Shown here piece by piece: positions 1-64,000 of a stretch of 64,000 nt of DNA. Positions within the stretch are counted from its first letter, which is position 1. Each line of letters opens with the position of its first letter. A model generated the notes under the pieces. The model searched no databases and was not told where the DNA came from. It saw nothing but the letters and a program-made list of their open reading frames with translations. Where the stretch lies: the NCBI GenBank assembly GCA_002256245.1, contig NKIU01000001.1:734232-798231 (forward strand). Reading direction: 5' to 3'. Origin of the DNA: Pseudorhodobacter sp. PARRP1 (GTDB lineage: Bacteria > Pseudomonadota > Alphaproteobacteria > Rhodobacterales > Rhodobacteraceae). The translations under genes were made by a program, and so were the position numbers.

Positions 1-48
1 CTGGTCTGATTGACCGTCCTGCTCCGGCCTCGAACCATGATTGCGCAT
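1..48 (-). CDS. partial N-terminus of possible NepR anti-sigma factor
   Basis: An ATG at 48-46 opens 16 codons that run off the left edge with no stop. The peptide is hydrophilic (begins MRNHGSRPEQDG). It is the only gene that the leftward half of the symmetric promoter at 72-105 could serve. In alphaproteobacteria nepR-ecfG normally stands divergent from phyR, so context suggests NepR, the protein that holds the sigma factor EcfG until phosphorylated PhyR binds it. Sixteen residues are too few to show the NepR helices, so this is inference from position. Another ATG at 38-36, in a different frame, is an alternative start. Confidence 0.4.
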   Translation of the reverse strand, partial: MRNHGSRPEQDGQSDQ

Positions 49-71
49 TTTACAAAATCCCGTTCTACTCA

Positions 72-105
72 GGGAACCAAACGCAGACCCGTGCGTTTGG
101 TTCCC
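72..105. promoter_or_regulatory. symmetric bidirectional EcfG-type promoter
   Basis: A perfect inverted repeat has 14-bp arms (GGGAACCAAACGCA at 72-85 and its complement at 92-105) and a 6-bp centre. Read rightward it holds GGAAC at 73-77, then 16 nt, then CGTT at 94-97, which is the consensus of EcfG general-stress promoters. Because the block is palindromic, the same GGAAC-16-CGTT appears leftward. It lies about 35 bp before phyR and about 25 bp before the leftward ORF, so one block could drive both. Confidence 0.75.
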
Positions 106-131
106 AAGAAAATCGAAGTGGGAGTAAAATA

Positions 132-953
132 ATGAGCAACGAAGCAAAGGCAAACCTTTCCGATCTGGTTGCCATGCATTTGCCCAGTCTGCGCCGCTAC
201 GCGCGCGCGTTGACGGGCAATCAGACCAGCGGCGACCAATATGCTGTCGCTGCCTTGGAAACCGTGTTGGCCGAACCTGCGCTTGTTGGGGAAGCAGATG
301 ATGCAAAAGTTGCGCTTTTCAATGTCTTCCATATGGTGTGGGCAAGTTCTGGCGCACCGTTGGGCCAAGCGGACAACCGTCTTTCCGCAGCCGCCCAAGC
401 CCATATGGCCGATCTGACGCCCAACAGCCGCGAAGCGTTGCTTTTGCACTTCATCGAAGGCTTCACGCTTGAACAGATCGCGGCGATCATGCAGATCGAC
501 ACTGAAGAATCCCAAGGCCTGATCACGCTCGCGCTGCGCGAGATGACAGACACCGTCAGTGGCCGCGTGATGATCATCGAGGATGAGGCGATCATCGCCA
601 TGGACATCATCGGCATCGTCGAAGGCATGGGCCACCAGATCACCGGCGTTGCGCGCACCCGCAAAGAAGCCGTGGCGTTGGCCAAGGCGGAAATGCCCGA
701 TCTGATTCTTGCCGACATCCACCTTGCGGACAGCTCGTCAGGCATTGATGCGGTGAACGATATTCTGGGTGGCTTCGATCAGATCCCGGTGATTTTCATC
801 ACCGCCTTCCCCGAACGTCTGTTGACCGGCAAACGCCCTGAACCGGCCTTCCTGATCAACAAACCCTACACCGAAGAACAAGTCCGCTCTGCGGTCAGTC
901 AGGCGATGTTCTTCGCCTCGACCGAGACGCTGATGGCGCAGGAAAACGCCTGA
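132..953 (+). CDS. phyR: PhyR general stress response regulator
   Basis: This 273-residue protein has the reversed architecture of PhyR: a sigma-factor-like N-terminal half (about residues 10-140) followed by a receiver domain (about 145-265). In the receiver I see the acidic pair E150-D151, the phosphoacceptor D195 in LILADIH, T224 and K244. When phosphorylated, PhyR binds NepR through its sigma-like part and so frees EcfG, which switches on stress genes. The ATG at 132 follows GGAG at 121-124. An EcfG-type promoter lies directly upstream, which predicts positive autoregulation. A strong hairpin follows the stop codon. The partner histidine kinase is not in the window. Confidence 0.92.
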   Translation: MSNEAKANLSDLVAMHLPSLRRYARALTGNQTSGDQYAVAALETVLAEPALVGEADDAKVALFNVFHMVWASSGAPLGQADNRLSAAAQAHMADLTPNSREALLLHFIEGFTLEQIAAIMQIDTEESQGLITLALREMTDTVSGRVMIIEDEAIIAMDIIGIVEGMGHQITGVARTRKEAVALAKAEMPDLILADIHLADSSSGIDAVNDILGGFDQIPVIFITAFPERLLTGKRPEPAFLINKPYTEEQVRSAVSQAMFFASTETLMAQENA

Positions 954-967
954 TCCTTGCGATCAAC

Positions 968-1005
968 AAACATGGCCGCCGCGCAGACGCGCAGCGGCCA
1001 TGTTT
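968..1005. terminator. bidirectional hairpin between convergent genes
   Basis: The 12-bp arms AAACATGGCCGC (968-979) and GCGGCCATGTTT (994-1005) are perfectly complementary. The hairpin sits between the convergent ends of phyR (953) and the FkbM-type gene (1014). The A and T runs at its two feet suit termination in both directions. Confidence 0.7.
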
Positions 1006-1013
1006 GCTTCGCG

Positions 1014-1781
1014 CTATCTCACCGGCCCCAGAAGCACATTGCGGTTCATCTTGAACGACCGCCCCTCCACCAGCACGCCATAATCCCGCGCGCGCGCCCA
1101 TGCCAAAAGGGCGTCACTGTTCTTGTGATCAACCTCGAGAAAAATCGGCGGACGCGAGGCGGCGATGGTTTGCTCAAAGCCGCGCAGCACTTCCAGTTCC
1201 ATCCCCTCGACATCCACCTTCAGAAAATCCACCCGCGCGCCGTTCAACAGCGCATCGCCCGAGGCCATGGTGATCTGCCCGTCCTCGGCGGCCACCAATC
1301 GCGTGGCGCCCAGATTTTTCTCGCGGGCCTCAAGGTTCATCGAGGGCGCATCGCTGCTGTCTGACAACCCATAGCCCAGCGTCGCAAGGTTTACCCGATC
1401 AAGGCAGCCGTTCAGGATCATGTTCGACAAGAACAACTCATAAGCCGCCGGATTGGGCTCGAACGGAATACTGGCCGAAGCGCCAAGCAGCTTCAGCGCA
1501 TAGATCGAATGGTTGCCTATATTCGCGCCAGCATCGCAAAACACACCCCCGCGCGGAAAATGCTGTGCGATCAGCTTCAACTCCTCGGGTTCGTAAAACC
1601 TTCCCTTGGCATGACGGGCCTGTATGCGGTCTTTGCGGTCGGCCACGGTGAAGAAAATCGGCGTGCCCTCATAGACGGCGCGGGTGATCCGCGTGCGGCG
1701 CAGATTGCTGAACAGGTCCGGGCTTGCAATCATTGCCAGCGCCGTTTCAGACAGATGGGCAGGCGGGCGAGACATATCCAT
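1014..1781 (-). CDS. FkbM-family SAM-dependent methyltransferase
   Basis: The 255-residue translation has the SAM-binding motif FCDAGANIGNHS (about 81-92), an acidic FEPNP loop (about 107-111) and FLKVDVEGMELEVLRGFE (about 186-203), which is the signature of the FkbM methyltransferase family. Members methylate sugars or polyketides, often in surface polysaccharide or secondary metabolite pathways; the substrate here cannot be told. The gene is alone, convergent with phyR and divergent from rpsT. The ATG at 1781 is the longest start; the ATG at 1775 (MSRPP) is an alternative. It appears complete. Confidence 0.85.
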   Translation of the reverse strand: MDMSRPPAHLSETALAMIASPDLFSNLRRTRITRAVYEGTPIFFTVADRKDRIQARHAKGRFYEPEELKLIAQHFPRGGVFCDAGANIGNHSIYALKLLGASASIPFEPNPAAYELFLSNMILNGCLDRVNLATLGYGLSDSSDAPSMNLEAREKNLGATRLVAAEDGQITMASGDALLNGARVDFLKVDVEGMELEVLRGFEQTIAASRPPIFLEVDHKNSDALLAWARARDYGVLVEGRSFKMNRNVLLGPVR

Positions 1782-1959
1782 TGCAATGGTCCATAGTTTC
1801 CGGTTGATACCATCATCACGCGCGCCACAGGCAGGGTCAACGTCTCACGGCACTGCGGCAGATTTACTGTTCCCTTTCGGCTCCAGTTACCCTATAGGCC
1901 TGCGTTACATGCGTGTGAGCCCGCTTCTAGGCAGAATCATCCCCTTATATTTGAGGGGG

Positions 1960-2000
1960 CCTTGGGGTTTTTGCGCGACAAAATTTAGTTGACCCCAAGG
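1960..2000 (+). promoter_or_regulatory. rpsT leader hairpin that includes the ribosome-binding site
   Basis: The arms CCTTGGGGT (1960-1968) and ACCCCAAGG (1992-2000) are a perfect 9-bp inverted repeat. The right arm carries the AAGG Shine-Dalgarno element 11 nt before the rpsT ATG, so folding would hide the ribosome-binding site. A smaller CCCCT/AGGGG stem (1941-1945/1954-1958) precedes it. Since S20 synthesis is translationally controlled in E. coli, autoregulation is a reasonable idea but unproven here. Confidence 0.5.
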
Positions 2001-2011
2001 ATACCACACCG

Positions 2012-2287
2012 ATGGCAAACACTGCCCAGTCCAAAAAACGCGCTCGCCAAGCCGAAGCCCGTCAAGACATCAACAAAGCCCGCCGCTCGCGCATCCGCAC
2101 CTTCCTGCGCAAGGTGGAAGAGGCTTTGGCTTCCGGCAACCAAGAAGCCGCTGCACTGGCTTTGAAGAACGCGCAGCCGGAACTGGCACGCGGCGTTTCC
2201 AAAGGCGTCATGCACAAGAACACCGTGTCGCGCAAAATCTCGCGTCTGGCATCGCGTGTGAACGCGTTGGCAACCCCGGCTGCTTAA
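2012..2287 (+). CDS. rpsT: 30S ribosomal protein S20
   Basis: The 91-residue product begins [15 protein letters not shown] and is rich in Lys, Arg and Ala, as S20 is. S20 binds the 5' domain of 16S rRNA early in small-subunit assembly. The length matches the family. The ATG at 2012 is preceded by AAGG at 1997-2000, which is part of a leader hairpin. In many Rhodobacterales rpsT stands immediately before dnaA, as it does here. A GC-rich hairpin follows 40 nt after the stop, so it is probably transcribed alone. Confidence 0.97.
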
Positions 2288-2890
2288 GCGGATCGGGCGC
2301 AGGCCTTACGGATTTGACGACATGACAGGGCGCGCGCCGAAAGGCCGCGCCCTATCGCATTTCCGCACAGAAGTGCGGTCACGAACGCGCTGTAGAATCG
2401 GTCAGGCCCACTCTTGTGACTTCCGAAAACGCAAGCATTTGCCCACTTCCGCACCGCGATTTTTACAGCGTTCCGCTTGCAGCGTTGCCGAATTGCACGG
2501 TCCGGGGGATTCGCTAATGCAAACTCCTGTCAAGCAACAAGATCGGTTGCAGCGCCCCGTGACGGCTTGCTAACTTGGCCATGCGATTCACTTCGACTGG
2601 GGGACATGACGCCGACAAAGCAGAAAATTCAGGGGCGCAGCTGCCAAGCCAAGCGTAAAACAACCTGAAATTATCCTTTGCCGACAGAATGTTAGACTGC
2701 TTGCGCCGGAAGTTCGGCCAATAGCATCAAAGGCCACCGAAACCGGAGAATCCGGCGTCGGATGATCTTGTTTGTCCCGGCCACTGGCTTGGGACACTCG
2801 TGCCTGTGTGGGTAAATTCCCCGCAGGCTCTGAGTGTTCACGCCATGGAAACAGTCGTGCTGAACCGCGTGGGAACGTGGGACAAATAGA
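2288..2890. other. rpsT-dnaA intergenic region, possible origin-proximal DNA
   Basis: About 600 bp without a credible gene. One DnaA-box-like site, TGTGGGTAA at 2807-2815, differs from the complement of TTATCCACA by one base; no cluster of boxes and no obvious AT-rich unwinding element were seen. A tight hairpin (CCGCAC/GTGCGG with an AGAA loop, 2363-2378) follows the rpsT terminator. TGTCCC at 2774-2779 is inverted relative to GGGACA at 2791-2796. The evidence for oriC is weak; the neighbouring gene order is the main reason to consider it. Confidence 0.3.
2327..2353 (+). terminator. hairpin after rpsT
   Basis: The arms AGGGCGCG (2327-2334) and CGCGCCCT (2346-2353) are perfectly complementary across an 11-nt loop, 40 nt downstream of the rpsT stop. 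There is no U-run, so it may stabilise the 3' end rather than terminate on its own. Confidence 0.5.
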
Positions 2891-2919
2891 AAGCGCCATC
2901 GCATGTGCGAAAGGCGCTT
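2891..2919 (+). promoter_or_regulatory. nested hairpin in the dnaA leader
   Basis: The outer arms AAGCGCC (2891-2897) and GGCGCTT (2913-2919) enclose the inner arms TCGCA (2899-2903) and TGCGA (2906-2910) with a 2-nt loop. The hairpin ends exactly where the GGGGAAG ribosome-binding site begins, 16 nt before the dnaA ATG. It could affect dnaA translation or mRNA stability. Its presence argues against the alternative upstream start at 2905, which lies in its loop. Confidence 0.55.
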
Positions 2920-2934
2920 GGGGAAGACAAGAGA

Positions 2935-4299
2935 ATGACGCACGAGGCCTGGGGCAAGGTATGCGAGACGCTGGCGAAGCGGATCGGCAAGAACAATTTT
3001 ACCAGCTGGATTGAACCCCTGCGTTGGGCTGGTCTGCGCGATGGTGTCGCGCGTTTCGAAGTGCCGACCACGTTTTTTGGCGATTGGGTGTCGCGCAACT
3101 ATTCCGACCATATCCTTGGTCTCTTGAACGCCGAGGGCCACGCCGCTGGCCGCGCCGAGTTCTTCGTGCCGCTGAACGCGCCTGCCGCTGCTCCCGCGTC
3201 AGAAAAACCCAGCCGCCCCACCGCCGCCAAACCGGCCCGCGCCCGCAACGATGAAGAATTGCCGGGGGCGACCCTGGACGCCCGCTTTACCTTCGACAGC
3301 TTTGTCGTCGGCAAGCCCAACGAATTGGCCCATGCTGCCGCACGTCGTGTCGCCGAAGGTGGCCCAGTCACCTTCAACCCGCTGTTCCTTTACGGCGGCG
3401 TCGGTTTGGGCAAAACCCACCTGATGCACGCGATTGCCCATGAACTTCAGTCGCGCCAGCCGCATCTGCGCGTGCTGTATCTGTCCGCCGAGCAATTCAT
3501 GTATCGTTTCGTGCAAGCCCTGCGCGACAAGCAGATCATGGATTTCAAGGAACTGTTCCGCTCGGTTGACGTGCTGATGGTGGATGATGTGCAATTCATC
3601 GCTGGCAAGGATTCCACGCAGGAAGAATTCTTCCACACCTTCAACGCCTTGATTGATCAGAACAAACAGATCGTGATTTCCGCCGACCGCGCGCCGGGCG
3701 AGATCAAGGATCTGGAAGACCGCATCAAATCCCGCCTGCAATCGGGCCTTGTCGTCGATCTGCACCCGACCGACTACGAACTCCGCTTGGGCATCCTGCA
3801 ACAAAAGGCCGAATTCTACCGCCAGCAATACAAGGGCCTTGCGATTTCCACCGGCGTTCTGGAATTCCTTGCCCACCGCATCACCACCAATGTCCGCGTG
3901 CTGGAAGGCGCTTTGACCCGCCTGTTCGCTTTCGCCAGCCTCGTGGGCCGCGAAATCACACTGGAACTGGCGCAAGATTGCCTTGCCGACATCCTGCGCG
4001 CGTCGGATCGCAAGCTGACCATCGAAGAAATCCAGCGCAAGGTGGCGGAGCATTACAACATCCGCCTGTCCGATATGATCGGCCCGAAACGCCTGCGCAA
4101 CATCGCGCGTCCGCGTCAGGTGGCGATGTATTTCGCCAAGCAACTGACCTCGCGCAGCCTGCCGGAAATCGGCCGCCGCTTTGGCGGGCGCGATCACACA
4201 ACGATCATGCATGGCGTGCGCAAGATCGAGGAACTGATGACCACCGATTCGCAGCTTTCCGACGATCTGCAACTGTTGCGGCGTCAGTTGCAGGCTTAA
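2935..4299 (+). CDS. dnaA: chromosomal replication initiator DnaA
   Basis: The 454-residue protein shows all DnaA domains. An N-terminal helical region begins MTHEAWGKV, followed by a variable linker (about 85-110). The AAA+ ATPase has Walker A GGVGLGKT (154-161, K160) and Walker B with D217-D218. The DNA-binding domain carries the signature GGRDHTT (417-423). DnaA-ATP opens the origin and also acts as a transcription factor. I chose the ATG at 2935 because GGGGAAG lies about 10 nt before it and the N-terminus then matches relatives; an ATG at 2905 would add ten residues. dnaN follows after 122 bp. Confidence 0.97.
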   Translation: MTHEAWGKVCETLAKRIGKNNFTSWIEPLRWAGLRDGVARFEVPTTFFGDWVSRNYSDHILGLLNAEGHAAGRAEFFVPLNAPAAAPASEKPSRPTAAKPARARNDEELPGATLDARFTFDSFVVGKPNELAHAAARRVAEGGPVTFNPLFLYGGVGLGKTHLMHAIAHELQSRQPHLRVLYLSAEQFMYRFVQALRDKQIMDFKELFRSVDVLMVDDVQFIAGKDSTQEEFFHTFNALIDQNKQIVISADRAPGEIKDLEDRIKSRLQSGLVVDLHPTDYELRLGILQQKAEFYRQQYKGLAISTGVLEFLAHRITTNVRVLEGALTRLFAFASLVGREITLELAQDCLADILRASDRKLTIEEIQRKVAEHYNIRLSDMIGPKRLRNIARPRQVAMYFAKQLTSRSLPEIGRRFGGRDHTTIMHGVRKIEELMTTDSQLSDDLQLLRRQLQA

Positions 4300-4421
4300 G
4301 GCGCGCCGGGCGGGCTTGACCTGCCCCGGAATCGTCCTCAAAGTCCCGAAAATGCTTGTGAACCGGCCAAAACCGGATAGTTTCGACGTCCCCGACCGGG
4401 GGTGCCGCCAAGGGGAACGAC

Positions 4422-5540
4422 ATGAAGATCAGCATCGAACGCGCAACTCTGCTTAAGGCGCTGGCACAGGCGCAATCGGTGGTGGAACGCCGCAACACCA
4501 TTCCGATCCTGGCCAACGTGCTGATCGAGGCCGAAGGCAACACCGTGTCCTTCCGCGCCACCGATCTGGATATCGAAGTGGTCGATCGCGCGCCTGCCAT
4601 GGTGGAACGCGCAGGCGCGACCACGGTTTCCGCCGTGATGCTGCATGAAATCATCCGCAAGTTGCCCGATGGCGCGCTGGTCGCCCTGACCGAAGACGCC
4701 GCTTCGGGTCGTCTGACCATCGCCGCAGGCAAATCGACCTTCAGCCTTGCCACCCTGCCGCGCGAAGATTTCCCGGTGATGGCAACCTCCGAGTATTCGT
4801 CAAACTTCGCAGCCCCCGCCCCGGTGCTGCGCCGCCTGTTTGACAAAGCGAAGTTTGCGATTTCGACCGAGGAAACCCGCTATTACCTGAACGGCGTCTA
4901 TATGCACGTCTCGACCGGGGACGTGGGCGCGGTGCTGCGCTGTGTGGCGACCGACGGCCACCGCCTTGCCCGCATCGACGCGCCACTGCCGGAAGGCGCG
5001 CAGGGCATGCCCGGCGTGATCGTGCCGCGCAAGACCGTGAATGAATTGAAGAAACTGCTCGATGACGATTCCGCGATCATTGCGGTGTCGGTGTCAGAAA
5101 CCAAAGTGCGCTTTGCCACGCCGCTGATCACCCTGACCTCAAAGGTTATCGACGGCACCTTCCCCGACTACACCCGCGTCATCCCGACCGGCAACACCCG
5201 CCGTCTGGAAGTCGATGCCACCGAATTTGCCAAAGCGGTGGACCGCGTGGCGACCGTGTCGTCGGAACGCTCGCGCGCGGTGAAGCTGTCGTTGGATGAA
5301 GACCGCCTGATCCTGTCGGTCAACGCCCCCGATTCCGGTGCCGCCGAGGAAGAACTCGCCGTGGCTTATGGCGATGAACGGCTCGAGATTGGCTTTAACG
5401 CCAAATACCTGCTGGAAATCGCCAGCCAGGTGGACCGCGAAAACGCCGTGTTCCTGTTCAACTCCTCGGGTGATCCGACCCTGATGCGCGAAGGCAATGA
5501 CATGTCGGCGGTTTACGTCGTCATGCCGATGCGGGTTTAG
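4422..5540 (+). CDS. dnaN: DNA polymerase III sliding clamp (beta)
   Basis: The 372-residue protein begins MKISIERATLLKALAQ and has the three repeated clamp folds expected from its length. It contains the conserved SVVERRNTIPILANVL segment and ends in YVVMPMRV, close to the family C-terminus. As a ring dimer it tethers polymerase III to DNA and serves as a docking site for repair and initiator-inactivation proteins. The ATG at 4422 follows AAGGGGAACG. It lies downstream of dnaA in the same direction, as in most bacteria; hairpins separate it from recF. Confidence 0.97.
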   Translation: MKISIERATLLKALAQAQSVVERRNTIPILANVLIEAEGNTVSFRATDLDIEVVDRAPAMVERAGATTVSAVMLHEIIRKLPDGALVALTEDAASGRLTIAAGKSTFSLATLPREDFPVMATSEYSSNFAAPAPVLRRLFDKAKFAISTEETRYYLNGVYMHVSTGDVGAVLRCVATDGHRLARIDAPLPEGAQGMPGVIVPRKTVNELKKLLDDDSAIIAVSVSETKVRFATPLITLTSKVIDGTFPDYTRVIPTGNTRRLEVDATEFAKAVDRVATVSSERSRAVKLSLDEDRLILSVNAPDSGAAEEELAVAYGDERLEIGFNAKYLLEIASQVDRENAVFLFNSSGDPTLMREGNDMSAVYVVMPMRV

Positions 5541-5554
5541 GGACGGGTTAAACT

Positions 5555-5592
5555 GGGGGCTAGCCCCCCTAACGGATTTGTTTCAAATCCGT
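5555..5592. terminator. two hairpins between dnaN and recF
   Basis: A perfect 14-bp palindrome GGGGGCTAGCCCCC (5555-5568) is followed by the arms ACGGATTTG (5572-5580) and CAAATCCGT (5584-5592) with a TTT loop. They lie just after the dnaN stop and may end or process the dnaA-dnaN transcript. The CTAG-centred palindrome recurs at 58189-58206. Confidence 0.5.
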
Positions 5593-5601
5593 ATGCCCCC
5601 A

Positions 5602-5622
5602 GAGTATTTTTGCCAAGATGAA
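5602..5622 (+). repeat. dispersed GAGTATTT-type repeat, copy 1
   Basis: This copy begins GAGTATTTTTGCCAAGATG. Related copies occur at 28803-28874 (inverted pair), 44836-44856, 53576-53597 and 62389-62446 (inverted pair). All are intergenic. This one ends 11 nt before the recF start codon. Confidence 0.7.
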
Positions 5623-5632
5623 GGGTTAGAGC

Positions 5633-6715
5633 GTGAGTGGTCTGGCTATTACCGCGCTGACGCTTTCGCATTTCCGCAGCCACAAGGCGGCGCGACTGGT
5701 GTTTGATGGTCGTCCGGTGGCGATTGTTGGGCCGAATGGTGCGGGCAAGACCAACATCCTGGAAGCCGTATCGCTGCTGTCGCCCGGTCGGGGGCTGCGG
5801 CGTGCGGCAGCCGATGAGATTGCGCGCAAGCCCGAAAGCCTCGGCTGGAAGATCACCGCCGATCTGCGTGGTTTTGGGGCTGCGCATCAGGTTGAAACCT
5901 GGGCCGAGGGTGGCGATACCCGCTCTGTCCGCATCGACGACAAGGCCGCGACGCAGTCCGCCTTGGGCCGCATCGCCCGCGTTTTGTGGCTGGTGCCTGC
6001 GATGGACCGTTTGTGGATCGAGGCCGCCGAGGGCCGCCGCCGCTTTCTTGACCGTATGACTTTGTCTTTCGCCCCCGACCATGCCGAGGCCGTTCTGGCC
6101 TATGAAAAAGCCATGCGCGACCGCAATCGCCTGCTGAAAGACCAGATCAGCGACACGCATTGGTATGGCGCTTTGGAAAGCCAGATGGCCGTCGCTGGCG
6201 CGCAGATCACCGCCAACCGTCAAGCCGCCCTGACCCGCCTGCGGGCCGCCCAAGCGGGTGCCGAAACCGCTTTCCCCCGCGCTGATCTGACCTTGATCGG
6301 CGAGGATGCCGCTGACCTTTCCGCAGCGCTGTCCGACAACCGCCGCCGCGATATGGCCGCTGGCCGCACGCTGATCGGCCCGCACCGCGCCGATATGTCT
6401 GCGATCTACGCCGCCAAAGCCGCCCCCGCCGAGCAATGCTCGACCGGAGAGCAAAAGGCGCTGCTGATCAGCCTGATCCTTGCCAACGCCCGCGCGCTGG
6501 CGGCCGATCTGGGGGCCGCGCCGATCCTGCTGCTGGATGAGGTGGCCGCCCATCTGGATACCACCCGCCGCGCCGCCCTGTATGACGAACTTTGCGCATT
6601 GGGCGCGCAAGCCTTGATGACCGGCACCGAAGCCGCCTTGTTCGACAGCCTTGGGTCGCGGGCGCAAAGCTTCACAATCACCGAAACCGATGGCATCTCA
6701 CAGGTCAGCCCATGA
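5633..6715 (+). CDS. recF: DNA replication/repair protein RecF
   Basis: The 360-residue SMC-like ATPase has Walker A GPNGAGKTN (about 34-42), the ABC-type signature STGEQKALL (about 264-272) and Walker B ILLLDEVAAHLD (about 296-307). RecF helps load RecA at gaps through RecFOR. The start is GTG at 5633, in the context GAGCGTGAGTGG; no other start keeps the typical LxxFRS N-terminus. It overlaps the next gene by 4 nt (ATGA), implying translational coupling. Confidence 0.95.
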   Translation: MSGLAITALTLSHFRSHKAARLVFDGRPVAIVGPNGAGKTNILEAVSLLSPGRGLRRAAADEIARKPESLGWKITADLRGFGAAHQVETWAEGGDTRSVRIDDKAATQSALGRIARVLWLVPAMDRLWIEAAEGRRRFLDRMTLSFAPDHAEAVLAYEKAMRDRNRLLKDQISDTHWYGALESQMAVAGAQITANRQAALTRLRAAQAGAETAFPRADLTLIGEDAADLSAALSDNRRRDMAAGRTLIGPHRADMSAIYAAKAAPAEQCSTGEQKALLISLILANARALAADLGAAPILLLDEVAAHLDTTRRAALYDELCALGAQALMTGTEAALFDSLGSRAQSFTITETDGISQVSP

Positions 6716-7236
6716 TCGAAATCATCCCCGAATGGGCGCTGACACAGCAGGACGAAGCGCAGATCAACACCCTGATCACCCGCTGTTTTGGCGATGATTT
6801 CGACACCCGCAGCTATCATTTGCAACGCCCGCACCTGCGGGTGATCCACCGCGACGACGGCCAGATCACCGCCCATATCGCCATCCTGCTGCGCGCCGTC
6901 CGCCTTGGCCCCGACATGGTTGACACCGCCGGTCTGGCCGAGGTCTGCACCCACCCCGACCATCGCGGCCAAGGCATCGCCAGTCGCCTGCTGCAAACCG
7001 CGATCCGGCATTGTCGCACCAGCCCGGCCCGGTTCCTGACCCTGTTCGGCACCGCGCCGCTTTATGCAGGCCACGGCTTTGCGCCGCACAGCAACATCCT
7101 GACCTTTGTTGCGATGACCAACACCCACACCACCGCCATCGTCACCGAACCGGCGCAAACCCTGATGGTGCTGCCGCTGGGCGATCAGATCTGGCCCGCC
7201 AGTGCCCCGCTGGACATGCTCGGCCCGCTCTTTTAA
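6712..7236 (+). CDS. GNAT-family N-acetyltransferase
   Basis: The 174-residue protein carries the acetyl-CoA pyrophosphate loop HPDHRGQGIASRLL (about 83-96) after the beta-strand VDTAGLAEVC, the core of the GNAT fold. It should transfer an acetyl or acyl group from CoA to an unknown amine. The ATG at 6712 overlaps the recF stop; a longer in-frame start inside recF (6592) is unlikely because it would extend into the RecF ATPase-coding region. It stands between recF and gyrB with a LysE-type exporter, so it is likely co-transcribed with recF. Confidence 0.85.
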   Translation: MIEIIPEWALTQQDEAQINTLITRCFGDDFDTRSYHLQRPHLRVIHRDDGQITAHIAILLRAVRLGPDMVDTAGLAEVCTHPDHRGQGIASRLLQTAIRHCRTSPARFLTLFGTAPLYAGHGFAPHSNILTFVAMTNTHTTAIVTEPAQTLMVLPLGDQIWPASAPLDMLGPLF

Positions 7237-7258
7237 GCACGGGCGCGGGGGGACAAGC

Positions 7259-7885
7259 ATGACCGTGACATTTTACGAATTGATGCTTTACGCGGGCGGC
7301 ATGGCCTTGCTTTGGGTGATCCCCGGCCCGGTCTGGGTGGCGCTGACGGCGCGGGCTTTGTCGGGCGGGTTTGCAAGCGCCTGGCCGCTGGCGATTGGCG
7401 TGGCGTTGGGCGATCTGATCTGGCCGATGGCCGCGATTTTCGGGCTGACGTGGATCGTCTCGGTCTATGCCGATTTCCTGCACGCGCTGCGCTGGGTGGC
7501 GGCTGTGGTGTTCGTGGTCATGGGTATCCTGCTGATCCGCAAGCCCGCCGTGGCCCCCACCACCGATGGCCGCATGACCAAACCGGGCATGTGGGCGGGC
7601 TTTGCGGTGGGTGTGGCGGCGGTGATCGGCAACCCCAAAGCCATCCTGTTCTACATGGGCGTGCTGCCGGGGTTCTTTGATCTGTCGCGCGTCAAGGCCC
7701 CCGACATCGCGGCGATCCTGCTGGTTTCGGCCACCGTCCCGATGCTGGGCAACATCGGCCTTGCGCTGTTTCTGGACCGGGCGCGCAAGCTGCTCTCCAG
7801 CCCCGAAAGCATCCGCAAACTGAACCTGATCTCGGGGATTTTGCTGATCGGCGTGGGCATCGTGATTGCGGCGTCAAACCGCTAA
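7259..7885 (+). CDS. LysE/RhtB-family amino acid exporter
   Basis: The 208-residue protein has about six hydrophobic segments. The LysE-family hallmark IPGPVWVALTARALSGG lies near the N-terminus, and GNPKAILFYMGVLPGFFD near residues 121-138. Such inner-membrane carriers export amino acids or related metabolites. The ATG at 7259 follows GGGGGGACA, whereas the longer ORF from 7202 has no ribosome-binding site and adds a charged, non-membrane extension. The gene follows the acetyltransferase by 22 nt and is probably in the same operon. The substrate is unknown. Confidence 0.87.
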   Translation: MTVTFYELMLYAGGMALLWVIPGPVWVALTARALSGGFASAWPLAIGVALGDLIWPMAAIFGLTWIVSVYADFLHALRWVAAVVFVVMGILLIRKPAVAPTTDGRMTKPGMWAGFAVGVAAVIGNPKAILFYMGVLPGFFDLSRVKAPDIAAILLVSATVPMLGNIGLALFLDRARKLLSSPESIRKLNLISGILLIGVGIVIAASNR

Positions 7886-7901
7886 ATCTTGGGCCCAAGG
7901 C

Positions 7902-10410
<2,509 letters not shown>

Positions 10411-10416
10411 TACTTC

Positions 10417-10449
10417 AAGGCTGCCGTGTCGCGCTTGCGTGGCAGCCTT
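10417..10449. terminator. hairpin between gyrB and the K+ channel gene
   Basis: The arms AAGGCTGCC (10417-10425) and GGCAGCCTT (10441-10449) are perfectly complementary. The hairpin lies between two convergent genes and could act on both. Confidence 0.6.
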
Positions 10450-10470
10450 CGCGTGACGCAAACGCCGCAG

Positions 10471-11247
10471 TCAGTCGATGCCTTCATCCGGTATCGCAAG
10501 CAGATTGCCACAGGCCTTGCAATGCACAGCATCGCGGTCGTGGCGCATCAAGCCGCAATGGGTGCACGCATATTCGACCTTGGTCGGGCGCAGCACCACT
10601 TGCACCAACCGCAAGAACAGCGACACCCCAAAGATCATAATGGCAATCGAGATCAGCTTGCCGGCCTGCCCCACCAGCGTCACGTCGCCAAAACCGGTCG
10701 TGGTCAGCGCCGCGATGGTGAAATAGGCGGCATCGACATAGTTGCGGATGTCAGGGTTTATGCCGCGCTGCTGTTCAAACACCAAGGCCGTGGTGAAAAA
10801 GATAAAACAAACCAGATTGAGGGCGGCTTTGATCGTCACCTCGCGGTCCCGGAAAAACTGGAAATCCCGGCGCAACTGCTTCAGGATCTGATGCGACTGC
10901 AACAGCCGCAGCATCCGAACCACCCGCAGAAACGCCATGCCCTCGCCCGTCAACGGCAAGATCAGCGAAATCACCACCAGCACATCTATCACATTGAAAA
11001 GGCGCAGCATCTCGCGCAGCGGGTGCTTGCTGATCCACAGCCGCGCTGCAAGGTCTGCCAAAATGATCACGCCAAACAGCGCGTCCACCAGCATGATAAA
11101 ACGGCCGTAATCAAAAAATGACGACGCAATCAGGAAAATGATCGTGGTCAGATCGAAGGCCAGCAACGTATAGCGAAACCGGACAGCAACCACGGAACGG
11201 CCAGAGTAAAGCTCTCTCAGTCGCGCCTTTGCCCGTAGCTCCGTCAT
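10471..11247 (-). CDS. voltage-gated-type potassium channel with C-terminal zinc ribbon
   Basis: The 258-residue protein has six hydrophobic segments. The S4-like segment FLRVVRMLRLL (107-117) carries spaced arginines. The pore ends in the selectivity filter TTTGFGD (182-188). After S6 come CxxC pairs at C228/C231 and C243/C246, a zinc-ribbon-like tail that the standard family lacks. It should conduct K+ across the inner membrane. I prefer the ATG at 11247, preceded by GGCGGGG, to the upstream TTG at 11271. It is convergent with gyrB and starts 26 nt after a tRNA gene on the same strand. Confidence 0.82.
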   Translation of the reverse strand: MTELRAKARLRELYSGRSVVAVRFRYTLLAFDLTTIIFLIASSFFDYGRFIMLVDALFGVIILADLAARLWISKHPLREMLRLFNVIDVLVVISLILPLTGEGMAFLRVVRMLRLLQSHQILKQLRRDFQFFRDREVTIKAALNLVCFIFFTTALVFEQQRGINPDIRNYVDAAYFTIAALTTTGFGDVTLVGQAGKLISIAIMIFGVSLFLRLVQVVLRPTKVEYACTHCGLMRHDRDAVHCKACGNLLAIPDEGID

Positions 11248-11273
11248 TGCCCCGCCGTGCTGCCTGTCCAATG

Positions 11274-11350
11274 TGGTGACCCCGGCGTGATTCGAACACG
11301 CGGCCTACGGTTTAGGAAACCGCCGCTCTATCCGGCTGAGCTACGGAGTC
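11274..11350 (-). tRNA. tRNA-Arg (anticodon CCT)
   Basis: The minus strand folds into a full cloverleaf. The acceptor pairs GACTCCG with CGGGGTC (one G-T pair). The D stem is GCTC/GAGC, the anticodon stem GCGGT/ACCGT with loop TTCCTAA, and the T arm GCGTG/CACGC with TTCGAAT. The loop gives anticodon CCT, reading AGG. The discriminator is A73 and the CCA tail (11276-11274) is encoded. Confidence 0.95.
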
Positions 11351-11359
11351 ACACGCTCT

Positions 11360-11388
11360 TACATGCGAAAAAACCGGGCCAGATGCAA
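11360..11388 (-). promoter_or_regulatory. possible promoter of tRNA-Arg
   Basis: On the minus strand TTGCAT (11388-11383) and CATGTA (11365-11360) are 17 nt apart, ending 9 nt before the tRNA 5' end. The -10 match is poor. Confidence 0.4.
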
Positions 11389-11432
11389 CAGGCTTGGCAG
11401 GGTGATCGGGCAGGTATTCAACCGGAAAATTA

Positions 11433-11465
11433 AGGGGGAGTGACTTTTGGCCCACCACTCCCCCT
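11433..11465. other. 10-bp perfect hairpin between tRNA-Arg and the GntR-like gene
   Basis: The arms AGGGGGAGTG (11433-11442) and CACTCCCCCT (11456-11465) are complementary across 13 nt. No gene ends here, so it is not an ordinary terminator. It lies upstream of both the leftward tRNA and the rightward regulator. Confidence 0.5.
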
Positions 11466-11526
11466 CGGGTTCGTCGCGTCCGGATTGAGAGCTTGCAGGA
11501 CACGCCGAATATCGCCAGCACGTATG

Positions 11527-11542
11527 CTGTTACCGCTAACAT
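11527..11542. promoter_or_regulatory. GntR-like operator upstream of the regulator gene
   Basis: The site CTGTTACCGCTAACAT has the symmetric halves TGTTA and TAACA around four bases. It differs from the E. coli GntR/IdnR-type operator ATGTTACCGGTAACAT at two positions. It lies about 80 bp before the LacI-family gene, whose sequence resembles E. coli GntR, so autoregulation is likely. Confidence 0.6.
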
Positions 11543-11620
11543 AGCCGAAGGCCAACCTCGAAACAAGCCATATCTTCGGGCGATCACAGCCAGCTTTGGC
11601 GGTGATCGCCGCACGAGGGC

Positions 11621-12709
11621 TTGGACATATGCGCAATAGGCGATAACAAGAATGAAACCCCATTGCAGGTTAGTCCCTTGAGCAAACCGCCGATCACCGA
11701 ACCACGCCGCACCCTGACCCTTCGCGATGTGTCCGAAGCGTCGGGCGTCAGCGAAATGACGGTCAGCCGGGTGCTGCGCCATCGCGGCGATGTGTCTGAC
11801 AGCACCCGTGAGCGGGTGTTGGAAGCCGCGCGCCGGTTGGGCTATGTGCCCAACAAGATCGCCGGGGCCCTGGCCAGCCAGCGGGTCAATCTGGTGGCGG
11901 TGATCATCCCTTCCTTGTCGAACATGGTGTTCCCCGAGGTGATGACCGGCATTTCCGACACACTGGAAGACACCGGCCTGCAACCCGTTGTGGGTGTTAC
12001 GAATTACTCGCCCGACCGCGAGGAATCGGTGCTGTATGAGATGCTGTCGTGGCGGCCCTCGGGCGTGATCATCGCGGGGTTGGAACATACCGAAGCCGCC
12101 CAAGCCATGCTGGCGCAGGCCGGGATTCCGATTGTCGAGATCATGGATATCGACGGCCATCCGGTTGACAGCGCGGTTGGTATCTCGCACCGCCGCGCGG
12201 GCCGTCAGATGGCCGAGGCGATCATCGCCGCGGGCTATCGCAACATCGCCTTTCTTGGCACGATGATGCCGCACGACCACCGCGCGCGCAAACGGCTGGA
12301 GGGGTTTGAGGAAGCGTTGGCGAAGGCGGGCCTATCGTTGGTGGACCGCGAGTTTTACTCGGGCGGCTCGGCCCTGCTGAAGGGGCGCGAGATGACCGAG
12401 GCCGTGCTAACCCGCAGCCCGCAGGTCGATTTCCTGTATTACTCCAATGACATGATCGGTGCGGGTGGGCTTTTGTATTGCCTGCACAAAGGCCTTGATG
12501 TGCCGGGGCAGATCGGTCTGGCGGGCTTTAACGGCGTCGAATTGCTGGACGGTTTGCCGCGCAAACTGGCGACAATGGACGCCTGCCGGTTGGAAATTGG
12601 CCGCGTTGCCGCCGAGATCATCGCCGGCAAACACGCCTCTGGCACCATCGGTGGCGAGGTGATCGAGTTGTTCCCGACGCTGCAAAAAGGCGACACGATC
12701 CGGGGATAA
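11621..12709 (+). CDS. LacI-family regulator, GntR (gluconate)-like
   Basis: The protein has a LacI-type helix-turn-helix (LTLRDVSEASGVSEMTVSRVLR, then the LGYVPNKIAGAL hinge region) and a periplasmic-binding-protein-like sensor domain. Stretches such as EMLSWRPSGVII and AGIPIVEIMD resemble E. coli GntR, the gluconate repressor, more than other LacI members. A GntR-like operator lies about 80 bp upstream. The start is uncertain: TTG at 11621 is the longest (GAGGG is too close), and TTG at 11663 or 11678 would also preserve the DNA-binding domain. No gluconate genes are adjacent, so the targets must lie elsewhere. Confidence 0.87.
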   Translation: MDICAIGDNKNETPLQVSPLSKPPITEPRRTLTLRDVSEASGVSEMTVSRVLRHRGDVSDSTRERVLEAARRLGYVPNKIAGALASQRVNLVAVIIPSLSNMVFPEVMTGISDTLEDTGLQPVVGVTNYSPDREESVLYEMLSWRPSGVIIAGLEHTEAAQAMLAQAGIPIVEIMDIDGHPVDSAVGISHRRAGRQMAEAIIAAGYRNIAFLGTMMPHDHRARKRLEGFEEALAKAGLSLVDREFYSGGSALLKGREMTEAVLTRSPQVDFLYYSNDMIGAGGLLYCLHKGLDVPGQIGLAGFNGVELLDGLPRKLATMDACRLEIGRVAAEIIAGKHASGTIGGEVIELFPTLQKGDTIRG

Positions 12710-12734
12710 GGCGGGCACTCATGTGCTGTTGCCA

Positions 12735-12930
12735 TGACAGGTGCCATCGCACCTGTCACCGCGCGCCGCCTGCTGCAAACCTCCGGTGGCCAAAGCCACC
12801 GGACAGCGCCTGCCCTGCCCATGGCAGGCGCTTCTCGCCCGCCAGGTCAGGCGCTGTCCTCTGCCATCTCGGCGGTAGCGATCCACATCAAGCGCCCAAC
12901 ATGGTCGGGGCCAATCCTCCACTGGAGGAT
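12735..12930. repeat. palindromic mosaic element, copy 1 (order A-B-C-D)
   Basis: Module A has arms TGACAGGTGC and GCACCTGTCA around loop CATC (12735-12758). B has CCGGTGGC and GCCACCGG around CAAA (12783-12802). C is a 55-bp core (12803-12857) with outer arms ACAGCGCCTG and CAGGCGCTGT. D has ATCCTCCA and TGGAGGAT (12914-12930). It fills the 313-bp gap between the GntR-like gene and the peroxidase gene; nothing else was seen there. Confidence 0.8.
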
Positions 12931-13022
12931 CGGCTATTCCCGCCCAAGCTTCATCCCGTGCCTATAACTGATCCATTCCCCGCCCCGCGACGTATCCCCT
13001 CTGAATCGCACCGGAGGCCCGC

Positions 13023-13586
13023 ATGAACCCGCACCACACGCCTGCCATTTTCACCGCTTTGGCCGCAGCCCTCTTCCTGTCGCAACCCGGAGCAATCCCG
13101 ATGGCCCAAGCCGCCGACGCAGCACCCAGCTTTACCTTCACCTCCATCGACGGCGGCAGCTATGACACCGCCCAGTGGCGCGGCAAGCCGGTGTTGGTGG
13201 TCAACACCGCCTCGATGTGCGGCTACACCCCGCAATACACCGATTTGCAGGCGCTTTCGGACCATTACGGCGACAAGGCCGTGGTGCTGGCGGTGCCCTC
13301 CGATGACTTCAACCAAGAACTCGCCTCGGATGCCGAGGTCAAGGAATTCTGCGAGTTGAACTACAGCCTGACCCTGCCGATGACCACCATCGCCCATGTC
13401 GCAAAGGGTCAGGTGGACCCGTTCTATGCATGGGTGAAAGACAGCCAAGGCTTTGTTCCGGGCTGGAATTTCAACAAGGTGCTGATCGGGCCGGATGGCC
13501 AGTTTGTCAAAGGTTGGGGGTCGAACGCCAAGCCGATGGGCGCGGTAAAAGACGCGATGGATGCTTTGCTGGCGGGTAAGTCGTAA
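13023..13586 (+). CDS. secreted glutathione peroxidase-family protein
   Basis: The 187-residue product has a hydrophobic N-terminus ending in AQA-AD, a likely signal peptide cleaved near residue 30. The glutathione peroxidase fold follows: NTASMCGYTPQY holds the peroxidatic C66, VPSDDFNQE holds Q98, and GWNFNKVL holds W148, the catalytic Cys-Gln-Trp set. C110 in KEFC sits where thioredoxin-dependent relatives keep a resolving Cys. It should reduce peroxides in the periplasm. The ATG at 13023 follows GGAGG. It is convergent with fadH with no gap, so the two messages may overlap. Confidence 0.85.
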   Translation: MNPHHTPAIFTALAAALFLSQPGAIPMAQAADAAPSFTFTSIDGGSYDTAQWRGKPVLVVNTASMCGYTPQYTDLQALSDHYGDKAVVLAVPSDDFNQELASDAEVKEFCELNYSLTLPMTTIAHVAKGQVDPFYAWVKDSQGFVPGWNFNKVLIGPDGQFVKGWGSNAKPMGAVKDAMDALLAGKS

Positions 13587-15650
<2,064 letters not shown>

Positions 15651-15740
15651 TCACGTGGGGTTGGTTGGAGGGGTGTTATAACCTGAAATCAGATCGTTAG
15701 AGCAGACATCCAGTTGCGCCGATTGCTTCGGGCGGGACAA

Positions 15741-15935
15741 GGCGCGGCATTGCCTCGGCCCCGCCTGCGTGGGCACATTGGGGTTGGACCGCCCATCACA
15801 CAAGACCGGGTAGGTCAGCGCCCGCCCCGGCGGGTGGAACACCCGCCCTGCGGGGGGCGGGCGTTGACCGCGGCCTTTGGGCCACGGCCACAGAGGCTGA
15901 GACGTGGGCGCGTGGCAGCGGCGATGGCCGCTCCC
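15741..15935. repeat. palindromic mosaic element, copy 2 (order D-C-B-A)
   Basis: D at about 15741-15760 is degenerate. C is a 55-bp core (15814-15868) with outer arms GTCAGCGCCC and GGGCGTTGAC. B has CCGCGGCC and GGCCACGG (15868-15887). A has GGCAGCGGC and GCCGCTCCC around GATG, the complement of CATC (15914-15935). It occupies the 443-bp gap upstream of fadH. The rest of the gap holds the single CCCCGG-type unit at 15980 and nothing else that I recognise. Confidence 0.75.
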
Positions 15936-15979
15936 ATGGGACAAGTTGGCGGATGACCGGGCGCGGTTTGCGTGACCAC

Positions 15980-16006
15980 GAGGCCCCGGATCAAGTCCGG
16001 GGCGGC
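15980..16006 (-). repeat. CCCCGGACTTGATCCGGGG unit, single
   Basis: One 27-bp unit, reading on the minus strand as GCCGCC followed by the CCCCGG hairpin and CCTC. Inverted pairs of the same unit lie at 26394-26459, 37606-37672 and 57170-57235; another single is at 28623-28649. Confidence 0.8.
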
Positions 16007-16030
16007 GGGGCGATGGGGGCAGCGCAGCGC

Positions 16031-16405
16031 TTACATGGTGGTTTCAAGGCAATGGCGGCGGAAGGCGCGTTTCAGCATGTCCAACTCGGCACGCAGAAGG
16101 TCAATCTCGGCGCGCACGTCGTCTTCCATCGCGACGCCGGTGATGACGGTGAAATGCGCCAGCGTCTGCCCGGTGCCGCGATTGCGGATCAGGAAGGTCT
16201 GCACGCCTTCACTCAGCAATTCGGCAGGGATCGGCACCTGCACCGCATATTCGCCCGCACGTTCGGCAATCGGCGAGACGGTAACGCCCGCAACCGGCTG
16301 TTCCAGATGCAGCACATCCAGCGCAGGCGCGCCGGAAACCCCGGTCAGCACGCCTTCCCAGACGCCGGCGCGGATGCGGGTTTTGGTAAGAATGGTGTCA
16401 GACAT
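16031..16405 (-). CDS. conserved hypothetical protein
   Basis: This 124-residue acidic protein has no motif I recognise. A beta-rich body (about 10-85; ARVTVSP-like strands, GEYAVQVPIPAELLSEGVQTFLIRN) is followed by a C-terminal helix of heptad character (DDVRAEIDLLRAELDMLKRAFRRHC), a probable short coiled coil. The ATG at 16405 is preceded by GAGG; a TTG one codon earlier is possible. It lies 58 nt after the stop of the next upstream gene on the same strand, so the two probably form an operon of Rhodobacterales-type conserved genes. Function unknown. Confidence 0.7.
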   Translation of the reverse strand: MSDTILTKTRIRAGVWEGVLTGVSGAPALDVLHLEQPVAGVTVSPIAERAGEYAVQVPIPAELLSEGVQTFLIRNRGTGQTLAHFTVITGVAMEDDVRAEIDLLRAELDMLKRAFRRHCLETTM

Positions 16406-16416
16406 CAAAACCTCGG

Positions 16417-16484
16417 AGTTCGGCGCGGGTCATAGTTCGGCACAGGACATAGTTCGGCACGGCTTAAAGTTCAGCACGGGGGCG
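16417..16484. repeat. 17-bp tandem repeat, four units, across a stop codon
   Basis: Four consecutive 17-bp units begin AGTTCGGC or AGTTCAGC (16417, 16434, 16451, 16468). They run from inside the last codons of the 16464-17306 gene, through its stop codon, to just before the ribosome-binding site of the following gene. Confidence 0.85.
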
Positions 16485-17306
16485 GCGCGAGAAGGTCACA
16501 TCGCGCAGGATAATCTGGTTCATTTCCGGGCCTTCGAAGATCAGATCAACCCACAGCTTTTCCACCCGCTTTTCGTTGATCTTTGAATAGGCAAGGTCGA
16601 ATTCCACCATCACCTCTTCTTCATTCAGCGGCAACTCGCGCACGATCTGTTCGATGTTCGGCCCATGCTTGATGTTCAGCCGCGCGAAGATTTCCAGCGG
16701 CTTTTCCATCTCGACGATCACATCCATACGGATGATGTGGTTCTGCTTCAGCCCACGCGCGGCGTCTTCGGGCAGATCGACCACCAACGACAGGAACGAT
16801 CCGTCAAAGCGGAACACGTCCATCCGAAAGCCAAACGGGGCGATATCGGCCTCACGCGTGTTGCGGATCTGGCGAACGGTCAGCTCTGATCGGCGGCAAT
16901 CGTGAAAAATCGTGGCACCGTCATAGACCGGGGCCTTGCTGGGAACAGATGCAAACCCCGGCACCGGGATCGAGCCCTTCCACAACTCGGGCCGCCACGC
17001 CCAATCGGTGCCAAGCGGTTTGCGGATGATGTTTGATCCGATCACCGGCAAGGCAAGCCGGTGGTCGGCTTCGTGTATCACACGGTCAAGATTGCGGCGC
17101 AGCGCGCGGGCACGGGCGCGTAAAGACCGCAGGCCATCCAGATCGGTGGCGGGGGCCGCATCGGCAGCCTCACCCCAGCGGCGCAGCGCGCGCTTGTTCA
17201 ACAGCCGATCGACCAACCCTGACATTCGCCCCCCGCCTGATATTCGCCCCCCGCCTGACATTACCCCTGCCATCGAACCTTTCCGCATTTTCCCCTGAGG
17301 GTGCAT
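16464..17306 (-). CDS. conserved hypothetical protein (DUF6478-like)
   Basis: The translation of up to 280 residues resembles a Rhodobacterales-restricted family that I recall as DUF6478; the assignment is from memory. An N-terminal helical stretch with RSLRARARALRRNLDRVIHEAD is followed by a beta-rich part with PVPGFASVPSKAPVYDGATIFHDC and acidic strands. No catalytic motif or signal peptide is evident. The start is uncertain because the first 30 residues contain imperfect SGGGR repeats encoded by 18-bp direct repeats (17221-17256); MSGLVDRLL may be the real start. The 3' end runs into a 17-bp tandem repeat. Confidence 0.75.
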   Translation of the reverse strand: MHPQGKMRKGSMAGVMSGGGRISGGGRMSGLVDRLLNKRALRRWGEAADAAPATDLDGLRSLRARARALRRNLDRVIHEADHRLALPVIGSNIIRKPLGTDWAWRPELWKGSIPVPGFASVPSKAPVYDGATIFHDCRRSELTVRQIRNTREADIAPFGFRMDVFRFDGSFLSLVVDLPEDAARGLKQNHIIRMDVIVEMEKPLEIFARLNIKHGPNIEQIVRELPLNEEEVMVEFDLAYSKINEKRVEKLWVDLIFEGPEMNQIILRDVTFSRRPRAEL

Positions 17307-17424
17307 TGTTGAATATATGGAAACTATGCGGTTATCGCTGCAAAATTCTTAATACTCCACCCCAAAGCACCGCGATTTGCGAAGAACTGTCTTGAATGGC
17401 GCACGGGGCGTCGGGCCGGGGTGA

Positions 17425-18006
17425 TCAGGCGGCAGGTTTGTTGGCGGCCCGCAGCGCGTCCAGCGTCTGTTCGACAATCTTGCGGCCCTCGGCAGGATCA
17501 AGCCGGATATCATCGGTGCCGGTGGCCGACACGGTGACAAGGCGGCCCTTCACACCGATCACCGCGCGCCAGTATTCGCCGACATTGCGGTCTTGCAGAT
17601 GCAGCAGAAAGGCATCGCCCGACCCCAAAGCCGCGATGATCTTCACATCGCCCGCCCGGCCCGAGCGTGACAGCATGGCCAGCCCCTGATTCGATGCAAA
17701 GAACGCCGCCAGCGCCGGGCCGCCCGCCGTCATCACCCCGGCCGAGCCACCTTGGCCGATGGATACCGTGATCAGCGCCGGGGTAGCCTTCATCGCATCC
17801 GAACAGCGCCCCATCAGGAACACTGCACTGTCACGGCTTTCCCGGCTGGCCTTGCCGTCAATGCAATAGCCCGCAGGCACGCCGATCTGCAACGCGCCCC
17901 CCAACACCGGTGCCGCGCGGGATGAGGTCATCCCACCCCCAACCTGACAACTGGCCAGCGTCAAAACGATGGCAAAAGCGGCAGAAAGGCGCGAGAGGGT
18001 CGGCAT
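17425..18006 (-). CDS. putative lipoprotein
   Basis: The 193-residue product begins MPTLSRLSAAFAIVLTLASC: a basic start, a hydrophobic stretch and a lipobox with C20, so it should be lipid-anchored and exported. The mature part, with two further cysteines (GYCIDG, MGRCSD), recalls small secreted Rhodobacterales proteins of unknown role. I chose the ATG at 18006 because GGAG lies about 10 nt before it and only this start gives a lipobox at the N-terminus; the ORF extends upstream without a ribosome-binding site. It is divergent from a LacI-family gene, whose product might control it. Confidence 0.75.
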   Translation of the reverse strand: MPTLSRLSAAFAIVLTLASCQVGGGMTSSRAAPVLGGALQIGVPAGYCIDGKASRESRDSAVFLMGRCSDAMKATPALITVSIGQGGSAGVMTAGGPALAAFFASNQGLAMLSRSGRAGDVKIIAALGSGDAFLLHLQDRNVGEYWRAVIGVKGRLVTVSATGTDDIRLDPAEGRKIVEQTLDALRAANKPAA

Positions 18007-18133
18007 CGGCTTCAAGCTCCGGTCTGGCAGCGTGGCGGGTGGCCCAAGCGATACGGCGGCGATGGCTTTGACACAAGCCGGATATCGGACTAGCACGGAA
18101 TGACATCTTGGCCACCGGGACCACACGCGGCGT

Positions 18134-19123
18134 ATGACCAGTATTCGCGACATTGCCAAACAGGCCGGTGCCTCGGTCACCACCGTGTCGCGGGTGATCA
18201 ACAACAGCGGTTACGTCAGTGCCGAAACGCGGTTCCGGGTTGAACAGGCGATTGCCGATCTGGCCTATACCCCCAGCGCCAGCGCGCGGCGGATGCGCAG
18301 CGGCAACAGCCGGATGGTGGGCGTGGTGTTACCCGCGCTCGACGTGCCGTTCTTCGGCATTCTGGCGCATGTGATCGAGCGCGAATTGTTCCGGCGTGGC
18401 TTGCAGGCGCTGATCTGCTGCACCGATGAAAGTTCCGATCAAGAGGCGCAATATATCTCGATGCTGTTGTCGCAGCAGGTCGATGGCGTGCTGGCGGCCA
18501 GCGTGCTGGAGGACAGCGCGCAGTATCAGCGGCTGGTCGATGCGGGCGTGCCGATTGTGGCGATTGACCGCGCCCTGCCGGGATTGTCGGTAAAGCGGGT
18601 GGCCGCAGACCACCTTTTGGGCGGGCGGATGATGGCCGAGCATCTGCTGGGCCTTGGCCACCGCAGCTTTGCGGTGATCGGCGCGCCACAGCACAGCCCG
18701 CCAGTGCAGGCCCGCGTGCAAGGCGCCGTGCAACGCTTGGCCGAGGCAGGTTTCGGCGCGCAGGTGGTGCTGGGCCCCGCGCATGATTTCGACGCCTGTC
18801 GCGCGCTGGCGGCGTCGATCTTAACCGCCGCAAATCCCCCCACCGCGCTGATCGGCACCACGGATATCGCCGCCATCGGTGCCGTTCATGCGGCGATTGG
18901 CGCAGGACTGCGGGTGCCGGGCGATATCTCGGTGATCGGTTTCGATGACCTGCCGGAATCGCGTTATGTCTTGCCCGCCCTCACCACCATCGCCCAACCC
19001 CTGCGCGAGATCGGGGTGCAGGCGGTGGCACAACTGGTGGCGCGGATGGCAGGGGAAGAAATCACCCTGCCGGACTTGCCGCTGCGCTTGGTGCTGCGCG
19101 ATACCACCGCCCCGCCGCGGTAG
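18134..19123 (+). CDS. LacI-family transcriptional regulator
   Basis: The 329-residue protein begins with a LacI helix-turn-helix (MTSIRDIAKQAGASVTTVSR) and hinge (SASARRMRSGNSRMVGVV). A ligand-binding domain of the ribose-binding fold follows, with VIGFDDLPESRYVLPALTTIAQP, typical of sugar-responsive members. The effector is not predictable. Nothing that looks like its usual partner genes (sugar transport or metabolism) adjoins it: a lipoprotein gene is divergent, and downstream lie a mosaic element and then the urease operon. I saw no clear palindromic operator in the 127-bp intergenic region. Confidence 0.88.
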   Translation: MTSIRDIAKQAGASVTTVSRVINNSGYVSAETRFRVEQAIADLAYTPSASARRMRSGNSRMVGVVLPALDVPFFGILAHVIERELFRRGLQALICCTDESSDQEAQYISMLLSQQVDGVLAASVLEDSAQYQRLVDAGVPIVAIDRALPGLSVKRVAADHLLGGRMMAEHLLGLGHRSFAVIGAPQHSPPVQARVQGAVQRLAEAGFGAQVVLGPAHDFDACRALAASILTAANPPTALIGTTDIAAIGAVHAAIGAGLRVPGDISVIGFDDLPESRYVLPALTTIAQPLREIGVQAVAQLVARMAGEEITLPDLPLRLVLRDTTAPPR

Positions 19124-19129
19124 CAATTT

Positions 19130-19325
19130 GGCGAAGGCCATCGCCTTCGCCATGCGATGCAGATGCCGCTGAAACTGCCGGGCCTCCAAGGCCCGGCCAG
19201 CGCCCGACCCGCCCTCGGCGGGCGCTTCTCGCCCGCCGGGTCGGACGCTGGCCTTCCTGTGTGATTGCTGAACCGACTACAGGGGCAAACCGCTCACGCG
19301 CGCGGGGAAACGCAATGCGTTTCCC
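19130..19325. repeat. palindromic mosaic element, copy 3 (order A-B-C-D)
   Basis: A has GGCGAAGGC and GCCTTCGCC around CATC (19130-19151). B has CCGGGCC and GGCCCGG around TCCAA (19178-19196). C is the 55-bp core (19197-19251) with outer ends CCAGCG and CGCTGG. D has GGGAAACGCA and TGCGTTTCCC (19305-19325). It lies 7 nt after the LacI gene. The remaining 200 bp up to ureD hold no gene; TATAAT at about 19400 could be a -10 box, but no -35 partner was found. Confidence 0.85.
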
Positions 19326-19526
19326 GTCTCCGCCCGGCGCAGACGGCCACGAAGGCTGTGAATGTCGATCCAGCTCCACGCCTTTAGCGTTCCGCATATA
19401 ATTTGTGCGCTTCGCCGCTATTTCAGGCGGCAACCCGCGCCGCTGTGCCGATTTCCGCGCCATTCTTCGGCTGCACATTTTCGCCCTCGCCGCGTGGTGC
19501 TGTAGTCGCGGGCAAGGAGTCCCGTG

Positions 19527-20342
19527 ATGCTGGCCACCCCCGCCACCCCGATGCAGCGCAGCCAAGGTGCTGCTTTTGCCAGCTTTCGCTGTCTGGATGG
19601 CCGTGCGCGGCTGGCTGATCTGGCGCAGCAAGGCTCGGCCAAGGCGATGCTGCCGCGCGTTTCAGGCGTGCCAGAGGTGGTGTTTCTGAACACCTCGGGC
19701 GGGCTGACCGATGGCGATAACCTGTCCTATCGGCTGGAGTTGGGCGCAGACTGCCGCGTCACCGCCACCACGCAAACGGCCGAGCGGGTCTATGCCAGCC
19801 GGGGTGCGCCCGCGCGGGCAAAGGTGCAGGCCAGCGTGGGTGCAGGCGCACATCTGGATTGGCTGCCGCAAGAGACTATCCTGTTTCAATCCAGCCACTT
19901 GGCGCGCGATACCCAGGTTGATCTGGCACCCGGCGCAAGCTGCCTTTTGTCTGAAACCGTGGTTCTGGGGCGTCATGCGATGGGCGAAACCCTGACCGAT
20001 GCAAGGCTGACCGATGCGCGCATGGTGCGGCGCGGCGGCGTTCCGGTTTGGGCCAGCACGCTGCGCATTGATGCCAGCGTGCTGGCCGATGCCTCTGCCG
20101 CCCTGCTGGGGCAGGCGCGCGGTTTTGCGGTGATCGCACTGATGGCCCAAGGCGCGGAAGACGCCGTGGCCCGCCTGCGCGCCGTGCTGACCCATGCGGG
20201 CTGCCACTCCGCCGCCTCGGGCTGGGATGGCAAATGTATTGCCCGGATCACGGCCCGCGATGGCTGGCCGCTCAAACAACAAATGGCGCTGGCGCTGGCG
20301 GCTTTGCGGGCTGGCCCGCTGCCCCGCGTCTGGCAGATGTAG
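19527..20342 (+). CDS. ureD: urease accessory protein UreD
   Basis: This 271-residue protein has the UreD pattern: FLNTSGGLTDGDNL near residue 53, QTAERVYAS near 87 and DWLPQETILFQ near 111. UreD (UreH) binds apo-urease and, with UreF and UreG, guides nickel insertion. I chose the ATG at 19527, 9 nt after AGGAG; the GTG one codon earlier is possible. It is the first gene of a nine-gene operon, with ureA beginning 9 nt after its stop. Confidence 0.93.
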   Translation: MLATPATPMQRSQGAAFASFRCLDGRARLADLAQQGSAKAMLPRVSGVPEVVFLNTSGGLTDGDNLSYRLELGADCRVTATTQTAERVYASRGAPARAKVQASVGAGAHLDWLPQETILFQSSHLARDTQVDLAPGASCLLSETVVLGRHAMGETLTDARLTDARMVRRGGVPVWASTLRIDASVLADASAALLGQARGFAVIALMAQGAEDAVARLRAVLTHAGCHSAASGWDGKCIARITARDGWPLKQQMALALAALRAGPLPRVWQM

Positions 20343-20351
20343 GAGGCTGCG

Positions 20352-20654
20352 ATGAACCTGACCCCGCGAGAGCGTGAGAAACTGCTGATCTCGGTCGCCG
20401 CCATGGTCGCTAGGGGCCGTCTGGCGCGTGGCGTCAAGCTGAACCACCCCGAAGCCGTGGCGCTGATCACCGATTTCGTGGTTGAAGGCGCGCGCGATGG
20501 CCGCACCGTGGCCGATCTGATGCAGGCAGGCGCGCATGTGATCACTGCCGATCAATGCATGGATGGCATCCCCTCGATGATCCATTCGGTGCAGGTCGAG
20601 GCAACCTTTCCCGACGGGACAAAGCTTGTCACCGTCCACCACCCCATTCGCTAA
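20352..20654 (+). CDS. ureA: urease gamma subunit
   Basis: At 100 residues this is the usual size for UreA. It begins [13 protein letters not shown] and contains [10 protein letters not shown] and the conserved end TVHHPIR. With UreB and UreC it forms the nickel enzyme that splits urea into ammonia and carbamate. An AGGAGG motif precedes the ATG. The ureA-ureB-ureC order is interrupted by ureJ, placed between ureA and ureB. Confidence 0.96.
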
Positions 20655-20663
20655 GTGGCTGAT

Positions 20664-21221
20664 ATGAAACGTATCCTTTCGACATTGCCGCTTCTGTTGA
20701 TCCCCTCAGCGGCCCTTGCGCATCCGGGGCATGGGTTCGGGTTTCAGGCCGGGTTCCTTCACCCCTTCACCGGAACCGATCACCTGCTGGCGATGGTCGG
20801 CGTCGGTCTGTGGGCAGCGATCTTGGGCGGCCGGGCGCGGTGGGCGCTGCCTGCGGGCTTCCTTGGCATGATGGCCCTCGGCGGTGCCTTTGCAATGAAT
20901 TTGGGGCTGGGGGCCGCTGCGGCGGCGGTGGAGCCTGCGATTATCGCCTCGGTGATCCTGTTCGGCGCTGTCGTGGCGCTGGCCCTGCGCGCGCCTTTGG
21001 CGATCGCCCTGCCGCTGGTCGGCCTGTTTGGTCTGGCGCATGGGGCGGCGCATGGGGCCGAGATGGTCGGCAACGGGCTGGCCTTTGGCGCGGCCATGCT
21101 GACCGCAACGGCGCTGCTGCACGGCGCAGGCTTGGCCTTGGGCCTGACCCTGAACAGCAAACTCGCCCGCGCTTTGGGTGGTGTGACAGCGGTGGCGGGC
21201 CTTGCGCTCGCCTTCGCGTAA
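20664..21221 (+). CDS. ureJ: HupE/UreJ-family nickel permease
   Basis: The 185-residue membrane protein begins with a signal peptide (ending ALA-HPGHG). It carries the HupE/UreJ motifs [25 protein letters not shown] near the N-terminus and [11 protein letters not shown] near 120, whose histidines are thought to bind nickel. About six membrane segments follow. It likely imports Ni2+ for urease. The ATG at 20664 leaves a clean signal peptide; a GTG at 20655, directly after the ureA stop, is possible. Confidence 0.9.
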
Positions 21222-21231
21222 GGGGGCCGCG

Positions 21232-21552
21232 ATGACCCCGCCCAAAATCATACCGGGAGAAATCTTCCCCGCCGAAGGCACGATAGAGTTGAACGCAGGC
21301 CAGCCCAGCATCACCCTGATGGTCGCCAACACCGGCGATCGCCCGGTGCAAGTGGGCAGCCACTATCACTTCGCCGAAACCAACCCCGGCCTGAGTTTCG
21401 ACCGCACCGCCGCGCGTGGGATGCGTCTGGATATCGCCGCAGGCACCGCCGTCCGCTTTGAACCGGGCCAAAGCCGCGAGGTGCGGCTAACCCCCTACGG
21501 CGGCCTGCGCCGGGTGTTCGGCTTTAACGCTGCCGTGATGGGGGATCTGTAA
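21232..21552 (+). CDS. ureB: urease beta subunit
   Basis: The 106-residue product begins [16 protein letters not shown] and shows the UreB core: [22 protein letters not shown] and the C-terminal [15 protein letters not shown]. It packs against UreC in the urease trimer. The ATG at 21232 is preceded by GGGGGCC; the ORF extends back to 21202, but that part overlaps ureJ and is not UreB-like. ureC starts directly after its stop. Confidence 0.96.
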
Positions 21553-23259
<1,707 letters not shown>

Positions 23260-23329
23260 CGGTTTTTGTCATGGGCGATTTTCCACCGCAGATTTATCAT
23301 AGGGCCTGCTCAACGCAAAGGTTCCCCCT

Positions 23330-23962
23330 ATGAAACTGCGCATTCCCCTCGCCCTCTGCCTTGCTCTGGCCCCGCCCGCCCATGCCGATTGTGTCACCCC
23401 TGAAAGCCTCGCCAAAGGAGTGACCTTCAAGCGCGAGGATGGCCACACCGGCATCATCCGCGCGGCGGGCAAGAGGTTTGAAATCGACTATGCCAGCAAT
23501 TCCAACGGCATATGGCGCGACAAGCGCCTGTCGCGGCTGGGGATTTACGACGCCGAATGGCAATCAACGCCCACCAATGAAAACTACGTCGGCGGCGGTC
23601 CGGGCGGTGATTTCACCTTCAAATTCGCCGGCAAACCCCCGCTCCCCAAGGCCGGCACCACATGGTCCACCACCGTATCCGAACGCAAAAGCCTAGAGGC
23701 TGGCCTGCAATCCGGCCCGGTGATCACCCGCACCAGCTACAAAGTCACCTACAGCTACATGGCGCCCAAAACCGCGAAACTGTCGGGGTGCAGCTATATA
23801 ATCCAGCCGGTTGAGGCGACGTTTACCAACAAGCAAACCGACCTGACCCGCCGCTTCATCTACTTCCCCGACCTCGGCTTTGGCTTGGAAACCCGCGTGA
23901 TCGACCGCAAGGGCGATGCCAGCCGCGAGTTGGGCCTGACGGCGCTGAAGGCGGTGAAATGA
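23330..23962 (+). CDS. secreted protein of unknown function, paralogue 1 in the urease operon
   Basis: This 210-residue protein has a signal peptide (MKLRIPLALCLALAPPAHA) followed by DCVTPESLAKGVTF. It is about half identical by eye to the next gene; both share LGIYDAEW, GGPGG, an SGC(S/T)Y segment with a conserved Cys, and the block TDLTRR(F/W)IYFPDLGFGLET. I recognise no domain. Two conserved cysteines suggest a disulfide in the periplasm. An AAAGG ribosome-binding site precedes the ATG. It starts 70 nt after ureC and overlaps the next gene by 4 nt, so it lies within the urease operon. Confidence 0.75.
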   Translation: MKLRIPLALCLALAPPAHADCVTPESLAKGVTFKREDGHTGIIRAAGKRFEIDYASNSNGIWRDKRLSRLGIYDAEWQSTPTNENYVGGGPGGDFTFKFAGKPPLPKAGTTWSTTVSERKSLEAGLQSGPVITRTSYKVTYSYMAPKTAKLSGCSYIIQPVEATFTNKQTDLTRRFIYFPDLGFGLETRVIDRKGDASRELGLTALKAVK

Positions 23963-24612
23963 TGCGCGCCCTGATCGCCCTGCTGCTGACCGCCACCCTT
24001 GCTCTGGCCGCCCCGGCACTTGCCGATTGCGTCACCAAGGCGTCTTTGGCGAATGGCGTGACCTTCACGCGCGAGGATGGCCGCGCGGGCCTTATCCGCA
24101 CTGAAGGCAAGCGCTTTGCCATTGATTACGCAGTAAATTCTGGCACCGCGTGGCAAGACAAGCGCCAATCCTGGCTGGGGATTTACGATGCCGAATGGGT
24201 ATCCGTGCCCACCGACACCTATCAGGCCGAAGGCGGGCCGGGCGGCACTTACAGCTACCGTTTCGCCAGCCAACCACCGATGCCTGCGCCCGGCACAACA
24301 TGGGATACCACGGTGACAGAACGGGGCGCGCAGGCGGTGCGTTTCAAACTTGGCCCCGTCGCAATCTCGCAGCGTGACCGCACCAGCTATGCCGTCAACT
24401 ACCGTTTCATGGCCGAAGCGGCTGTGAAGATTTCCGGCTGCACCTACCGCGCCATGCCGGTTGAGGCGGTATTCAAGAACCAGACCACAGACCTGACCCG
24501 GCGCTGGATTTACTTCCCCGATCTGGGTTTTGGTCTGGAAACCCAAGTGGTTGACCGCAAGGGCAGCGCCAGCCGCAACCTTGGTCTGACCTCACTTACC
24601 CCGAAAGGATAA
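23959..24612 (+). CDS. secreted protein of unknown function, paralogue 2 in the urease operon
   Basis: This 217-residue paralogue of the preceding gene has its own signal peptide (ending in LA-DCVTK) and the same layout: DYAVNSG, WLGIYDAEW, GGPGGTYSYRF, SGCTYRAMPVEAVF and TDLTRRWIYFPDLGFGLETQV. The two probably arose by tandem duplication. Function unknown; a periplasmic or surface role is inferred. The start is ATG at 23959 (overlap ATGATG with the previous stop) or the ATG directly after it. ureE begins 3 nt after its stop, so both paralogues are likely translated together with the urease genes. Confidence 0.75.
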   Translation: MMRALIALLLTATLALAAPALADCVTKASLANGVTFTREDGRAGLIRTEGKRFAIDYAVNSGTAWQDKRQSWLGIYDAEWVSVPTDTYQAEGGPGGTYSYRFASQPPMPAPGTTWDTTVTERGAQAVRFKLGPVAISQRDRTSYAVNYRFMAEAAVKISGCTYRAMPVEAVFKNQTTDLTRRWIYFPDLGFGLETQVVDRKGSASRNLGLTSLTPKG

Positions 24613-24615
24613 GCC

Positions 24616-25098
24616 ATGCTCCCCGCCCGATCTTTGCTGCGAAACGCCGCCGCTGGCGCGATGGATCGGGTGGTGCTGTCCTATGACGAACGCTTCCTGC
24701 GCCGAAAACGGCTGACCTGCGAAAGCGGGGCCAGCTTCATGGTCGATCTGGCCGAGACGATCTCGGTCGAAGACGGCGATGCGTTTCTGCTGGATGATGG
24801 CCGCAAGGTCGCGGTGGTCGCTGCCGAAGAACCCGTGGTGCGGGTCGAGGGGCATCTGCCGCGCCTCGCATGGCATATCGGCAACCGCCACACCCCCTGT
24901 CAGGTGGCCGAGGGTCATCTGGTGATCCGCCGCGATCCGGTGATTGAGGCGATGTTGAAGGGCCTTGGCGCGACCCTGACCCTGCACATCGCCCCCTTCC
25001 GCCCCGAAGGCGGCGCTTACGGCCACGGCCGCACCATGGGGCATGATCATGGCCCCGCTGGCCATTTCGCGCTGAACTTTGGGGGTGGGCATGGTTGA
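24616..25098 (+). CDS. ureE: urease accessory protein UreE
   Basis: The 160-residue protein has the UreE N-terminal domain (RKRLTCESGASFMVDLAE) and the metal-binding domain with LAWHIGNRHTPCQV. It ends in a His-rich tail (HGRTMGHDHGPAGH and GGGHG). UreE delivers nickel to the UreDFG-urease complex. AAAGGATAAG before the ATG is a good ribosome-binding site. Its last codons overlap the start of ureF. Confidence 0.95.
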   Translation: MLPARSLLRNAAAGAMDRVVLSYDERFLRRKRLTCESGASFMVDLAETISVEDGDAFLLDDGRKVAVVAAEEPVVRVEGHLPRLAWHIGNRHTPCQVAEGHLVIRRDPVIEAMLKGLGATLTLHIAPFRPEGGAYGHGRTMGHDHGPAGHFALNFGGGHG

Positions 25099-25732
25099 CC
25101 CGACCGACCGCCTGCGGCTTGTGCAATGGCTCTCGCCAGCCTTCCCGATCGGCGCTTTCGCCTATTCGCAGGGGCTAGAGGTGGCGATCACCGATGGCGA
25201 CATCCGCACGGCGTCCGACCTAGAGGCATGGATCGCCGCCATCCTGCGGCATGGCTCTGGCCGAATTGACGCGATTATCCTCGCCCATGCCCGCCAGCCG
25301 CAAGCCGATCTGGCGGGGCTGACGGCCCTGATCCTCGCCCTCGCCACCAGCGCCGAGCGGGTAACGGAGTTGCAAGAACAAGGCCGCGCCTTCGCCCTTG
25401 CGATCAGCGCTATCACCGGGGTCGATCATCCCCCCCGCCCCTACCCCATCGCCGTAGGGGCTGCGACCGCGAGCCTGAACGTGCCCACCGCCGAAGTCCT
25501 CACCCTCTGGCTGCAAGGGCTGGCCGCGCAACTGACCTCTGCCGCAGTGCGTTTCGTCCCCCTTGGCCAGACCGATGGCCAAAAAGTGCTGGCCCGCCTT
25601 GCCCCCCGCATCACCGCTTTGGCCGCCGAATACGCTGAAGCGCCGCTCTCAGCCCTCCATTCCAGCGCCATCCGCGCCGATATCGCCGCGATGCGCCATG
25701 AAACGTTACCCGTGCGGATATTCCGCACATGA
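25091..25732 (+). CDS. ureF: urease accessory protein UreF
   Basis: The 213-residue helical protein begins [30 protein letters not shown], the typical UreF start. It later has [13 protein letters not shown] and ends LPVRIFRT. UreF bridges UreD and UreG in the nickel-insertion complex and gates the GTPase. I chose the ATG at 25091, preceded by GGGGGTGGG, which overlaps the ureE stop by 8 nt; a start at 25079 would add four residues. It overlaps ureG by 4 nt. Confidence 0.94.
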
Positions 25733-26379
25733 CTGTTAACGCTAAGGATTTTCCGCAAATGACGAACCCAAACGGCCCCCTGCGCGTCGGCATCGGCGGC
25801 CCCGTCGGTGCGGGCAAGACCACGCTGACCGAACATCTCTGCCGCGCCTTGGCCAACCGCTGCTCGATGGCGGCGATCACCAATGACATCTACACCCGCG
25901 AGGACGCCGACTATCTGACCCGCGCGCAAGTGCTGCCCGCCGCCCGCATCCGGGGGGTGGAGACCGGCGGCTGCCCGCATACCGCGATCCGCGAAGATGC
26001 CAGCATCAACCTTGCTGCCGTCGCCGATCTGCGGGCGAACTTCCCCGATCTTGACCTGATCCTGATCGAATCCGGCGGCGACAACCTTGCCGCCACCTTC
26101 AGCCCCGAACTTGCCGACATCACCATCTACGTCATCGACACCGCCGCAGGCCAAGACATCCCGCGCAAGCGCGGGCCGGGCGTCACGCGCTCTGACCTGC
26201 TGGTCGTCAACAAAACCGACCTTGCGCCTTACGTCGGCGTTGACCTGACCCTGCTTGAATCCGACACCAAAACCGCCCGCGCCCAGCGGCCCTATGTGCT
26301 GGCACAACTTCGGCACGGCAAGGGGATCGAAGCCGTGGTGGCGTTTCTGCAACGCGAGGGCGGGCTGGTGCTGCGCTGA
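25729..26379 (+). CDS. ureG: urease accessory GTPase UreG
   Basis: The 216-residue SIMIBI GTPase has the P-loop [11 protein letters not shown] (about 19-29), the metal-binding triplet in [12 protein letters not shown] (about 79-90), the Walker B-like [11 protein letters not shown] and the guanine-specificity motif [15 protein letters not shown] hydrolysis by UreG powers nickel delivery to urease. The ATG at 25729 overlaps the ureF stop (ATGA); the ATG at 25759 (MTNPNG) gives the more usual length. It is the last gene of the operon, followed by an inverted CCCCGG-type pair. Confidence 0.96.
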
Positions 26380-26393
26380 CCCCCCAATACCCC

Positions 26394-26459
26394 GCCGCCC
26401 CGGACTTGATCCGGGGCCTCATGCTGTGAACTGAGGCCCCGGATCAAGTCCGGGGCGGC
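26394..26459. repeat. inverted pair of CCCCGGACTTGATCCGGGG units
   Basis: Two 27-bp units, at 26394-26420 and 26433-26459, face each other across 12 nt. Each also folds on itself (CCCCGGA/TCCGGGG). The pair lies between the convergent ureG and the ProC-like gene and is placed to act as a two-way terminator. Confidence 0.85.
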
Positions 26460-26472
26460 GACGGAGATGCTT

Positions 26473-27225
26473 TCAACGCCCCGGCACCATACGCGCCAGC
26501 ACCGCATCCATTCCCGCATCCCAAGCCGCCAGCGCGCCCTTGTCTTCCAGCACCGCCACCAGCTGCGCCGTGATGCCGCCCTTGGTCGTCACGCCATCGG
26601 CAATCGCATCCAGCCCGGCATCCGATTGCAAGAAAACCTCGGCATTGCCGCGAAACGTCTCGGCCACCAGCACACGCGCCACGCCCTCCTCCAGCCCCTG
26701 CGCCACATACCAGCGCATCAACTGCCGCAGCAGGTAAAACGACGCCCCCGACATCGCGCCAAACACCGCCGCCGTCTCATAACTTTGGGCATCGTCGAAC
26801 CGATGCACCGGGCCAAGCCGCGCCAGAAACGCCGCCCAATCGGCATCATCGGGAAACAGCAGCGACGGCCCAACCGAGAACGCATTGGCGAACCCCGGCA
26901 TCATCGTGCAAAACGCCCGCGCCGGGGCCACCGCTGCGGCCAAAGCCCCCCACGCGGCCCCCGCCATCGCCGAACATACCGATTGTCCGTCGCGAAACTG
27001 CAAACCGGCCAGCACCGAAGGCCCCGTCGCCGCAGGCAGGCACACCAGCACCAGCGCGCACTGATCCACCACCGCCTGATTGCTTCTGGCAACCACACAC
27101 CCAAACCGCGCCGCCAGCCGTTCCGCCTTGCCGCCCGAACCGGGGCTAAGAACAAACTCGACCCCATGCGCCCCCTGCACCAGATACTGCGCCAGATGGC
27201 CGACGCCAAGAATGCCGATCTTCAC
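26473..27225 (-). CDS. pyrroline-5-carboxylate reductase-like oxidoreductase
   Basis: The 250-residue protein has the NAD(P)-binding motif GILGVGHLAQ at the N-terminus, CTMMPGFANAFSVG near residue 106 (the ProC substrate loop region) and the ProC-type signature VTTKGGITAQLVAVLE near 216-231. It therefore belongs to the ProC superfamily and should reduce a cyclic imine with NAD(P)H. Its sequence diverges from housekeeping ProC, so the substrate may differ. The start is GTG at 27225, overlapping the stop of the aminotransferase gene (GTGA), so the two are translationally coupled. Confidence 0.78.
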   Translation of the reverse strand: MKIGILGVGHLAQYLVQGAHGVEFVLSPGSGGKAERLAARFGCVVARSNQAVVDQCALVLVCLPAATGPSVLAGLQFRDGQSVCSAMAGAAWGALAAAVAPARAFCTMMPGFANAFSVGPSLLFPDDADWAAFLARLGPVHRFDDAQSYETAAVFGAMSGASFYLLRQLMRWYVAQGLEEGVARVLVAETFRGNAEVFLQSDAGLDAIADGVTTKGGITAQLVAVLEDKGALAAWDAGMDAVLARMVPGR

Positions 27226-28541
27226 GGCATCTCCTCCAGCACCTGCGCGATTGCCACGCCCGTCGCGGCAATATCGGCCTCGGTATGCACCAGCGACGAC
27301 AACGAGTGCAAAGTGGCCGAGGGGTTCATATACACCCCCTTGTCCATCAGCCGCAGCGCGAAATCGCGGAACTTGGCGCGGTCAACATGGCCGCAGAAGT
27401 CGCGGTAATCCGTCACCGCGTCCAGATCGGTGAAGAAGATCTGGAACATCGAATTCACCCCCTGCACCACGATCTTGTGCCGGTTCGAATGTTTGGCGAC
27501 CCGGCGCACCTCATCCGCCATCGTCGTGCCCAAAATCTTGATGCGCCGGAACCCGGCCTGATCATCGGCCAGCATGGTCTGCAACATCACCTTGGTCACA
27601 TGCAGCGCCAAGCGCCCAGCGTTATGGGTGCCGAAATGCAAAACCTTGCCCCATTCGAGGCCCGCCATGATCTCGGCCCGCCCGCCAATCATCGCCATCG
27701 GCAACCCGCCCCCCAGCGCCTTGCCATAGGTGACAATATCCGGCGTCAGGCCATACAACTCGGCACAGCCACCCGCCGCCAAGCGGAAACCCGTCACCGT
27801 CTCATCCAGATAAAACAGCGCGCCGTATTGCTGGCAGAGTTCCTGCATCCGCAGCAGATACCCCGGCGCGGGCGGGATCACCCCCATGTTCGACATCACC
27901 CCTTCAGTGACAACGCAGGCCGCCTGAGCCCCGTGCAGAGCCATCACCCGCTCTAACGCTTCCACATCATTCCAGCGGCAGACGATGGTATCGGCCTGCG
28001 CTTCGGGTGGAATGCCCGATGAGTCACAAATCCGGATCGGGTCATTCGGATGGCCCAAGGCGGCCAGGGGCATCGGGTTGGTGTTGAGCAGAATGTTATC
28101 CGCCCAGCCATGATAATGCCCCTCAAACTTGATGATCTTGCGCCGTCCGGTATGACCACGCGCAAGGCGGAAGGCGGCCATGCAGGCCTCGGTCCCGGTG
28201 TTGGCAAAACGCACCTTATCGACATGCGGCAACATCCCCACAAGGATTTCGGCCACCTCGACCTCAACCTCCAGCGCGGTGGCAAAGTGACTGCCGCGCA
28301 TGATTTCGCGGCTGACCACCTCGACAATCGCCGGATGCGCATGGCCAAGCGGCAACGCACCAAACGCCATCATCCAGTCAATATACTCCCGCCCATCGAC
28401 ATCATACAGCCGCGCGCCAGCACCATGGCTCATATACCGCGGCGCCCCGCCAAAGGTCGCAGGCCCGCGCGAGGCCGAGGACACCCCCTCGACCAGCACG
28501 CGCATGCCGCGTTCAAACAAGCTTTGCGATGTATTGGCCAT
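27222..28541 (-). CDS. class III aminotransferase, glutamate-1-semialdehyde aminomutase-like
   Basis: The 439-residue PLP enzyme has FANTGTEACMAAFRLAR (near 112-128), FEGHYHGWADN, the cofactor pair D246-E247 in YLDETVTGFR and the Schiff-base K274 in TYGKALGGGLP, as in glutamate-1-semialdehyde 2,1-aminomutases. Rhodobacterales make 5-aminolevulinate with HemA synthase, so a haem role is doubtful. Coupling to a ProC-like reductase suggests that it forms an amino-ketone or amino-aldehyde which cyclises and is then reduced. The ATG at 28541 is preceded by GGAGGACC. Confidence 0.8.
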   Translation of the reverse strand: MANTSQSLFERGMRVLVEGVSSASRGPATFGGAPRYMSHGAGARLYDVDGREYIDWMMAFGALPLGHAHPAIVEVVSREIMRGSHFATALEVEVEVAEILVGMLPHVDKVRFANTGTEACMAAFRLARGHTGRRKIIKFEGHYHGWADNILLNTNPMPLAALGHPNDPIRICDSSGIPPEAQADTIVCRWNDVEALERVMALHGAQAACVVTEGVMSNMGVIPPAPGYLLRMQELCQQYGALFYLDETVTGFRLAAGGCAELYGLTPDIVTYGKALGGGLPMAMIGGRAEIMAGLEWGKVLHFGTHNAGRLALHVTKVMLQTMLADDQAGFRRIKILGTTMADEVRRVAKHSNRHKIVVQGVNSMFQIFFTDLDAVTDYRDFCGHVDRAKFRDFALRLMDKGVYMNPSATLHSLSSLVHTEADIAATGVAIAQVLEEMP

Positions 28542-28622
28542 GCAGGGTCCTCCATTTCGCCAGACTATCGCGCAGCCCCGTCAAGGAAAGCAATGCCCAC
28601 CGCCACCCTTTGCGCCACGGCA

Positions 28623-28649
28623 GAGGCCCCGGATCACGTCCGGGGCGGC
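28623..28649 (-). repeat. CCCCGG-type unit, single, one-base variant
   Basis: One 27-bp unit in minus orientation with CAC where the others have CAA. It lies 82 nt upstream of the aminotransferase gene, within a 448-bp gap that also holds an inverted GAGTATTT-type pair, a CtrA-like site and the adenine deaminase terminator. Confidence 0.75.
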
Positions 28650-28802
28650 GTGGAGGGGGCGGCGGCGGCGCACAAACAAGATTAAAATTTGCGTCCCGCC
28701 CCGGCGGCCTCGCCCCTGCGGGTCTTGGCCGCGATGGCGATCGGATCTGCACGCAATCATCTCCGCCGTGGGCTTGTGTGGCGGATGTCGGATGCCTCCG
28801 GC

Positions 28803-28874
28803 GGGAGTATTTATGCCAATGTGAAAACGCAGGCTTGTGCATGATCTGTGCTTTCACATTGGCTCAAATATCCC
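28803..28874. repeat. inverted pair of GAGTATTT-type repeats
   Basis: The left arm (28803-28826) begins GGGAGTATTTATGCCAATG. The right arm (28852-28874) is its imperfect complement ending AAATATCCC. The two could form a long stem with a 25-nt loop. Confidence 0.75.
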
Positions 28875-28915
28875 GGGGTCCGCGGCTGGCGCCGGGGCGT
28901 CCATCAGCCCAAACG

Positions 28916-28930
28916 TTAAAAATTCCTTAA
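28916..28930. promoter_or_regulatory. CtrA-like full site
   Basis: TTAA (28916-28919), seven bases, TTAA (28927-28930) is an exact match to the CtrA binding consensus. It lies in the 3' region of the adenine deaminase gene and about 375 bp upstream of the aminotransferase start, not in an obvious promoter, so it may be a chance match. Confidence 0.3.
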
Positions 28931-28965
28931 ATCGACCACCCCAAGCTTTTGTATTTGCACGATAA

Positions 28966-28987
28966 TAAAAGGTCCCGAGTTGGGACC
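28966..28987 (-). terminator. Rho-independent terminator of ade
   Basis: On the minus strand, two bases after the ade stop codon, GGTCCC (28987-28982) pairs with GGGACC (28976-28971) across AACTC and is followed by TTTTATT. The same hairpin recurs at 62535-62551. Confidence 0.8.
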
Positions 28988-28989
28988 GC

Positions 28990-30690
28990 TCAGGGCATCA
29001 CCTCAAACCGGTCCACATCGACCATGCCATGGTCGGTGATTTTCAGATGCGGGATCACTGGCAGGCACAGGAAGGCGAGTTGCAGGAACGGCTCTTCCAG
29101 CGTCACCCCCAAGGATGCCGCTGCCGCCCGCAAGGCGACCAGATCTGCGCGCACCTCCTCAAAGCTTTTCAGGCTCATAAGCCCCGCGACGGGCAGCGCG
29201 AGTTCGGCCAGCACCCGGCCATTTTCCACCACGACAAAGCCGCCCTCAATCTCCCCCAGCCGTTGCACGGCCAGCGCCATATCATCGTAATCCGCCCCCA
29301 CCACCGCGATGTTGTGGTGGTCATGGCAGACGGTTGATCCTATCGCGCCGCGCCGCAAGCCGAAGCCCTTCACAAACCCGGTCGCCCGGTTGCCGTTGAC
29401 CCCGTGCCGCTCGATCACCGCGATTTTCACCAGATCGCGGGCGATGTCGGGGCGCTTGTCGCCGTCTTCGGGGGCGATCTGATAGGTCAGATGTTCGGTG
29501 ATGATCTTTCCCGGCAGGATGCCGATCACCGGGGTTTCCACCCGGTTGCCACCAGTGCGGAAGTGGTGCGGCTCAATCTTTGGGGCTTTCACGGAATGGC
29601 GGGCGACCGGGGCAATTTCTGCCCGCGCTGCAAAGGCGGCATCGGTAATCTCGACCCCAGCCGTAAACACCCGCGCGACCTGACAGCTTTCCAGGCTGTC
29701 GATCACCGCGATATCGGCGCGTTTGCCGGGTGCGATCAGGCCGCGATCTTTCAGCCCGAACGCCTCGGCCGCCGACAGGCTGGCGGCGCGGTAAACCGCC
29801 AAAGGTGGGGCACCAAGGCTGATCGCGGTGCGGATCAGGTAATCGAGATGGCCATGCTCGCCGATATCCAGCGGGTTGCGGTCATCGGTGCAGAAACACA
29901 GATATGGCGCGTGGCGCTCGGTCAACAGGCCCACCAAAGCGTGCAGATCTTTGGAAACCGAGCCTTCGCGGATCAGCACCCGCATCCCCTTGCGGAGCTT
30001 TTCCAAGCCTTCGTCATACGAGGTCGCCTCGTGCTCCGTCCGTATCCCCGCAGCGATATAACCGTTCAGGTCATTGCCCTTCAGCAGGGGCGCGTGGCCG
30101 TCGATGTGGCGGCCTTGGAACGCCTCTAGCTTGGCCATGCAGCCGGGGTCTTTGAACAAAACGCCGGGGTAGTTCATGAATTCTGCCAGCCCGATCACCC
30201 GGGGATGATGCATCAGCGGCACCAGATCGGCGGCCTCCAGCCGCGCGCCGGTGGTTTCCATGTGGGTCGAGGGCACGCAGGAGGACAGGTTGACACGAAT
30301 ATCCATCAGGGTGCGGGATGAGGCCTCAAGAAAGTAGTTGATCCCTGTCAAACCACAAACATTGGCGATTTCGTGCGGGTCGCAGATGGCCGTCGTCACA
30401 CCATGCGGGGACACGCAGCGGTCAAACTCGAAGGGCGTCACAAGGCTGGACTCGATATGCAGATGGGTGTCGATAAACCCCGGCACCAGCACTTTGCCCG
30501 TCACGTCAATCTCGGTGCGGCCCGCATATGCGCCGAACACCCCCACAATGGTATCGCCGCAGATTGCCACGTCCGAGGCGACCAACGCGCCGCTGATCAG
30601 GTCAAACACCCGCCCGCCCTTCAGCACGATGTCGGCGGGTGTGATCCCGCGCCCCTGATCAATTCGCGCTGAGAGCGGTGCTTTCGGCAT
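28990..30690 (-). CDS. ade: adenine deaminase
   Basis: The 566-residue amidohydrolase has the metal-binding DTHLHIESS near residue 73, [13 protein letters not shown], the metal-site [16 protein letters not shown] near 255, and the C-terminal [15 protein letters not shown] typical of Ade. It converts adenine to hypoxanthine and ammonia for purine salvage or nitrogen use. I chose the ATG at 30690 because AAGGAG lies 7 nt upstream; the ORF continues upstream without signals. It is divergent from a DMT-family exporter, 80 bp away. A terminator follows directly. Confidence 0.92.
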
Positions 30691-30770
30691 GGTAATCTCC
30701 TTTTGGATAGGGAAGCTTATGGCAGAGGCTTCGTCCAGTGCGGATTTGCCGAAAACCACCTGAGGTTGCC

Positions 30771-31718
30771 ATGCCCGATACCCCGCATCCCCCCGCCCGC
30801 CCGCTGCGCGGGATCGCTTTGAAGCTGGGCTCGGTCGTGGTGTTCATCGTGATGTCGTCGCTGATCAAGGTGACCGCGCAGCATGTGCCGCCGGGGCAGA
30901 CGGTGTTTTTCCGGTCGTTCTTTGCCATGCCGGTGATCGTGGCGTGGTTGGCGATGCGGGGCGAGTTGGCGACGGGGTTTCGCGCGCACAATCTGTTTGG
31001 CCATTTCTGGCGCGGGTTGATGGGCACCTTGGCGATGGGACTGGGGTTTGCCGGTCTTGCCTATCTGCCGCTGCCCGAGGTGACGGCGATTGGCTATGCC
31101 TCGCCGCTGTTGGTGGTGGTGTTTGCGGCGATGTTTCTGGGCGAGGATGTGCGGCTGTTCCGCATCGCCTCGGTTGCACTGGGGCTGACGGGGGTGATGG
31201 TGGTTTTGTCGCCCCGGCTGACCATCGTGTCGGGGGATGCGGCTTCCACGCGTGAGGCGTTTGGCGCGATGCTGGTGCTGTGCGGGGCGTTTTGCGCGGC
31301 GCTGGCGCAGGTGTTTGTGCGCAAGTTGGTGCATAATGAAAAGACGGCGGCGATCGTGTTTTACTTCTCGCTGTCGTCGTCGTCGCTGGCGTTGCTGACG
31401 ATCCCGTTCGGCTGGGTGGTGCCGACCCCGCTGGAGATCGTGCTGCTGGTGTCGTGCGGGCTGTTGGGCGGGGTGGGGCAGATCTTGCTGACGTCGAGTT
31501 ACCGCGAGGCCGATGCATCGCTGGTGGCCCCGTTCGACTATGCGTCAATGCTGTTTGCGCTGCTGATCGGCTATTTCGCGTTTGACGAGGTGCCGACCCG
31601 GACAATGCTGATGGGCGCGGGGCTGGTGATTACCGCCGGAATCCTGATCATCTGGCGCGAGCGGCGGTTGGGGTTGGAACGCGCCAAAGGCCGCAAGGCG
31701 ATGACGCCACAGGGGTGA
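30771..31718 (+). CDS. DMT-superfamily (EamA) transporter
   Basis: The 315-residue protein has ten hydrophobic segments in two EamA repeats. These include [18 protein letters not shown] and [28 protein letters not shown] in the first half, and [34 protein letters not shown] in the second. Such inner-membrane carriers export metabolites such as amino acids or purines. The ATG at 30771 follows TGAGG; a longer start at 30738 lacks a ribosome-binding site. The substrate is unknown; divergence from adenine deaminase hints at purines but proves nothing. Confidence 0.88.
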
Positions 31719-31760
31719 GGCCCTTGCGATTGCCAAGCATCCAGTCTGGCCGGGAATAGT

Positions 31761-31958
31761 CGATCCTCCGGTGGAGGATCGGCCCCGGTCAAGTGGGAAC
31801 GGGTTGGGTAAACCGCTTCAAGCAACAATGTCAGAGGGCAGCGCCCGACCCGGTGGGCGAGAAGCGCCCGCCGAGGGCGGGTCGGGCGCTGCCCGGAGGC
31901 TTTGGGCCTCCGGGGGGTGGCCCGAATTTGCCGCGTGGCAGGTGCAATGGCACCCGCC
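31761..31958. repeat. palindromic mosaic element, copy 4 (order D-C-B-A)
   Basis: D has CGATCCTCC and GGAGGATCG (31761-31781). C is the 55-bp core (31838-31892) with ends GCAGCG and CGCTGC. B has CCGGAGGC and GCCTCCGG (31893-31913). A has GGCAGGTGC and GCACCCGCC around AATG (31937-31958). It lies between the convergent DMT transporter gene and frcK. Confidence 0.8.
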
Positions 31959-31975
31959 AACAACGCCGCGCGCTG

Positions 31976-32584
31976 TCAATTCCAGCGAATATTCACATCC
32001 GCCTTCCGGCTGTTCTGCGTCACCCGGCGAATGTTCGGCATATCGTTGCTGTCGATCCAGGCCCGCGCTTCGGCGGAGGTTTTGCCGTAATGCGCCCAAC
32101 GGGCTTGCAGGCGGCGGTCGAGTTCATCCTCGGGCACGTCGATCCAGACGGTCAGGTCGAACAAGGGGGCGGCTTGGGGCCAAGGGGCTTCGTTCAGCAA
32201 CAGGTAGTTGCCTTCCACCACCAGCAAACGGTCCGCGACGGTGACGATATCCGCCCCCGCCCGCGAAATCTCCAGATCGCGGTCAAACAGCGGGATCGCC
32301 ACCTCGTCTTCAACCCGCAACCGCCGCAGCAGGTGGAAAAAGCCGTGCGCATCAAAGGTATCGGGCGCGCCTTTGCGATTGCGGGCCCCGCGCGCGATCA
32401 GCACGGCGTCGTCGTAGTGAAAGCCGTCCATCGGCACGGCTTTGGCACCCTGCCCCAACGCAGCCACCAATTCGGCCGCCAAGGTGGATTTCCCCGCGCC
32501 CGGAGGGCCAGCAAGGGCGGTCAGAAACCGCCCCTGCCCTTGAGCTTTTGCGCGGATCAGATCCGCAAGATCGGACGGAGTCAT
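31976..32584 (-). CDS. frcK: P-loop kinase FrcK-like, fructose uptake operon
   Basis: The 202-residue protein has Walker A AGPPGAGKST (about 25-34), VPMDGFHYDD near 51 and LLVVEGNYLLLNE near 118, typical of the uridine kinase/pantothenate kinase-like family that includes FrcK of Sinorhizobium. In that organism frcK follows frcBCA, as here, but its substrate is not established to my knowledge. The ATG at 32584 overlaps the frcA stop (ATGA), so it is translationally coupled. An upstream extension of the ORF is within frcA and is rejected. Confidence 0.82.
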   Translation of the reverse strand: MTPSDLADLIRAKAQGQGRFLTALAGPPGAGKSTLAAELVAALGQGAKAVPMDGFHYDDAVLIARGARNRKGAPDTFDAHGFFHLLRRLRVEDEVAIPLFDRDLEISRAGADIVTVADRLLVVEGNYLLLNEAPWPQAAPLFDLTVWIDVPEDELDRRLQARWAHYGKTSAEARAWIDSNDMPNIRRVTQNSRKADVNIRWN

Positions 32585-33366
32585 GCCTGCTCCGTCACGC
32601 CTTCCGGCAGTTTCGCCCCGGTCATGAACGCAACAGCGTCCGACATCGAATAGTCCTTCGGGCTGATCTCGCACAGACGGCGGCCCAGACGGTGGATGTG
32701 GATGCGGTCGGCCACTTCAAACACATGCGGCATGTTGTGGCTGATCAGGATGATCGGGATGCCGCGCGCGCGCACATCGCGGATCAACTCCAGCACCCGG
32801 CGGCTTTCCTTGACGCCCAAGGCAGCAGTCGGCTCGTCCAGGATCACGACCTTGGAGCCAAACGCCGCCGCACGCGCCACCGCCACGCCCTGACGCTGAC
32901 CACCCGACAGAGTCTCCACCGCCTGATGGATGTTCTGAATGGTCATCAGCCCCAGTTCCGACAGCTTGTCGCGGGCGAATTTCTCCATCCGGGGGCGATC
33001 CATCTGGCGCAGCACCGATCCCATGAAGCCGGGTTTGCGCCATTCGCGGCCCAGAAACATGTTGTCGGCAATCGACAAGGCCGGCGACATCGCAAGGTTC
33101 TGATACACCGTCTCGATGCCCTCGCCGCGCGCATCTTCCGGCCCGCGGAAGTTCACCACGCGGCCATCAAGCTCGATGGTGCCGTGGTCGGGGGTCACGG
33201 CCCCCGACAGCGCCTTGATCAGCGTCGATTTGCCCGCACCGTTGTCGCCGATCACCGCCACGATCTCGCCCGCGTTCAGATCAAAGTCGGCACCGTTCAT
33301 TGCCACAACCGTGCCATAGCGCTTCATCAGCCCGCGTGCGCGCAGGATAGGAGTTCCAGTCGTCAT
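32581..33366 (-). CDS. frcA: fructose ABC transporter ATPase
   Basis: The 261-residue ATPase has Walker A VIGDNGAGKSTLIKALSG (about 39-56), the Q-loop VYQNLA, the signature LSGGQRQGVAVARA (about 147-160), Walker B VVILDEPTAAL (about 167-177) and the switch His in ISHNM. Unlike ribose-type ATPases it has a single nucleotide-binding domain, as FrcA does. It drives import through FrcC. The ATG at 33366 overlaps the frcC stop by 4 nt; the longer ORF to 33420 lies within frcC. Confidence 0.9.
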   Translation of the reverse strand: MTTGTPILRARGLMKRYGTVVAMNGADFDLNAGEIVAVIGDNGAGKSTLIKALSGAVTPDHGTIELDGRVVNFRGPEDARGEGIETVYQNLAMSPALSIADNMFLGREWRKPGFMGSVLRQMDRPRMEKFARDKLSELGLMTIQNIHQAVETLSGGQRQGVAVARAAAFGSKVVILDEPTAALGVKESRRVLELIRDVRARGIPIILISHNMPHVFEVADRIHIHRLGRRLCEISPKDYSMSDAVAFMTGAKLPEGVTEQA

Positions 33367-34442
33367 TGCGAAGCCCTCCGCAGCCATTGATCCAAAGCAA
33401 CGGCGATGATCACAAGGCAACCTGCCGCGAACATCTGCCAGTAGTCATCCACGCCCGCCAGCGACAGGCCGGTGTTGAACACGCCCACAATGAACGCCCC
33501 CAGCACCGAGCCGATGATCGAGCCGCGCCCACCGAACAACGAGGTTCCCCCGATCACCACAGCGGTGATGGACCCAAGGTTCACCGTGTCAAACGCGATG
33601 GGCGAGACAGACCCCACCCGGCCAATCGCGATCCAGGCTGCAAAGCCACAGATCAGACCCGCCACCGCATAGACCGAAATCAACGTGCTGCTGACCTTGA
33701 TGCCCGACAGCATCGCCGCATCCGGATCATCGCCAATCGCGTGAACGTGACGGCCCCAGGCGGTGTGGTTCAACACATACCACAGCACGGCGGCCAGCAA
33801 GATCAGGGTGATACCGCCATACGATATCGACGCGCCGCCCATGTTGAAACCCTTGCCGAACCACAAAAGCGTCGGCGCGGTCTTTTCGATATCCACGTTG
33901 CGGATGGATTCCGACTGCGAATACCACAGCTTCAGCGCGTTGAAGATCGACAGCGTGCCCAGCGTCACAATGAACGGCGGCAGTTTGACCTTGGCCACCA
34001 GCACACCGTTGATAAAGCCCATCAGCCCGCCAAAGAACAGGCCGATCAGGATGGCCAGCGCCACCGGCAGGCCCGAAATCACCGCAAGATTGCCCATGAT
34101 CAGCGAGCAGACCACAAGGATCGCGCCGACCGACAGATCAATGCCCGCCGTCAGGATCACCAGCGTTTGCGCAAGGGCGACAAACCCCGTCACCGTCACC
34201 TGCTTCAACACGGTGGACAAAGCCCCGATGCCCAGAAAGCGCGGCGCGATAACGCTGAAACAGATCACCGAGACCAGCAGCACAAGCGCCGGGATCATGG
34301 TGGGGTAGTTGCGCAGATAGCCCCGCAACATCGGTATGAAAGACTTATCGTCCCGCTCGAAGGCCGCGACCGCCGTATCAGCCTTGGTCAGCGTGGCTTC
34401 ATAATCGGAAATGGTTTTGGTTGGTGCTTCATCTGTGCTCAT
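33363..34442 (-). CDS. frcC: fructose ABC transporter permease
   Basis: The 359-residue permease belongs to the ribose-type (BPD_transp_2) family. After a soluble N-terminus of about 45 residues come eight to ten membrane segments. Motifs include AQTLVILTAGIDLSVGAILV, GLMGFINGVLVAKVKLPPFIVTLGTL, LSGIKVSSTLISVYAVAGL and GGRGSIIGSVLGAFIVGV. It forms the inner-membrane channel for the sugar delivered by FrcB. It lies 137 bp after frcB, with a hairpin in the gap, and overlaps frcA. Confidence 0.92.
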   Translation of the reverse strand: MSTDEAPTKTISDYEATLTKADTAVAAFERDDKSFIPMLRGYLRNYPTMIPALVLLVSVICFSVIAPRFLGIGALSTVLKQVTVTGFVALAQTLVILTAGIDLSVGAILVVCSLIMGNLAVISGLPVALAILIGLFFGGLMGFINGVLVAKVKLPPFIVTLGTLSIFNALKLWYSQSESIRNVDIEKTAPTLLWFGKGFNMGGASISYGGITLILLAAVLWYVLNHTAWGRHVHAIGDDPDAAMLSGIKVSSTLISVYAVAGLICGFAAWIAIGRVGSVSPIAFDTVNLGSITAVVIGGTSLFGGRGSIIGSVLGAFIVGVFNTGLSLAGVDDYWQMFAAGCLVIIAVALDQWLRRASQ

Positions 34443-34504
34443 CGCTTCGGCTTCCCCTCCGGTGATGATCCTCGAATCCCATGGCGACGGGTTTCGCTTA
34501 AGAA

Positions 34505-34532
34505 GAAGGGCGACTGTAAAGCCGCCCTTCTG
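34505..34532 (-). promoter_or_regulatory. intercistronic hairpin between frcB and frcC
   Basis: On the minus strand AGAAGGGCG (34532-34524) pairs with CGCCCTTCT (34513-34505). It stands 48 nt after the frcB stop and 63 nt before the frcC start. Such hairpins often let the binding-protein gene be expressed far above the rest. A small palindrome (ATCAAGC/GCTTGAT) lies beside it. Confidence 0.6.
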
Positions 34533-34579
34533 TTAATCAAGCCGCTTGATCAAGCGACAAGGGTTTTAGCACCCTGTTC

Positions 34580-35593
34580 TTAGCCCCAGCAAAGCTCGGT
34601 GCCTTTGGTGCTGTCGATCGACTCGACACCAGCAGCCGGTTTGTCGGTGACAAGGTTCACACCGGTGTTGAAGAAGGTCAGGCCTTCGGAGGCGGTCGGC
34701 TTGGTGCCGTCCTTGGCGAAGGCGACGATAGCTTCGACGCCTTTCGATGCCATCAGCAGCGGGTATTGCTGCGAGGTCGCACCGATGACGCCCGATTTGA
34801 CCGAAGCCACGCCGGGGCAGCCGCCGTCAACCGAAACGATGATCGCTTGGCCTTCTTTGCCTGCGTTTTTCAGGGCTTGGAACGCGCCTTCAGCCGCCGG
34901 TTCGTTGATGGTGTAAACCACGTTGATATCCGGGTCTTTCGCCAGCAGGGTTTCCATCGCGCGCAGACCGCCTTCGGGGTTTGCGTCCGACGATTCATGG
35001 CCGATCACGCGCGGATCGGTTTCCGAACCCATCACGGTCAGATCCGGCACTTCGATGCCAAAGCCCTTCAGGAAGCCGGTGTCGCGCTGCACGTCAACCG
35101 AGATGTTGTCTTTGTTGATGTCGAGCATCGCGATCTTGGCGGTCCCGGCCTTGTCGCCCATCGTGGCAGCAGCCCATTGACCGATCAGCAAGCCAGCCTG
35201 GAAGTTGTCGGTCGCGAAGGTCATGTCCTGCGCTTCGGCATCAGCCAGCGGCGTGTCGAGTGCGATCACCAGAATGCCAGCAGCGCGGGCTTCTTTCAAA
35301 GCCGGCCCGACCGAGTCGTTCGACGGCGTGATCAGGATACCTTTGGCGCCTGCAGCAACGCAGTTTTCAATCGCGGTGATCTGCGGGGCCGCGTCGCCGT
35401 CTTTTTCACCAGCGTAAGCCTGGAAATCCATGCCTGCATCGGCAGCGGCTTTCTCGGCGCCCTTTTTCATCATCACGAAGAAGGGGTTGGTGTTGTTCTT
35501 GGTGATCAGGCAAGCCAGATCAGCTGCCGATGCCGAGCCAGCCATCAGCGCAATCGCAGCCGCGCCCAGCAGGGCTTTGGTGGTGAATTTCAT
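34580..35593 (-). CDS. frcB: fructose-binding periplasmic protein
   Basis: The 337-residue protein has a signal peptide (MKFTTKALLGAAAIALMAGSASA) and a ribose-binding-type fold. It matches what I recall of Sinorhizobium FrcB closely, for example TNPFFVMMKKGAE, FATDNFQAGLLIGQWAA, VSVDGGCPGV, GATSQQYPL and the end GVESIDSTKGTELCWG. It captures fructose (possibly also ribose or mannose) in the periplasm for FrcC/FrcA. The ATG at 35593 is preceded by GGGAGGACGA. Its promoter region contains the palindromic site at 35708-35728. Confidence 0.92.
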   Translation of the reverse strand: MKFTTKALLGAAAIALMAGSASAADLACLITKNNTNPFFVMMKKGAEKAAADAGMDFQAYAGEKDGDAAPQITAIENCVAAGAKGILITPSNDSVGPALKEARAAGILVIALDTPLADAEAQDMTFATDNFQAGLLIGQWAAATMGDKAGTAKIAMLDINKDNISVDVQRDTGFLKGFGIEVPDLTVMGSETDPRVIGHESSDANPEGGLRAMETLLAKDPDINVVYTINEPAAEGAFQALKNAGKEGQAIIVSVDGGCPGVASVKSGVIGATSQQYPLLMASKGVEAIVAFAKDGTKPTASEGLTFFNTGVNLVTDKPAAGVESIDSTKGTELCWG

Positions 35594-35707
35594 TGGTCGT
35601 CCTCCCAAGGATTTCGGGGTTTATTCCCCTGTCGAAAGTCTTTCGCCACAGCGCTCCTGCCCGGCGATGCCGCTACATGGCCTGATTCCCTCCCTTGCGT
35701 CAAGATA

Positions 35708-35728
35708 AATAAATCAGAGTGATTTATT
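35708..35728. promoter_or_regulatory. palindromic operator in the frcB-fucU divergent region
   Basis: AATAAATCA (35708-35716) and TGATTTATT (35720-35728) are a perfect 9-bp inverted repeat with a 3-bp centre in an otherwise GC-rich intergenic region. TTGACA for the rightward genes begins at 35730, and a TTGACG that could be the -35 of frcB ends at 35704, so a bound repressor would cover both. The ROK regulator encoded two genes away is the likely ligand-sensing protein. Confidence 0.65.
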
Positions 35729-35814
35729 ATTGACACCACCCCGATCTGGCCGCAGTCTCTGCCTTGGATGCGGGTGAAATCAGCCTGCGGAATCGCCGTG
35801 GGAGGCCGTTTGAC

Positions 35815-36240
35815 ATGCTGATCGGAATTTCGCCCTTGCTGGGGCCGGATCTGCTGCACACCCTGCGTGCGATGGGTCATGGCGACGAAATTGCGATTGT
35901 CGATGGCAATTATCCGGCCACCGAACATGCCCGTCGGCTGATCCGTGCGGATGGGATTTTGCTGATGCCGATGCTGCGCGCCATTCTGCATGTGCTGCCG
36001 GTTGAGGCCGGTTTTCGCGCCAGCCTGCACAATGATGCCACGCAACGCGGCGTGATCCATCAGGGGGTGGATGATCTGTGCCACACTTGCGGGCAAAAGT
36101 TTACCATGACACCCCTTGATGGTGATCAGCTTTACCCCCGCATCAAGGCCGCTTATGCCATTGTTGCGACGTCCGAATCCGAGCTTTTCGCCAACGTCAT
36201 CCTGCGCAAGGCTGCTTTGCCTGCCGCCGCTGTTCAATAG
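35815..36240 (+). CDS. RbsD/FucU-family sugar mutarotase
   Basis: The 141-residue protein begins MLIGISPLLGPDLLHTLRAMGHGDEIAIVDGNYPA, which is the RbsD/FucU pattern with the catalytic-region His and Asp. A tail containing IVATSESELFANVILRKA, with the YAIVATSE motif, is typical of FucU. These enzymes interconvert sugar anomers (fucose, or ribose pyranose and furanose). Its place beside the fructose importer suggests a role in preparing the imported ketose. The ATG at 35815 follows GGGAGG; the ORF from 35764 has an unlikely charged extension. The ROK gene follows after 8 nt. Confidence 0.85.
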   Translation: MLIGISPLLGPDLLHTLRAMGHGDEIAIVDGNYPATEHARRLIRADGILLMPMLRAILHVLPVEAGFRASLHNDATQRGVIHQGVDDLCHTCGQKFTMTPLDGDQLYPRIKAAYAIVATSESELFANVILRKAALPAAAVQ

Positions 36241-36248
36241 GTTCACCC

Positions 36249-37472
36249 ATGCCCTCGGGCGCTGACATTCTCTCGGAACGGCCCGGCGACGACCTTGGTC
36301 TGCGCGGATCGAACCAATCCGGGATGCGCGACCATAACGAGCGGTTGGTGCTGTCGCTGGTGCGCCAGCAGGGGGGGCTGGCGAAATCCGACATTGCGCG
36401 GATTACCGGGCTTTCGGCGCAGACGGTTTCGGTGATCATGCGCGCGCTGGAACAAGACGGGCTGCTGCTGCGCGGTGAACCTGTGCGGGGCCGGATCGGT
36501 CAGCCCTCGGTGCCGATGTTCCTGAACCCCGAGGGCGCGTTCTTTCTGGGGCTGAAGATCGGGCGGCGCTCGGTGGATCTGACTCTGGTGGATTTCATGG
36601 GCCGCGTGCGGGCGACCAAACGCCAGATTTACCGCTACCCGGCACCCAATACGGTGATCAGCTTCGTCTCCGCCAGCCTGCCCGAGGTGATCGCCGGCCT
36701 GAACACCGCCGAGCGCGCGCGGATCAGCGGCATGGGCGTGGCGATGCCGTTTCAGTTGTGGTCATGGGTGCAACTGATCGGCGCACCGAAGGCCGATATG
36801 GAAGCCTGGCGGCATGTGGACATTCAGGCCGAACTGGCAAGCGTCACCGGCCTGCCGGTTTATGTGCAGAACGACGCCACCTCGGCCTGCGGGGCAGAAC
36901 TGGTGTTTGGCACTGGTGAGCGGCCCAAGGATTTTCTGTATTTCTACTTCGGCTACTTCGTCGGTGGCGGGCTGGTGTTGAACGGTCAGTTGTTTCTGGG
37001 CCGGTCAGGCAATGCCGCAGGTGTCGGCCCGTTGCCGGTGCCGGGACGCGATGGCAAGATGGATCGGCTGATCTCAGCGGCCTCGATGTCCACCCTCGCC
37101 GCTGCGATGGAGGCCGCCGGAGAGCCATCCGACCATCTGTTTGAACAGCACGAACATTGGCACGTCTCGCCGCAGATCTTGTCGGATTGGATGGATCAGG
37201 CGGCGCATGGTCTGGCATGGGCCACGCTGGGGGCGGCGTCGCTGCTGGAGATTGAGGCCGTGATGATCGACGGCTGGATGCCAGCCGAAATCCGCGCCGA
37301 AATCACCCGCCGCACCCATGCCGCCCTGCACGCGCTCGACCTTGACGGCATCGACCCGCCGGTGATCCGCGAGGGCAGCCTTGGCGCACAGGCGCGTGCC
37401 TTGGGGGCCGCGGCGATCCCGCTGTCGCAGCGCTATCTGATCGACCAGAACGCGGCGGGGCGGCAGGGTTAG
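36249..37472 (+). CDS. ROK-family transcriptional regulator
   Basis: The 407-residue protein has an N-terminal winged helix-turn-helix (RLVLSLVRQQGGLAKSDIARITGLSAQTVSVIMRALEQDGLL, about 33-75) and an ROK domain (about 95-390) with VYVQNDATSACGAELVFG and a glycine-rich loop GYFVGGGLVLNG. The usual ROK zinc Cys cluster is not visible. It should repress or activate sugar genes according to ligand. It follows fucU and stands divergent from frcBCAK, so it probably acts at the palindrome at 35708-35728. Confidence 0.9.
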   Translation: MPSGADILSERPGDDLGLRGSNQSGMRDHNERLVLSLVRQQGGLAKSDIARITGLSAQTVSVIMRALEQDGLLLRGEPVRGRIGQPSVPMFLNPEGAFFLGLKIGRRSVDLTLVDFMGRVRATKRQIYRYPAPNTVISFVSASLPEVIAGLNTAERARISGMGVAMPFQLWSWVQLIGAPKADMEAWRHVDIQAELASVTGLPVYVQNDATSACGAELVFGTGERPKDFLYFYFGYFVGGGLVLNGQLFLGRSGNAAGVGPLPVPGRDGKMDRLISAASMSTLAAAMEAAGEPSDHLFEQHEHWHVSPQILSDWMDQAAHGLAWATLGAASLLEIEAVMIDGWMPAEIRAEITRRTHAALHALDLDGIDPPVIREGSLGAQARALGAAAIPLSQRYLIDQNAAGRQG

Positions 37473-37605
37473 GCCAAGCGCACACGGCAGGAAACGTGTT
37501 TCCCCGCGGAGAATGACGTGTGTGTGACATGGCTCTTTTAGGCAGAAAACCACAACATATGGTGGTGACTCGCCGTTTGCGCTGCCATTTGCCCCCTTAC
37601 ACCGC

Positions 37606-37672
37606 GCCGCCCCGGACTTGATCCGGGGCCTCTGCGTCACACCATGTGGCCCCGGATCAAGTCCGGGGCGGC
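37606..37672. repeat. inverted pair of CCCCGGACTTGATCCGGGG units
   Basis: Units at 37606-37632 and about 37646-37672 face each other. They lie in the 641-bp gap between the ROK gene and mrpA. A D-type hairpin (GGAAACGTGTTTCC, about 37484-37497) and mosaic copy 5 share this gap. No gene was seen in it. Confidence 0.85.
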
Positions 37673-37740
37673 GTGGAGAGGGGGGCTAAGGCCAATCGAA
37701 ATTCACGCGCTTGGGTCTGCCCCAGGTCCGGGCGGAAACA

Positions 37741-37936
37741 GGAAACGCATTGCGTTTCCCCGCCCGTGTGGGTGGGTTGCCTCTGAAGTCAGGTCAGCGC
37801 GGACCCTGATGAGGCCAGCGCCCGACCCGGCGGGCGAGAAGCGCCCGCCGAGGGCGGGGCGGGCGCTGGCCGGGCCATGGAGGCCCGGCGGTTTTTGCGG
37901 CATTGGCACCGCGTGGCGAAGGCGATGGCCTTCGCC
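37741..37936. repeat. palindromic mosaic element, copy 5 (order D-C-B-A)
   Basis: D has GGAAACGCA and TGCGTTTCC (37741-37759). C is the 55-bp core (37815-37869). B has CCGGGCC and GGCCCGG (37870-37888). A has GGCGAAGGC and GCCTTCGCC around GATG (37915-37936). Its arms are the same as those of copy 3, but the whole element is inverted. The remaining 177 bp before mrpA hold nothing recognised. Confidence 0.85.
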
Positions 37937-38113
37937 AGATTGACTTGGGGGAATGTGGGTCTGGCCTAAGGCTATTGCGCCATGCAGGACGGGCGCAAGC
38001 CACCTTAAACCTTGATCAGCGCGCCAAAGTCCTTATCTTTGAGCACGATAAGCGGTTGCCTTTGGCTCATCCGCCAGACTGGGCTGTTGCCCCAATGCCG
38101 GAAAGGCAACCCG

Positions 38114-40885
38114 ATGTCGCTTGCCTTGATAGCTGCTTTGCCCTTTCTTGGCGCGCTGACCCCTGCCCTGACTCAACGCTTTGGCCGCGGTATTGCGACC
38201 GCAACCGTTGCCCTGTTTAGCGCTGCCGCATTGCTGCTGATCTTGCAGCATGTGCCAGCCATCATGGCGGGGCAGACCATCACCACCCAGATCAACTGGC
38301 TGCCCACGCTGGGCCTGAACGCCAATTTCCGGCTGGATGGTTTGGCGCTGTTGTTTGCGCTGTTGATCCTTGGCATCGGCTTGCTGATCCAGATTTACGC
38401 GCGGTTCTATCTGGATACATCCGAGCCTTATGCGCGGTTTCTAACCTACCTCATGCTGTTCCAAGGTGCGATGCTGGGCATTGTGCTGTCGGACAACATC
38501 CTGCTTTTGCTGGTTTTTTGGGAGATGACCTCGCTGTCGTCGTTCCTTTTGATCGGGTTCTGGAGCCATCTGCCGAAAGCCCGGCAAGGCGCGCGGATGG
38601 CGCTGGCGACGACGGGCGCAGGGGGCCTTGCGATGATCGCGGGGCTTTTGATGCTGGGGCATGTGGCGGGCGGCTATGATCTTTCGACGATCTTGGGCGA
38701 GCGGGCCGCCATTCAGGCCAGCCCGCTGTATGTGCCCGCGCTCCTGCTGATCTTGCTGGGGGCGTTCACCAAATCGGCGCAGTTTCCGTTTCATTACTGG
38801 TTGCCGCATGCGATGGCAGCACCCACCCCGGTTTCGGCCTATCTGCATTCGGCAACAATGGTGAAAGCGGGTCTGTTCCTGTTGGCGCGGCTGTGGCCGG
38901 TGCTGGCGGGCACGCCGGAGTGGTTCTGGATTGTCACCAGCGCCGGGCTGATCACCATGAGCTTTGCGGCGGGCGTGGCGCTGTTCAAGGATGATCTGAA
39001 GGCGATCCTCGCCTATTCCACCGTCAGCCATCTGGGGCTGATCACGTTCCTTTTGGGCTTGGGCACCAAGGCGGCGGCGACGGCGGCGGTGTTTCACATC
39101 CTGTGTCATGCGACGTTCAAGGCGGCGCTGTTCATGCTGGCGGGGATTGTCGATCATGCCACCCACACCCGCGATATCCGGGCGTTGGGGGGCTTGCGGC
39201 GGGCGATGCCGATCAGCTTTGCGCTGGCGAGTATTGCGACGTTGTCGATGGCGGGGATTCCGCCGCTGAACGGGTTCCTCTCGAAAGAGATGATGCTGGA
39301 GGAAGCCGCACATACCGCGCCATGGGTGATCCCCGTGCTGGCGACGTTCGCGGCGCTGTTGTCGGTGGCCTATGCGCTGCGGTTTCTGGTTTATACGTTC
39401 CTTGGCCAAGCGCCCGCCTATGCCCATGCACCGCATGATCCCGGTGCGGGGCTGTGGCTGCCGCCCGCGATTTTGGCGGCGCTGGTGGTGGCGATTGGAC
39501 TGGCGCCGATGGCAATGGCGGGGTGGCTGGTGGATGCAGCGGCGAGTGCGACCACGGGCGAAGCGGTGCATGCGCATATCGCGCTGTGGCATGGGTTGCA
39601 GCCTCCGGCGCTGTGGATGTCGCTGGCGGCGGTTGGTGGCGCGTTGGTGGTGCTGGGGCTTTATCCTGCATTGCGCGCAGCTTGGGATGGGGCACACAAG
39701 CCCGATGCCAAGGCGATGTTTGATGCAGGCATGGGCTGGCTGACAAAAACGGCGACGGCGCTGACCCAAGGCCTGCACAACGGCAGCCTGTCGCGCGGCT
39801 TTGCCGTGGGGCTCTGCAGTTTCCTCGCGCTGGGGCTTTACGCCTATCTGTCGGCGCCAACGCTGCCCGGCACACGTGCGCTGACGCAGATCAGCTTTGC
39901 CCCGGTGGTGGCGTTTGGGTTGCTGATGACGGCGGCGCTGGCGGCCACAGCCTTGCACCGCAAAAGGTTGCTCGCGCTGCTGCTGACCGGGATCGTCGGG
40001 CTGATCTTGTCGGCCAGCTTTGCCTATCTGTCTGCGCCCGACCTTGCGCTGACGCAGATCACGGTCGAGGTGGTGACGATTGCCCTGATGCTGCTGGCGC
40101 TGAACTTTCTACCCAAGACCACACCGCGCAAGACCGCCGGTTTCCGCAAGCTGCGCGATGGCGGGTTGGCGGTGGCGGTCGGCACAGGCGTGGCGGCGCT
40201 GGCCTATACACTGATGACGCGGGAGGCGATGTTTCCTCCGATCTCGGCGTTTCATCTGGCGCAATCGCTGCCGGGGGCGGGCGGGCACAATGCGGTCAAC
40301 ACCATCATCGTCGATTTCCGCGGCTATGACACTTACGGCGAGATCATCGTGCTGGGCATTGCAGCGCTGCTGATCTTTGCGCTGACCGAAAGCCTGCTTG
40401 GCACGCGCTGGGCGGTGCAGCCCGATCATGCAGCGGGCGATGAAGGCGACGCGCACCCCGTGATGCTGCAAACGGCCACGCGGCTGATCCTGCCGATGGC
40501 GATGCTGGTCGGGGTCTATCTGTTCCTGCGCGGCCATAATGAGCCGGGCGGCGGCTTTGTGGCGGGCCTGGTCTTCGCCATTGGCCTTGTGCTGCAATAT
40601 ATCGCCAGCGGTCAGGATTGGGCCGCAGCGCGCCGCCGCATCCCCTATCACGCGATGATCGGCGCGGGTGTGTTGGTGGCGAGCGCGACCGGGATCGGAT
40701 CATTTCTGGCGGGGCGGCCGTTCCTGACCTCAAACTTCACCCATGGGCATCTTCCGCCGCTAAAGGATTTCGAACTCGCCACCGCCGCGCTGTTCGATCT
40801 GGGCGTGTTCCTGTGCGTGTTGGGAGCGGTGATGCTGGCGCTGGATGCGCTGGCCCGGTTGGCAAAACCGCAGGAGGGCCGCTGA
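38114..40885 (+). CDS. mrpA: Mrp/Pha cation/proton antiporter, fused subunits A and B
   Basis: The 923-residue membrane protein has the complex I NuoL-like antiporter part (about 1-500), with LLVFWEMTSLSSFLLIGFW, SAQFPFHYWLPHAMAAPTPVSAYLHSATMVKAG and HILCHATFKAALFMLAGIVDH. The MrpA C-terminal extension follows. A MrpB-type domain (about 790-920) contains YLFLRGHNEPGGGFVAGLV. Fusion of A and B is typical of six-gene (group 2) Mrp operons. The complex exchanges Na+ or K+ for protons. The ATG at 38114 follows GGAAAGG; longer starts are not hydrophobic. Confidence 0.93.
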   Translation: MSLALIAALPFLGALTPALTQRFGRGIATATVALFSAAALLLILQHVPAIMAGQTITTQINWLPTLGLNANFRLDGLALLFALLILGIGLLIQIYARFYLDTSEPYARFLTYLMLFQGAMLGIVLSDNILLLLVFWEMTSLSSFLLIGFWSHLPKARQGARMALATTGAGGLAMIAGLLMLGHVAGGYDLSTILGERAAIQASPLYVPALLLILLGAFTKSAQFPFHYWLPHAMAAPTPVSAYLHSATMVKAGLFLLARLWPVLAGTPEWFWIVTSAGLITMSFAAGVALFKDDLKAILAYSTVSHLGLITFLLGLGTKAAATAAVFHILCHATFKAALFMLAGIVDHATHTRDIRALGGLRRAMPISFALASIATLSMAGIPPLNGFLSKEMMLEEAAHTAPWVIPVLATFAALLSVAYALRFLVYTFLGQAPAYAHAPHDPGAGLWLPPAILAALVVAIGLAPMAMAGWLVDAAASATTGEAVHAHIALWHGLQPPALWMSLAAVGGALVVLGLYPALRAAWDGAHKPDAKAMFDAGMGWLTKTATALTQGLHNGSLSRGFAVGLCSFLALGLYAYLSAPTLPGTRALTQISFAPVVAFGLLMTAALAATALHRKRLLALLLTGIVGLILSASFAYLSAPDLALTQITVEVVTIALMLLALNFLPKTTPRKTAGFRKLRDGGLAVAVGTGVAALAYTLMTREAMFPPISAFHLAQSLPGAGGHNAVNTIIVDFRGYDTYGEIIVLGIAALLIFALTESLLGTRWAVQPDHAAGDEGDAHPVMLQTATRLILPMAMLVGVYLFLRGHNEPGGGFVAGLVFAIGLVLQYIASGQDWAAARRRIPYHAMIGAGVLVASATGIGSFLAGRPFLTSNFTHGHLPPLKDFELATAALFDLGVFLCVLGAVMLALDALARLAKPQEGR

Positions 40886-41223
40886 TGGAGGTTTTGATCG
40901 CCATAGCCATCGGCACGCTGACCGCTTGCGGCATCTACCTGATGCTGCGGGCGCGCACGTTTCCAGTGATTCTGGGGCTGTCGCTGCTGTCTTATGCGGT
41001 GAACCTTTTCATCTTCATCTCGGGCCGTATCCGGCTGGACGCCGCCCCGATCATTGCCGATGGTCCCTACACCGACCCGCTGCCGCAAGCGCTGGTGCTG
41101 ACGGCCATCGTGATTTCCTTTGGCATGACGGCGGTGCTGGTGATCATGGCGCTGGGGGCTTACCTGACCGCAGGGCATGACCGCATCGACACCGAAGATC
41201 AGCACGCCGAGGATCAGCCATGA
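40885..41223 (+). CDS. mrpC: Mrp/Pha antiporter subunit C
   Basis: The 112-residue protein has three membrane segments and resembles NuoK, as MrpC does: TACGIYLMLRARTFPVILGLSLLSYAVNLFIF, then DPLPQALVLTAIVISFGMTAVLVIMAL. It is part of the membrane arm of the antiporter. The ATG at 40885 overlaps the mrpA stop (TGATG), and its end overlaps mrpD by 4 nt. The tail is acidic and His-containing. Confidence 0.93.
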   Translation: MEVLIAIAIGTLTACGIYLMLRARTFPVILGLSLLSYAVNLFIFISGRIRLDAAPIIADGPYTDPLPQALVLTAIVISFGMTAVLVIMALGAYLTAGHDRIDTEDQHAEDQP

Positions 41224-42647
41224 GCCAGTTGCTGATCTTGCCCGTGATCCTGCCCGCCGCCTTGGCTGGCTTCATCATCCTGTTCGCCCGCAATGCGCTG
41301 GCCGTGCAACGCGCCATCTCGGGCTTTGGCACGCTGGCTTTGCTGGCGCTGGCGATCACTCTGATCCAAGCGCCGACCCAAAGCTATTTCCTTGGCAACT
41401 GGCCCGCACCCTTCGGCATCGCCCTGACGCTGGATGGCCTGTCGGCGCTGATGCTGCTGCTGACGGCCAGCCTTGCGCTGATCGTGCTGATCCACAGCAT
41501 TGCGACCGGATGGGACGCACAGGGCCGCCACTTTCACGCGCTGTTTCTGTTTCAACTGATGGGGCTGAACGGCGCCTTCCTGACCGCAGACGCCTTTAAC
41601 CTGTTCGTGTTCTTCGAGGTGCTGCTGATCGCCTCTTACGGCTTGATGGTGCATGGCGGCGGGCAGGCACGCATCCGCGCGGGCGTGCAATATGTGGCGT
41701 TCAACCTGCTCGGCTCCACCCTGTTTCTGTTCGCTCTGGCGACGATTTACAGCACCATGGGCACCCTGAACATGGCCGATCTGGCGCAGAAACTGCCGCT
41801 GGTCGGGGCGGATGATACCGGGCTGATCCGCGTGGCCGCTGTGCTGCTGATGCTGGTGTTTGCGATCAAGGCGGCGCTGGTGCCTCTGCAGTTCTGGCTG
41901 CCCGGCACCTATGCCAATGCCCCGGGCCCGGTGGCGGCGCTGTTTGCGGTGATGACAAAGGTGGGGGCCTATGCGCTGATCCGCTTTGGCACGCTGGTGT
42001 TTCCGGGCGATCTGCCCGCGCTTGGCGGGTTGCTGGCGGGCCTGCTGTATCCCGCCGCACTGGCCACGATCGCGGTGGGCGCGATTGGCACTTTGGCCGC
42101 AGGCGCGCTGCCGCGGCAGATTGCCTTTGCCGCGATAGGCTCGATGGGCACGCTGCTGCTGGCGGTATCGGCATTTACGCCCGAGGCTGTCTCGGCGACG
42201 CTTTACTATCTGATCCATTCCACCCTTGCGACGGCGGCGCTGTTCCTGATCGCCGATCTGGCCCGCACCCGCCGCGATGGGCTGACGGCGGCGCTTTACA
42301 TGGCCGCCGCCATCGCCATGGCCGGGATGCCGCCGCTGTCGGGCTTTGTCGGCAAACTGTTGGTGCTGGATGCGCTGCGATCCGATCCGCTGGCGTGGAC
42401 GTTCATTCTGCTGGCCTCCCTGCTGACGATGATCGGGCTTGCGCGGCAAGGCTCTGATCTGTTCTGGAAAGCGCCCAACACCGAGGCCCCGGCGCAAAGC
42501 AAGGCAGGCGTTCTGCTGTGTCTGGCGGCCTTGGTCGCCCTGACGCTGGCTGCAGGGCCGATCACCGGCTGGCTCGGCCAAACGGCGGCGGCGCTGGACG
42601 CGCCAGAGGCCTACATCGCCGCCAATCGCTTGGGGGTTGCCGAATGA
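41220..42647 (+). CDS. mrpD: Mrp/Pha antiporter subunit D
   Basis: The 475-residue protein resembles NuoN/NuoM with about 14 membrane segments. It includes FLTADAFNLFVFFEVLLIASYGLMVHGG, FAIKAALVPLQFWLPGTYANAPGPVAALFAVMTKVGAYALIR (with the lysines of proton channels) and AGMPPLSGFVGKLLVLDAL. With MrpA it forms the proton and cation path. Start and stop overlap both neighbours by 4 nt, implying tight translational coupling. Confidence 0.94.
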   Translation: MSQLLILPVILPAALAGFIILFARNALAVQRAISGFGTLALLALAITLIQAPTQSYFLGNWPAPFGIALTLDGLSALMLLLTASLALIVLIHSIATGWDAQGRHFHALFLFQLMGLNGAFLTADAFNLFVFFEVLLIASYGLMVHGGGQARIRAGVQYVAFNLLGSTLFLFALATIYSTMGTLNMADLAQKLPLVGADDTGLIRVAAVLLMLVFAIKAALVPLQFWLPGTYANAPGPVAALFAVMTKVGAYALIRFGTLVFPGDLPALGGLLAGLLYPAALATIAVGAIGTLAAGALPRQIAFAAIGSMGTLLLAVSAFTPEAVSATLYYLIHSTLATAALFLIADLARTRRDGLTAALYMAAAIAMAGMPPLSGFVGKLLVLDALRSDPLAWTFILLASLLTMIGLARQGSDLFWKAPNTEAPAQSKAGVLLCLAALVALTLAAGPITGWLGQTAAALDAPEAYIAANRLGVAE

Positions 42648-43132
42648 AACGCATCTTTCCCCACCCGATGCTGTCCGCCGCGCTATTTCTGGCGTGGCTG
42701 CTGTTGGCGGGCGGCGTGGCCCTTAACAGCCTGCTGATGGCGGCAATCCTCGCCACGCTGATCCCACTCGCCACCCAAGCCTATTGGCCGGGCCGCCCGC
42801 AAATCCGCCATCCGCTGCGGCTGGTCAGCTATGTAGCGCTTGTGCTCTGGGACGTGATCATCGCCAACATTCAGGTGGCCCGCATCATCCTGTTCATGCC
42901 CGCCGACCGCATCCAGTCGGCGTGGATCACCGTGCCCGTCGATCTGCCCTGCCCCGAGGCCATCGCCTTGCTGGCAGGCACCATCACCCTGACCCCCGGC
43001 ACGCTGACGGCCGAATTCTCCGCCGATAACAAGGCGCTGTTGATCCACGCCCTGCACGCGCCAGACCCGGATGCCACGCGGGATGAGATCAAATCGCGCT
43101 ATGAAGCCCGCTTGCAAAGGATATTCCGCTGA
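42644..43132 (+). CDS. mrpE: Mrp/Pha antiporter subunit E
   Basis: The 162-residue protein starts with two membrane segments (HPMLSAALFLAWLLLAGGVALNSLLMAAILATLIPL) and has the MrpE core RLVSYVALVLWDVIIANIQVARIIL and LLAGTITLTPGTLTAEFS. It is an accessory subunit needed for full antiport. The ATG at 42644 overlaps the mrpD stop; the ORF upstream of it is within mrpD. Confidence 0.93.
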   Translation: MKRIFPHPMLSAALFLAWLLLAGGVALNSLLMAAILATLIPLATQAYWPGRPQIRHPLRLVSYVALVLWDVIIANIQVARIILFMPADRIQSAWITVPVDLPCPEAIALLAGTITLTPGTLTAEFSADNKALLIHALHAPDPDATRDEIKSRYEARLQRIFR

Positions 43133-43401
43133 TGCTGACCTATGCGCTGACCTTCGCGATTGCCTGCTTTGCGCTGGCGCTGATCCTGAACCTGTGGCGG
43201 CTCGCCACCGCGCCCACCATGCCCGACCGCATTTTGACGGTCGATACGATGGTGATCAACATCATCGCGCTGATCGTGCTCTATGGCGCAAAGGCCCAGT
43301 CGGCGGTCAGCTTTGACGCAGCACTGTTGCTGGCGATGACCGGGTTTGTCTCGACCGTGGCCTTCTGCAAGTTCCTGTTGCGCGGGGGGATCATCGAATG
43401 A
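43132..43401 (+). CDS. mrpF: Mrp/Pha antiporter subunit F
   Basis: The 89-residue protein has three membrane segments with the MrpF pattern LWRLATAPTMPDRILTVDTMVINIIALIVLYG and a final LAMTGFVSTVAFCKFLLRGG. It is a small membrane subunit of the antiporter. The ATG shares a base with the mrpE stop (TGATG), and the stop overlaps mrpG by 4 nt. Confidence 0.94.
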   Translation: MLTYALTFAIACFALALILNLWRLATAPTMPDRILTVDTMVINIIALIVLYGAKAQSAVSFDAALLLAMTGFVSTVAFCKFLLRGGIIE

Positions 43402-43751
43402 GCCTTGGCGTGGAAATCCTGATCTCGGCCCTGCTGGTGATTGGCGGCTGTTTCGGGCTGATCGGCAGCTTTGGCCTGCTGAAGCTGCGCGGCGCGATGC
43501 AGCGGCTGCATGCCCCGACCAAGGCCACCACGGTGGGCGTCGGGGCCAGCCTGATCGCGGCAGCACTTGCCACCTATATGGCGACGGGCGTGGCGAATTG
43601 GCAGGGCGTGCTGGTGGCGGCGTTCCTGTTTCTGACCGCACCGCTATCAGGCCTGATGCTGGCCAAGGCGCACCGGCATCTGGACCGCCCCACGGTGCCG
43701 CCCACCGGCACTGGGGCACCTTGGGCCGGAGAGCGGCCGGTCAAACCCTGA
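43398..43751 (+). CDS. mrpG: Mrp/Pha antiporter subunit G
   Basis: The 117-residue protein has three membrane segments with LLVIGGCFGLIGSFGLLKLRGAMQRLHAPTKATTVGVGASLIAA, typical of MrpG. A short Pro-rich cytoplasmic tail follows. It is the last of six overlapping mrp genes and completes the group 2 operon. deoC begins 88 nt later and could share the message, but has its own strong ribosome-binding site. Confidence 0.94.
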   Translation: MSLGVEILISALLVIGGCFGLIGSFGLLKLRGAMQRLHAPTKATTVGVGASLIAAALATYMATGVANWQGVLVAAFLFLTAPLSGLMLAKAHRHLDRPTVPPTGTGAPWAGERPVKP

Positions 43752-43838
43752 CGGTTGGTCGGTCAAATCCCGCCTACACCCCTTGCCAGTCTGCCGCAGT
43801 CCGCGCAGTCTGAGGCCACCCCTTTAGGTGAGGCCCAG

Positions 43839-44825
43839 ATGCAATCCCTGACCGCCGAAGCGACGCAACTGCCAACGCTGACCCATACCCGCAACCCCGG
43901 CATGGCGCTGGATCTGGATTGGGTGGCACGGGTGCAGGCCAACACCTCGGCCATCGAGCGCCGGGCAGGCACGATTGGCGGCAGACGCTCGGTTAAAAAA
44001 GATTTTCAGGCGGCGTGGCTGCTGAAGGCCGTCAGCCTGATTGATCTGACCACGCTGTCGGGCGATGACACCGAGGGCCGGGTCAAACGCCTCTGCGCCA
44101 AGGCCCGCCAACCGGTCGCCCCGTGGATGCTCGAAAAGCTGGGGCTGCCGGGCCTGACGACCGGCGCAGTTTGCGTCTATCACGAGATGGTCCCCACCGC
44201 CGTGCGCGCGCTGGAGGGCAGCAACATCCCCGTCGCCGCAGTCTCCACCGGCTTTCCGGCAGGCCTGTCGCCCTACCGCCTGCGCATCGCGGAAATCGCC
44301 GAGTCTGTGCGGGCGGGCGCGCGCGAAATCGACATCGTGATCTCGCGCCGCCACGTGCTGACCGGCAACTGGCAGGCGCTTTATGATGAAATGCGCGAGA
44401 TGCGGGCCGAATGTGGTGATGCGCATGTCAAAGCCATCCTCGCCACCGGAGAACTCGCCACCCTGCGCAATGTCGCGCGCGCCAGCCTCGTCTGCATGAT
44501 GGCGGGGGCCGATTTCATCAAAACCTCAACCGGGAAAGAGGGCGTCAACGCCACCCTGCCCGTGACGCTCACCATGATCCGCGCCATACGCGATTACCAG
44601 GATCGCACCGGCATCAAGGTCGGCTACAAACCCGCAGGCGGGATTTCCAAGGCCAAAGACGCGCTGCTGTATATGGCGTTGATGAAAGACGAACTCGGCC
44701 ACCCGTGGCTGCAACCCGACCTGTTCCGCTTTGGCGCCTCGTCGCTCTTGGGCGATATCGAACGCCAACTCGAACACCACCTCACCGGCCACTACTCTGC
44801 TGCCAACCGTCACGCGATGGGCTGA
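43839..44825 (+). CDS. deoC: deoxyribose-phosphate aldolase
   Basis: The 328-residue aldolase has the Schiff-base K228 in FIKTSTGKEGV, K264 in VGYKPAGGIS and D165 in REIDIVI, matching the catalytic set of DeoC. It splits 2-deoxyribose 5-phosphate into acetaldehyde and glyceraldehyde 3-phosphate. It is longer than E. coli DeoC because of an N-terminal stretch of about 70 residues, as in related alphaproteobacterial and animal enzymes. I chose the ATG at 43839, preceded by AGGTGAGG; the ORF from 43755 is not supported. The aldehyde dehydrogenase gene follows by 82 nt. Confidence 0.93.
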   Translation: MQSLTAEATQLPTLTHTRNPGMALDLDWVARVQANTSAIERRAGTIGGRRSVKKDFQAAWLLKAVSLIDLTTLSGDDTEGRVKRLCAKARQPVAPWMLEKLGLPGLTTGAVCVYHEMVPTAVRALEGSNIPVAAVSTGFPAGLSPYRLRIAEIAESVRAGAREIDIVISRRHVLTGNWQALYDEMREMRAECGDAHVKAILATGELATLRNVARASLVCMMAGADFIKTSTGKEGVNATLPVTLTMIRAIRDYQDRTGIKVGYKPAGGISKAKDALLYMALMKDELGHPWLQPDLFRFGASSLLGDIERQLEHHLTGHYSAANRHAMG

Positions 44826-44835
44826 CCCTGCCGAT

Positions 44836-44856
44836 TTCATCTTGGTAAAAATACTC
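44836..44856 (-). repeat. dispersed GAGTATTT-type repeat, single
   Basis: A copy in minus orientation reads GAGTATTTTTACCAAGATG. It lies in the 82-bp gap between deoC and the aldehyde dehydrogenase gene. Confidence 0.7.
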
Positions 44857-44907
44857 TCGCCGAAGGCGCACATCAGCCCCCGACGCTTCCGCCAAAAGGA
44901 CAAAGCC

Positions 44908-47253
44908 ATGACCACCCCTTCCGTCCGCGAGATCTTTGACAGCATGGCTTACGGCCCCGCCCCCGAAAGCAATGCCGAGGTGCAGGCATGGCTTTCCAAA
45001 CACAAATCCTTCGGCCACTGGATCGACGGCGCGTTTACCAAACCGGGCGAGACGTTTGAGACGCGCAACCCCGCCACCGCAAAACCCCTCGCGCTTGTCA
45101 CCCAAGGCACCGCCGCCGATGTGGATGCTGCCGTCAAGGCGGCGCGGCGTGCGCAGGGCAAATGGGCCAAGCTGCCGGGTCATGCCCGGGCCAAATACCT
45201 CTACGCGCTTGCACGCCTTGTGCAGAAACACGCCCGCCTGTTCGCGGTGCTGGAAAGCATGGACAACGGCAAGCCGATCCGCGAGTCGCGCGACATCGAC
45301 ATTCCGCTGGTGGCGCGCCACTTCTACTATCACGCGGGTCTCGCGCAACTGATCGACGATGAAGTGCCCGGCCAAACCGCGCTTGGCGTTTGCGGAGCCA
45401 TCATCCCGTGGAATTTCCCTCTGCTGATGCTGGCATGGAAGGTCGCGCCAGCGCTGGCGGCAGGCAACACCGTGGTGCTGAAACCGGCCGAATACACCCC
45501 CCTGACCGCCCTGCTCTTTGCCGAGATCAGCTGCGAGGCTGGCCTGCCAAAAGGTGTTCTGAACATCGTCACCGGCGATGGTGACACGGGGGCTGCACTG
45601 GTCAACCACATCGACGTTAACAAGATCGCCTTCACCGGTTCAACCGCCGTGGGCCGCAAGATCCGCGAGGCCACCGCAGGCTCGGGCAAGGCGCTGACTT
45701 TAGAGTTGGGCGGAAAATCTCCCTATATCGTGTTTGAAGACGCCGATATCGACTCTGCCATCGAAGGCCTTGTCGATGCGATCTGGTTCAACCAAGGCCA
45801 GGTCTGCTGCGCCGGTTCACGCCTTCTGGTGCAAGAAGGCATTGCCGAGCGGTTTTACGACAAGCTGAAGCGCCGGATGGATGGCCTGCGGATGGGCGAT
45901 CCGCTCGACAAATGCATCGACGTCGGCGCGATTGTTGACCCCATTCAACTGGCGACCATTCGCGGCCTGATCGAAAGCAACACAGACGGCGAGACCTATC
46001 ACGCCGCCTGTGCCGTGCCCGAGGGCTGCTATTACCCGCCCACGCTGATCACCGGGCTGTCAGCGGCCTCGACCTTGATGCAGGAAGAAATCTTCGGCCC
46101 GGTTCTGGTTGCAATGACCTTCCGCACCCCCGCCGAAGCGATTGAGCTCGCCAACAACACCCGCTACGGTCTGGCGGCCACGATCTGGAGCGAGAACATC
46201 AACCTCGCGCTGGATGTAGCGCCACAGATCAAGGCCGGTGTGGTCTGGGTCAATGCCACCAACCTGTTCGATGCCGCCGCAGGCTTTGGCGGCGTGCGCG
46301 AAAGCGGATTTGGCCGCGAAGGCGGATGGGAAGGGCTGATGGCCTATCTCAAACCCGCCCAAGCCAGCAAACCGATTTCACCGATCAAGGCGTTTGCACC
46401 GCCCGCCGTCATCGAAGCCTCCAGCATCGACCGCACCGCAAAGCTGTTCATCGCGGGCAAACAGGCCCGCCCCGATGGCGGCTATTCGCTGCCCATCTGG
46501 TCGCCCAAGGGCAAGCTGCTGGGCCATGCCGGGCTTGGCAACCGCAAAGACATCCGCAACGCGGTTGAGGCCGCCCATGCGGCCAAGGCTTGGGCGAAAA
46601 CCACCGCCCACACCCGCGCGCAGATCCTGTATTATATCGCCGAAAACCTCTCGGCCCGCGCTGCCGAATTTGCAAACCGCCTGCGCGATCTGACCGGAAA
46701 ATCAGGCGAGGCCGAGGTGGACGCCGCCATCGCGCGGCTGTTCACCTACGCGGCTTGGGCCGACAAGTTCGATGGCGCGGTGAAATCGGTGCCGCTGCGC
46801 GGTGTCGCCTTGGCGATGAACGAGCCTTGCGGCGTGATTGGCGCGCTTTGCGCTGATGACGCGCCGCTCTTGGGCCTGATCTCGGTGATGGCCCCGGCGA
46901 TTGCGATGGGCAACACCTGCGTGCTGATCCCGTCCGAACCGTTCCCACTGGCCGCGACCGACTTTTATCAGGTGCTCGAGACATCCGATCTTCCCGCAGG
47001 CGTGGTCAACATCGTCACCGGCGGCCACGGCGAACTTGCCAAAACTCTGGCCGGGCATCTGGATGTCGATGCCGTCTGGAGCTTTTCATCAACACCGCTC
47101 TCCGCGCTGATCGAGAAAGAATCCGCCGGAAACATCAAACGCACTTGGGTCAACCACGGCCAATCGCGCGACTGGATCACCCAAACAGACAGCCACGCCT
47201 TCCTGCGTGCCGCGACCGAGGTGAAAACCATCTGGGTGCCCTACGGCGCATAA
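44908..47253 (+). CDS. two-domain aldehyde dehydrogenase (ALDH16 type)
   Basis: The 781-residue protein joins two aldehyde dehydrogenase domains. The first (about 35-480) is intact: PWNFPLLMLAWK, LELGGKSP with the general-base Glu, and GQVCCAGSR with catalytic C300. The second (about 490-781) keeps the NAD-fold pattern (GNTCVLIPSEPFPLAATDFY, GVVNIVTGG) but has no catalytic Cys motif. This is the layout of the ALDH16 family, known in bacteria such as Loktanella. Placed after deoC, it probably oxidises the acetaldehyde that DeoC releases. The ATG at 44908 follows AAAAGGAC. Confidence 0.88.
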   Translation: MTTPSVREIFDSMAYGPAPESNAEVQAWLSKHKSFGHWIDGAFTKPGETFETRNPATAKPLALVTQGTAADVDAAVKAARRAQGKWAKLPGHARAKYLYALARLVQKHARLFAVLESMDNGKPIRESRDIDIPLVARHFYYHAGLAQLIDDEVPGQTALGVCGAIIPWNFPLLMLAWKVAPALAAGNTVVLKPAEYTPLTALLFAEISCEAGLPKGVLNIVTGDGDTGAALVNHIDVNKIAFTGSTAVGRKIREATAGSGKALTLELGGKSPYIVFEDADIDSAIEGLVDAIWFNQGQVCCAGSRLLVQEGIAERFYDKLKRRMDGLRMGDPLDKCIDVGAIVDPIQLATIRGLIESNTDGETYHAACAVPEGCYYPPTLITGLSAASTLMQEEIFGPVLVAMTFRTPAEAIELANNTRYGLAATIWSENINLALDVAPQIKAGVVWVNATNLFDAAAGFGGVRESGFGREGGWEGLMAYLKPAQASKPISPIKAFAPPAVIEASSIDRTAKLFIAGKQARPDGGYSLPIWSPKGKLLGHAGLGNRKDIRNAVEAAHAAKAWAKTTAHTRAQILYYIAENLSARAAEFANRLRDLTGKSGEAEVDAAIARLFTYAAWADKFDGAVKSVPLRGVALAMNEPCGVIGALCADDAPLLGLISVMAPAIAMGNTCVLIPSEPFPLAATDFYQVLETSDLPAGVVNIVTGGHGELAKTLAGHLDVDAVWSFSSTPLSALIEKESAGNIKRTWVNHGQSRDWITQTDSHAFLRAATEVKTIWVPYGA

Positions 47254-47322
47254 ATCCGCAGCAATTACTGTCCAAACCCCCTTGTTTGGGCGGAATTGTT
47301 CACTTTGCGTGAAAAATTCCCC

Positions 47323-47352
47323 CTGACTTGAGCGAAAAACCTGTGCCATAGT
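47323..47352 (+). promoter_or_regulatory. possible promoter of mscL
   Basis: CTGACT (47323-47328) and CATAGT (47347-47352) are 18 nt apart, 70 nt before the mscL ATG. The match is modest. A small hairpin (CCAAAC/GTTTGG) lies upstream, after the ALDH gene. Confidence 0.35.
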
Positions 47353-47422
47353 CCCCGCGCTATGCGCCAGTCGCAACACTCAAATCACGCCAAAACGGCG
47401 GATCAAGATAGGGAACATTGGG

Positions 47423-47830
47423 ATGATCAACGAATTCAAAGCCTTCATCATGCGGGGCAATGTGATGGACCTCGCGGTCGGTATCATCATCGGCGCCGCA
47501 TTCACCGCCATCGTCACCAGCCTTGTGGGCGATCTGATCACGCCCCTCATCGGGTTGATCCTGAATGGGGTCAATTTCTCGGACATGTTCATTGACCTGT
47601 CCGGCACCAACCCGGCCTCGCTGCAAGCCGCCAAAGACGCCGGCGCCGCGGTGTTTGCTTACGGTGCTTTCATCACCGCGCTGATCAACTTCCTGATCAT
47701 CGCCTTCGTGGTGTTCCTTCTGGTCAAGGCGATGAACAAACTGATGCCGAAAAAGGTCGAAACCCCGGCCCCGGCTGGCCCGACCGAGTTGGACGTGCTG
47801 AAAGAAATCCTGATCGCTGTCAAAAAGTAA
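47423..47830 (+). CDS. mscL: large-conductance mechanosensitive channel MscL
   Basis: The 135-residue protein begins [35 protein letters not shown], the MscL signature with TM1. TM2 is [24 protein letters not shown], and an amphipathic C-terminal helix follows ([15 protein letters not shown]). It opens under membrane tension to release solutes during osmotic downshock. The ATG at 47423 follows AGGGAAC. A strong terminator comes 17 nt after the stop. Confidence 0.96.
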
Positions 47831-47847
47831 TCAGCGCAGCCGAACGC

Positions 47848-47878
47848 AAAAGGCCCCCGCACCAACGGGGGCCTTTTT
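47848..47878 (+). terminator. Rho-independent terminator of mscL
   Basis: AAAAGGCCCCCG (47848-47859) pairs with CGGGGGCCTTTT (47866-47877), followed by T. The A/T flanks let it work in both directions. Confidence 0.9.
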
Positions 47879-47910
47879 GTATGATGGCCGGCCAAGCCGC
47901 CCCCGGCAGC

Positions 47911-47945
47911 GCGTTTGCGGCGGGCTCGATGCCCGCCGCAAACGC
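47911..47945. terminator. 15-bp perfect hairpin between mscL and ald
   Basis: GCGTTTGCGGCGGGC (47911-47925) pairs perfectly with GCCCGCCGCAAACGC (47931-47945) across TCGAT. It lies 22 nt after the leftward ald stop. No U-run is present. The arms recall module D of the mosaic element, but no other modules adjoin it. Confidence 0.55.
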
Positions 47946-47967
47946 ACCCCTGTTCGGGTTGAACGCT

Positions 47968-49086
47968 TCAGATCGTCAGCGCTTCCGCCCCGGTGATGCT
48001 GGGCAGCCCCAACGCATCGCCCACCGCCGCATAGGTCAACTTGCCCGCGTGAATATTCAGCCCCGCCAGCAAGTGCTTGTCCTCGGCGCAAGCCCGCTTC
48101 CAGCCCTTGTTGGCCAAAGCCATCATGAACGGCAACGTGGCATTGCCCAAAGCTTGCGTCGAGGTCCGCGCCACCGCGCCCGGCATGTTGGCCACGCAAT
48201 AGTGCATGATGCCGTCCACCTCATAGATCGGGTCCTGATGGGTGGTCGCGCGAGAGGTCTCAAAACACCCACCCTGGTCAATCGCCACATCGACCAGCGC
48301 CGCCCCCGGCTTCAACTCGGCCAGTTGCGCGCGGCTGATCAATTTCGGCGCAGCCGCCCCCGGAATAAGCACCGCGCCGATGATCAGATCAGCCTGCCGC
48401 GCAAGTTCAATCGTCGTCGCCGCATCGGCATAACCGCATTTGAACTGCCCGCCGAACACGTCATCCAGATAGCGCAGCCGGTTGACCGAGCGGTCCAGCA
48501 CCGTCACATCCGCGCCCATCCCGGCGGCGATCTTGCCGGCATGGGTGCCCACCACGCCACCGCCGATCACCAAAACCTTCGCGGGCAACACACCCGGCAC
48601 GCCGCCCATCAGCACGCCGCGCCCGCCATTGGCCTTTTGCAGCGTCCATGCGCCGACCTGCGGTGCCAACCGCCCCGCCACTTCCGACATCGGCGCCAGC
48701 AGCGGCAAGCCACCGCGATCATCCGTCACCGTCTCATAAGCGATGCAGGTCGCACCCGAGGCCAGCAAATCCCGCGTCTGATCCGGGTCGGGTGCCAGAT
48801 GCAGATAGGTGAACAACACCTGCCCCGCGCGCAGCATCGCGCGCTCCACCGGCTGCGGCTCTTTCACCTTCACCACCATATCGGCCCCGGCAAACACCTC
48901 GGCTGCGGTGCCGACAATCGCAGCCCCCGCCGCGATGTAATCGGCATCGGTAAAGCCCGCGCCATTGCCTGCACCGGTTTCGATCATCACCGCATGCCCC
49001 GCCAGCACAGCCTCACGCGCGGCGTTGGGGGTCATGCCGACACGAAATTCCTGCGGTTTGATCTCTTTCGGACATCCGATCTTCAT
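47968..49086 (-). CDS. ald: alanine dehydrogenase
   Basis: The 372-residue enzyme begins MKIGCPKEIKPQEFRVGMTP, the AlaDH/PNT signature. It continues with VVKVKEPQPVE, FTYLHLAPD with the catalytic-region His, LMGGVPGV, the NAD motif VIGGGVVGTHAGKIAAGMGADVTVLD and GALVDVAIDQGGCFETSR. It interconverts alanine with pyruvate and ammonia. The ATG at 49086 follows AGGGAGAGAG; the upstream ORF extension lies across the divergent promoter. An Lrp-type regulator is divergently encoded 141 bp away and likely controls it. Confidence 0.96.
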   Translation of the reverse strand: MKIGCPKEIKPQEFRVGMTPNAAREAVLAGHAVMIETGAGNGAGFTDADYIAAGAAIVGTAAEVFAGADMVVKVKEPQPVERAMLRAGQVLFTYLHLAPDPDQTRDLLASGATCIAYETVTDDRGGLPLLAPMSEVAGRLAPQVGAWTLQKANGGRGVLMGGVPGVLPAKVLVIGGGVVGTHAGKIAAGMGADVTVLDRSVNRLRYLDDVFGGQFKCGYADAATTIELARQADLIIGAVLIPGAAAPKLISRAQLAELKPGAALVDVAIDQGGCFETSRATTHQDPIYEVDGIMHYCVANMPGAVARTSTQALGNATLPFMMALANKGWKRACAEDKHLLAGLNIHAGKLTYAAVGDALGLPSITGAEALTI

Positions 49087-49227
49087 GCGCTCTCTCCCTG
49101 ATCGCAAATTCTGACTATGCCTCAGCTTGAACCCGAACCGTTGCAATTGCTTTGAAACTTTGATGACACCGCCGCCCATCCTTGATAGATTCTGCGAAGA
49201 AATGCGCCCTTCAGAAAGATTTCCACC

Positions 49228-49692
49228 ATGCCCGCCGATCTTGACGCCACCGACCGCCGCATCCTGGGCGTGCTGCAAAAGGATGGCCGCATCACCAACG
49301 CCGATCTGTCAGAGCGGGTGAACCTGTCGCCCTCGGCCTGCCACCGCCGCGTGCAACTGCTCGAGGAGGCGGGCTATATCGACGGCTATGTCGCCCTGCT
49401 GAACACCCGCCGCATGGGCAAACCGACGACGGTGTTTGTCGAGATCACCCTGCAATCCCAAGCCGAAGACCTGCTCGACGCCTTCGAGCGTGAGGTCGCG
49501 CGCGTGCCTGATATTCTGGAATGTCACCTGATGGCGGGCACCGCCGATTACCTGATCAAGATCATGGCCGAGGATACCGAGGATTTCGCCCGCATCCACC
49601 GCCAACACCTGTCCCGCCTGCCGGGTGTGCGGCAGATGCAATCCAGCTTCGCCCTGCGCACCGTGGTCAAAACCACCGCATTGGCGGTTTAG
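49228..49692 (+). CDS. Lrp/AsnC-family regulator, probable ald activator
   Basis: The 154-residue protein has an AsnC-type helix-turn-helix (LDATDRRILGVLQKDGRITNADLSERVNLSPSACHRRVQLLEEAGYI, about 4-50) and a RAM ligand-binding domain (VFVEITLQSQ; PDILECHLMAGTADYLIKIMAED). Lrp proteins next to ald commonly activate it in response to alanine. The final TAG stop (49690-49692) sits exactly at the edge of an inserted IS element, so the original C-terminus may have been slightly different. Confidence 0.9.
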   Translation: MPADLDATDRRILGVLQKDGRITNADLSERVNLSPSACHRRVQLLEEAGYIDGYVALLNTRRMGKPTTVFVEITLQSQAEDLLDAFEREVARVPDILECHLMAGTADYLIKIMAEDTEDFARIHRQHLSRLPGVRQMQSSFALRTVVKTTALAV

Positions 49693-50422
49693 GGTCAGGA
49701 CCCATTGATCTTGCCGACGCGGCTTGATGCAAGCTTCGCAAGGAGACTGGATCATGAGCAAATTTTCTGGCAGACCGACGCGCAGATGGCCCGTTTACAG
49801 CCCGTCTTTGCCAACAGCCAAGGTAAGCCGCGCTTTGATGACAGACCTGTGCTGAGCAGGATAATGTTCATCAATCGCAATGGGTTGCGGTGGCGCGATG
49901 CGCCGAGGGAACATGGTCCGCCGAAGACCCTCTACAACCGTTGGAAGCAATGGAGCGACAAAGGTGTCTTCGCTCGAATGATGGATGGTCTGGCAGCCCA
50001 AGCAGCCGTTCCGAAGACGGGGATGATCGACGCGACCTACCTGAAGGCGCACCGCACGGCGACCAGCCTGCGGTCGAAAAAGGGGGCCATACGACCAAAG
50101 GGGCCGCCTGATCGGCCGCACCATGGGCGGCATGAACACCAAGCTGCATGCCGTCACCAATTCCCATGGCCGCCCGATCCGGTTCTTCATAACGGCAGGC
50201 CCCCCTTTCGGCGATGAAGGCATCGCCTGCCGGGCAGCGGGTCGGTGACTAAACGCGTGCGGCAGCGCTTCTGGGCAGCCTGCCTCCGGCGGACTGGCCC
50301 TTGGCCGACCGCTTTTATGATGCCGACTGGTTCAGGTAAGCGTTGAAAGACAAAGGGATAAAGCCATGCATCCCGGGCCGCAACGTCATGTTCTGGCTAT
50401 GACGCGAGAACGCGTCCTGACC
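49692..50422 (+). mobile_element. degraded IS5-family insertion sequence
   Basis: The ends carry matching inverted repeats: GGTCAGGAC at 49693-49701 and GTCCTGACC at 50414-50422. Between them is a broken IS5-type transposase gene. At about 730 bp it is shorter than a typical 840-bp relative, which fits an internal deletion. It inserted at the stop codon of the lrp gene. Confidence 0.8.
49754..50402 (+). pseudogene. IS5-family transposase, frameshifted and truncated
   Basis: The first part (QIFWQTDAQMARLQPVF, NRNGLRWRDAP, MIDATYLKAHRTATS) reads in one frame to about 50085. The expected continuation (GRLIGRTMGGMNTKLHAV, then GRPIRFFITAG) is in another frame, so there is a frameshift. Later DADWFR is followed by TAA where relatives have Glu, then ALKDKGIKPCIPGR. 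The last piece NVMFWL joins directly, so about 75 codons are missing. Several independent lesions mean it is inactive. Confidence 0.85.
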
Positions 50423-50489
50423 ATAGCCATGGCTGACCGATCTTGTCAAAGATAGCCGTCAGTGCCGCAAGCCCAACAACTACAACGCG

Positions 50490-51296
50490 TTAGGATTTGA
50501 TCTCATCCGCCCAGACAATAAATTTCTGCAACAGATGCGGGCCGAAGGAGTGGATCAACGGCACGTCCGCCGCATCGCGCCCATAAGCCACCTCTACCCG
50601 GCCAATGCGCGGCATGTTGTTGCGCGGATCAAACGTGCGCCAAGCGCCATCCAGATACACCTGCATCCACGCACAAAAATCCATCGGCCCGGTGATCGGC
50701 ACGCCAATGTCGGGGATATAGCCGTTCACATACCGCGTCGGAAGGTTCATGCAGCGGCACAGCGCCACCGCCAGATGTGCGAAATCGCGGCACACCCCGG
50801 TCTGTTCTTGCCACGCCTCATAGGCCGTGCGGGTGAAGCGGGCGTTCTGGTAGTTGAAGCGGATGTGGTTGTGGACATAATCGCAAATCGCCTGCACCTG
50901 CGCCCAGCCGGGGGCAATATGGCCGAACATATCCCAAGCGATCTGGCTCAGCCGGTCGGTCTCGCAATAGCGGCTGCCCAGCAGGTAGATCAGCACATCA
51001 TCGGGCAGATCGGCAATCGGCGTCGGCTGCAGCCACGGCATCACCGGATCGGGCAGACCGGTGACCTCAATCGTGCAATCGCTGTGCAAGCTGAACGGTC
51101 CTGCGGGCGCAACCATCCGACGACAGGTGTTGCCAAACAGATCACGATAAAGCGTGGTGGGCACCTCGGGCTGCGTCCCCATCGCCGATTGCAGCCGCAG
51201 GTTCTCGCGCAGTTCGTCGCGCACCGACATCATGCAAATCATCGGCGTGTCTTGCCCGCATGAAACCGTAATGTCGTAGCCAAACCGCATAAGCAT
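50490..51296 (-). CDS. transglutaminase-like protein with altered catalytic triad
   Basis: The 268-residue protein has a transglutaminase-like core. The nucleophile C169 is in QTGVCRDFAHLAVALCR, and the Asp (D223) is in TFDPRNN. At the position of the usual His it has C208 (MDFCAWMQVYL). Related alphaproteobacterial proteins often have Ser there, so the triad is non-standard in the whole group. The fold suggests a cysteine protease or a protein-crosslinking function; activity is uncertain. No signal peptide is seen. The ATG at 51296 follows GAAAGGG. Confidence 0.8.
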   Translation of the reverse strand: MLMRFGYDITVSCGQDTPMICMMSVRDELRENLRLQSAMGTQPEVPTTLYRDLFGNTCRRMVAPAGPFSLHSDCTIEVTGLPDPVMPWLQPTPIADLPDDVLIYLLGSRYCETDRLSQIAWDMFGHIAPGWAQVQAICDYVHNHIRFNYQNARFTRTAYEAWQEQTGVCRDFAHLAVALCRCMNLPTRYVNGYIPDIGVPITGPMDFCAWMQVYLDGAWRTFDPRNNMPRIGRVEVAYGRDAADVPLIHSFGPHLLQKFIVWADEIKS

Positions 51297-51445
51297 AGAC
51301 AGCCCTTTCGCTGTGATCGTTTCCAGCTAAACGCCGCCGCCCGCTTTCGGTTGCCAGATTGCTGCTCTGGCGCGCGCAAAGGCCATCATCGCACCCATCT
51401 GCGCGCGTTTTGGGCGCCTTGCCACAAAAACAATCGCAAAGAAAA

Positions 51446-51470
51446 ACCCCCGGCCTTGGCGGTCGGGGGT
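51446..51470 (-). terminator. Rho-independent terminator of rpsU
   Basis: On the minus strand ACCCCCG (51470-51464) pairs with CGGGGGT (51452-51446), with an inner CC/GG extension, and is followed by TTTTTC. It lies 65 nt after the rpsU stop. Confidence 0.85.
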
Positions 51471-51534
51471 CAATCGGGGTGAGGATCGCTCCTCCAGTGT
51501 CGCTAACGTTTGGCAATCTTCGGAAACCCGAAAA

Positions 51535-51741
51535 TTACATCCCGCCTTCGCGCTGAAGCTTCTTCCGCGCGAGCTTGCGCGCACGGCGCACGGCTTCGGC
51601 GGATTCGCGAGCTTTCTTGACGGAGGGTTTCTCGAAATGCTGTTTGAGTTTCATTTCGCGGAACACGCCTTCGCGCTGGAGCTTTTTCTTGAGGGCCCGA
51701 AGGGCTTGCTCAACGTTATTGTCGCGGACGCTGACCTGCAT
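51535..51741 (-). CDS. rpsU: 30S ribosomal protein S21
   Basis: The 68-residue basic protein begins [31 protein letters not shown] and ends in a Lys/Arg-rich helix, as S21 does. It joins the small subunit near the anti-Shine-Dalgarno region of 16S rRNA. The start codon follows AGGTGGTGACAAC. It is divergent from the COQ9 gene, a common arrangement in Rhodobacterales, and has its own terminator. Confidence 0.96.
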
Positions 51742-51848
51742 GTGGTTGTCACCACCTTCCTAGGTTAAAGTTGCACTGAATGTGCAGGCTTGGCGCGCAT
51801 AGCAAAGTGGTGTGGCTTTGTCTAGCATAGCAAGGAAAGGGGACCGCA

Positions 51849-52535
51849 ATGGATCAGGAAAACAGCATGGATGCCGCCAAAAGCCTTATTCTGCAAGCCG
51901 CCCTGCCCCATGCCGCGTTTGACGGCTGGTCAGAGACCACGCTGCTGGCCGCGCAGGCTGATTCGGGTGTCGCCCCGGCGCTGACCCGTGCTTTGTTCCC
52001 GCGCGGCGGCATCGACCTTGCCGTGGCCTATCACCAACAAGGTGACCGCGCGATGGCCGAGGCGCTGGCCGCCCGCGATCTGACAATCCTGCGCTATACC
52101 GACCGCGTCGCGCTGGCGGTGAAACTGCGGCTGACCGGGGCCGACAAGGAACTGGTGCGGCGCGGCACCACGCTGTTCAGCCTGCCGCATCACGCCGCCG
52201 AAGGTGCCAAGCTGATCTGGTCCACCGCCGATGCGATCTGGACAACGCTTGGCGATACCTCGACCGACATCAACTGGTATTCCAAACGAGCCACCCTCGC
52301 GGCGGTCTATAGCGCCACCGTGCTGTTCTGGCTGGGTGACCAGTCGGAAGACAACGCCGACACCTGGGCCTTCCTTGACCGCCGCCTTGCCAATGTGATG
52401 CAGTTTGAAAAGACCAAGGCCGCACTGGCCAGCAATCCCGTGGCGAAGGCAATCTTTGCCGGGCCAGCCAAACTGCTGGCACGCATCACCGCCCCGGCCG
52501 CCCGAGCCGATCTGCCCGGCCAAACCAAACTCTGA
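51849..52535 (+). CDS. coq9: COQ9-family ubiquinone biosynthesis protein
   Basis: The 228-residue protein has the COQ9 layout. A TetR-like helical N-terminus (AFDGWSETTLLAAQADSGV, then ALFPRGGIDLAVAYH) is followed by the conserved DTSTDINWYSKRATLAAVYSATVLFWLGD near residues 136-165 and a C-terminal amphipathic helix. In mitochondria COQ9 binds lipids and presents intermediates to COQ7; the bacterial protein should aid ubiquinone synthesis in the same way. The ATG at 51849 is preceded by AAAGGGGACC. The next gene, a quinone oxidoreductase, begins 12 nt later. Confidence 0.9.
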   Translation: MDQENSMDAAKSLILQAALPHAAFDGWSETTLLAAQADSGVAPALTRALFPRGGIDLAVAYHQQGDRAMAEALAARDLTILRYTDRVALAVKLRLTGADKELVRRGTTLFSLPHHAAEGAKLIWSTADAIWTTLGDTSTDINWYSKRATLAAVYSATVLFWLGDQSEDNADTWAFLDRRLANVMQFEKTKAALASNPVAKAIFAGPAKLLARITAPAARADLPGQTKL

Positions 52536-52547
52536 AAGGCCCGACCC

Positions 52548-53540
52548 ATGACACTTGCCTCCTCGATGCTGGCGATGGAAATTTCGGCCCCCGGTGGCCC
52601 GGATGTGCTGAAGCCGGTCTCGGTGCCGGTGCCGGTGCCGGGTCATGGCCAGATCATCATTCATCTGGCCTACACCGGCGTGAACCGCCCCGATGCGCTG
52701 CAACGCGCAGGCTCTTACGCGCCGCCCGCCTCTGCCTCGCCGCTGCCGGGGCTGGAAGGGGCGGGCACCGTGGTCGCGATGGGGCCGGGTGTCACCCGCT
52801 GGCAGATCGGCGACAAGGTTTGCGCCCTGCTGCCCGGCGGCGGCTATGCCGAATACGCCGCCTGCCTTGAGTCCCACGCTTTGCCGATCCCGACGGGGTT
52901 AACTTTGCGCGAGGCCGCCTGCCTGCCGGAAACCTGCTTCACCGTCTGGTCAAACATGGTGATGCGCGGCAAACTCAAGGCGGGCGAGCGGTTTTTGGTG
53001 CATGGCGGGTCGTCCGGCATCGGCACAACGGCGGTGCAGATCGCCAACGCCTTGGGCGCGCGCGTCTTCGCCACCGCCGGCAGCGACGACAAATGCCGCG
53101 CGGTCGAGGCTTTGGGGGCCGAGGCCTGCTTTAAGTACAAAACCGCCGATTTTGTCGAAGAGGCCAAGAAACTCGGCGGCTTCGATCTGATCCTGGATAT
53201 GGTCGGCGGCCCCTACCTGCCGCGCAATGTCCGCGCGCTGGCCGATGATGGCCGCCTTGTGCAGATCGCTTTCCTGCAAGGCCCGAAGGTCGAGCTGAAC
53301 TTTGCCGAGATGATGATGCGCCGCCTGACCATCACCGGCTCCACCCTGCGCCCGCAATCCGATGCCGCCAAGGCCGCCATTGCGCAAGCCGTCGAAACCC
53401 ACATCTGGCCGCTGATCGCGAAGGGCAAATTCCGCGCGGTGATCGACAGCGAATATCCCCTGACCGAAGCCCCCGCCGCACATTGGCGGATGGAATCCTC
53501 GGGCCATATCGGCAAGATCGTGATGAAAATACCGGAGTAA
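52548..53540 (+). CDS. NAD(P)H quinone oxidoreductase (zinc-free MDR family)
   Basis: The 330-residue protein belongs to the quinone oxidoreductase branch of the medium-chain dehydrogenases, closest to the PIG3/TP53I3 type. It has an N-terminal GroES-like domain (YTGVNRPDALQRAG, LPGLEGAGTVVAMG), the NADPH fold (FLVHGGSSGIGTTAVQIANALGARVFATAGS) and no zinc ligands. It should reduce quinones or similar carbonyls with NADPH. It is 12 nt after COQ9 and probably co-transcribed. The convergent sulfotransferase gene lies beyond a hairpin. Confidence 0.9.
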   Translation: MTLASSMLAMEISAPGGPDVLKPVSVPVPVPGHGQIIIHLAYTGVNRPDALQRAGSYAPPASASPLPGLEGAGTVVAMGPGVTRWQIGDKVCALLPGGGYAEYAACLESHALPIPTGLTLREAACLPETCFTVWSNMVMRGKLKAGERFLVHGGSSGIGTTAVQIANALGARVFATAGSDDKCRAVEALGAEACFKYKTADFVEEAKKLGGFDLILDMVGGPYLPRNVRALADDGRLVQIAFLQGPKVELNFAEMMMRRLTITGSTLRPQSDAAKAAIAQAVETHIWPLIAKGKFRAVIDSEYPLTEAPAAHWRMESSGHIGKIVMKIPE

Positions 53541-53575
53541 GTTCAGACAGTTTCCCTAAAACTTATCTCTAATTT

Positions 53576-53626
53576 TTCATCTTGGCATAAATACTCCACG
53601 GGGGTCTGGGGGTGTGAAACCCCCAG
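53576..53626. repeat. GAGTATTT-type repeat joined to a hairpin
   Basis: A minus-orientation copy (53576-53597, reading GGAGTATTTATGCCAAGATG) is followed by a hairpin with arms CTGGGGGT (53606-53613) and ACCCCCAG (53619-53626). It lies between the convergent quinone oxidoreductase and sulfotransferase genes and is probably a terminator for both. A very similar hairpin follows polA. Confidence 0.75.
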
Positions 53627-53638
53627 CCTTGGCCAGCC

Positions 53639-54457
53639 TCAATCGCCCAGCTTGGCGTGCACCTCGTCCAGATCAACTTCGCCCAGCGGCATCTTGTTGC
53701 CCGGATTGTCGAAATCATACTTGAACAGCTGGAAATCGCGCTTGTAAATTTCCCAGATCAGATGCCGCGACAGATCGTCAAAGTAATCCTCAACCGGATG
53801 CAGCCGCTTTGGCCCGTGGCCTTCGCTCTCGTTAAACTTCGGGATCTTCTTCAGATCAACCTTATGCTTTACCTTGATTTTCTTCAGAACCGCGCCCATG
53901 CCCTCATCGAATTTCTCGGTGAAGAAAATCTTGTCATAGCGCCCGCCGTTGACGATATAGGTCGAGACATGCCCCGCCATGGCCGACCAATGGATGTCAG
54001 GCTCCATCGGTTTTTTGAAGCGGATGGTATCGCGCGCAAACAGCAGAAAACGGCGGAAACTTTCGATCTGGTCGAATTCGGCCTTGCCGTCATCGCCGCC
54101 AACCTGCACGCCGTATTTCTGCACCAACAGCGGCACCAGATTGCCGCGATAGCGCTTGCCGTTGCGCTGAATGCCGCAAATCTTATCGAAAAATGACGAC
54201 AGAATCCGCGTGTAGGGGTTGCGCACGCAGGTGAATGCGTAAGACTTATGCGTCTTGACGTTGCGCTCAATCAGCGGCTGGCTCGCCTCAATCGCCCATT
54301 TGTGCATGCCGCCCGTCGCATCATGAATGTCGCCATCAAAGAACTTGCCATGATCCGAGTAAAACATGATCTGCCCGATGGTCGAGCAGGCGCATTTCGG
54401 CACCACCCGATACACCACCGACTCCGACTCCGTCATCCAAGTTCCGGGAAAACCCAT
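53639..54457 (-). CDS. sulfotransferase family 2 protein
   Basis: The 272-residue protein has the two PAPS-binding motifs of this family: VVPKCACSTIGQIMFYSDHG (5'-phosphosulfate loop, about 18-37) and CVRNPYTRILSSFFDK (3'-phosphate loop, about 76-91). Members transfer sulfate to carbohydrates. I chose the ATG at 54457 because GGGGAG lies just upstream; ATG 54472 and a TTG at 54484 are alternatives. It stands divergent from a glycosyltransferase gene across an A/T-rich region, suggesting joint synthesis of a sulfated surface glycan. Confidence 0.86.
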   Translation of the reverse strand: MGFPGTWMTESESVVYRVVPKCACSTIGQIMFYSDHGKFFDGDIHDATGGMHKWAIEASQPLIERNVKTHKSYAFTCVRNPYTRILSSFFDKICGIQRNGKRYRGNLVPLLVQKYGVQVGGDDGKAEFDQIESFRRFLLFARDTIRFKKPMEPDIHWSAMAGHVSTYIVNGGRYDKIFFTEKFDEGMGAVLKKIKVKHKVDLKKIPKFNESEGHGPKRLHPVEDYFDDLSRHLIWEIYKRDFQLFKYDFDNPGNKMPLGEVDLDEVHAKLGD

Positions 54458-54595
54458 CCGCACACTCCCCATCGTCTGCACCAAAGTGGCACAAACTCAA
54501 TCCAGCACAAAAAAGCAAACAAACTCTGTCTTTTCAACGTGTCTTCAAGGTATTTAGGGAAACAATGATGCGTTCAAGGGTTTAATGTTCACCAA

Positions 54596-56173
54596 ATGGC
54601 CAAAATCGCCTACATCCTGCTCTGCCACAAAGATCCCGAGGGGATCATCGCTCAGGCCCAGCGCCTGACAGCGGTGGGGGATTATGTCGCCATTCACTTC
54701 GATGGCCGCGCCAAGCCTTCGGATTTCGAAAAAATCCGCTCGGTGCTTGCCACCAACCCCAATGTTACCTTCACCAAGCGCCGCGCCAAATGCGGTTGGG
54801 GCGAATGGTCTTTGGTGGAAGCCACCCTGATGGCGGTTGAGGCCGCGGTGGAATCCTTCCCGCGCGCCACGCATTTCTACATGCTGTCGGGCGACTGCAT
54901 GCCGATCAAATCCGCCGAATTCGCCCACAAATTCCTGGACCGCGAGGAAGTCGATTACATCGAAAGTTTCGACTATTTCAACTCGGATTGGATCAAGACC
55001 GGCATCAAGGAAGAGCGTCTGATCTACCGGCACTACTTCAATGAGCGCACCCATAAAAAGCTGTTCTATGCTTCGATGAAGTGGCAGGACAAACTGGGTC
55101 TGACCCGCAAGGTGCCCGCCGACATCGCCATGCAGATCGGCAGCCAATGGTGGTGCCTGCGCCGCCGCACCGTTGAATCTGTGCTGGATTTCACCAAGAA
55201 GCGCCGCGACGTGATGCGGTTTTTCCGCACCACCTGGATTCCCGACGAGACATTCTTTCAAACCATCGTCCGCCATCTGATCCCGGAACACGAACTCCGC
55301 ACCCGCACGCTGACCTTCCTGATGTTCACCGATTACGGCATGCCGGTGACGTTCTACAACGACAACTACGATTTGCTGATCAGTCAGGATTACCTGTTCG
55401 CGCGCAAGATCAGCCCCGATGCAAAAGACCTCAAAGAGCGTCTGGGCAAGCTTTACGCCGCCCGTGGCGTGCGCTTTGCGATTTCGAACGAGGGGCGCTC
55501 GCTGTTCAAATTCATCTCAGGCCGCGGCCGCGTTGGCCGCCGTTTCGCGCCGCGCTTCTGGGAAACCGAAAGCTCGCTTGGCCGCCACCGCACGCTGATG
55601 ATGGTCACCTGCAAGAAATGGCATGTCGCCAAACGCCTGGTCGAACGGGTGCGCCAGGTCACCAACCTGCCCGCGCTGGACTATCTGTTCAATGAGGCCT
55701 CCACTCCGCTGCCCGATCTGGGCGGCATCCAATCCACGCTGGAAAAGCGCACCCGCCACCGCCGCGCGCTGATGCGGGTGCTGTTCGACTATTGGCAGAC
55801 CGATCAGCTTGTGGTCTGCATCGACCCGTCGAACGTCGATCTGATGCAGGATTTCTACAACGACAAGGCCAAGGTCCGCCTGCTGGAGATTGAGTGCGAC
55901 TTCACCGATGAATACCTGATCGGCCATGCCATCCGCGTCGGCCTTGCCAGCGATTCCACCCCGAAAGACACCATCGAACGCCTGCTGCCCACCATCCGCT
56001 ATGACGTGAAGTTTGAGGGCGACCGTATCCGCGACGCCGGCTTCCCCAACCTTTTGCGCGTGCGCCAAAGCGCCAGCATCGACGAAAACACCGTGCCCTT
56101 GGCCGAGTTTCTTGACATAAGCCCCGAGAAGGCCCGCGAAATCGCCGCCACCGAATATCTGTTTGTGGATTGA
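54596..56173 (+). CDS. GT14-type N-acetylglucosaminyltransferase with C-terminal DUF5928-like domain
   Basis: The 525-residue protein starts with a core-2/I-branching (GT14) domain: IAYILLCHKDPEG, VAIHFDGRAKPSDF, CGWGEWSLVEATLMAVEAA, HFYMLSGDCMPIKS and later TWIPDETFFQTIVRH. The C-terminal half (about 280-525) matches the Rhodobacterales extension that I recall as DUF5928, which has nucleotide-kinase-like character (IDPSNVDLMQDFYNDKAKV). It probably adds beta-1,6-GlcNAc to a polysaccharide. The ATG at 54596 has only a distant AAGGG; the ATG at 54585 is out of frame. It is divergent from the sulfotransferase gene. Confidence 0.85.
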   Translation: MAKIAYILLCHKDPEGIIAQAQRLTAVGDYVAIHFDGRAKPSDFEKIRSVLATNPNVTFTKRRAKCGWGEWSLVEATLMAVEAAVESFPRATHFYMLSGDCMPIKSAEFAHKFLDREEVDYIESFDYFNSDWIKTGIKEERLIYRHYFNERTHKKLFYASMKWQDKLGLTRKVPADIAMQIGSQWWCLRRRTVESVLDFTKKRRDVMRFFRTTWIPDETFFQTIVRHLIPEHELRTRTLTFLMFTDYGMPVTFYNDNYDLLISQDYLFARKISPDAKDLKERLGKLYAARGVRFAISNEGRSLFKFISGRGRVGRRFAPRFWETESSLGRHRTLMMVTCKKWHVAKRLVERVRQVTNLPALDYLFNEASTPLPDLGGIQSTLEKRTRHRRALMRVLFDYWQTDQLVVCIDPSNVDLMQDFYNDKAKVRLLEIECDFTDEYLIGHAIRVGLASDSTPKDTIERLLPTIRYDVKFEGDRIRDAGFPNLLRVRQSASIDENTVPLAEFLDISPEKAREIAATEYLFVD

Positions 56174-56176
56174 CCC

Positions 56177-56545
56177 ATGCCCTATGCTTACGACACGCAG
56201 AACGTTTTCGCCCGCATCCTGCGCGGTGAAATCCCCAACAAAACCGTGCTGGAAACCGAGCATACCCTCGCCTTCCACGACATCGCCCCACATGCCCCGG
56301 TGCATGTGCTGGTGATCCCGAAGGGCCCCTACGCGACGTTTGATCACTTCGCGGCCAAGGCATCGGCCGCGGAAATCGTCGATTTCCACCGCGCTTGTGC
56401 GAAGGTCTGCGAGATTGTCGGCGTCGCCCCCGGTCAAGGCTACCGCGCCATCACAAATGCAGGCGCGCATGGCATGCAAGAGGTGCCGCATTACCACCTG
56501 CATATCCTTGGCGGCAAGGTGATGGGCCCGCTGATCCAGCGTTAA
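56177..56545 (+). CDS. HIT-family nucleotide hydrolase
   Basis: The 122-residue protein ends in the histidine triad PHYHLHILGG (H105, H107, H109) after NAGAHGMQEV. It is of the Hint/PKCI branch, as shown by IFARILRGEIP-like and HVLVIPKGPYATFDHF segments. Such proteins cleave nucleotide phosphoramidates, for instance AMP-lysine. It starts 3 nt after the glycosyltransferase stop, so it is co-transcribed, though no functional link is obvious. Confidence 0.93.
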   Translation: MPYAYDTQNVFARILRGEIPNKTVLETEHTLAFHDIAPHAPVHVLVIPKGPYATFDHFAAKASAAEIVDFHRACAKVCEIVGVAPGQGYRAITNAGAHGMQEVPHYHLHILGGKVMGPLIQR

Positions 56546-56701
56546 GGCGGTTTGGCGTTCTGTCTCATCAAGATGATCCGATCCACCCGCTTTCGGGATG
56601 GCGTCTGCTTCAGGATAGGGCCAAACCATTAACCGCAGGTTTCGGGTCGCCTGAATCCTGATCGCAGCGCTATCTGGGCCAACTCCAACCCAGAGGCCCC
56701 C

Positions 56702-57163
56702 ATGATCCGTTTCACCCCAATCCCGACCGCAATCGCCCGCGCTTACCAATCCGGCGGCCCCGACGCCAACGGCCAACTGCCCGAGCGTCACCTCTCGGAT
56801 GGCCCCGGCAACCCCTGCCGCCATTGCCTGCAAATGATCCCGCAAGGTGCGGCCATGCTGATCCTCGCCCACCGCCCGTTCCCAAGCCCACAGCCCTATG
56901 CCGAACTCGGCCCGATTTTCCTTTGCGCCGATGCGTGTAAGGCCGGTGGCGGCACCCAAATCCCCGCAATCCTCGCCTCGCCCGATTATATCATCCGCGG
57001 CTATTCCCCCGAAAACCGCATCGTCTATGGCACAGGCGCGGTCGTCCCCACCGCGACGATCCCAGCCGAGGCGGCAGCCCGCCTGAACGATCCGCGCGTC
57101 GCCTATGTCCACATCCGATCCGCCCGCAACAACTGCTATCAGTTGCGCATTGATCGAGCCTGA
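56702..57163 (+). CDS. DUF1203-family protein
   Basis: The 153-residue protein has the DUF1203 pattern: PGNPCRHCLQMIPQGAAMLILAHRPF (with a CxxC pair), AELGPIFLCADAC (with further Cys) and YVHIRSARNNCYQLRIDRA at the end. The cysteine spacing suggests metal binding, but the function is unknown. It stands alone, 156 bp after the HIT gene, and converges on the YdeI-like gene across an inverted CCCCGG-type pair. Confidence 0.88.
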   Translation: MIRFTPIPTAIARAYQSGGPDANGQLPERHLSDGPGNPCRHCLQMIPQGAAMLILAHRPFPSPQPYAELGPIFLCADACKAGGGTQIPAILASPDYIIRGYSPENRIVYGTGAVVPTATIPAEAAARLNDPRVAYVHIRSARNNCYQLRIDRA

Positions 57164-57169
57164 TTCCGC

Positions 57170-57235
57170 GCCGCCCCGGACTTGATCCGGGGCCTCATCC
57201 CAACCCATGAGGCCCCGGATCAAGTCCGGGGCGGC
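57170..57235. repeat. inverted pair of CCCCGGACTTGATCCGGGG units
   Basis: Units at 57170-57196 and 57209-57235 face each other across 12 nt, the same geometry as at 26394-26459. The pair begins 7 nt after the DUF1203 stop and ends 10 nt before the YdeI-like stop, so it is placed as a shared terminator. Confidence 0.87.
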
Positions 57236-57245
57236 GTGGCTAATG

Positions 57246-57806
57246 CTAAATCGGCGGCTTACCTTCGGCCAGCCGCGCCAGAAACGCGGCCATCCGCTTG
57301 GCCCGCGTCTCTGCCCGCTTGGCGGTGGTCAAACGGTAATAGATCGCATAGCGCCCCTTGGCATCCAGCGCCGCAAAGCCCGCGCGCAAAGCGTCAGACC
57401 CCGCCGCCACAGCCGCCAGAAAATCCGGCGGCAGATCAGCGCCCTTGCCGCCCGAATAGGTGGCCTCCCAGCGCCCATTCGCCCGCGCCACCTCTACCGC
57501 CGCCAAGCCCGGTGCCTGCATCCGCCCGGCAGCCATCAACCGATCAGCATGGGCGCGGTTGATCTGGCTCCAAGCCGAGCCAGCCTTGCGCGGGGTAAAC
57601 CGCTGTATCCATTGCGCCTCGGATTGCGTCTTGCGCATGCCATCAATCCAGCCCCAAACCAACGCCTCGACCACCGCCTGTTGCCAGTCGATCGAGGCCA
57701 CGCCAAAGCCCTTCTTGTGATACAAAACCCAAACTTCCGTCGCCGTCGCGTGGTTTTGCGCCAACCAGTCATGCCACTCGGCAGGGGTCGCAAAGGCCAG
57801 CGGCAT
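57246..57806 (-). CDS. YdeI/OmpD-associated family protein
   Basis: The 186-residue protein has the YdeI pattern: TPAEWHDWLAQNHATATEVWVLYHKKG near the start, VEALVWGWIDGMRK, WIQRFTPRKAGSAWSQINRAHADRLMAAGRM, and a C-terminal KRAETRAKRMAAFLARLAEGK. Relatives were linked to tolerance of bacteriocins or polymyxin, but the biochemical role is unclear. The ATG at 57806 shares a base with the stop of the upstream MmcQ/YjbR gene (TGATG), so the two are coupled. The longer ORF to 57884 lies inside that gene. Confidence 0.88.
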   Translation of the reverse strand: MPLAFATPAEWHDWLAQNHATATEVWVLYHKKGFGVASIDWQQAVVEALVWGWIDGMRKTQSEAQWIQRFTPRKAGSAWSQINRAHADRLMAAGRMQAPGLAAVEVARANGRWEATYSGGKGADLPPDFLAAVAAGSDALRAGFAALDAKGRYAIYYRLTTAKRAETRAKRMAAFLARLAEGKPPI

Positions 57807-58162
57807 CAGCGCGCATCCCAGTCGCGCAAGAACCGCTTTGGTGCGGCATCCCGCCACTGCTGGATCAGCCGCGCCCGCGCCCAAGCCGGGTCAATCCGCC
57901 CACCCCGCACCAGAACCAGATGATGCGGCGCATAATGCGGATGCAGAAAGAACGTCTCAGGGTCCGCCGCCATCAACATCTCGCGCTCATCGGGCAAGGC
58001 TTTGAACACCGCCGCATCCTCATAATACGACCAATAACACCACATCTTGCCAAAGGCCTTCAACGCCTCATGCCCCCAAGGCGTCGCATGGGTAATCTCT
58101 GGCAACGCAAGCGCCAAAGCAAAAGCCTTCAACTCTGCCCAATCCCGGATCACCCCTGTCAT
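57806..58162 (-). CDS. MmcQ/YjbR-family DNA-binding-type protein
   Basis: The 118-residue protein has the MmcQ/YjbR fold pattern: ALALPEITHATPWGHEALKAFGKMWCYWSY, VFKALPDEREMLMAADPETFFLHPHYAPHHLVLVRGGRID and ELIQQWRDAAPKRFL-like end. The family resembles double-wing DNA-binding domains and is of unknown role. It forms an overlapping two-gene operon with the YdeI-like gene. The ATG at 58162 is preceded by GAGAGGATGA. Confidence 0.87.
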   Translation of the reverse strand: MTGVIRDWAELKAFALALALPEITHATPWGHEALKAFGKMWCYWSYYEDAAVFKALPDEREMLMAADPETFFLHPHYAPHHLVLVRGGRIDPAWARARLIQQWRDAAPKRFLRDWDAR

Positions 58163-58188
58163 CCTCTCTGCTCAAATATCCTGGGGGT

Positions 58189-58269
58189 CCGGGGGCTAGC
58201 CCCCGGGGCGTGATCAACACACCGCCTGCCAACAGCCAAAGGGGGGCCTGGGGGTTGGGAAACCCCCAG
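58189..58269. repeat. CTAG-centred palindrome and hairpin after polA
   Basis: A perfect 18-bp palindrome, CCGGGGGCTAGCCCCCGG (58189-58206), is followed by the arms CTGGGGGTT (58248-58256) and AACCCCCAG (58261-58269) with a GGGA loop. The second hairpin lies 8 nt after the polA stop and probably terminates polA. A partial GAGTATTT-type repeat (CTCAAATATCC) precedes the palindrome. Confidence 0.65.
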
Positions 58270-58277
58270 CCTTGACG

Positions 58278-61073
58278 CTAATGCGCCGCAGCCCAGGTTG
58301 CACCCACGCCCGCCTCCACCGTCAACGGCACCTTCAGATGCACGGCGGGGTGCGCGGCCCCTTCCATCACATCCTTGGCCACCTTGATCAGCGCCTCCGA
58401 AGCCCCCTCATCCACCTCGAACAGCAATTCGTCATGCACCTGCAACAGCATCTTCGCGGGCAAGCCCTCAATCGCCGCAGGCATCCGGATCATCGCGCGC
58501 CGGATCACATCCGCCGCCGTCCCCTGAATGGGCGCGTTGATCGCCGCGCGCTTGGCAAAGCCCGCGCCCGGCCCCTTGGCGTTGATCTCGGGTGTGTGGA
58601 TCTTGCGGCCAAACAGGGTCTGCACAAAGCCGTTCTTTTGCGCAAAAGCCACGGTCGCCGACATGTATTCCTTGATGCCCGGAAACCGCTCAAAATACCG
58701 GTCAATGAACCCCTGCGCTTCGGCGCGCGGGATGCGCAGGTTGCGCGCCAGACCAAAGCCGGAAATGCCGTAGATCACGCCAAAGTTGATCGCCTTGGCA
58801 CGCCTGCGAATGTCGCTGGTCATCTGATCCAGCGGCACGCTGAACATCTCGGATGCCGTCAGCGCATGAATATCAATGCCATCCTTGAACGCCTGTTGCA
58901 GCGACGGAATCTCCGCCACATGCGCCAGAATCCGCAACTCGATCTGGCTATAATCCAACGAGACCAGCACCTTGCCCTTTGGCGCCACAAACGCCTCACG
59001 GATGCGCCGCCCCTCTTCAGACCGGATCGGGATGTTCTGCAAATTCGGGTCGGTCGAGGCCAAGCGCCCGGTCACCGCCCCGGTGATCGAATAGCTGGTG
59101 TGCACCCGGCCCGTGTCGGGGTTGATATGGTCCTGCAACGCATCGGTGTAGGTGGATTTCAGCTTGGACAACTGCCGCCAATCCAGCACCAGCCCCGGCA
59201 GTTTATGCTCGGTCGCCAGATCCTCCAGCACATCCGCGCCAGTGGCATAGGCCCCCGTCTTGCCCTTCTCGCCGCCCGGCAATTGCAGCTTGTCGAACAG
59301 GATCTCGCCCAACTGCTTGGGAGAGCCTACGTTGAACGGCACCCCGGCCACCTCTTGAATCTCGGCCTCCAGCCCCGCCATCTTTTGCGCAAACGCATTC
59401 GACATGCGGGACAGCGTATCGCGGTCCACCTGCACGCCCGCCATCTCCATCCGCGCCAGCACCGGCACCAAGGGGCGCTCCAGCGTTTCATAGACCGTGG
59501 TCACCCGCGCCCGGTGCAGTTGCGGCTTGAACATCTGCCACAGCCGCAGCGTCACATCGGCATCCTCGGCGGCATATTTCACCGCATCATCAATCCCCAC
59601 CCGATCAAAGGTGATCTGCGCCTTGCCCGACCCCAGCACGCTTTTGATCGGGATGCAGGTATGGCCAAGGTATTTTTCCGCCAAAGCATCCATGCCATGC
59701 CCGTTCAGCCCCGCCTGCATCGCCGAAGACATCAGCATCGTGTCGTCAAACGGTGCAATTTCAACGCCGTAGCGGGCGAAAATCTTCCAGTCATATTTCA
59801 TGTTCTGGCCGATTTTCAGGATCGCATCATCCTGAAGCACCGGCTTTAACGCCGCCAGCACCGCATCCAGCGGCAACTGCCCCGCCACCAGATCGCTAGA
59901 GCCGAACAGATCGCCGCCGCCCTGCTTGTGGCCCAGCGGAATATAGGCGGCGCGTCCGGCATCGACGCACAGCGAAATCCCCACCAGTTCCGCCAGCATC
60001 TCGTTCAGGCTGGTGGTCTCGGTATCGACCGCCACATGTCCCACTTCGGTGATCCGCGCGATCCATGCCTGCAACGCGGCCATGCTGTCGATTTTCTCAT
60101 AGGCCGACACATCAAACGGCAGTTGCGCGGGCTGCGGCGCATCATCCACCTCGGCCACGCTAACCGCCGCTGCCACCGGGGCCGCCACTTTCAAGCGTTC
60201 GGCCACCCGACGGGTCAGCGTGGTGAACTCCATCTCGTGCAGGAATGCCATCGCCGCTTCGGCCTCAACCGGCTTCACCTCCAGCGCATCGAGGCTGACA
60301 TCCAGCGGCATATCATCGTCCAGTTGCACCAAGCGTTTCGAGATGCGGATCAGATCGGCGTTGTCCACCAAAGCCTCGCGCCGCTTGGGCTGCTTGATCT
60401 CGCCCGCGCGCGCAAGCAGGGTTTCAAGATCGCCATATTCCTGAATAAGCAGCGCCGCCGTCTTGATGCCAATGCCCGGCGCGCCCGGCACGTTATCGAC
60501 CGAATCCCCGGCCAGCGCCTGCACATCGACCACGCGGTTGGGGGTGACGCCGAATTTCTCAAACACCTCGTCCAGCCCAAGCCGCTTGTTCTTCATCGGG
60601 TCCAGCATATCCACGCCATCACCGATCAACTGCATCAGATCCTTGTCAGATGAGATGATCGTCACCGTCCCCCCGGCTTCCCGCGCGCGCCGCGCGAAGG
60701 TGGCGATGATATCGTCTGCCTCATAGCCGTCCTGCTCGATACAGGCGACGTTAAAGGCGGTCGTGGCCTTGCGGGTATAGATGAACTGCGGGCGCAAATC
60801 CTCGGGCAATTCCGGGCGGTTGGCCTTGTATTGATCATAGATCGCATTGCGGAAGGTGATCGAGCCTGCGTCGAAAATCACCGCCAGATGGGTGGGCGAG
60901 GTTTCCTTGCGGGTGGCGGTCAACTCGCTCCACAGCAGGTTGCAAAAGCCTGCCACGGCCCCCACGGGCATCCCGTCAGACTTGCGCGTCAGCGGCGGCA
61001 GGGCATGATAAGCGCGGAAGATGAAGGCCGAGCCGTCGATCAGATGCAGGTGATGTCCCTTGCCGAATGCCAT
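58278..61073 (-). CDS. polA: DNA polymerase I
   Basis: The 931-residue protein has all three activities. The 5'-3' exonuclease (about 1-300) has HLIDGSAFIFRAYHA and GYEADDIIATFAR. The 3'-5' exonuclease carries VDTETTSL near 348. The polymerase has motif A LVSLDYSQIELRILAH near 705, motif B RRAKAINFGVIYGIS and motif C QVHDELLFEVD near 878. It removes RNA primers and fills repair gaps. The intact exonuclease motif means proofreading is likely, which some alphaproteobacterial enzymes lack. The ATG at 61073 follows AAAGGGGCACC. Confidence 0.97.
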   Translation of the reverse strand: MAFGKGHHLHLIDGSAFIFRAYHALPPLTRKSDGMPVGAVAGFCNLLWSELTATRKETSPTHLAVIFDAGSITFRNAIYDQYKANRPELPEDLRPQFIYTRKATTAFNVACIEQDGYEADDIIATFARRAREAGGTVTIISSDKDLMQLIGDGVDMLDPMKNKRLGLDEVFEKFGVTPNRVVDVQALAGDSVDNVPGAPGIGIKTAALLIQEYGDLETLLARAGEIKQPKRREALVDNADLIRISKRLVQLDDDMPLDVSLDALEVKPVEAEAAMAFLHEMEFTTLTRRVAERLKVAAPVAAAVSVAEVDDAPQPAQLPFDVSAYEKIDSMAALQAWIARITEVGHVAVDTETTSLNEMLAELVGISLCVDAGRAAYIPLGHKQGGGDLFGSSDLVAGQLPLDAVLAALKPVLQDDAILKIGQNMKYDWKIFARYGVEIAPFDDTMLMSSAMQAGLNGHGMDALAEKYLGHTCIPIKSVLGSGKAQITFDRVGIDDAVKYAAEDADVTLRLWQMFKPQLHRARVTTVYETLERPLVPVLARMEMAGVQVDRDTLSRMSNAFAQKMAGLEAEIQEVAGVPFNVGSPKQLGEILFDKLQLPGGEKGKTGAYATGADVLEDLATEHKLPGLVLDWRQLSKLKSTYTDALQDHINPDTGRVHTSYSITGAVTGRLASTDPNLQNIPIRSEEGRRIREAFVAPKGKVLVSLDYSQIELRILAHVAEIPSLQQAFKDGIDIHALTASEMFSVPLDQMTSDIRRRAKAINFGVIYGISGFGLARNLRIPRAEAQGFIDRYFERFPGIKEYMSATVAFAQKNGFVQTLFGRKIHTPEINAKGPGAGFAKRAAINAPIQGTAADVIRRAMIRMPAAIEGLPAKMLLQVHDELLFEVDEGASEALIKVAKDVMEGAAHPAVHLKVPLTVEAGVGATWAAAH

Positions 61074-61202
61074 GATCGTGGTGCCCCTTTACTGCTGTCA
61101 GCGGTCAGTATTGCCACGAAGCGGCGAGGCGATCCAGCCTAGACGGCAGCACATCCCACATACAACCTGCCCACCTGAGGAAGTGACCCACGTTTGCCGT
61201 AT

Positions 61203-61381
61203 GGCAGATTTGTCCCGCGACAAATCTGCCCGCGCCTGCCTGCCCCCGGCAGGCGCGATACCGCGCCAGCCAGTCAGGCGCGGGCAGATTTCCATATCGC
61301 AGAACGCTGCCCCACACCCCTTGCGCAACGGCCTTCAGCCTTATGCGCAATTCGCCGAAAAACTCTGCCCCGCAGAGTTTT
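61203..61381. repeat. palindromic mosaic element, copy 6 (divergent, B-C-D)
   Basis: B has GGCAGATTTGTC and GACAAATCTGCC around CCGC (61203-61230). The core (about 61230-61284) has outer arms CCGCGCCTG and CAGGCGCGG, and the pairing extends to a perfect 17-bp stem (61222-61238 with 61275-61291). D has AAAACTCTGC and GCAGAGTTTT around CCC (61359-61381). No clear A module was found. It fills the 339-bp gap between the polA start and the DUF2459-like gene. Confidence 0.7.
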
Positions 61382-61412
61382 CTCTCGGCTCGTCCTCACG
61401 CCTCAGCGGGCC

Positions 61413-62087
61413 TCACCCCACATGCCAGCGCAAAGCCATCTCCACCGCCTGCGGTGTCGGCGTCCACAGCCCGAACGGCACGCCTGCATCGCGCAACACC
61501 TCGCCCAGCCAGACATTGCACGGATGGAAGATGTTGAACCGCCCCTTCGCCTCAAAGAACGCATCGTGATCGTTGAAATGCGCCGCCAGCGGCAGCGCCG
61601 CCCCGGTCTGGTCGCGCTGAAAATCCGCCGCCAACCGCGCCAGCAAGGCGGCATATTGCGGCTCGGACAGGGTCAGATACCGGATGCCATCAACGCCCGA
61701 GGCATCCCCCGCCACATCCAGATGCAGCACCGCCCGATCGCCGGTGATCGCGGTGAAAACCGCGCCCGGCTGCATATCGGCATAGCTGCCCGCCGTGGTG
61801 TAGAACGCTTGCGACCCCCAGCCCACCAGCAACCACTCGGCCTGCGGCGCAGAAACAGGCACGCCCGCAGCCTCGGCAAAGCCAAACTGCGCCCGCACCT
61901 CGGGCGACATCGGCAACAGAAAGTCATAATGGATGGGGGCCCGCGCAAGGCCGATCAACACATCGGTGCCACCGGGCAAATCCGCGTGCCTGCCGGGGAT
62001 CGCAGCCCCGACAAACCCGGCGCCGAAATACACCAGCGGCAGACAGATGACAGCGGTGATCGCCCGCAGCAAAATCCGGGCGCGCAA
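61413..62087 (-). CDS. DUF2459/TIGR02117-family membrane-anchored protein
   Basis: The 224-residue protein begins with one membrane segment (ITAVICLPLVYFGAGFVGAAIP). It has the family blocks HYDFLLPM, WLLVGWGSQAFYT and a C-terminal HPCNVWLGEVLRDAGVPFGLWTPTPQAVEMAL, with conserved His, Cys and Asn that recall a cysteine peptidase-like fold. The family was first noted in a subset of polyhydroxyalkanoate-producing bacteria; its role is unknown. The start is TTG at 62087, preceded by TGAGG and 11 nt after the zinc-finger gene's stop, implying co-expression. Confidence 0.82.
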   Translation of the reverse strand: MRARILLRAITAVICLPLVYFGAGFVGAAIPGRHADLPGGTDVLIGLARAPIHYDFLLPMSPEVRAQFGFAEAAGVPVSAPQAEWLLVGWGSQAFYTTAGSYADMQPGAVFTAITGDRAVLHLDVAGDASGVDGIRYLTLSEPQYAALLARLAADFQRDQTGAALPLAAHFNDHDAFFEAKGRFNIFHPCNVWLGEVLRDAGVPFGLWTPTPQAVEMALRWHVG

Positions 62088-62098
62088 AGCCTCAGGCC

Positions 62099-62284
62099 TT
62101 AGTGATCGTCATGCGCATGGGCGCGGTCAATCTCAAACCGCTTGTCGCAATAGCCACATTCGACAAAGCCGGTATCCTCGGGGATGGTCAGCCACACGCG
62201 CGGATGCCCCAAAGCACCCTCGCCGCCATCGCAGGCGATTTTCCAGTGGGTGACAACTTGCGTTTCCGGGGCTTTGATCGGCAT
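62099..62284 (-). CDS. zinc-finger protein of the zf-CHCC (NDUFS6-like) family
   Basis: The 61-residue protein has a Cys in [17 protein letters not shown] and [10 protein letters not shown], i.e. the C-H-C-C zinc-ligand order of the zf-CHCC family, followed by a His/Asp-rich tail (HAHDDH). The mitochondrial relative NDUFS6 is a complex I subunit, and the bacterial homologue is thought to accompany complex I. The ATG at 62284 is preceded by AGGACGC. The DUF2459-type gene follows directly. Confidence 0.88.
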
Positions 62285-62388
62285 GGCGCGTCCTGAAATA
62301 AGATCGGGGGCTTTGGATTGGCCGCATTGTAACCGCTGTGGCCGCAAGGGGAAAGGGCTGCGTGGGTTGAAACTGCGGAACGCTCCGC

Positions 62389-62446
62389 GGGGAGTATTTT
62401 TGCCAAGATGAAATGCAAAGGCCTTCACATTGGCCCAAATACTCCC
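62389..62446. repeat. inverted pair of GAGTATTT-type repeats
   Basis: The left copy (62389-62412, GGGGAGTATTTTTGCCAAG then ATGAA) and the right copy (62424-62446, complement ending AAATACTCCC) are separated by 11 nt. The pair lies between the divergent zinc-finger and lolA genes. Confidence 0.75.
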
Positions 62447-62534
62447 GCCGGAGGCTTCGACGCTGATGCCAATCGCAGGTTTACGATCATTAACCATACC
62501 AGCGTTCGCCACAATGTTTGCCTTATAAAACAAT

Positions 62535-62551
62535 GGTCCCGAGTTGGGACC
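62535..62551 (-). terminator. hairpin identical to the ade terminator
   Basis: GGTCCC (62535-62540) and GGGACC (62546-62551) around GAGTT repeat the hairpin found after ade. The minus-strand side is T-rich (ATTGTTTTAT). No gene ends here on that strand, so it may stop antisense transcription from the lolA region. Confidence 0.45.
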
Positions 62552-62634
62552 ACGCACAAACCTCTCTCGGCACCTCTCCGCCAAGTGAATGTAAGGGGGG
62601 TGCAGCCCGGCGCGCGCTGGCCTATATAGGGGGG

Positions 62635-63243
62635 ATGAAAACGCTTCGCCGCCTCCTCGCCCCGCTCGCCCTGATCGCTCTGGCCGCCCCTGCTTGGGCG
62701 GATAAAATCCCGCTGAACGATCTGTCGGCCTATCTCAACAGCCTCGGCACCGTTGAGACCGAGTTCACCCAAGTGAACGCCGACGGCTCGATCGCCACCG
62801 GCAAGCTGATCATCAAGCGCCCCGGTCGGGTGCGGTTTGAATACGCCCCGCCCGACAAATCGCTGGTGCTGGCCTCCAGCGGCAACGTGGCGATTTTCGA
62901 TGCCAAGTCCAATCAGGCGCCCGAGCAATACCCGCTGAAGCGCACCCCGCTGAACCTCATCCTCGCCGCCAACGTCAACCTTGGCAGCGCCAAGACCGTG
63001 GTGTCGCATACCGAGGAAAAGAACACCACGCAGGTGGTGGCCCAAGACCCGCAGCACCCCGAATACGGCCAGATCGCGCTGGTGTTCACCGCCAAACCGA
63101 CCACGCTGCGGCAATGGGTGATCACCGACGATCTGGGTCAGCAGACCACGGTGATCCTTGGCGATCTGAAAGCAGGCGGCAATTACAGCGCCAACCTGTT
63201 CAACATCACCGACGAGATCGAACGCCGCGGCGGTGGCCGCTGA
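62635..63243 (+). CDS. lolA: outer-membrane lipoprotein carrier LolA
   Basis: The 202-residue protein has a signal peptide ([22 protein letters not shown]). The LolA fold follows, with [34 protein letters not shown] near residues 37-70, VASSGN-like and [12 protein letters not shown] at the end. It carries lipoproteins through the periplasm to the outer membrane. The ATG at 62635 follows a run of G (AGGGGGG) with almost no spacing, an unusually close ribosome-binding site. It is convergent with the next gene, with a 0-nt gap. Confidence 0.9.
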
Positions 63244-63822
63244 TCAGCGGCAATAGGCCAACTGGCCCGCATACATCTCTGACCGCCGCCCGATCGCGGC
63301 GGCGACATCCACGAGCCACGGCTTTTCCAGATACGACTTGTTGGCGTAGCCCGTCCGGCCCTCGTGATAGGCCAGATACTGCGCCTCGGCATCACCCAGG
63401 GAAATGCCCAGACGCTCGCTGCTCTGGCTCATATACCAGCCCATGAAATCGGTGGCATCGCTGATCCGGTCACGCTTGGCCCCGCGGCGGCGCTGCTCGT
63501 TTTGGTATTCCTCCCAAGTGCCATCCAGCGCCTGACTGTAGCCATAGGCCGAGGATTGCCGCCCCATCGGGATCACCCCAAGCGCGTATTGGTGCGGGGT
63601 GCGGGCATTGCCGATAAACTTCGATTCCTGATAGATCGCCGCCATCTGCACATGCACCGGCACGCCCCATTTCCGCTCGGTCGCCCGCATCGCGCTGAAA
63701 TAAGCCGGACGCTGCCGCACAATCGCGCAGGCGTCATCCATGTTTTTCGGCGCCGTCGAGTTTCCACCCCCGCAAGATGCAAGGGCCAACAACAGGATCG
63801 ACGCGCGGAGAAGTCTGCTCAT
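63244..63822 (-). CDS. lytic transglycosylase-type lipoprotein
   Basis: The 192-residue product has a lipobox (LLALASCGGG, C17) and an SLT-like domain. VQMAAIYQESKFIGNARTP holds the catalytic Glu E66, and GYSQALDGTWEEYQ and YLAYHEGRTGYANKSYL are typical of the family. It should cleave the glycan strands of peptidoglycan at the outer membrane. The ATG at 63822 is preceded by GAGGGGCAA. It ends exactly where the convergent lolA ends, so the two messages overlap. Confidence 0.88.
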   Translation of the reverse strand: MSRLLRASILLLALASCGGGNSTAPKNMDDACAIVRQRPAYFSAMRATERKWGVPVHVQMAAIYQESKFIGNARTPHQYALGVIPMGRQSSAYGYSQALDGTWEEYQNEQRRRGAKRDRISDATDFMGWYMSQSSERLGISLGDAEAQYLAYHEGRTGYANKSYLEKPWLVDVAAAIGRRSEMYAGQLAYCR

Positions 63823-64000
63823 TTGCCCCTCGCGTTCTTATTTTGGCGTCAGGATACGAGAAAAATCCAACGGATGAAATGGGCATGTCTGCGCTTTCAC
63901 ATGACAATCCTGTGCAAACCTAGGTTTTCGGCGGGTTTTCGGATGGGCAAGGCGCCGCTCAACTGGATGCCAGGCCAACACAGACTGTTTCCCCCCACGC
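63823..64000. other. right-end intergenic sequence
   Basis: The last 178 bases hold no gene that I can support. A stretch GATGAAATGGGCATG near 63875 loosely resembles the GAGTATTT-type repeat tail. The promoter of the leftward lipoprotein gene must lie here, but no clear -35/-10 pair was seen. Confidence 0.4.

Follow-up and report, generated by a model that had tools for sequence, protein, structure and literature searches.

Two interdigitated EcfG promoters between phyR and nepR-ecfG probably form a bidirectional promoter in Rhodobacteraceae

The window analysed here, a 64,000-nucleotide stretch of Pseudorhodobacter sp. PARRP1 DNA, opens within nepR, beside the divergently oriented phyR gene. 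The product of phyR (132-953, plus strand; Pfam PhyR_sigma2, 80.7 bits; NCBIfam NF006623, 339 bits) is a response regulator and anti-sigma antagonist possessing a sigma-like domain (PhyR_sigma2) and a receiver domain. Only the 5' part of nepR lies in the window, on the minus strand (1-48, start codon at 48-46), and the left flank, designated L004, was taken from the same contig. In this flank the whole of nepR occupies 5048-4866 (NepR, PF18557, 51.6 bits), and is followed on the same strand by ecfG (4869-4294), which overlaps nepR and encodes ECF sigma domains, and then by a gene encoding a HisKA_2/HWE kinase (4297-2552; HisKA_2, 54.3 bits). An earlier note on this DNA, lacking the flank, had guessed that the left neighbour was nepR/ecfG and had held that an unrelated neighbour would speak against its reading; the minus-strand NepR, ECF sigma factor and HisKA_2/HWE kinase genes bear out that guess. 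General-stress genes therefore lie downstream of the intergenic region and EcfG is encoded in the genome, as expected of a σEcfG promoter, with phyR, nepR, ecfG and the kinase gene all present at the locus. In alphaproteobacteria ecfG-nepR is usually divergent from phyR, with σEcfG promoters on both units (PMC4814048). Two further EcfG-like sites were observed approximately 4.6 kb leftward, upstream of small genes, one at L004 472-497 (GGAACCAATCC...CGTT) and the other on the minus strand at L004 335-311 (GGAACCAACAA...TGTT); an extended box, GGGAACCAA or GGGGAACCAA, recurs.

Between the divergent genes, positions 72-105 of the window read GGGAACCAAACGCA-GACCCG-TGCGTTTGGTTCCC, an unstranded element comprising two perfect 14-bp inverted arms (72-85 and 92-105) around a 6-bp centre (86-91) that is not self-complementary, giving 28 symmetric positions in 34. 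The earlier description of this element as a perfectly symmetric 34-bp palindrome holds for the arms and is overstated for the whole, both because the centre is asymmetric and because relatives show no more than chance symmetry outside the promoter boxes, as described below. The accompanying report of GGAAC-N16-CGTT on both strands was accurate. The phyR-directed copy spans 73-97 on the plus strand (-35 GGAAC at 73-77, -10 CGTT at 94-97, spacer 16), and the nepR-ecfG-directed copy spans 104-80 on the minus strand (-35 GGAAC at 104-100, -10 CGTT at 83-80, spacer 16). Both strands thus carry the boxes of a σEcfG (ECF15) promoter, namely a -35 GGAAC, a spacer of 16-17 and a -10 C/GGTT, and in this genome both directions are perfect matches to the consensus, which PMC12148442 gives as GGAAC-N16-17-C/GGTT. 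The genes, the divergent layout, the boxes and the spacing are likewise those of the alphaproteobacterial phyR and nepR-ecfG promoters of PMC4814048.

The two promoters are interdigitated within the same 32 bp, such that each -10 box is set inward of the opposing -35 box by 2 bp and the two -10 boxes remain separate (80-83 and 94-97). Transcription toward phyR would be expected to start at about 104-106 and transcription toward nepR-ecfG at about 71-73, which places the predicted starts approximately 32 bp apart, at the two ends of the palindrome. These predicted starts bear on a possible role of the repeat as an RNA hairpin, terminator or cruciform acting on transcripts. The 14-bp arms and 6-base loop could pair, but transcripts initiated at the outer edge would not contain both arms, and the loop is not conserved among relatives. 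The palindrome has no Rfam match and no T tract follows its arms, and we regard a function of this kind as exceedingly improbable.

The occurrence of these motifs was assessed in this and in related genomes. The single pattern GGAAC-N16/17-CGTT is not over-represented genome-wide (70 matches, against 210 for the reversed control), and thus single matches by themselves prove nothing. The strict two-way pattern, GGAACNNAACGN(9-11)CGTTNNGTTCC, has one match in the 4.35-Mb genome. Among 296 family genomes it occurs once each in 50, nearly all of different genera, and its reversed control has no match; all 30 of the copies that were fetched adjoin phyR. The looser arrangement GGAAC-N16..24-GTTCC occurs 23 times in this genome, and the other copies listed, judged by eye, contain no AACG/CGTT pair in the same register.

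Conservation of the palindrome was examined in 148 Rhodobacteraceae phyR loci that were selected by PhyR protein similarity alone, without use of the motif. Upstream of phyR, 137 of the 148 carry GGAAC...GTTCC spanning 31-34 bp in total, which is well in excess of chance, and 2 carry a control motif of the same composition, CAAGG/CCTTG. When the distance was allowed to vary from 10 to 120 bp in a set of 157 loci, which included a few identified through the motif, lengths of 31, 32 and 33 bp stood out with 8, 85 and 53 cases, and no other distance had more than 3. The pair is also present in 64 of a second set of 79 named loci, some of them shared with the first set; nepR and ecfG lie leftward in minus orientation in 63 of these, and at the remaining locus nepR is present and no ecfG match was found. 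Comparison of the phyR-nepR spacer in relatives, which the earlier note had proposed as a check, thus recovers the same overlapping palindrome at more than 90% of the family's phyR loci, and at 64 of the 79 named ones. Cultured bacteria that carry it include Thioclava pacifica (L183) and Celeribacter halophilus (L231). Five congeners were also compared; they differ in the centre and flanks but not in the outer arms, and the palindrome is kept by all four other congeners that have phyR. At the threshold applied, PhyR was matched in 188 of 395 family genomes, some of them incomplete, and in 4 of 14 congeners besides this genome; on these counts the whole stress switch seems to have been lost often in the family.

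The promoter boxes themselves are conserved to the same extent on both sides. Among the 137 loci with the palindrome, NGTT at a spacing of 16/17 is found in the phyR direction in 129, in the nepR direction in 129 and in both directions in 123; CGTT is found in both directions in 75. Of the commonest classes, the spacer pair is 16/16 in 48 loci, 17/17 in 34 and mixed in 33, as expected for two promoters that each maintain their own spacing. In these relatives each -10 box likewise stays inward of the opposing -35 box by a few base pairs.

These counts also weigh on the idea that one direction alone is a real promoter and that the other is a by-product of the symmetry or a decayed relic. In its favour, NGTT is absent from one or both directions in 14 of the 137 loci, and some of these copies may be one-way; 62 of the 137 lack CGTT in one or both directions; Paracoccus uses one side only; and the portion of the Rhodobacter sphaeroides dRNA-seq study that deals with start sites describes the nepR-directed promoter alone (PMC5830050). 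The equal conservation of the two sides, each with its -35 box and 16/17 spacing, and the perfect consensus of both directions in this genome argue against it, and a single functional direction is therefore unlikely.

A long inverted repeat between divergent genes is also the usual form of an operator, and the palindrome might accordingly bind a dimeric transcription factor acting on both genes, the promoter match being incidental. This interpretation was addressed with a mirror covariation test, in which the right halves were shuffled among loci to obtain the expectation. Loci of the 32-bp class, the larger one, exhibit no mirror covariation outside the boxes (z 0.5 overall, 0.2 in the inner spacer). 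The 33-bp class gives z 1.3 overall, with a small mirror excess (z about 3) in the boxes and next to them, which would agree with an operator and which could be explained by the relatedness of the loci. Among relatives, inner positions 84-85 mirror 92-93 no more often than chance predicts, and an arm reaching 13 bp inward from GGAAC was found in 1 of 84 loci, where 3% is expected; the long 14-bp arms of this genome are the tail of a chance distribution. Repair of a quasi-palindrome by mirror-correcting mutation was also considered as a source of the symmetry; it predicts covariation in the inner spacer, which was not seen. With mirroring outside the boxes no greater than expected, the palindrome is best described as two near-identical promoters combined in a single register, with no separate symmetric signal. 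A dimer operator was rejected on this test and is, in our judgement, very improbable: the conserved letters are those of the σEcfG boxes at sigma spacing, the other positions of the larger class are no more symmetric than chance would make them, the total length varies between 31 and 34 bp with the 16/17 spacer, and each half can be lost separately.

The exceptional loci illustrate such separate losses. All nine of the named Paracoccus loci lack the phyR-directed EcfG promoter and retain the nepR-directed one, whereas L084, L133 and L155 retain the phyR direction alone. In Rubellimicrobium (L199 and L203) the palindrome is degraded, with an altered left GGAAC box, and in second phyR copies (L087, L124, L177 and L178) it is lost or weakened. 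The separate loss of halves fits two promoters rather than one indivisible operator. At the Paracoccus loci (L214, L220, L225, L229, L238, L242, L244, L246 and L251) a conserved TTGTGY-N17-TA[CG]NNN was observed in the phyR direction, within about 130 bp upstream of phyR and overlapping the nepR-directed EcfG promoter. To judge from its sequence this element looks like a σ70 promoter, and TTGTGY-N17-TA[CG] is absent from the other 70 named loci.

Outside Rhodobacteraceae, 46 phyR loci from other alphaproteobacterial families were compared. The commonest pair layout, found in about 11 of the 46, is back to back, the two GGAAC boxes being separated by 6-9 bp. Four loci have back-to-back GGAAC boxes 22-41 bp apart, three loci from one family carry a 32-bp GGAAC..GTTCC whose -10 box is weaker on the phyR side, and two loci, also from a single family, have a tighter 27-bp face-to-face form in which GGTT lies within the opposite GGTTCC; the rest contain no clear promoter pair. 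Where pairs were found in the other families sampled, the -35 boxes are thus mostly back to back, whereas the promoters described here interpenetrate and share DNA, and this sampling indicates that the fixed 31-34 bp face-to-face register is characteristic of Rhodobacteraceae rather than of the class. The back-to-back gap is itself nearly fixed (L267, L268, L272, L274, L277, L282, L283, L285, L288 and L291), being 6-9 bp and most often 8 in several families. The 27-bp register, GGAAC...GGTTCC, was observed at L295, L296, L170 and L179, where the -10 GGTT belongs to the -35 box of the opposite strand. Such promoters are inherently near-symmetric, since the EcfG -35 box read backwards holds a -10-like GGTT.

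The site shares features with the bidirectional promoters of Escherichia coli described by Warman and Grainger, being one pseudo-symmetric site with promoter elements for both strands and divergent mRNAs, at which two polymerase orientations would be adopted one at a time. In E. coli the opposing polymerases cannot both occupy one such promoter (Warman et al., PMC12825309), with competition occurring only when activity is high, and noise is reported to be lower (PMC12825309). In the E. coli promoters the two directions use a common symmetric σ70 -10 element, and their starts are most often separated by 10, 18 or 23 bp (PMC12825309). No shared -10 element with starts at about these distances is present here; instead, full ECF -35 and -10 boxes are interdigitated, the predicted starts are approximately 32 bp apart, the arrangement is conserved family-wide, and the sigma factor itself is the product of one of the transcripts. 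The site therefore appears to work like a bidirectional promoter of this kind while falling outside the shared -10 sub-type. In open-access papers we found no account of phyR/nepR promoters that overlap or form a palindrome; EcfG promoters have been predicted at the loci of Rubellimicrobium thermophilum in a study whose available text makes no mention of overlap (PMC12148442). Divergently arranged EcfG promoters are known, as are bidirectional promoters, and what we did not find described in the open-access papers is an interdigitated ECF form fixed across a family. As a bidirectional promoter the form is unusual in being driven by an ECF sigma factor, in its interdigitated -35 and -10 boxes, in its fixation across the family and in its location within an autoregulatory switch.

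The presence of two overlapping EcfG promoters on the same DNA, as the earlier note proposed, is strongly supported by these comparisons, as both fit GGAAC-N16/17-NGTT and their register is family-wide. We consider it probable, with good confidence, that the palindrome is a bidirectional EcfG promoter, in which two face-to-face promoters would load polymerase one at a time and the shared site would cap a feedback loop; neither a dimer operator nor a hairpin is necessary to explain it. EcfG-RNA polymerase would load in either orientation, one at a time, as the geometry suggests, because an open complex in one direction would melt the DNA holding the -35 box of the other promoter and exclude simultaneous occupancy. 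One binding event would then yield either the phyR or the nepR-ecfG mRNA. In the general layout of this circuit, PhyR binds NepR and thereby frees EcfG, which drives both transcription units (PMC4814048). Under stress, EcfG would therefore feed back positively both on its own operon and on the activator gene phyR through a single initiation site that the two have in common. Such sharing would limit the loop, and the amount of PhyR relative to NepR/EcfG would depend on how strong each orientation is compared with the other.

More tentatively, we propose that in Rhodobacteraceae the sigma operon and its activator gene compete for a single polymerase site, that this competition acts as a brake on an autocatalytic switch, and that the register is under selection for it, other alphaproteobacteria having more often adopted the back-to-back arrangement. 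The fixed register could alternatively have been inherited and locked by the overlap, rather than selected for a regulatory effect. If the proposal is correct, the stress switch of these bacteria has a built-in brake. The family would appear to provide a naturally replicated bidirectional promoter that serves an alternative sigma factor, at a point in the circuit where competition would determine the proportions of sigma, anti-sigma and anti-anti-sigma factors, and the half-losses of Paracoccus and the back-to-back relatives offer ready-made comparisons for asking whether promoter overlap tunes the feedback loop and its noise.

Follow-up and report, generated by a model that had tools for sequence, protein, structure and literature searches.

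Between ureC and ureE, the urease operon of Pseudorhodobacter sp. PARRP1 carries two overlapping genes for exported two-cysteine proteins, X1 and X2 (X is used below for the protein family that holds both), and relatives of this pair occupy the same position in the urease operons of many other genera. The link between X and urease is real and old. The textbook urease operon consists of structural and nickel-delivery genes, and nearly all of their products act in the cytoplasm. An exported component that keeps returning to a single position, as seen in 29 of 294 sampled genera, offers a concrete lead to an envelope side of urea use. Our preferred reading, to which we give somewhat less than an even chance, makes X1 and X2 disulfide-locked proteins of the envelope, located in or facing the periplasm, that are co-expressed with urease and bind neither urea nor nickel.

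The gene pair and its operon

In the window (the whole stretch of 64,000 nucleotides that was analysed), the operon runs ureD-ureA-ureJ-ureB-ureC-X1-X2-ureE-ureF-ureG, all on the forward strand and with ureJ called by PF04955 (Table 1). X1 begins 70 nt beyond the ureC stop (23259), overlaps X2 by 4 nt (ATGA, 23959-23962), and is followed by an X2 whose stop at 24612 leaves a 3 nt gap before the ureE ATG at 24616. This tight packing was already described in a sequence-only reading of the region, and the coordinates agree with it. The same reading had called the two proteins signal-peptide paralogues with a common motif and conserved cysteines, and this description holds: both are open reading frames, they are 60–62% identical, their signal peptides can be recognized by eye, TDLTRR(F/W)IYFPDLGFGLET lies near the C-terminal end of each, and each mature protein has two cysteines. 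No promoter-like sites were found in 19300-26700, and terminator-like sites in that interval numbered no more than chance would give.

Table 1. Coordinates in the window of the X gene pair, its flanking genes and the protein features discussed in the text
Feature	Position	Strand	Basis or remark
ureC	21553..23259	+	upstream flank of the X pair
X1, exported two-Cys protein, 210 aa, ATG start	23330..23962	+	ORF; first of tandem pair
X1 signal peptide, residues 1-19, cleavage AHA|DC	23330..23386	+	translation, by eye
X1 Cys21 codon, first family-wide cysteine	23390..23392	+	153-sequence comparison
X1 Cys154 codon, second family-wide cysteine	23789..23791	+	153-sequence comparison
X2, exported two-Cys protein, 217 aa, ATG start	23959..24612	+	ORF; second of tandem pair
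X2 signal peptide, residues 1-22, cleavage ALA|DC	23959..24024	+	translation, by eye
X2 Cys24 codon	24028..24030	+	153-sequence comparison
X2 Cys161 codon	24439..24441	+	153-sequence comparison
ureE	24616..25098	+	downstream flank of the X pair; tblastn of relatives

A lipoprotein identity was considered for X1 and X2 and rejected: judged by the lipobox rule, the residue before the cysteine is D in both AHADC and ALADC, and no lipobox is present. One homologue (L123:1676-2317) begins MLISRRSVLSLS, which resembles a twin-arginine (Tat) export signal and is unlike the usual X signal peptide.

The source genome holds a third copy of X, on contig C10, which is 45% identical to X1 and adjoins a PALP gene (cysteine synthase-like) and a class III aminotransferase gene. 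A genome-contig scan with X1 alone found no relative.

Distribution of the family and its place beside ureC

Genomes were surveyed with a profile built from 26 X members (A1), and the resulting counts are lower bounds, with at most 10 first-pass candidates scored per genome. In a draw of 295 genomes from the window's family the profile matched at least 63, in one of 292 from its order at least 71 (among the matches listed, all in the same family), and in one of 289 from its class at least four. Two of these four belong to other families; they scored weakly and had no ure genes in their vicinity. Judged by these sequence matches, X appears to be almost confined to the Rhodobacteraceae, and its named relatives come from Cypionkella, Tabrizicola, Rhodobacter and Pseudorhodobacter records. 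A locus titled Exiguobacterium profundum isolate SSD5 (L124) comes from a MAG; its X gene and urease operon closely resemble those found at L037, in a genome of the window's family, and the Exiguobacterium label looks wrong.

DNA was fetched around every match of the family draw. Of the 63 matching genomes, 29 have X between ureC and ureE in the orientation of both genes (29 of the 60 with a confirmed X ORF); in the DNA from the other three (G003, G096 and G215, E 2e-6 to 7e-4) no X ORF was seen, and these were kept in the 63 but left out of the 60. Over the family draw, chance would place about 0.02 X genes in this slot, assuming some 4000 genes per genome. X adjoined one flank only in four genomes, ureC in one (G018) and ureE in three (G221, G040, G149). 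A second set, taken from the order draw, had X in the gap in 25 of the 46 X genomes that were absent from the first draw. The two draws and seven named loci together gave 61 slots with 71 copies of X, all on the strand of the operon: 52 slots held a single copy, eight held two and one held three. The copies within a slot are only 24–39% identical, the window pair (60%) excepted, and those other tandems must therefore be old.

The sequence-only reading had held that a family living mostly away from urease genes would speak against it, and on this point the outcome is divided. While the family does recur at this position across many genera, X stands only away from ure genes in 27 of the 60 genomes confirmed in the family draw and in 21 of the 46 of the second set, and eight of the 63 matching genomes had no ureC match. 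In the family draw as a whole the ureC query matched 230 of 295 genomes, comprising 53 of the 60 confirmed X genomes vs 177 of the 235 others, a weak excess (Fisher p 0.035, ancestry ignored). One site away from urease recurs, next to genes for a phosphoribosyltransferase and a dihydroorotase-like amidohydrolase. A second conserved home of X, in addition to the urease slot, is thus marked by a dihydroorotase-like gene and by an unnamed protein that occurs at 13 of the 38 non-slot loci (L046, L049, L053, L057, L060, L076, L079, L081 and others). Most urease operons in the Rhodobacteraceae are without X, so that X is not needed for urease chemistry, and the existence of X at other loci, and in genomes that gave no ureC match, argues for a function untied to that chemistry.

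What the slot holds where X is missing was followed in 48 control ureC loci, 47 of them from X-less genomes and the last from a genome whose X lies elsewhere; they comprise L106-L113 and 40 loci chosen among the UreC matches listed, which lean to closer UreC relatives. These loci gave 43 ureC-ureE pairs, none with an X match even at E 1, and in 20 of the 43 the gap exceeded 400 bp. Inserts were called in the operons of 42 loci with a home-made, rough gene caller that recovered 38 of the 42 counted slot copies of X; callers of this kind also served for the neighbours of X at non-slot loci and for the genes of the window. All 38 called X ORFs lay in the ureC-ureE gap on the operon strand, while the 109 other insert ORFs were spread over ureB-ureC (54), ureC-ureE (29), ureA-ureB (23) and ureF-ureG (3), a contrast for which a Fisher p is no more than indicative given the shared ancestry of the loci. 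A second family of small same-strand ORFs recurs in the ureC-ureE gap at 16 loci (for example L106, 8128-8569; L116, 7529-7825; L065, 8354-8605) and was seen by eye in X-less operons too. A DUF1127 identity was considered for these ORFs, which are 84–99 aa long, and was dropped when no Pfam match was found at 1e-3.

The relationships among copies were drawn from an unrooted tree of 89 X copies (L120 and L121 being left out as repeats of L035 and L036), on which gains and losses are not fully separable. The label 'slot' or 'other' changes 13 times on this tree, at least nine of the changes being forced by well-supported branches, and none of 500 shuffles gave a count as low; slot and free copies therefore interleave. 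The slot copy of L102 is nested among non-urease copies, and its presence at the slot is more simply read from the tree as a separate arrival. X2 forms a group with the single-copy X of four Cypionkella loci, to which it is 82–87% identical, whereas X1 falls outside that group, so that the duplication appears older than the split between X2 and Cypionkella. X1 was probably lost from the single-copy Cypionkella loci, as far as the tree indicates, and no remnant of it was found in three of the four. Against the four Cypionkella orthologues X2 has a dN/dS of 0.11–0.14, and this strong purifying selection argues that the X genes are real. X1 has no close orthologue, and its dN/dS vs relatives is 0.32–0.43.

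These data bear on the strongest of the alternatives, in which X is a passenger: the ureC-ureE gap of Rhodobacteraceae urease operons would simply be permissive, and X would be kept there by shared ancestry, unlinked to urea or to envelope stress. The small-ORF family, the wide gaps of many X-less pairs and the restriction of X to other sites in about half of its genomes all sit well with such an account. However, a permissive gap would not lead one to expect that X keeps to one gap and one strand while other inserts scatter over four gaps, that the slot label changes at least nine times with good support and a slot copy is nested among non-urease copies, or that X2 is under strong purifying selection. 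We regard it as rather unlikely. If X were a mere passenger, it would still be a new branch of the poorly understood fold group to which GfcB and EipB belong.

Conserved residues and predicted fold

Sequence searches placed X in no known family. X1 and X2 had no match in Pfam, NCBIfam or PHROGs, the 26 relatives shared no recurring Pfam or NCBIfam family, and the GfcB/YjbF-type family was absent at E 1 from a Pfam scan of those 26. A sequence search of the PDB returned a single match (3esm, E 1.8) that we judged to be chance, and there were no matches in a viral fold library at E 0.001 or better or in a plasmid collection at E 1e-3. A literature search on genes intervening between ureC and ureE and on Rhodobacter urease operons did not find the family, although most subscription papers lay outside that search and absence from print is not thereby shown.

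Among 153 X sequences, both cysteines are present in 152; the exception, L161:6142-6650, lacks the first cysteine and is broken over two frames, and is probably a pseudogene. The other near-invariant residues are Gly, Pro, aromatics (Tyr) and Leu. No His or Met column exceeds 40%, a single acidic column exceeds 50% (D29, at 78%), and mature X2 contains no His. Near-invariant cysteines with no conserved His or Met favour a structural disulfide and disfavour a nickel site, and from this conservation pattern we infer that the two cysteines form such a disulfide after export.

AlphaFold2 models were made for X2 (pLDDT 85.5, pTM 0.80) and for a slot paralogue from L124 that is 31% identical to it (pLDDT 83.5, pTM 0.78), from inputs of window and named-locus sequences that were mostly common to both, so that the two models are not fully independent. 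Both are all-beta with 13–14 strands, and both put the same four solved structures on top: 2IN5, the group 4 capsule lipoprotein GfcB/YmcC; 6NTR, EipB (DUF1849, PF08904); and 4FVS (BDI_3050) and 3FZX (BF2203), YmcC-like exported proteins of Bacteroidales. GfcB/YmcC scored Z 10.1 (152 residues, rmsd 3.9) against the X2 model and 9.4 (151, 4.1) against the L124 model, and EipB 8.8 (165, 4.5) and 9.2 (162, 4.1). The values were 8.1 and 8.1 for 4FVS and 7.7 and 7.8 for 3FZX; the comparison tool itself cautions that a Z near 8 can reflect a common arrangement. LolA chains came next (Z 5.2–6.0), with the L124 model only, and the best Foldseek E-value for X, 5e-3, was borderline. On these models the X fold would be barrel- or spiral-like and nearest to GfcB/YmcC and EipB, which gives a predicted fold to a family that is missing from Pfam and NCBIfam.

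Candidate memberships were tried by sequence and rejected. DUF1849 gave no PF08904 match in the Pfam scans and an hhalign probability of 0.1% for A1 against six DUF1849 members; the YjbF/GfcB family fell at an hhalign probability of 0.8% against E. coli GfcB; and LolA fell for lack of a PF03548 match. Because sequence profiles see no relation and the Foldseek value is borderline, we read the likeness to GfcB and EipB as a shared fold and not as membership.

The compared proteins resemble X to differing degrees. GfcB/YmcC, the closest solved fold, is likewise an exported, small, all-beta protein from a tightly packed operon; it differs in having no sequence similarity to X, in the genes around it (X is flanked in the window by ure genes, not by gfcC and gfcD) and, according to PMC8592465, in being a lipoprotein with a lipobox, whereas X is cleaved at A|DC without one. 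The same paper has GfcB binding GfcC and the outer-membrane protein GfcD (PMC8592465). EipB, the second-closest fold, is periplasmic, and its 14 antiparallel strands in a cylindrical spiral, as described in PMC10787603, compare with the 13–14 of the X models; unlike X it is located near bamA, and it has no sequence similarity to X. That paper also reports that EipB is required for envelope integrity in Brucella and that its deletion sensitises the bacterium to envelope-disrupting compounds, with a part in lipoprotein or outer-membrane protein assembly left undecided (PMC10787603). PF08904 itself matched six of eight genomes from other alphaproteobacterial families and, within the window's genus, none of 13. 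BF2203 and BDI_3050 share the fold group (Z 7.7–8.1) but belong to another phylum, and the PDB sequence search with X did not match them. LolA, a half-barrel carrier, is the weaker match, and the window has its own LolA outer-membrane lipoprotein carrier (PF03548) at 62533-63240, 38 kb from the X pair.

Possible roles beside urease

By analogy of fold and export, X may be a barrel protein of the envelope whose production follows urease expression in those lineages that carry it in the slot. In this organism it would be transcribed as part of the ure operon, its translation would keep pace with that of ureE, and its cysteines would pair as a structural disulfide once exported. Like its fold relatives, the barrel could then hold or escort an outer-membrane client, be it an outer-membrane protein, a lipoprotein, or a lipid or glycan part, and in handling that client would support the outer envelope. 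This function would rise with urease production, presumably at nitrogen limitation or ammonia release. What counts against the envelope reading is that a general role of this kind leaves the strong preference for the ureC-ureE gap unexplained.

A bolder form of the envelope reading would make X a long-standing envelope component of how Rhodobacteraceae use urea: a periplasmic barrel, locked by its disulfide and brought into the slot, in some operons as two or three divergent copies, would adjust the outer membrane for urea entry, ammonia exit or alkaline stress whenever urease is produced. In this full form we think it unlikely. Still less probable is a dedicated accessory of urea uptake, in which X would chaperone or gate an outer-membrane channel or lipoprotein for urea in or ammonia out, much as GfcB works with GfcD. 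The GfcB-like predicted fold and the co-location with urease in 54 genomes of the two draws would suit it, but no outer-membrane protein gene was recognized by eye among the neighbours of X in the window, and X also occurs in genomes without a ureC match. Periplasmic handling of urea or nickel, which the sequence-only reading thought conceivable and in which X would capture either one and hand it inward or to a transporter, is very improbable: a place among the nickel-delivery genes ureE-ureF-ureG and an export signal speak for it, but the residue columns described above offer no conserved metal-ligand cluster, structure prediction, proposed in that reading as a search for metal sites, led instead to the envelope proteins GfcB/YmcC and EipB and not to small-solute binding proteins, and eight X-matching genomes lack a ureC match.

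Elsewhere in the window, look-alikes of dnaA, dnaN, recF and gyrB were seen by eye in that order at 2905-10407, which suggests that the window begins near a replication origin.
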